Of a DNA stretch of 15,123 bases, positions 1 through 15,123 are shown one piece after another (position 1 is the first letter of the stretch; each line of letters opens with the position of its first letter). The DNA is from Nocardioides sp. (GTDB lineage: Bacteria; Actinomycetota; Actinomycetes; Propionibacteriales; Nocardioidaceae). A program made the position numbers and the translations under genes. The notes beneath the pieces were generated by a model. That model searched no databases and had not been told where the DNA came from. It saw only the letters and a program-made list of their open reading frames with translations. Location: NCBI GenBank assembly GCA_021731205.1, contig JAKFXV010000098.1:1-15123 (forward strand), in the 5' to 3' direction.

Positions 1-446
1 GGGTACACCTCGACCTACGAGACGCCGCGGCCGTGGGCGCCGCCTACGACCTGGTGGCACGGCGATGCGGACCCCGCGTCGTCGTACAACCCGATCTGCG
101 CGACCAGGCGACCGGAACCGAGGTGGCCCTCGGATTGATCGCCGACCCTGTGGTCGGGCAGATCGCGCTCGTGGCCCGCGGCGGCAGCCGGATCGAGGAG
201 TTGCGCAGCCGGGTGCTGGGACTCGCTCCCCTCGACCCCGCCACGATCAGCGGCATGCTGGCGCGCTGGGAACGGTTGACCGGAGCGGCTGCCCCCGCAG
301 GTTTGGCCGGTGCCCTGATCGCACTGGATCGGGTGGTGCACGACCTGGGCGACCAGCTCGCCGCGCTGGACGTCAACCCGCTGGTCGTCGTCGGCGACTC
401 CCTGATCGCGGTTGACGCCCTGGTGCAGCCCCGAACGAAGGGCTGA
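1..446 (+). CDS. C-terminal fragment of acyl-CoA synthetase (ADP-forming) / acetate--CoA ligase family protein
   Basis: This is the 3' end of a gene entering from the left edge; the open frame runs from base 3 to the TGA at 444-446. The visible residues fit the end of the ATP-grasp domain of NDP-forming acyl-CoA synthetases. They include a segment with GTEVALGLIADPVVG, which fits the family's substrate-loop region, and the near-terminal ALDVNPLVV, which matches the typical E/D-x-NP-L-x-V ending. Family members interconvert an acyl-CoA and ADP/Pi with the free acid, CoA and ATP, or act as protein acyltransferases when fused to a GNAT domain. That N-terminal part is outside the window, so the subtype cannot be told. 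The nearby acyl-CoA dehydrogenase fits an acyl-CoA metabolism setting, but nothing shows they are co-transcribed. Confidence 0.8.
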   Translation, partial: VHLDLRDAAAVGAAYDLVARRCGPRVVVQPDLRDQATGTEVALGLIADPVVGQIALVARGGSRIEELRSRVLGLAPLDPATISGMLARWERLTGAAAPAGLAGALIALDRVVHDLGDQLAALDVNPLVVVGDSLIAVDALVQPRTKG

Positions 447-460
447 CCCTGGCCGATCGC

Positions 461-478
461 TCACAGGTGACTCACAGC
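461..478 (+). promoter_or_regulatory. PhoP-box-like direct repeat upstream of the small membrane protein gene
   Basis: TCACAGG (461-467) and TCACAGC (472-478) are separated by exactly four bases (TGAC). The arrangement TCACAGC-N4-TCACAGC is the box described for the mycobacterial response regulator PhoP. A possible -10 (TAGACC, 497-502) lies 18 bp after the box, which suits an activator sitting over the -35 region. The match is seen directly; binding by a PhoP-like regulator is inferred. Confidence 0.5.
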
Positions 479-543
479 CGACGCAGAGGGCGCTCGTAGA
501 CCCCGGCGAGACGCTCCTGGGGATATCTCAGAAGTTCCCATCG

Positions 544-549
544 AAGGAG
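544..549 (+). promoter_or_regulatory. Shine-Dalgarno site setting the GTG start at 558
   Basis: AAGGAG lies eight bases upstream of the GTG at 558-560. It is one of the clearest ribosome binding sites in the window and fixes this start. Confidence 0.75.
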
Positions 550-557
550 ACTCCCTC

Positions 558-1010
558 GTGAGCGAGAACCAGGACAACGAAGACAACGACCAGCCCGCCC
601 AAGAAGCCAGCGGCTCTCGGTGGGAGCCCGCCGAGCCGGAGGCCACCGGTGCGGCGATGCCAGTCCCGCCGGCCGAGGCGCCTGCCGCGACCGGCTGGAT
701 ACGAGGCAAGGGAGCGCTGATCGGCGCCGCTCTAGCTCTGACCCTGTTGGCAGGCACGGGCGGATTCGCCCTGGCCCATGTGGTGTCGGATCGTGACGGT
801 CATGGGTACGGCGAGTTCCACCATGGGCGCGACGGCGACCGTGCAGACGGAGATCGCGGCTGGCGCGACGGGCGGGGAGACCGCTTCGGTGGACCAATGC
901 CCGGCGGTCCCGGCCTCGCGCCCGGGGATCGCCCGGAGTTCGGTCAGGAGCTTCCCGAGCCTGCCGATCCCGAGGACGACGCCGAACCGTCCGACAGCAC
1001 CCAGGGATGA
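558..1010 (+). CDS. Small single-pass membrane protein with Asp/Gly/Arg/His-rich tail, function unknown
   Basis: This 150-residue protein is not assigned to a known family. Residues 1-47 are acidic and Pro/Ala/Glu-rich with no predicted fold. Residues about 52-75 form one hydrophobic helix (GALIGAALALTLLAGTGGFALA). Residues 76-150 are low-complexity: a stretch rich in H, D, G and R (roughly 78-110), then G/P-rich, then an acidic end. With no charged signal-peptide N-region before the helix, an N-in topology with the tail outside is likely. The His/Asp density could bind divalent metal or acidic surface polymers, but that is a guess. A good SD and a PhoP-box-like repeat upstream suggest a real, regulated gene. 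It is isolated, with about 110 bp before it and a convergent gene after it. Confidence 0.75.
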   Translation: MSENQDNEDNDQPAQEASGSRWEPAEPEATGAAMPVPPAEAPAATGWIRGKGALIGAALALTLLAGTGGFALAHVVSDRDGHGYGEFHHGRDGDRADGDRGWRDGRGDRFGGPMPGGPGLAPGDRPEFGQELPEPADPEDDAEPSDSTQG

Positions 1011-1115
1011 GCCTGAGCACACCGGCACCAGCAACGCGCCGCCGGGCCCGACCTCGGCGCATCGAGGGTCCCACCTTGTCGATGGCCGCACCGGTCGGCT
1101 GGCCGAGAGCACGTA

Positions 1116-1132
1116 CCTGGTGGTCCACCAGG
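1116..1132. terminator. Perfect 8-bp-arm palindrome between convergent genes
   Basis: CCTGGTGG (1116-1123), one central T, then CCACCAGG (1125-1132). It lies in the 163-bp gap between two convergent genes and pairs with a second hairpin at 1150-1169. There is no U-tract, so a bidirectional terminator is plausible, but a protein-binding palindrome cannot be excluded. Confidence 0.4.
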
Positions 1133-1149
1133 ACGGAACCACCATTGCT

Positions 1150-1169
1150 GGGCGGGGCATTGCCCGCCC
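1150..1169. terminator. GC-rich hairpin, likely bidirectional terminator
   Basis: GGGCGGG (1150-1156) pairs with CCCGCCC (1163-1169) around a six-base loop. It sits a few bases past the 3' end of the minus-strand oxidoreductase and downstream of the plus-strand membrane protein gene. There is no T-run on either side, which is common for actinobacterial terminators. Confidence 0.5.
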
Positions 1170-1173
1170 ACGG

Positions 1174-2352
1174 TCACAAGTGGGTCAACTCCGGGAAGGG
1201 CAAGGCGATCGGGTCGGGCGCCAGTCGGCTGTGCCCCCGGCTATCGAAGCGATCCAGCCCCAAGCCTCCGACGTCGACGACATCGGAGCGACCGCCTAGG
1301 ACCACGTCGGCCGCCGCTCTCGACACCGCAGGCCCCCACATCATCCCGTGTCCGCCTGCCGAGGCGACGGTGACACCGGCCACCGGCTCACCGGCACGGA
1401 GCAGCGGGCCGATGATCGGCAGGTGATCCGGGGTGTAGTCGATGGTGGCCGCCCAGGTGCGGCGCAGTCCCAGGCCGGCCGTGACGGGGACCAACTCGGC
1501 CATCCGGTCGCGCATCGTGGTGAAGTACGCCAGGTCGAACTCCACGGCCTCGCCGGGGTGCTCGTTCGGATTCGACATCCCCCACAGCAGACCGCCCTCC
1601 TCGGGGCGCCAGTAGATCCCGGACCCGACGTCGAACATCATCGGCACCCGCTCGGGTGCCAGTTCGGGATGGGCGGCGGTGACCACCACCTGGTGCCGCA
1701 CACCGCCGGACCAGATCCGACCACCCGCCGCCTCTCCGACGGCAGCAAGCCCGGGCCCACCGGTGAGCACGACGTGGTCACAGGGCAGCGGGCCGGCCGT
1801 GGTCTCCACACCGATCAGCCGGTCGCCTTGCCGGCGCAACCCGGAGAACGCCGTTCGCTCCATCACCGTGACTCCGGAGGTCAGCAGGGCGGCCGTATAG
1901 GCCAACACGTTGCGCGGAGGGTCGATCCACCCATCGCCGGCGTAGTACGACGCGCCGAGAGTCAAGCCGGGTGCCAGGGTCGGATTGGCCGAGTCGACGT
2001 CGTCGGGCTCGACCCACACAGCCTCCAGACCGCACTCGCGCTGCATGGCGATCCGCTCGTGAGCGGCATCGACGTCCGCAGCGGTGAAGCACGGCATGTA
2101 GTAGCCGGTCTGCGTGAACCCGCTGTCGATGCCCAGGTCCGACGGCTGGGCGAGATAGAACTCCTGCGACCACATGCCCAACTGCACCGCAGCGGGCGTC
2201 CCGCCCTGTGCGCGAACCATGCCCGCCGCTCGCGACGACGCGCCCTTTCCCAGCGTCCGCGCCTCCAGCAGCGCGACCGTGGCACCGGCCCTGCGCAGGA
2301 AGTAGGCACACCAGGCCCCGATCGTGCCGCCGCCGACAACGATCACATCCAC
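1174..2352 (-). CDS. DAO-family FAD-dependent oxidoreductase (amino acid/amine oxidase type)
   Basis: The protein (about 392 aa) opens directly with the Rossmann FAD motif: VDVIVVGGGTIGAWCAYFLRRAG, with GGGTIG as the dinucleotide loop and an acidic residue (LLEA) ending beta-2. The end, GGHGMMWGPAVSRAAADVVLGG, is the typical C-terminal FAD-contact region of the D-amino-acid oxidase/sarcosine oxidase/glycine oxidase fold (PF01266). Such enzymes oxidise C-N bonds of amino acids or secondary amines in the cytoplasm; the substrate cannot be read here. The GTG at 2352 is chosen because the FAD motif starts there and the 28 residues upstream are Arg/Ser/Gly-rich with no family resemblance. The open frame extends to an ATG at 2436, inside the operator region. 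SD support is weak (GAGG 16 bases upstream). It is divergent from the acyl-CoA dehydrogenase. Confidence 0.8.
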   Translation of the reverse strand: MDVIVVGGGTIGAWCAYFLRRAGATVALLEARTLGKGASSRAAGMVRAQGGTPAAVQLGMWSQEFYLAQPSDLGIDSGFTQTGYYMPCFTAADVDAAHERIAMQRECGLEAVWVEPDDVDSANPTLAPGLTLGASYYAGDGWIDPPRNVLAYTAALLTSGVTVMERTAFSGLRRQGDRLIGVETTAGPLPCDHVVLTGGPGLAAVGEAAGGRIWSGGVRHQVVVTAAHPELAPERVPMMFDVGSGIYWRPEEGGLLWGMSNPNEHPGEAVEFDLAYFTTMRDRMAELVPVTAGLGLRRTWAATIDYTPDHLPIIGPLLRAGEPVAGVTVASAGGHGMMWGPAVSRAAADVVLGGRSDVVDVGGLGLDRFDSRGHSRLAPDPIALPFPELTHL

Positions 2353-2422
2353 GGCACATCCACGGCTACCTCGCTCGCTCTCGCCGTGCCCGCGGGATTC
2401 CCTCGGGTTGCGAGCTGACCTA

Positions 2423-2442
2423 GACTGAACCGTCATTCAATC
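2423..2442. promoter_or_regulatory. TetR-type operator palindrome in the divergent oxidoreductase/dehydrogenase promoter
   Basis: GACTGAA (2423-2429), six bases, then TTCAATC (2436-2442): six of seven arm positions pair. It overlaps a possible -10 (TAGACT, 2421-2426) for the plus-strand gene. Half-sites with TGAAC are common for TetR/AcrR regulators of acyl-CoA genes in actinobacteria. It resembles the TGAAC half-site of the palindromes at 14009-14066. Confidence 0.45.
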
Positions 2443-2486
2443 ATATGGATGCGCCCGTCGAGGTCGTCCGCGAACGAGGTGAACCG

Positions 2487-3665
2487 GTGTACGAGTTGGC
2501 TCTTGAGGATCGTGCGATCCAGGCCAAGGCCCGCGCCTTCACGGACGCGCTGATCCCCCACGAGCAGTACGCCGAGGAACACGGCGGTCACCTCCCCGAC
2601 GGGCTCGGCCCGGCCTTCCAGCAGCGGGCGATCGACGACGGTCTGTTCGCCAGCAACCTACCGACTGGATTGGGCGGCGGAGGTCTGAGCACCTTGCAGC
2701 AGGTGCTCATCCAGGAGCAGGGCGGGCGCGTCACCAACGGGCTGGCCTGGATCATGGCAACGCCGCCGGGCTGGTGGGCGGAGGTCGCGACGCCGTACGC
2801 CCTCGAGCGTTGGCTCGTGCCTTCGATCCGCGGCGAGAAGGCGGAGTGCTACGCGATCACCGAGGAATCGGCCGGCTCTGACGTGTCGGAGCTCACCACC
2901 ACGGCGCGGCTGGTGGCCGACCAGGGCGAGCCGCACTACCTGGTCAACGGCACCAAGTGGCACGTCACGTCCTACAACGAGGCCGACTACGTGTTCGTGC
3001 AAGCCGTGCTGAGCGACGGCCCGCACGCCGGTGAGCACGTGCTGTTGGTGGTTGACCGGCCGACGCCGGGCATGGACGTCGTCCGGACTCCGGCGTACGC
3101 ACACACCTTCGCGCACCATCATCCGATCGTGTCGTTCGCCGATGTGCGAGTGCCGGTCGCGCACCTGGTCGGGTCGGAGGGCGAGGGGATGCACTTCTCC
3201 TACGAGTGGTTCCGATTCGAGCGACTGATGGTGGCCGCGCGCTGTCTCGGCGCCGCCGACCGACTGATCGAGGAGGCGTCCGACTTCGCGTCGAACAGGC
3301 TGGTGGGCGGAGTGCCGCTGGCTCAGCGGCAGCTGGTCCAGATGATGTTGGCCGACTCGGTGACCGAGCTATTCGCGGCCCGGTCGATGGTCTACAACGT
3401 GGCTCGCGCCACCGACGCGGGCGAGGACCGCAAGCTGCTGCATGCGCGCTGCTCCATGGTCAAGCTGTATGCCTCGGAGATGGCGGGCCGGGTCGCCGAT
3501 CGGGCCGTGCAGATCTTCGGCGGTCGCGGCTACATGCGCGAGAACGTCGCGGAGCGGTTCTATCGCGAAGTCCGGGTCGAGCGGATCTGGGAGGGCGCCA
3601 GCGAGCTCCAGCGCGTGATCATCGCTGACCAGCTGGCCAAGCGGGGGCTGCGCCAGCTGATCTAG
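2487..3665 (+). CDS. Acyl-CoA dehydrogenase
   Basis: FAD-dependent alpha,beta-dehydrogenation of an acyl-CoA in the cytoplasm, passing electrons to ETF. About 392 aa, the normal family length. The three domains are visible: an N-terminal helical part; the beta domain with YAITEESAGSDVSEL (FAD/substrate motif, about residues 122-136) and WHVTSYNEADYVFV; and the C-terminal helical bundle ending in QIFGGRGYMRENVAERFYREVRVERIWEGASELQR. The Glu in RIWEGAS (about residue 369) is at the usual catalytic-base position of short/medium-chain enzymes. The GTG at 2487 is preferred because CGAGGTG lies seven bases upstream. The frame stays open to an ATG at 2445, which has no SD and lies next to the operator. 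Chain-length preference is unknown. It converges on the carH-like gene with a nine-base gap. Confidence 0.9.
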   Translation: MYELALEDRAIQAKARAFTDALIPHEQYAEEHGGHLPDGLGPAFQQRAIDDGLFASNLPTGLGGGGLSTLQQVLIQEQGGRVTNGLAWIMATPPGWWAEVATPYALERWLVPSIRGEKAECYAITEESAGSDVSELTTTARLVADQGEPHYLVNGTKWHVTSYNEADYVFVQAVLSDGPHAGEHVLLVVDRPTPGMDVVRTPAYAHTFAHHHPIVSFADVRVPVAHLVGSEGEGMHFSYEWFRFERLMVAARCLGAADRLIEEASDFASNRLVGGVPLAQRQLVQMMLADSVTELFAARSMVYNVARATDAGEDRKLLHARCSMVKLYASEMAGRVADRAVQIFGGRGYMRENVAERFYREVRVERIWEGASELQRVIIADQLAKRGLRQLI

Positions 3666-3674
3666 GCCGGCGGG

Positions 3675-4559
3675 TCAGCGCGAGGGGATGGCGAGGTCGC
3701 TGACCAAGGCCTGCATCGCCTCGACCAGGTTGTGGCCCAGCGGGTGGGCAGCGACGTGGACGGCGGCCTGGGCCCCTCCCCCGACATAGACCAGCACCTC
3801 GGGGCAGGTGGCGCGCAGGGCGTTGATCGCGTCGCGGGCCGCGGTGACGTCGGACATCGTCGACACCCCGAGCACGATCGCTGCAGGGTCGGTCTGGCTG
3901 ACGCTCTCGACCCAACTGGGTGTCGGCAGATCCCCGCCGAGATAACGGACGTTGACCCCGGCGCGCCGCAACAACGTCGCGAATGCCAAGACGCCGAGCT
4001 CGTGGCGGCACCCACCGGGCAGGCCGGTCAGCACCAGGGGGCCTTGGGTGACGGGCACGGCTGCGTCATAGACGGCCGACAGCTTGCGCAGCACCCCGGC
4101 GGTCACCATGTGTTCGCCGCCGATGCTGACCCGACCGGCCTGCCACCAACTGCCGAGCTCGGCGAGCGCCGGCATCAACCAGCTGTCGACCAGGTCCTCG
4201 AAGGGAGCCCGGGCGAACTCGCGGTCCAAGGCTTCATCGAGCGCGTGTGGGTCGAGATCGAGCGCCAGCCGCGCCAGCAACGTGATGCCGTCGTGGTCGG
4301 TGTCGACCGGTGTGGTCTCGTCCAACTCCGCGATCGACGCATCCCCCGCCGCTCGCACCTGCTCAGCAGCGGCCCGGGTCGACCAGCCCGCGAGCACGAG
4401 AACCTTCATCGCCCGGAGTAGCCGAACGTCGGCGTCGTCATAGACCCGATAGCCGCCCGGTGTGCGCTTGGGGGAGACGACTCCGTAGCGGCGCTCCCAC
4501 GCGCGGAGCGTCGGCGCGGAGACGCCGGCGAGGCTCGCCGCATGGCTCACGGAGTACAC
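3675..4559 (-). CDS. carH: MerR-family, B12-binding light-responsive repressor (CarH/LitR-like)
   Basis: The protein is about 294 aa. Residues 2-70 are a MerR-type winged helix (SVSHAASLAGVSAPTLRAWERRYG, then RTPGGYRVYDDADVRLLRAM). Next comes the helical B12-cap domain with the CarH signature Wx9EH (W139, E149, H150), then a Rossmann B12-binding domain with GCRHELG, where H186 is the expected lower cobalt ligand. In CarH proteins, adenosylcobalamin drives tetramerisation and DNA binding in the dark, and light cleaves the Co-C bond and releases DNA; targets are often carotenoid genes. None are in this window. The residue after W139 is Gln, not His. Start: GTG 4559 is used. A TTG at 4589 is in frame but lies inside the operator-like repeats, and a GTG at 4550 has CAGG upstream. 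Operator-like arrays just upstream suggest autoregulation. Confidence 0.85.
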   Translation of the reverse strand: MYSVSHAASLAGVSAPTLRAWERRYGVVSPKRTPGGYRVYDDADVRLLRAMKVLVLAGWSTRAAAEQVRAAGDASIAELDETTPVDTDHDGITLLARLALDLDPHALDEALDREFARAPFEDLVDSWLMPALAELGSWWQAGRVSIGGEHMVTAGVLRKLSAVYDAAVPVTQGPLVLTGLPGGCRHELGVLAFATLLRRAGVNVRYLGGDLPTPSWVESVSQTDPAAIVLGVSTMSDVTAARDAINALRATCPEVLVYVGGGAQAAVHVAAHPLGHNLVEAMQALVSDLAIPSR

Positions 4560-4570
4560 CTGCGAAAGGT

Positions 4571-4603
4571 TAGAGCAAACCTTGAACAAACACTAGACAA
4601 CTG
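4571..4603 (+). promoter_or_regulatory. CarH-operator-like array A: three tandem 11-bp repeats
   Basis: TAGAGCAAACC (4571-4581), TTGAACAAACA (4582-4592) and CTAGACAACTG (4593-4603) share a RCAA core at exactly 11-bp steps (4575, 4586, 4597). As I recall, Thermus CarH contacts tandem 11-bp repeats with several of its four DNA-binding domains, so the period matches. The array ends 11 bases upstream of the chosen carH start, in its core promoter. It also has the minus-strand -35-like TTGTCT. Binding is inferred. Confidence 0.6.
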
Positions 4604-4613
4604 CGCTGTTGTC
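4596..4613. repeat. 18-bp inverted repeat between the two operator arrays
   Basis: GACAAC (4596-4601), six bases TGCGCT, GTTGTC (4608-4613). The arms are perfect and the inner GCGC is also symmetric. The left arm is part of repeat A3, and GACAAC recurs in array B at 4653-4658. It could be an oppositely oriented fourth half-site for CarH or a classical MerR-style palindrome. Confidence 0.6.
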
Positions 4614-4627
4614 ATGCACACTCGGGT

Positions 4628-4660
4628 CTAGAACAACCTTGTGCAAACGTTTGACAACAG
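4628..4660 (+). promoter_or_regulatory. CarH-operator-like array B, overlapping a perfect TTGACA
   Basis: CTAGAACAACC (4628-4638), TTGTGCAAACG (4639-4649) and TTTGACAACAG (4650-4660) repeat the RCAA core at 4633, 4643 and 4654, so the steps are 10 and 11. Array B aligns with array A 57 bases away (19 of 24 bases between 4578-4601 and 4635-4658). It contains the perfect palindrome CAAACGTTTG (4644-4653) and a consensus -35 TTGACA (4651-4656) pointing to the plus strand. No matching -10 is visible at 16-19 bp, so a plus-strand promoter is unproven. Confidence 0.55.
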
Positions 4661-4728
4661 CAGAGTCGAGATCGGCAGAGCAAGACTTGTCCCCTTGCCG
4701 AGTCGAGAAGTCAACCGGCTCTCATTGC

Positions 4729-4789
4729 TTTAGGTACTTCTCTGCGGAGACCCGGGCCGGATTCACCACCGGTCCGGGTCACACCTAAA
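4729..4789. ncRNA. Possible structured RNA element: nested three-way hairpin
   Basis: Outer arms TTTAGGT (4729-4735) and ACCTAAA (4783-4789) are exactly complementary. They enclose a small stem TCTC/GAGA (4739-4742 with 4747-4750) and a strong 12-bp stem with one mismatch (4749-4760 with 4769-4780, loop ATTCACCA). The two inner stems share two bases, so they compete or stack. No known riboswitch class is recognised. It could be read on either strand: as part of a plus-strand transcript from the operator region, or as a far-upstream leader of carH. Confidence 0.35.
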
Positions 4790-4812
4790 ACTTCATGGGC
4801 TCACCGATAGTC

Positions 4813-4841
4813 CTGAAACACCAGCAAGTCTGAAACACCAG
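4813..4841 (+). repeat. 12-bp direct repeat CTGAAACACCAG, two copies
   Basis: CTGAAACACCAG occurs at 4813-4824 and again at 4830-4841, a 17-base period, ending right at the left arm of the long palindrome. It may belong to the same small repeat element or mark its insertion border. Confidence 0.7.
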
Positions 4842-4842
4842 G

Positions 4843-4915
4843 AATCACGGTGATCCGGCGCGTAAGTGCAGCTAACCCGCGATGGCACGTACTTACCCGC
4901 CGGATCACCGTGATT
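4843..4915. repeat. REP/MITE-like palindrome with 25-bp arms; terminator-like on the plus strand
   Basis: The left arm (4843-4867, starting AATCACGGTGATCCGGCG) and right arm (4891-4915) are complementary at 24 of 25 positions around a 23-base loop (4868-4890). The plus strand continues as TTTTGTTTT, like an intrinsic terminator, but no gene upstream on that strand needs one. The minus strand, which would end the VWA gene transcript, has no T-run after the stem. The size and arm identity fit a palindromic repeat unit or small non-autonomous element. A genome-wide copy count would decide. Confidence 0.6.
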
Positions 4916-4979
4916 TTGTTTTCCGCCCCAGTGGTGCGGGCCGGTGATCTCGTGAGCGTACCCCCGGACGCCGAATCCG

Positions 4980-6707
4980 TCACGTGTTCGATAGCGCTTC
5001 GCGAAGCATCGTGCCGACCTCGTCCTGGGTGAGCCCTTGGTACGCCGCCCCGCCTGTCACGTCTGCGAACTGCCGCAAGACGTCGAAGTCGACCTCCTCG
5101 CCGTAGGCGAGCGCAATGATCTCGACCGGGCGCATGCCGTCGTACTGCTGGCGTAGGCGGTCGATCACCTCCTCCTCCGCAAGTGGGCCCTGGGTGTCGT
5201 CCGCGTCACGCCCGTCGGTGACCACCACGACGGCGTTGTAGCGCCCGAACGCGTAGTCCGACAAGGCCGCGGAGTACGCCGACAGCAGCGCGCGATACAG
5301 CGGCGTGCCTCCGTCCGGCACCGGACTCAGGCCACCGACGACGACCTCGAGCGTGTCTCGACGGCTGTCCCCGTCTGCCCCTTGCTCCCCCAGGGGACCG
5401 ATCTCGACCACACGGTCGGTCCCGTCGCTGGCCGCCCCCGTGGTGAATGTCCACAGGCCCAAGTCGCTGTCGGGAGCACTCGCAGCGATCAGCTCGCGCA
5501 GGCTCTCGCGGGCCAAGTCGATCTTGGCGACCTCACCACCGGGCAAGGTCTCCGCCATCGAACCCGACAGATCGAGCAACACCAGTAGCCGGGCACGACG
5601 ACCGACCGAACTCCACGTCTTCAGCGTCTCGGCGACCTTGGCCGAACCCACGTCGAGCGGTGCAGTCACCTGATCGGCCAGGACGCCGGACGTCGACCCC
5701 TCGGCGTACGGCTCCGCAAGGGCGCCCGCCACGTCGCGCAACCCGGCCTCCCGAAACCGGCTCTGGGCACTCGGGGAGAGCAGCGCCGTGGTCAGCAGTT
5801 CCAGGTCCGCGGCCACCTGGGCACTGACCGGCTCGCCGTCGGGCGTGATGCCGATCAGCGGAAAGTCAAGGCCGCCACCGAGCGCCGGGTCGTACGACGC
5901 CACAACGTCGCCACCGGCTGCCGCAGTCCGCGCAACGTCGTACTCCGCGGTCGGCATGGCGTCTACGTCACCGGCACCCACAACTCCCGCCGGGCTGCGC
6001 TCACCGGTGGCCGGCAACTCGAGCCGTCGCCCCAACGTGGCGTAGCCCGCGGAGTCGGCGTCCACGGCGAGCAAAGCGGCCAGGCCGCTGGTCGCCACCT
6101 GCGGGTCGGGGACTCCGAGCCGCCACTGGTCGATCGGACTGGACACCAGGTCGGCCCAGGTCAACTGGGCGCCGGGCCAACCGCTCGCCTCGGCCTGCGC
6201 ACGCCGAACCGCGAGCACGATGGGGCTGGTGGCCACCGAATCCGGAGTTCTCACCAGTCGCGCCGCGCCTGCGTCGGTGCGCCGAGCCACGCGCAACCAG
6301 ATCGACGAATCGGGCAGCCAGGCATCGGGCAGCGAGGTGGCGAGCCCGACTCCTGCCGGCCGAGACAGCTCTGCGGCCACCTCGGCCGAGGGACGAGCAT
6401 CGACATCGACGGCCAGGCATCCCTGGGCGCCTGCCAGGTCGCTGAGATCGGCCGTGGCCTCGAGCACGGCGTCCTCGATGGCCGGATCGACGGTCAGCCG
6501 CACGGTGTGCGCGGCGCAGGTGGGACGCGCCTGGGGGTCCGCTGAATCGGCCGAGTCGAGTCTGCTCAGGATGGCCACCGCGCCGGCCACGAGCACCACG
6601 AACGCCAAGAGCGCCCCCAAGACGCGCTTGAGCGCGCCGGGAGGACCCTTGCCCGAATCCACGGCGGCGTGTCGCGAGGCGGCATGCCTCGAGGCCGGGG
6701 GCGCCAT
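4980..6707 (-). CDS. Membrane-anchored substrate-binding-like and VWA-domain protein
   Basis: About 575 aa from the ATG at 6707. The frame stays open to a TTG at 6743, but the added residues have no support. A short polar N-terminus with an SRHAASRHAA repeat precedes one transmembrane helix (about 27-48), placing the rest outside the cell. Residues about 64-330 look like a type 2 periplasmic-binding fold (SBP_bac_11-like): it has the typical order of segments, including PIVLAVRR, WADLV and RLGVPDPQVATSGLAALLA. Cys64 and Cys97 could form a disulfide. Residues about 375-570 are a von Willebrand A domain with a complete MIDAS: D379-L-S381-G-S383, T468 in DGGTPLY, and D498 in VVTDGRD. The MIDAS binds Mg2+ and mediates adhesion or complex assembly. 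Exact role unknown. It is divergent from a polyamine-type binding lipoprotein. Confidence 0.8.
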   Translation of the reverse strand: MAPPASRHAASRHAAVDSGKGPPGALKRVLGALLAFVVLVAGAVAILSRLDSADSADPQARPTCAAHTVRLTVDPAIEDAVLEATADLSDLAGAQGCLAVDVDARPSAEVAAELSRPAGVGLATSLPDAWLPDSSIWLRVARRTDAGAARLVRTPDSVATSPIVLAVRRAQAEASGWPGAQLTWADLVSSPIDQWRLGVPDPQVATSGLAALLAVDADSAGYATLGRRLELPATGERSPAGVVGAGDVDAMPTAEYDVARTAAAGGDVVASYDPALGGGLDFPLIGITPDGEPVSAQVAADLELLTTALLSPSAQSRFREAGLRDVAGALAEPYAEGSTSGVLADQVTAPLDVGSAKVAETLKTWSSVGRRARLLVLLDLSGSMAETLPGGEVAKIDLARESLRELIAASAPDSDLGLWTFTTGAASDGTDRVVEIGPLGEQGADGDSRRDTLEVVVGGLSPVPDGGTPLYRALLSAYSAALSDYAFGRYNAVVVVTDGRDADDTQGPLAEEEVIDRLRQQYDGMRPVEIIALAYGEEVDFDVLRQFADVTGGAAYQGLTQDEVGTMLREALSNT

Positions 6708-6839
6708 GCTTCGAGCCTGACCCGAGGGTTCGGCCGCTGTCAATCGAGCGGCCTCGACCCCACTCCGGCCGCCGAGTCGATCGGCCAGGACTCGACCGGT
6801 GGTTGCACGCCGATCGCCACGGAGGCGAGACTCGAAGGT
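6708..6839. promoter_or_regulatory. Divergent intergenic region between VWA and PotD-like genes
   Basis: This 132-bp region must hold both promoters. GGCCGC (6732-6737) and GCGGCC (6748-6753) form an inverted repeat with a ten-base spacer. GGAGG at 6821-6825 is the only strong SD-like run for the plus-strand gene. No clear -10/-35 pair is seen. Confidence 0.35.
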
Positions 6840-8021
6840 GTGGTGGCTCCGCGAGAACCGCGTGTGTCGCGGCGAGTTGCGCTCAGCCTGTTAGGACTGA
6901 GCGGACTCGCCGGCGTCTCCGCCTGCTCCGATCCCAGAACAGAACGTTCCAGCGCCCAACGCCCGGCCGCAAGCCCGAGCCCCAGCTCCGGCGCGACCGA
7001 CCGGCCGGCGGCCAGGGCGCTCACCTGGGCCCAGTGGCCTGACTACATCGATGCCGATGGAGACACGCGGCCGACCCTCGATGCGTTCAGCCAGGCGACC
7101 GGGATCGCCGTCGACTACCGCGAAGTCATCAATGACAACGCGGAGTACGTCGACGGGATCGACGCGGCACTTCGGGCCGGCGAGCCGATCGGCGCGGATG
7201 TCGTGACCCTGACCGGTTGGATGGCGGGACGCCTGGTGCTGGCCGACCTGATGCAGCCGATCGGTCCGCTCGAGAATGCCGGCAATCTGATCAGCGCCTT
7301 GGCACGACCCGACTGGGATCCCGAGCAGCGCTACTCCATGCCCTGGCAGGCCGGCCTGACCGGCATTGCGTACGACGCTCGACGGGTCGACCGCGCGATC
7401 GGGAGCGTTACCGAGCTCTTCGAGCGCCCGGACCTGGCGGGTCGCGTGGGGATGCTCACCGAGTTCCCGGACTCGGTCGGGATGGCGATGCTGGCCCTGG
7501 GCAAGGACCTATCTGCCGGCTCCGTGGTCGACGCCGCAGACGCGGTGGGGTACCTCGCCGAGCTTGACGCGGACGGCCGGTTCGTCGGCTTCTACGGCAA
7601 CGACGTGATGCGGGCCTTGCGGCGTGGGCGCGTCGATGCCGCGTTGGCCTGGTCGGGTGATGTGATCCAGGCCCAGCTGACCAATCCCTACCTCAAGTTC
7701 GTGATGCCCGAGGAAGGCTTGATGATCTGGTCGGACAACCTGCTGGTGCCGCGCGCCTCGACGGCGGGCAGCGCGGTCGCCCGGCTGGTCGACTACTACT
7801 ACCGGCCCGAGGTGGCCGCTCAGGTCGCCGCGTGGGTGAACTACATCTGCCCCGTCGACGGAGCGCAGGAGGAGCTCGCCAAACTCGATCCGGACCTGGC
7901 CGGCAACCCGCTGATCTTCCCCGATCAGGCACTTCTGGACCGCTGTTACCAGTTCCCGACGTTGCCGAGCGCCGACGACAGCGCATTGCGGGCCGACTTC
8001 GACAGCTTCGCCCGAGCCTGA
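6840..8021 (+). CDS. Extracellular solute-binding lipoprotein, spermidine/putrescine (PotD) type
   Basis: About 393 aa from the GTG at 6840. The N-terminus reads SRRVALSLLGLSGLAGVSAC: twin arginines (R11, R12), a hydrophobic core and a lipobox VSAC with Cys29, so a Tat-like or Sec lipoprotein signal. A Ser/Pro/Ala-rich linker leads to ALTWAQWPDYIDADGDTRPTL, the WPxYID start motif of PotD-like polyamine-binding proteins, followed by the two-lobe SBP_bac fold. It should capture a polyamine or related cation outside the membrane for an ABC importer. No permease or ATPase genes are adjacent, so it is an orphan here. Start choice is uncertain: GTG 6840 has GGAGG 14 bases upstream, GTG 6843 and 6864 are alternatives, and the open frame runs back to 6669, overlapping the divergent VWA gene. 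Confidence 0.8.
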   Translation: MVAPREPRVSRRVALSLLGLSGLAGVSACSDPRTERSSAQRPAASPSPSSGATDRPAARALTWAQWPDYIDADGDTRPTLDAFSQATGIAVDYREVINDNAEYVDGIDAALRAGEPIGADVVTLTGWMAGRLVLADLMQPIGPLENAGNLISALARPDWDPEQRYSMPWQAGLTGIAYDARRVDRAIGSVTELFERPDLAGRVGMLTEFPDSVGMAMLALGKDLSAGSVVDAADAVGYLAELDADGRFVGFYGNDVMRALRRGRVDAALAWSGDVIQAQLTNPYLKFVMPEEGLMIWSDNLLVPRASTAGSAVARLVDYYYRPEVAAQVAAWVNYICPVDGAQEELAKLDPDLAGNPLIFPDQALLDRCYQFPTLPSADDSALRADFDSFARA

Positions 8022-8039
8022 GTCGGACCCGCCGAGTCA
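8019..8039. terminator. Small hairpin spanning two convergent stop codons
   Basis: TGAGTCGG (8019-8026) and CCGAGTCA (8032-8039) pair at seven of eight positions around a five-base loop. The arms contain the TGA of the PotD-like gene and, on the other strand, the TGA of the aldehyde dehydrogenase. The genes are only 15 bases apart. Confidence 0.4.
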
Positions 8040-9512
8040 GCCAAGCTGGAAGGGGTCGCGGGTCGCTCCGGACAGCTCGACCCACACCGACTTGACCTCG
8101 GTGTACTCCCGCACGGCATCGAGGCCGTTCTCGCGGCCGAAACCACTGTCGCCGAAGCCGCCGAACGGAATGTTGGGCGCCACCACGCGGTAGGCATTGA
8201 TCCACACCGTGCCGGCCCGCACCCTGCCAGCGACGCGGTGCGCACGGCGTACGTCGTTGGTCCAGACGGATGCGGCAAGTCCGTACGGCGTGTCGTTGGC
8301 GAGACGGACGGCCTCATCCTCGTCGCTGAACCGGTACGCCGACAGCACCGGGCCGAACACCTCCTCGCGGACCACCGTCATCGACGGGTCGACTTCGGTG
8401 AGGACGGTGGGCTGGACGAAGTACCCGCCCAACTGGCTGGCGGCCGCACCACCGGCTGCCACGTTGGCCCCCTCCCGCTTCGCGATGTCGAGGTAGCCCA
8501 GCACCTTGTCGTACTGAGGCCGGTTGGCCACCGGACCCATCTCGGTCTCCGGGTCGAACGGGTTGCCGAGCTTGATCGTGCGGGCCCGGGCGGCCACCAA
8601 GGCGGTGAGCTCGTCGTGGACGGACTCGTGCACGATCAGCCGGGAGCCCGCCATGCAGGTCTGCCCGGTCGCGGCGAACACGCCGGCGATCAGTCCGTTG
8701 GCGGCGGCCTCGAGGTCCGCATCGGCAAACACGATCTGGGGAGACTTGCCACCCAGCTCGAGGGTGACTCGGTTGAGGTTGCTGCTGGCGGAGACCGCGA
8801 CTGCCCGGCCGGTTGCCGTCGAGCCGGTGAAGGCGACCTTGTCGATCCCGCGGTGGCCCGCCAGCGCGGCACCGAGCTCCCGGCTCTCGCCGGTGAGCAC
8901 GTTCACGGTGCCGGCCGGAAAGCCCGCCTCGTGCACCAATCGGGCGAACTCACAGGTGCCGGCGGGGGAGTGTTCCGAGGGCTTGATCACCACGGTGCAG
9001 CCTGCAGCGAGCGCGGGGGCCAGCTTCCATGCGAGCAGGAGCAAGGGCGAGTTCCAGGGGGTGATGGCGGCGACGACCCCCACTGGTTCCAGGGTCGTAT
9101 AGGCGATGAAGTTGGGCTTGTCCGAGGGGATCGATCGGCCCTCGAGCTTGTCCGCGACGCCAGAGAAGTAGTAGTACCAGGCCGGGAGCGCCGACATCTG
9201 GCCGATCATCTCGCGATAGAGCTTGCCCGAGTCACGCACCTCCAGGGTGGCCAGGCGTTCGGCGTTGTCGGCGATCAGCTCGGCGAGTCTGCGCATCAGG
9301 CGGGCTCGATCGAAGCCCGTCAGCGCACCCCACTCGCCCTCCAGGGCCGCTCGGGCCGCGGCCACGGCGTCCTCGAGATCGTCCGTGGTCGCCTCCGGCA
9401 CCTCGCACCAGACGGCACCGAGGTAGGGGTCCTCGGAGGTGAACACCTGGCCAGAAGCCGCGGCCCGGAACTCGCCGTTGATATACATCGAGAACCGCTC
9501 CACGTCGCCCAC
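8037..9512 (-). CDS. NAD(P)-dependent aldehyde dehydrogenase
   Basis: Oxidises an aldehyde to the acid through a cysteine thioester. 491 aa, normal for the family. The conserved elements are present: N154 in TPWNSP, K177 in IKPSE, the FTGSTATG cofactor loop (228-235), the general base E252 in LELGGKSP, the nucleophile C286 in GQTCMAGSR, EEVFGPVL (383-390) and the C-terminal IPFGGFGDSGFGRENG. The PFGGFGDSG ending is typical of betaine/amino-aldehyde and related class enzymes, but the substrate is not readable. The GTG at 9512 is supported by GGAGGG nine bases upstream (9527-9522). An ATG at 9488 is in frame. It lies downstream of the GDPD gene on the same strand, with a hairpin between, so it probably has its own promoter. 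The amine oxidase-like gene and the polyamine-binding protein nearby hint at amine catabolism. Confidence 0.9.
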   Translation of the reverse strand: MGDVERFSMYINGEFRAAASGQVFTSEDPYLGAVWCEVPEATTDDLEDAVAAARAALEGEWGALTGFDRARLMRRLAELIADNAERLATLEVRDSGKLYREMIGQMSALPAWYYYFSGVADKLEGRSIPSDKPNFIAYTTLEPVGVVAAITPWNSPLLLLAWKLAPALAAGCTVVIKPSEHSPAGTCEFARLVHEAGFPAGTVNVLTGESRELGAALAGHRGIDKVAFTGSTATGRAVAVSASSNLNRVTLELGGKSPQIVFADADLEAAANGLIAGVFAATGQTCMAGSRLIVHESVHDELTALVAARARTIKLGNPFDPETEMGPVANRPQYDKVLGYLDIAKREGANVAAGGAAASQLGGYFVQPTVLTEVDPSMTVVREEVFGPVLSAYRFSDEDEAVRLANDTPYGLAASVWTNDVRRAHRVAGRVRAGTVWINAYRVVAPNIPFGGFGDSGFGRENGLDAVREYTEVKSVWVELSGATRDPFQLG

Positions 9513-9550
9513 GGCCCACGTCCCTCCGTCTGATCGTCTCGCATCCGGAC

Positions 9551-9567
9551 AGCCGTGCCGGACGGCT
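9551..9567 (-). terminator. Hairpin downstream of the GDPD gene
   Basis: AGCCGT (9551-9556) and ACGGCT (9562-9567) form a perfect six-pair stem with a five-base loop, just past the GDPD stop (9570-9572). There is no T-run. It lies in the 57-bp gap before the aldehyde dehydrogenase. Confidence 0.4.
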
Positions 9568-9569
9568 CG

Positions 9570-10664
9570 TCAGTCTATCGACGGCCCGGTTCTTGATGGA
9601 CCCTGCTTGAGAACCTGCGCGTAGATGTCGGTGTTGTCGACGAAGAAGCCGTCGACACCGGCCGCCAGGTGTGCCAGCACCTCCTCGGCGGCTCGACCGA
9701 TGCCCGACCGGCGCACGATGCCGTCCTCGCCCGCCAGCCGCAGGTCGGCCGGCAGGAAGTGGTTCTCGGCTCTAAAGGTCCAGCAGCAGACGAGCAGCCC
9801 GCAGGAGTGGGCGTCCGCGACCAGCGTCGTCGCCGGACCGAGCCTGTCCTCCTCCGTGCGCGGCAGCACCAGCACCTTCTCGGGTCCGATCGCGTCGATC
9901 CAGGGCGCTAGTTCGGCTAGGCCAACCGGGCTGAACAGGTCGGCATAGGTCCTGGGGTCACCGGCGGCGACCAGGTCGTACGGCGCCTTCCCGGCCTCGG
10001 CGAGCAGCAGCTGCCGCGCGCGGTAGCCGTGCTCGCTACGCAGCCCGACCAGGCTGCCGACCTCGAAGCTCTGCAGCCACACCGGGGCGTCGGGCCGGTT
10101 CAGCCCGAAGCGCCCGAGCAGCTCGACGGTCGCGGCCTCCGGCTCGAATCCCGCCTCGTGGAGGTAGGTCGGGTGCTTGATCTCGGGAATGATCCCGACC
10201 ATGCGGCGGTGCCGTTCGCTGAGCTCCTCGCGCAGGGCCAGCACGTCGGCGAAGGTCGGCACGGCGTACCGCCCGTCATGGGCCGTGTTCGCCGGCCGGA
10301 TCCGCGGCAGCCGCTCGATCGCGCGCAACGACGACAACTCGGCCGCGGTGAAGTCCTCCACCCACCATCCGGTGACCGGCACTCCGTCGAGCAGTTTGGT
10401 CGCCCGCCGATCCGCGAACTCGGGTCGGCTGGCGACATCGGTTGTGGTCCCGATCTCGGGTTCGTGGCGCACGACCAGCACCCCGTCACGGGTCGAGACG
10501 AGATCGGGCTCGATGTAGTCGGCGCCGAGGGTGACGCTCAGGTCGTACGCCGCCAGGGTGTGCTCCGGGCGGTAGCCCGAGGCGCCCCGGTGGGCCAAGA
10601 CCCACGGGAGCCGGATGTCGTCCATCTCGAACTCGTCGTCCTCCAAGCCGCCCACGCGGTGCAT
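9570..10664 (-). CDS. Glycerophosphodiester phosphodiesterase, GlpQ type, no signal peptide
   Basis: Hydrolyses glycerophosphodiesters to glycerol-3-phosphate and an alcohol. 364 aa, with the GDPD TIM-barrel signature: HRGASGYRPEHT (25-36; H25, R26 and E35 catalytic/metal), E52 and D54 in IEPD, H67 in RHEPE, E161 and K163 in PEIKHP, and a final VDGFFVDNTD. The length and PEIKHP form match the larger GlpQ-like subfamily, usually secreted and Ca2+-dependent. Here the first 20 residues are acidic and polar with no signal peptide or membrane helix, so a cytoplasmic location is likely. The start ATG 10664 has GAGG too close; an ATG at residue 14 (MDDIRLP) with TTGGAGG 14 bases upstream is a real alternative. 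No glycerol phosphate uptake genes are nearby. Confidence 0.88.
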   Translation of the reverse strand: MHRVGGLEDDEFEMDDIRLPWVLAHRGASGYRPEHTLAAYDLSVTLGADYIEPDLVSTRDGVLVVRHEPEIGTTTDVASRPEFADRRATKLLDGVPVTGWWVEDFTAAELSSLRAIERLPRIRPANTAHDGRYAVPTFADVLALREELSERHRRMVGIIPEIKHPTYLHEAGFEPEAATVELLGRFGLNRPDAPVWLQSFEVGSLVGLRSEHGYRARQLLLAEAGKAPYDLVAAGDPRTYADLFSPVGLAELAPWIDAIGPEKVLVLPRTEEDRLGPATTLVADAHSCGLLVCCWTFRAENHFLPADLRLAGEDGIVRRSGIGRAAEEVLAHLAAGVDGFFVDNTDIYAQVLKQGPSRTGPSID

Positions 10665-10732
10665 GCCTCACCATGACATCCGCCGCACCCCGGTGACGGC
10701 TACCCGGCCGGCACGCCTGAGATGATGCCGTC
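10665..10732. promoter_or_regulatory. Short divergent region between GDPD and aldo/keto reductase genes
   Basis: 68 bp for two divergent starts. A perfect 10-bp palindrome CGTCATGACG (10729-10738) covers the plus-strand ATG, and CATGACATCC (10672-10681) resembles CATGACGTCC (10732-10741). No SD is seen before the plus-strand ATG, so leaderless translation is possible. Confidence 0.3.
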
Positions 10733-11593
10733 ATGACGTCCACCACCGCGAACCCCCGCACCTTCACCATCGCCGGGGACCTGCCGGTCGTCCGGTTGGG
10801 ATTCGGCGCCATGCAGCTGCCCGGTCCCTGGGTGTGGGGTTATCCCGCCGATCCGGAGAACGCGACCCTGGTGCTGCGGCGCGCGCTCGAACTGGGCGTG
10901 AACTTCATCGACACCGCCGACGCCTACGGCCCCCACGTCAACGAGGAGCAGATCCGAGCGGCCCTGCATCCCTACCCCGAGGACCTGGTGATCGCCACCA
11001 AGGCCGGCTTCCTGCGGCCCAGTCGCACCGAGTGGACGGTGCTCGGCACGCCGGCGTACCTGCGTCAATGCGTCGAGATGAGCCTGCGCCGGCTGGGGGT
11101 CGAGCGGATCGACCTGATGCAGCTGCACCGGATCGACGAGCACGTCCCGTTGGCCGACCAGGTCGGTGAGCTGAGCGCACTGCGCGATGAAGGGAAGATC
11201 CGGCACATCGGGCTGTCCGAGGTCACGGTCGAGCAGTTGCGACAGGCCGAACAGATCGTGCCGATCGCGACCGTGCAGAACCTCTACAACCTGACCGATC
11301 GCAGCGCCGAGGCGTTGCTGGACTACTGCGAGGCCAACGGCATCGGCTTCATCCCGTGGTACCCCCTGGCCACCGGGACGTTGGCCGAGAACGACGGCCC
11401 ACTGGCGGCCACGGCCGCGCGCCTGGGCGCCACGCCGGCCCAGGTCGCGCTCGCCTGGTTGCTGCGACGCTCGCCGGTGATGTTGCCGATCCCCGGGACC
11501 TCGAAGGTGGCCCACCTCGAGGCGAACCAGGCGGCGGCCGAGCTCGACCTGAGCGACGAGGAGTTCGCGGCGTTGAGCGCACTGCACCCATGA
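10733..11593 (+). CDS. Aldo/keto reductase
   Basis: NADPH-dependent carbonyl reductase, 286 aa, TIM barrel. The catalytic tetrad is complete: D60 and Y65 in [10 protein letters not shown]90 in VIATKAGF, H132 in LMQLHRID. The cofactor-binding end is present as [16 protein letters not shown] (253-268). The start [19 protein letters not shown] is typical of the bacterial group related to the Tas/YajO-like AKRs. The substrate is unknown. Its stop overlaps an ATG (ATGA, 11590-11593) that starts a six-codon frame leading to the MFS gene, so the two genes are very probably one operon with translational coupling. Confidence 0.9.
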
Positions 11594-11618
11594 GCTCGCC
11601 GCCCGCATGAGCTCGCCG
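11589..11618 (+). repeat. 13-bp direct repeat duplicating the MFS start codon region
   Basis: CATGAGCTCGCCG occurs at 11589-11601 and 11606-11618, a 17-base period. The first ATG (11590) overlaps the reductase stop and reads MSSPPA before a TGA at 11608-11610. That TGA overlaps the second ATG (11607), which opens the MFS gene (MSSPAETE). Confidence 0.85.
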
Positions 11619-12827
11619 GCCGAGACCGAGACCTTCAGGCTCGGTGAGATCGTGGTGCCGGCGTACGGCCCGACCGTGGTCGCCAGCGTCGGGCACGGCG
11701 CGATCTTGCCGATCATCGCGCTCCACGCCCGCAACCTCGACGCGTCCGTGGGACAGGCGGCGGCCCTGGTCGGGCTGGTCGGCATCGGGCAGTTGCTGGC
11801 CGCGCTGCCCTCGGGAGCGTTGGTCGCACGCATCGGTGAGCGCCGGGCGCTGGTGTGGACCGGGCTGGTCGAGACCGCCATCTTCGTGGCCGCCTGGTGG
11901 ACCAGCAGCCTGGTGGCGTTCGCGGGCTTGGCCTTCGTCATGGGGGCGACCTGGACGGTGTTCCTGCTCGCTCGGCAGGGCTTCATCATCGATGCGGTGC
12001 CGGTCAACTTCCGCGCACGGGCGCTCTCCAGCCTCGGTGGGTCCTATCGCATCGGCCTGTTCATCGGCCCGCTGCTGGGGGCCGGCGTCATTCACCGGTG
12101 GGGAGTGCCGGCGATCTTCTTGGTCGGAGCGATCACCTCGATCGCGGCCGTCGCACTCGTCTCCTCGATGCCCGACCTCAGCAGAGCGGCCCGGACGCGG
12201 GCCGAGGCCGACGGGCATCTGTCCGTGCTCGCCGTGCTCCGGAACCACCGCAGAACCTTCGCCACTTTGGGGGTGGCCGTCAGCGTCATCTCCGGTTCAC
12301 GGGCACTGCGGGTGAGCATCTTGCCGTTGTGGTGCGACCACATCGGGTTGTCGGCGTCGGCCACGTCGCTGGTATTCGGCATCGCCGCGGCCGTGGACGT
12401 GTCGCTGTTCTACCCCGCAGGCTGGATCATGGACCGGTTCGGCCGGCGCTGGGTGGCGTTCCCCGTGGTCGCCGGAGCCACCCTCGGGGTCCTGCTCTTG
12501 CCCCTCGGAAGAGACTTCGGATCCGTGCTGGCCGTGGCGGTGTTGATCGCACTGGGCAACGGCCTGGGGTCGGGCATCGTGATGACTCTCGGCGCCGACA
12601 CGGCCCCGGACCCAGGCAGGGCCCAGTATCTCGGTGGCTGGCGGCTGTTCGGCGACGTGGGGAACACTGCGGCGCCGCTGCTGCTCGGGCTGCTCGCCGG
12701 CGTCGTACCGCTGGCGACAACCTGTCTGGCCTTGGGAGCCGTCGGCATCCTGGGAACCGGTTGGGTCACCTGGTGGACCCGACACTTCGACCTGGTCCGC
12801 GGCGCAGGCACCTCAGGAGTGGACTAG
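11607..12827 (+). CDS. MFS transporter, 12 transmembrane helices
   Basis: 406-aa major facilitator superfamily permease. Hydrophobic segments alternate regularly along the whole length. The loop GALVARIGERRALVWTG fits the family's motif A region between helices 2 and 3, and its repeat DRFGRRWVAFPVVAGATLG lies in the second half. A longer basic loop (RAARTRAEADGHLSVLAVLRNHRR) sits in the middle, consistent with the central cytoplasmic loop. This looks like a proton-coupled efflux or sugar/drug-type MFS; the substrate is not recognisable. It follows the aldo/keto reductase with a coupled start and no SD. Its 3' end overlaps the convergent SRPBCC gene by 15 bp. Confidence 0.88.
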   Translation: MSSPAETETFRLGEIVVPAYGPTVVASVGHGAILPIIALHARNLDASVGQAAALVGLVGIGQLLAALPSGALVARIGERRALVWTGLVETAIFVAAWWTSSLVAFAGLAFVMGATWTVFLLARQGFIIDAVPVNFRARALSSLGGSYRIGLFIGPLLGAGVIHRWGVPAIFLVGAITSIAAVALVSSMPDLSRAARTRAEADGHLSVLAVLRNHRRTFATLGVAVSVISGSRALRVSILPLWCDHIGLSASATSLVFGIAAAVDVSLFYPAGWIMDRFGRRWVAFPVVAGATLGVLLLPLGRDFGSVLAVAVLIALGNGLGSGIVMTLGADTAPDPGRAQYLGGWRLFGDVGNTAAPLLLGLLAGVVPLATTCLALGAVGILGTGWVTWWTRHFDLVRGAGTSGVD

Positions 12828-13295
12828 CTCCTCGATCCGCCGCAACGTGCGGGTCATGTTCTCCCGGGTCTGTTCGGTCAGCAGCAGGCGTACGCCGAAC
12901 CGCGACAGGGCCGCCTCGGTGCTGATGTCCCAGATCTCGGTGACCAACGTGCCGCCCTCGACAGGCTCGAGGTGATAGGTCCAGGTGCGACCGGTGACCA
13001 GCTTGGCCACCGCGGGGGCGAGGGTCTGCCACCCGATGCGGCGGTTCTCCTCGAACTCGATGACCACGTTCTTGGTGGCGTAGGGGAACAGACCGCGCTT
13101 CATGGACATGCCGAAGCTGTCCCCGAGTGCGAGCCGCCGGGACCCGCCCCGGGCCTCGACCACATGACCGGACCCGTCCAGGTCCGCGTGCCTGGAGGGG
13201 TCGGCCAGCAAGTCGAAGATCTCCTCGGCCGGTGCGGGAATCATCCGTTGTACGACGACGCGGTTGCGGCCCGATTGGTCCTGCTGAGAGGTCAC
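12813..13295 (-). CDS. SRPBCC (START/Bet v1-like) family protein
   Basis: About 160 aa from the GTG at 13295. The opening RVVVQRMIPAPAEEIFDLLADPSRHADLDGSGHV is the usual start of the polyketide-cyclase/dehydrase-type SRPBCC fold. NRRIGWQTLAP, TWTYHLEPVEGGTLVTEIWD and a long C-terminal helix (TRTLRRIEELV) complete it. These proteins form a hydrophobic cavity for lipids or other small molecules; the ligand is unknown. The frame continues open to 13544 but that part is low-complexity shadow over the TetR gene. No good SD is seen before 13295, so the start is uncertain. It lies 35 bp after the TetR gene on the same strand and may be co-transcribed. Confidence 0.8.
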   Translation of the reverse strand: MTSQQDQSGRNRVVVQRMIPAPAEEIFDLLADPSRHADLDGSGHVVEARGGSRRLALGDSFGMSMKRGLFPYATKNVVIEFEENRRIGWQTLAPAVAKLVTGRTWTYHLEPVEGGTLVTEIWDISTEAALSRFGVRLLLTEQTRENMTRTLRRIEELVHS

Positions 13296-13330
13296 GGCCG
13301 CAACCGTACAGAGGGAGTCCAATCGCGAAC

Positions 13331-13984
13331 TCAGGACTCCGCGGCGGCCGCGAACGGCGCCTCGTCCACGAAGGCCAGTCGAGCGATCGAAGACAGCAGC
13401 AGGTCTCGGCACTCCAGCGGCAACAGGCCGTCGAGAACCAACGAGGCGAAACCGTGCACGGTCGCCCACATCACCAGGTCGAGCCCGTCCCGGCTGCCCG
13501 GGCGCAACAGCCCCCTGTCGTCCAGATCGTCCAGACTCGCGCACAACAACTGGTAGGAGACCGAGTCGGTCTTGTGCTCCATGCCGACCGGCGGCGCGCC
13601 TTCGGCCACCAGCTGGGCCGCGAGCTGGGCGGCCGGGCAGTAGGGCCCGAACATGTGGCGGAACAGATGCGGCTCCTCGACGGCGAAGCGGACGTACTCC
13701 TCACCGGTCTTCCAGAATCGCTGCATCGCGGCCCGATCGTCGCTGCCCGTGGCCGCGGAGACGCTCGCGACCATCCGGGCATCGAGGTCTGCCATCCCTC
13801 GCGCGGCCACCGCGGCCATCAGCGCATGCTTGTCCGGGAAGTGCGCATAGGCCGCGCTCGGTGAGACCCCGACCGCCTGGGCGACCTGGCGCAGCGACAC
13901 CGACTCGGCGCCTTGGGCGCGCACCAACGTCGTGGCCTCGTTGACCAGGGCGGCCTCGAGATCTCCGTGGTGGTACGTCGACAC
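13331..13984 (-). CDS. TetR/AcrR-family repressor with WHG-type C-terminal domain
   Basis: 217-aa regulator. The N-terminal domain reads STYHHGDLEAALVNEATTLVRAQGAESVSLRQVAQAVGVSPSAAYAHFPDKHALM, a clear TetR HTH (recognition helix around SPSAAYAHF). The C-terminal half contains WATVHGFASLVLDGLLP, the W-HG motif of the WHG/TetR_C_33-type ligand domain. The GTG at 13984 is chosen because GGGAGG (13996-13991) lies six bases upstream. The GTG at 13990 would touch the SD. It is divergent from the MMPL transporter gene, with two near-identical palindromes in the 64-bp gap. It therefore very likely represses the transporter and itself. The inducer is unknown, probably a hydrophobic compound or acyl-CoA. 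Confidence 0.92.
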   Translation of the reverse strand: MSTYHHGDLEAALVNEATTLVRAQGAESVSLRQVAQAVGVSPSAAYAHFPDKHALMAAVAARGMADLDARMVASVSAATGSDDRAAMQRFWKTGEEYVRFAVEEPHLFRHMFGPYCPAAQLAAQLVAEGAPPVGMEHKTDSVSYQLLCASLDDLDDRGLLRPGSRDGLDLVMWATVHGFASLVLDGLLPLECRDLLLSSIARLAFVDEAPFAAAAES

Positions 13985-14008
13985 GCTCACCCTCCCAGAC
14001 TAGCGAAA

Positions 14009-14029
14009 GATCTTGACACTGTTCAGATC
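14009..14029. promoter_or_regulatory. TetR operator O1, overlapping -35 TTGACA of the MMPL promoter
   Basis: A 21-bp imperfect palindrome: GATCT (14009-14013) and ACA pair with TGT and AGATC (14025-14029), eight of ten arm positions. A consensus -35 TTGACA is embedded at 14013-14018, with a fair -10 (CAGAGT, 14036-14041) 17 bp later. A repressor here would block the transporter promoter directly. Confidence 0.65.
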
Positions 14030-14045
14030 ATGCACCAGAGTGGCC

Positions 14046-14066
14046 GATATGAACAGTGTTCAGATC
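14046..14066. promoter_or_regulatory. TetR operator O2, covering the MMPL start codon
   Basis: The core TGAACAGTGTTCA (14050-14062) is a perfect palindrome about base 14056, and GAT (14046-14048) and ATC (14064-14066) extend it to 21 bp. It is identical to O1 at 17 of 21 positions, with the right half (TGTTCAGATC) unchanged, at a 37-bp centre distance. It overlaps the predicted transcription start and the first codons of the transporter. Confidence 0.7.
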
Positions 14067-15123
14067 ACCGAGGACGACGCGCTGCTGCCCGATTCCGTGC
14101 GTCACCCCGACCGCGGCTTCTTCGTCGGGCTCGGCAGGTTGGTGGCGCACTGGAAGTGGACCGTCCTGATCGGCTACCTGCTGATCCTCGTGGTCGCCGG
14201 AGCCTTCGGGTCTCGCGTGTTCAGCGCGCTGGACACCGCGGGGTACGACGACCCGAACAGTGAGTCGGCGCAGGCCCTCAGCTATGCCGAAGAGACGTTC
14301 GGGATCGACGACCCGGTGATCGCGATCGCGGTGCGGACGCCTGGTGACATCGACGAGGCGGCGGGGGCTGCGGCGGCGACCGACCTGGTGACGCGAATCG
14401 CGGCCGAGCCCGGAGTGAGCGACACCGTGTCCTACTGGACATCGGGACGCCCGGCGCCGCTGCGCGGCAACGACGACCGCACCGGACAGGTGCTGGTCTT
14501 CACCAAGGACCTGATCGTGGACGACCAGATGACCTTGGCTAGCAAGCTCGTCGAGGAGTACGGCGCCGGGTACGACGGCCTCGACGTCGAGATCGGCGGT
14601 TTCGCGACGGTCAGCGAGTCGATCACCGTCCACGTCACCGAGGACCTCGCTCGCGCCGAGTCGATCGCCATCCCACTGTCGATGCTGTTGTTGATCATCG
14701 TGTTCGGCAGCGTCGTCTCCGCAGGTCTGCCGTTCACCGTGGCCGCCGGCGCCATCGTGGGCAGCTTCTTCGTGGTCTGGCTGGTCACCTTGTTCACCGA
14801 CGTCTCCGTGTTCGCCCTCAACCTGATCACGGGCCTGGGGCTGGGCCTGGGCATCGACTACGCCCTGTTGATCGTCAACCGCTTCCGTGAGGAGCGCGGT
14901 CGCGGGCTCGACACCACCGACGCCGTCATCCGCACCGTGACGACGGCCGGACGCACGGTCGCGGTCTCCGGCCTCACCGTGGCCGTCGTGCTGGGCTCGC
15001 TGCTGTTCTTCCCGCAGTACTTCTTGAAGTCGTTCGGCTACTCAGGCATCGCCGTCACCCTGCTCGCCGTGGTCACCTCGCTCACCGCGCTGCCGGCCCT
15101 GCTCGCGATCTTGGGGCCTCGTG
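14049..15123 (+). CDS. MMPL/RND-family transporter, 5' part (runs off the window)
   Basis: The frame from the ATG at 14049 stays open to the right edge (about 358 codons seen), so the C-terminal half is missing. An N-terminal cytoplasmic stretch precedes helix 1 (WTVLIGYLLILVVAGAFG). An extracellular porter domain follows (GYDDPNSESAQALSYAEETFGIDDPVIAI), then a set of helices including AESIAIPLSMLLLIIVFGSVVSAG. The diagnostic GLGLGLGIDYALLIVNRFREER and SGLTVAVVLGSL are present; IDY carries the conserved Asp/Tyr of MmpL proton relay regions. Members export lipids, siderophores or drugs by proton motive force. No SD precedes the ATG, and the predicted promoter places transcription start at or next to it, so a leaderless mRNA is likely. 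It is under the adjacent TetR. Confidence 0.9.
   Translation, partial: MNSVQITEDDALLPDSVRHPDRGFFVGLGRLVAHWKWTVLIGYLLILVVAGAFGSRVFSALDTAGYDDPNSESAQALSYAEETFGIDDPVIAIAVRTPGDIDEAAGAAAATDLVTRIAAEPGVSDTVSYWTSGRPAPLRGNDDRTGQVLVFTKDLIVDDQMTLASKLVEEYGAGYDGLDVEIGGFATVSESITVHVTEDLARAESIAIPLSMLLLIIVFGSVVSAGLPFTVAAGAIVGSFFVVWLVTLFTDVSVFALNLITGLGLGLGIDYALLIVNRFREERGRGLDTTDAVIRTVTTAGRTVAVSGLTVAVVLGSLLFFPQYFLKSFGYSGIAVTLLAVVTSLTALPALLAILGPR

What the first reader, a model, noticed from the sequence alone, without database searches (positions are those of the whole stretch)
4571..4660. Two arrays of three CarH-operator-like 11-bp repeats
Upstream of the B12-photoreceptor gene there are six short repeats in two clusters, 57-58 bp apart (about 5.5 helical turns). 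All have an RCAA core, at exact 11-bp steps in array A and 10/11-bp steps in array B. As I recall the Thermus CarH-DNA structure, adjacent DNA-binding domains contact tandem 11-bp repeats. Two arrays suggest two tetramers, looping, or separate control of carH and of something divergent.
Basis: partly seen in the sequence, partly recalled or inferred. Interest (0 to 1): 0.72.

Follow-up and report, generated by a model that had tools for sequence, protein, structure and literature searches.

The report
Split operator of a vitamin-B12 light-sensor repressor
In front of a bacterium's gene for a probable vitamin-B12-dependent light-sensing repressor lie two short clusters of the DNA repeats that such repressors bind; many related bacteria keep the same two-cluster layout and carry the same repeats in front of an uncharacterised family of small secreted proteins, which suggests the sensor controls more than pigment genes.

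Summary
Six RCAA-cored 11-bp units lie on the + strand at 4575/4586/4597 (array A) and 4633/4643/4654 (array B). They are the window's only such triples; 0 of 20,000 shuffles gave two. They precede a MerR + B12-binding protein (3675-4559, minus) of CarH/LitR kind. Three of six match the published CarH repeat nnnnTnnACAn. Array A is strong, array B degenerate (20.9 against 10.5 bits).

The layout is conserved. In 86 Nocardioides carH upstream regions a repeat pair occurs on this strand in 42, on the other in 0. Twenty-seven relatives and the window have two arrays 46-49 or 55-58 bp apart.

Best explanation: array A represses carH's own leaderless promoter. Array B is a second CarH site, directly before a small divergent membrane/secreted-protein gene in at least 21 of 27 relatives; here that gene is absent and B is decaying. 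Looping is untested.

New lead: an uncharacterised ~105-aa secreted family has CarH-type arrays upstream in 10 of 10 Nocardioides genes, seven of them four tandem repeats, found only in carH-bearing genomes; 3 of 6 tested lack detectable phytoene synthase.

The parts
3675..4559 (-). carH/LitR-like gene (MerR DNA-binding domain + B12-binding domains), GTG start at 4559
   Evidence: Pfam MerR_1 3.4e-15, B12-binding_2 1.2e-07, B12-binding 1.9e-10; PDB 3whp 1.4e-28 and 5c8d (CarH) 1.7e-28 (that both are from Thermus thermophilus is recalled, 5c8d also from a passage of PMC10442372); W-x9-EH and CRHELG motifs; best NCBIfam match is CarH, 122 bits, below its cut-off of 400
4567..4572 (-). TAACCT, putative -10 of a leaderless carH promoter, hexamer starting 13 nt upstream of GTG
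   Evidence: a TANNNT hexamer starts 12-16 nt before the first aligned carH codon in 27 of 27 two-array relatives and at 13 here; function inferred
4568..4578 (+). array A unit 1, pseudo-repeat GGTTAGAGCAA (overlaps the putative -10)
4579..4589 (+). array A unit 2, strict repeat ACCTTGAACAA (TnnACA)
4590..4600 (+). array A unit 3, strict repeat ACACTAGACAA (TnnACA)
4626..4636 (+). array B unit 1, pseudo-repeat GTCTAGAACAA (10-bp step to the next unit)
4636..4646 (+). array B unit 2, pseudo-repeat ACCTTGTGCAA
4647..4657 (+). array B unit 3, strict repeat ACGTTTGACAA (TnnACA)
4658..4979 (+). region where at least 21 of 27 two-array relatives have a small divergent gene; none found here
   Evidence: tblastn of four relatives' proteins, best E 1.2; + strand ORFs that start here reach 60 aa at most; no ATG/GTG ORF of 20 aa or more starts within 190 bp of array B

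Best explanation
The two arrays form a split operator for the CarH/LitR-type protein encoded directly downstream. By analogy with studied CarH proteins, AdoCbl-bound dark CarH would bind array A, which covers the region between the -10 and the -35 position of carH's own leaderless promoter, and repress carH; light (or lack of AdoCbl) would release it. Array B is a second, separate CarH site. In at least 21 of 27 two-array relatives it lies directly in front of a small divergent membrane/secreted-protein gene, so that A and B together could shut a divergent promoter pair. In this genome the divergent gene is missing from its usual place and B has drifted to one strict repeat, so B is most likely a relic or a weak accessory site. 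Shown: the repeats, their register, strand, conservation and distance to carH, and their presence upstream of other genes. Inferred: binding, repression, light and B12 response, promoter elements.
For: Repeats match the published CarH motif nnnnTnnACAn (PMC9304148, passages; window). 42 of 86 carH upstream regions from Nocardioides (86 of the 91 matches; 4 partial and 1 interrupted dropped) have a TnGACAA pair at 11 bp on the strand opposite carH, 0 of 86 on the same strand, 0.16 of 86 in shuffles. The first array starts 20-25 bp from the first aligned codon in all 28 promoters with two arrays 46-58 bp apart, window included. A family-wide pattern search made without reference to carH hit 34 of 341 genomes; of the 30 loci examined, 19 lie 22-26 bp from a carH start. 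Separation is 46-49 bp in 25 of 27 relatives, 55 and 58 in two, 57 in the window and 57 in a genome of another family, G627. A divergent ORF of 46-106 aa with a Shine-Dalgarno-like motif and a hydrophobic stretch starts 10-31 bp behind array B in 21 of 27 relatives, in the window not. The same motif marks other genes: 10 of 10 genes of a secreted family; 48 sites in 19 chosen carH genomes against 2 for the reversed pattern. G187, with array A only, shows no small secreted reading at that place among its three longest ORFs.
Against: No binding data exist for this protein. Half of the window's units are pseudo-repeats, and array B scores 10.5 bits, array A 20.9, where relatives' arrays (from which the matrix was built) score 19.6 or more. 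44 of 86 carH genes have no such pair within 250 bp upstream, so the arrangement is clade-specific. 6 of 27 relatives failed the small-ORF test (one of them, G269, has a small reading seen); in G297 the nearest long divergent ORF starts 114 bp away, so B is not strictly tied to such a gene. The assembly is 84% complete, so absence of targets elsewhere is not proof.
Confidence: 0.72

Rival explanations
1. DNA looping or a cooperative two-tetramer operator: A and B are bound together by one CarH assembly, and B strengthens carH autorepression even without a divergent gene.
For: The distances fall into two narrow groups, 46-49 and 55-58 bp, about one helical turn apart, with none at 50-54; 57 bp recurs in a different family, G627. 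B is still recognisable in the window although no divergent gene remains.
Against: Most of the 46-49 group are close protein relatives of one type (VYTVGRT/YTAGRT starts), so the phasing is not independently sampled; 88 bp (G197) and 42 bp (Janibacter L078, there about 500 bp from carH) also occur; about 57 bp is a stiff length for a loop (general knowledge); G187 does with array A alone.
Confidence: 0.25
2. The repeats bind another MerR-type or unrelated regulator, not the neighbouring CarH.
For: No direct binding evidence; of the tandem first ('a') carH copies only one of 21 (G179a) has a repeat pair of its own.
Against: Match to the published CarH repeat; fixed distance to carH; the secreted-protein family with these arrays was found only in genomes with carH (10 of 10 within 66 of 215, P = 4.5e-6 without correction for relatedness).
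Confidence: 0.08
3. Chance resemblance in an A+T-rich intergenic stretch.
For: The stretch 4560-4740 has 50% G+C against 69% for the window.
Against: 0 of 20,000 shuffles that keep the local composition; P = 0.0002 with a matrix built without the window; conservation.
Confidence: 0.02

Closest known systems
CarH operator of Thermus thermophilus (structures 5c8d-5c8f)
   Same: tandem 11-bp direct repeats nnnnTnnACAn read by MerR-type domains of a B12-binding repressor (PMC9304148, passages); the window protein matches this CarH over nearly its whole length
   Different: one array of three repeats there; here two arrays about 57 bp apart, no carotenoid genes next to them, and Gln instead of His132
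CarH operators of Bacillus megaterium and of Myxococcales (PMC9304148: passages, and section 10)
   Same: mixtures of strict and pseudo-repeats are bound; one site over two divergent promoters is described for Sorangium cellulosum
   Different: in the passages read, each operator is one contiguous run of three to five repeats and the targets are carotenoid genes and carH
LitR of Streptomyces and other actinobacteria
   Same: MerR-B12 regulator of light-induced genes in the same phylum (recalled; papers only seen as a listing)
   Different: the operator layout was not looked up in a LitR paper; here phytoene synthase was not detected in 8 of 16 carH genomes and only below cut-off in one more

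Membership tests
CarH/LitR B12-dependent photoreceptor (protein) | N-terminal MerR DNA-binding domain and C-terminal B12-binding domains | tested here: met
   Pfam MerR_1, B12-binding_2, B12-binding
CarH/LitR B12-dependent photoreceptor (protein) | W-x9-EH motif capping AdoCbl and a lower-ligand His (His177 in Thermus) | tested here: met
   WQAGRVSIGGEH from residue 139 and CRHELG; aligned with Thermus CarH
CarH/LitR B12-dependent photoreceptor (protein) | His132-type upper ligand after light (Thermus) | tested here: not met
   Gln in the window; but the position varies: His in 12 of the 68 family loci in which the motif was found, of 80 examined, so it is not a defining feature of the family
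CarH/LitR B12-dependent photoreceptor (protein) | passes the NCBIfam CarH equivalog cut-off | tested here: not met
   best-scoring model but 122 bits against a cut-off of 400; no exact orthology to named CarH is claimed
CarH/LitR B12-dependent photoreceptor (protein) | AdoCbl-dependent, light-reversible DNA binding | not testable with these tools
   -
CarH-type operator (DNA) | at least two or three tandem 11-bp units, some strict TnnACA | tested here: met
   array A: pseudo-repeat, strict, strict; array B: two pseudo-repeats, one strict, one step of 10 bp
CarH-type operator (DNA) | overlap with promoter elements | tested here: inconclusive
   array A abuts or overlaps a conserved TANNNT; no mapped transcript; the sigma-70 scan found no promoter in 4400-5000
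CarH-type operator (DNA) | conserved in orthologous promoters | tested here: met
   42 of 86 carH upstream regions

The most novel reading that the evidence does not exclude
In Nocardioides and related actinobacteria the B12 photoreceptor CarH is primarily the switch of a small membrane/secreted-protein regulon, not of carotenoids: it autoregulates through a split operator and represses, in the dark, small divergent membrane or secreted proteins and an uncharacterised family of ~105-aa secreted two-cysteine proteins (in some species also fasciclin-domain proteins). Of the six genomes with the ~105-aa family that were tested for phytoene synthase, three lack it and three have it, so carotenoids would be an optional part. 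The window's genome would be a reduced case in which the sensor and its split operator remain while the divergent target is gone.
Probability: 0.5. Interest if true: 0.68.

Novelty: new variant of a known kind. Interest (0 to 1): 0.52.

Why it matters
CarH operators described in the passages read are single contiguous arrays in front of carotenoid genes or carH. A conserved operator split into two arrays at two preferred spacings makes it directly testable whether CarH tetramers act at a distance or independently. The motif also exposes probable new targets, above all a secreted protein family without a Pfam or NCBIfam match, which would extend B12-based light sensing beyond pigment synthesis.

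Tried and rejected
Photolyase as a general target: a repeat pair upstream in 1 of 18 photolyase genes (G325, put in because its photolyase was already seen divergent to carH); none at the own genome's photolyase. Fasciclin-domain genes: pair upstream in 9 of 29 genes examined (of 30 rows; L337, same score as L332, left out) and in 0 of 2 in the own genome; kept as a possible target in some species only. Carotenoid target in the own genome: no phytoene synthase detected. Other strict matches in the own genome (C48, C101, C24) lie inside long reading frames and were taken as chance. A remnant of the divergent gene in the window: none. An RNA element: no Rfam match, no tRNA. A pattern scan marks a terminator-like hairpin on the minus strand at 4613-4596, across array A (1 found, 0.4 expected); I take it as the inverted TTGTC/GACAA letters of the repeats. 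The first locus view had minus-strand matches unturned; it was redone with correct orientation. The predicted structure of the secreted protein (mean pLDDT 81, 72 of 106 residues at 90 or more) had no Foldseek match in the PDB at E <= 10. Literature: searches gave one paper with CarH and Nocardioides (on carbamate pesticides, by its listing), none with CarH and fasciclin, and none whose listing or read passages describe a split CarH operator; the library lacks most subscription papers.

Full report
What is there. The window belongs to a 2.09-Mb, 350-contig, 84% complete assembly. Its genus is Nocardioides by inference: two same-genus genomes have contigs of the same length as named Nocardioides records (N. 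furvisabuli L080, 102,120 bases, and MAG Nocardioides sp. L075, 8,807 bases). The gene at 3675-4559 (minus) encodes a 294-aa MerR-B12 protein. It aligns along nearly its whole length with CarH of known structure and carries W-x9-EH and the His of the CRHELG motif. It does not reach the NCBIfam CarH cut-off (122 of 400 bits), so I call it CarH/LitR-like.

The repeats. On the + strand just upstream are six 11-bp units with RCAA at 4575, 4586, 4597, 4633, 4643 and 4654. The published repeat is nnnnTnnACAn, with 'dr' for pseudo-repeats (PMC9304148, passages). Strict matches are at 4583, 4594 and 4651; another at 4615 is out of register. Two RCAA triples never arose in 20,000 shuffles, and no other triple exists in the window. 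Array A is the only place in the own genome with at most one mismatch to a three-repeat pattern.

Conservation. Of 215 Nocardioides genomes, 66 have a homologue at E <= 1e-40, 91 matches in all; the search scored at most 11 candidates a genome. I took 86 upstream regions, dropping four partial matches and one with an inner stop. A TnGACAA pair at 11 bp occurs on the strand opposite carH in 42 of 86, on the carH strand in 0 of 86, and in 0.16 of 86 after shuffling. Two separate arrays 46-58 bp apart are found in 28, the window included; one further promoter (G197) has arrays 88 bp apart, and one (G198) a single array of three. In the 27 relatives the separation is 46 (4), 47 (12), 48 (4), 49 (5), 55 (1) and 58 (1); the window has 57, and so does G627 of another family. 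The set is related by descent, so the two spacing groups only hint at helical phasing. The closest homologue, G187 (55% identity), has array A only.

Independent check. A pattern for two GACA pairs 37-67 bp apart, run over 341 genomes of the family without reference to carH, gave 35 places in 34 genomes (16 for the reversed pattern). Of the 30 loci examined, 19 lie 22-26 bp from a carH start, one (L155) is 157 bp from another MerR reading, and 10 show none. The window itself does not match that strict pattern.

Promoter anatomy. A TANNNT hexamer starts 12-16 nt before the first aligned carH codon in all 27 relatives; in the window it is TAACCT, 13 nt before GTG. This fits a leaderless transcript, which is inference; a simple sigma-70 scan found no promoter. 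In 22 of 27 relatives another TANNNT on the opposite strand stands 23-24 bp from the start of array A, which fits a divergent promoter with its -35 in array A; it is absent from the window. In 21 of 27 relatives a divergent ORF of 46-106 aa, with a Shine-Dalgarno-like motif and a hydrophobic stretch, starts 10-31 bp behind array B (the six others failed that test). The window has no such ORF and no remnant, and its array B is weak (10.5 bits). Hence my reading: A is the autoregulatory site, B the site of a lost neighbour, or a weak helper.

Other targets in relatives. The pattern TnGACAAnnnnTnGACA has 48 places in 19 genomes, chosen because they have carH, against 2 for its reverse; many of the 48 are the carH operators themselves. 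One lies next to a polyprenyl synthetase reading, crtE-like (L293); others near fasciclin genes. One target class stands out: a ~105-aa secreted family. Ten of 215 Nocardioides genomes have it, all ten among the 66 with carH (P = 4.5e-6, ignoring relatedness), and ten of ten have a repeat pair upstream in sense orientation. Seven are four tandem units, about 3-4 kb from the nearest carH copy (coordinates); three are divergent to carH. In a class-wide sample of 393 genomes 3 had the family, one of them outside Nocardioides: G627, with the gene divergent to carH and two arrays. Knoellia flava (L079) has it close to carH with an array upstream. A database search gave 492 relatives at E <= 1e-5; the 120 listed bear no Pfam domain, and the names visible are of the hypothetical or uncharacterised kind, from Nocardioides, Knoellia, Lapillicoccus and Jatrophihabitans. 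Pfam gave no match for two shortened members, NCBIfam none for a full one. The predicted structure has a confident mature domain, with Cys37 and Cys106 invariant in 30 sequences, and no PDB fold match.

Results against. 44 of 86 carH genes lack the array. The own genome shows no second operator, no secreted-family gene, no phytoene synthase, and no array at its photolyase or its two fasciclin genes; with 84% completeness this is weak evidence of absence. Photolyase is not a general target (1 of 18). Phytoene synthase is present over cut-off in 7 of 16 carH genomes, and in 3 of the 6 tested genomes that have the secreted family (G253, G017, G321 with; G024, G177, G194 without), so a carotenoid role is not excluded. 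Gln replaces Thermus His132, which a paper (PMC10442372, passages) finds important for light-driven tetramer disassembly in Thermus. The position is not conserved, however: His in 12 of the 68 loci where the motif was found among 80 examined, and Glu in a Priestia relative. Light response of this protein is therefore likely but unproven.

Verdict. The finding is genuine and its reading as a CarH-type operator is well supported by conservation. The split layout is a conserved variant not recognised in the papers I could search. The more interesting consequence is the apparent regulon outside carotenoid synthesis.

Noticed in passing
window 4843-4915: A 25-nt inverted repeat (96% complementary) with a T-rich stretch after it on the + strand, preceded by two copies of CTGAAACACCAG at 4813 and 4830; a terminator of the 4980-6743 gene or a small mobile element.
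   Followed up: no
L347-L357 (Nocardioides and G627), L079 (Knoellia flava) near 5164: Uncharacterised ~105-aa secreted two-cysteine protein family with CarH-type repeat arrays upstream; 7 of 10 Nocardioides members have four tandem 11-bp units.
   Followed up: partly
behind array B in 18 of the 27 relatives, e.g. L035, L036, L037, L242, L248: A second group of small proteins, 72-84 aa with one hydrophobic stretch and two cysteines near the C-terminus (often STDxxCRxDIVGxxWxSSGC), divergent to carH; one member tested in Pfam, without match.
   Followed up: partly
L036, L038, L041 (G007, G019, G017) and other Nocardioides: Two carH copies in tandem on one strand, about 370-410 bp apart in these three and up to about 1.2 kb in others; the second copy has the two-array operator, and of 21 first copies only G179a has a repeat pair.
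   Followed up: partly
window 4140-4145 (Trp139-Gln140 of the carH protein): The residue after Trp in W-x9-EH (His132 in Thermus CarH) is Gln here; across 68 family loci with the motif it is Ala, Glu, His, Tyr, Gln and others.
   Followed up: yes
L279, L287, L289, L280, L284: CarH-type repeat pairs near fasciclin-domain protein genes in several Nocardioides (9 of 29 genes examined); an algal fasciclin protein, AstaP, binds carotenoids (start of the abstract of PMC10147662 in a listing).
   Followed up: partly
L088 (Intrasporangium MAG) and L215/L364 (G325): A photolyase reading divergent to carH with repeat arrays between them.
   Followed up: partly
window 4596-4613: A terminator-like hairpin on the minus strand across array A (6 pairs), one found against 0.4 expected.
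   Followed up: no
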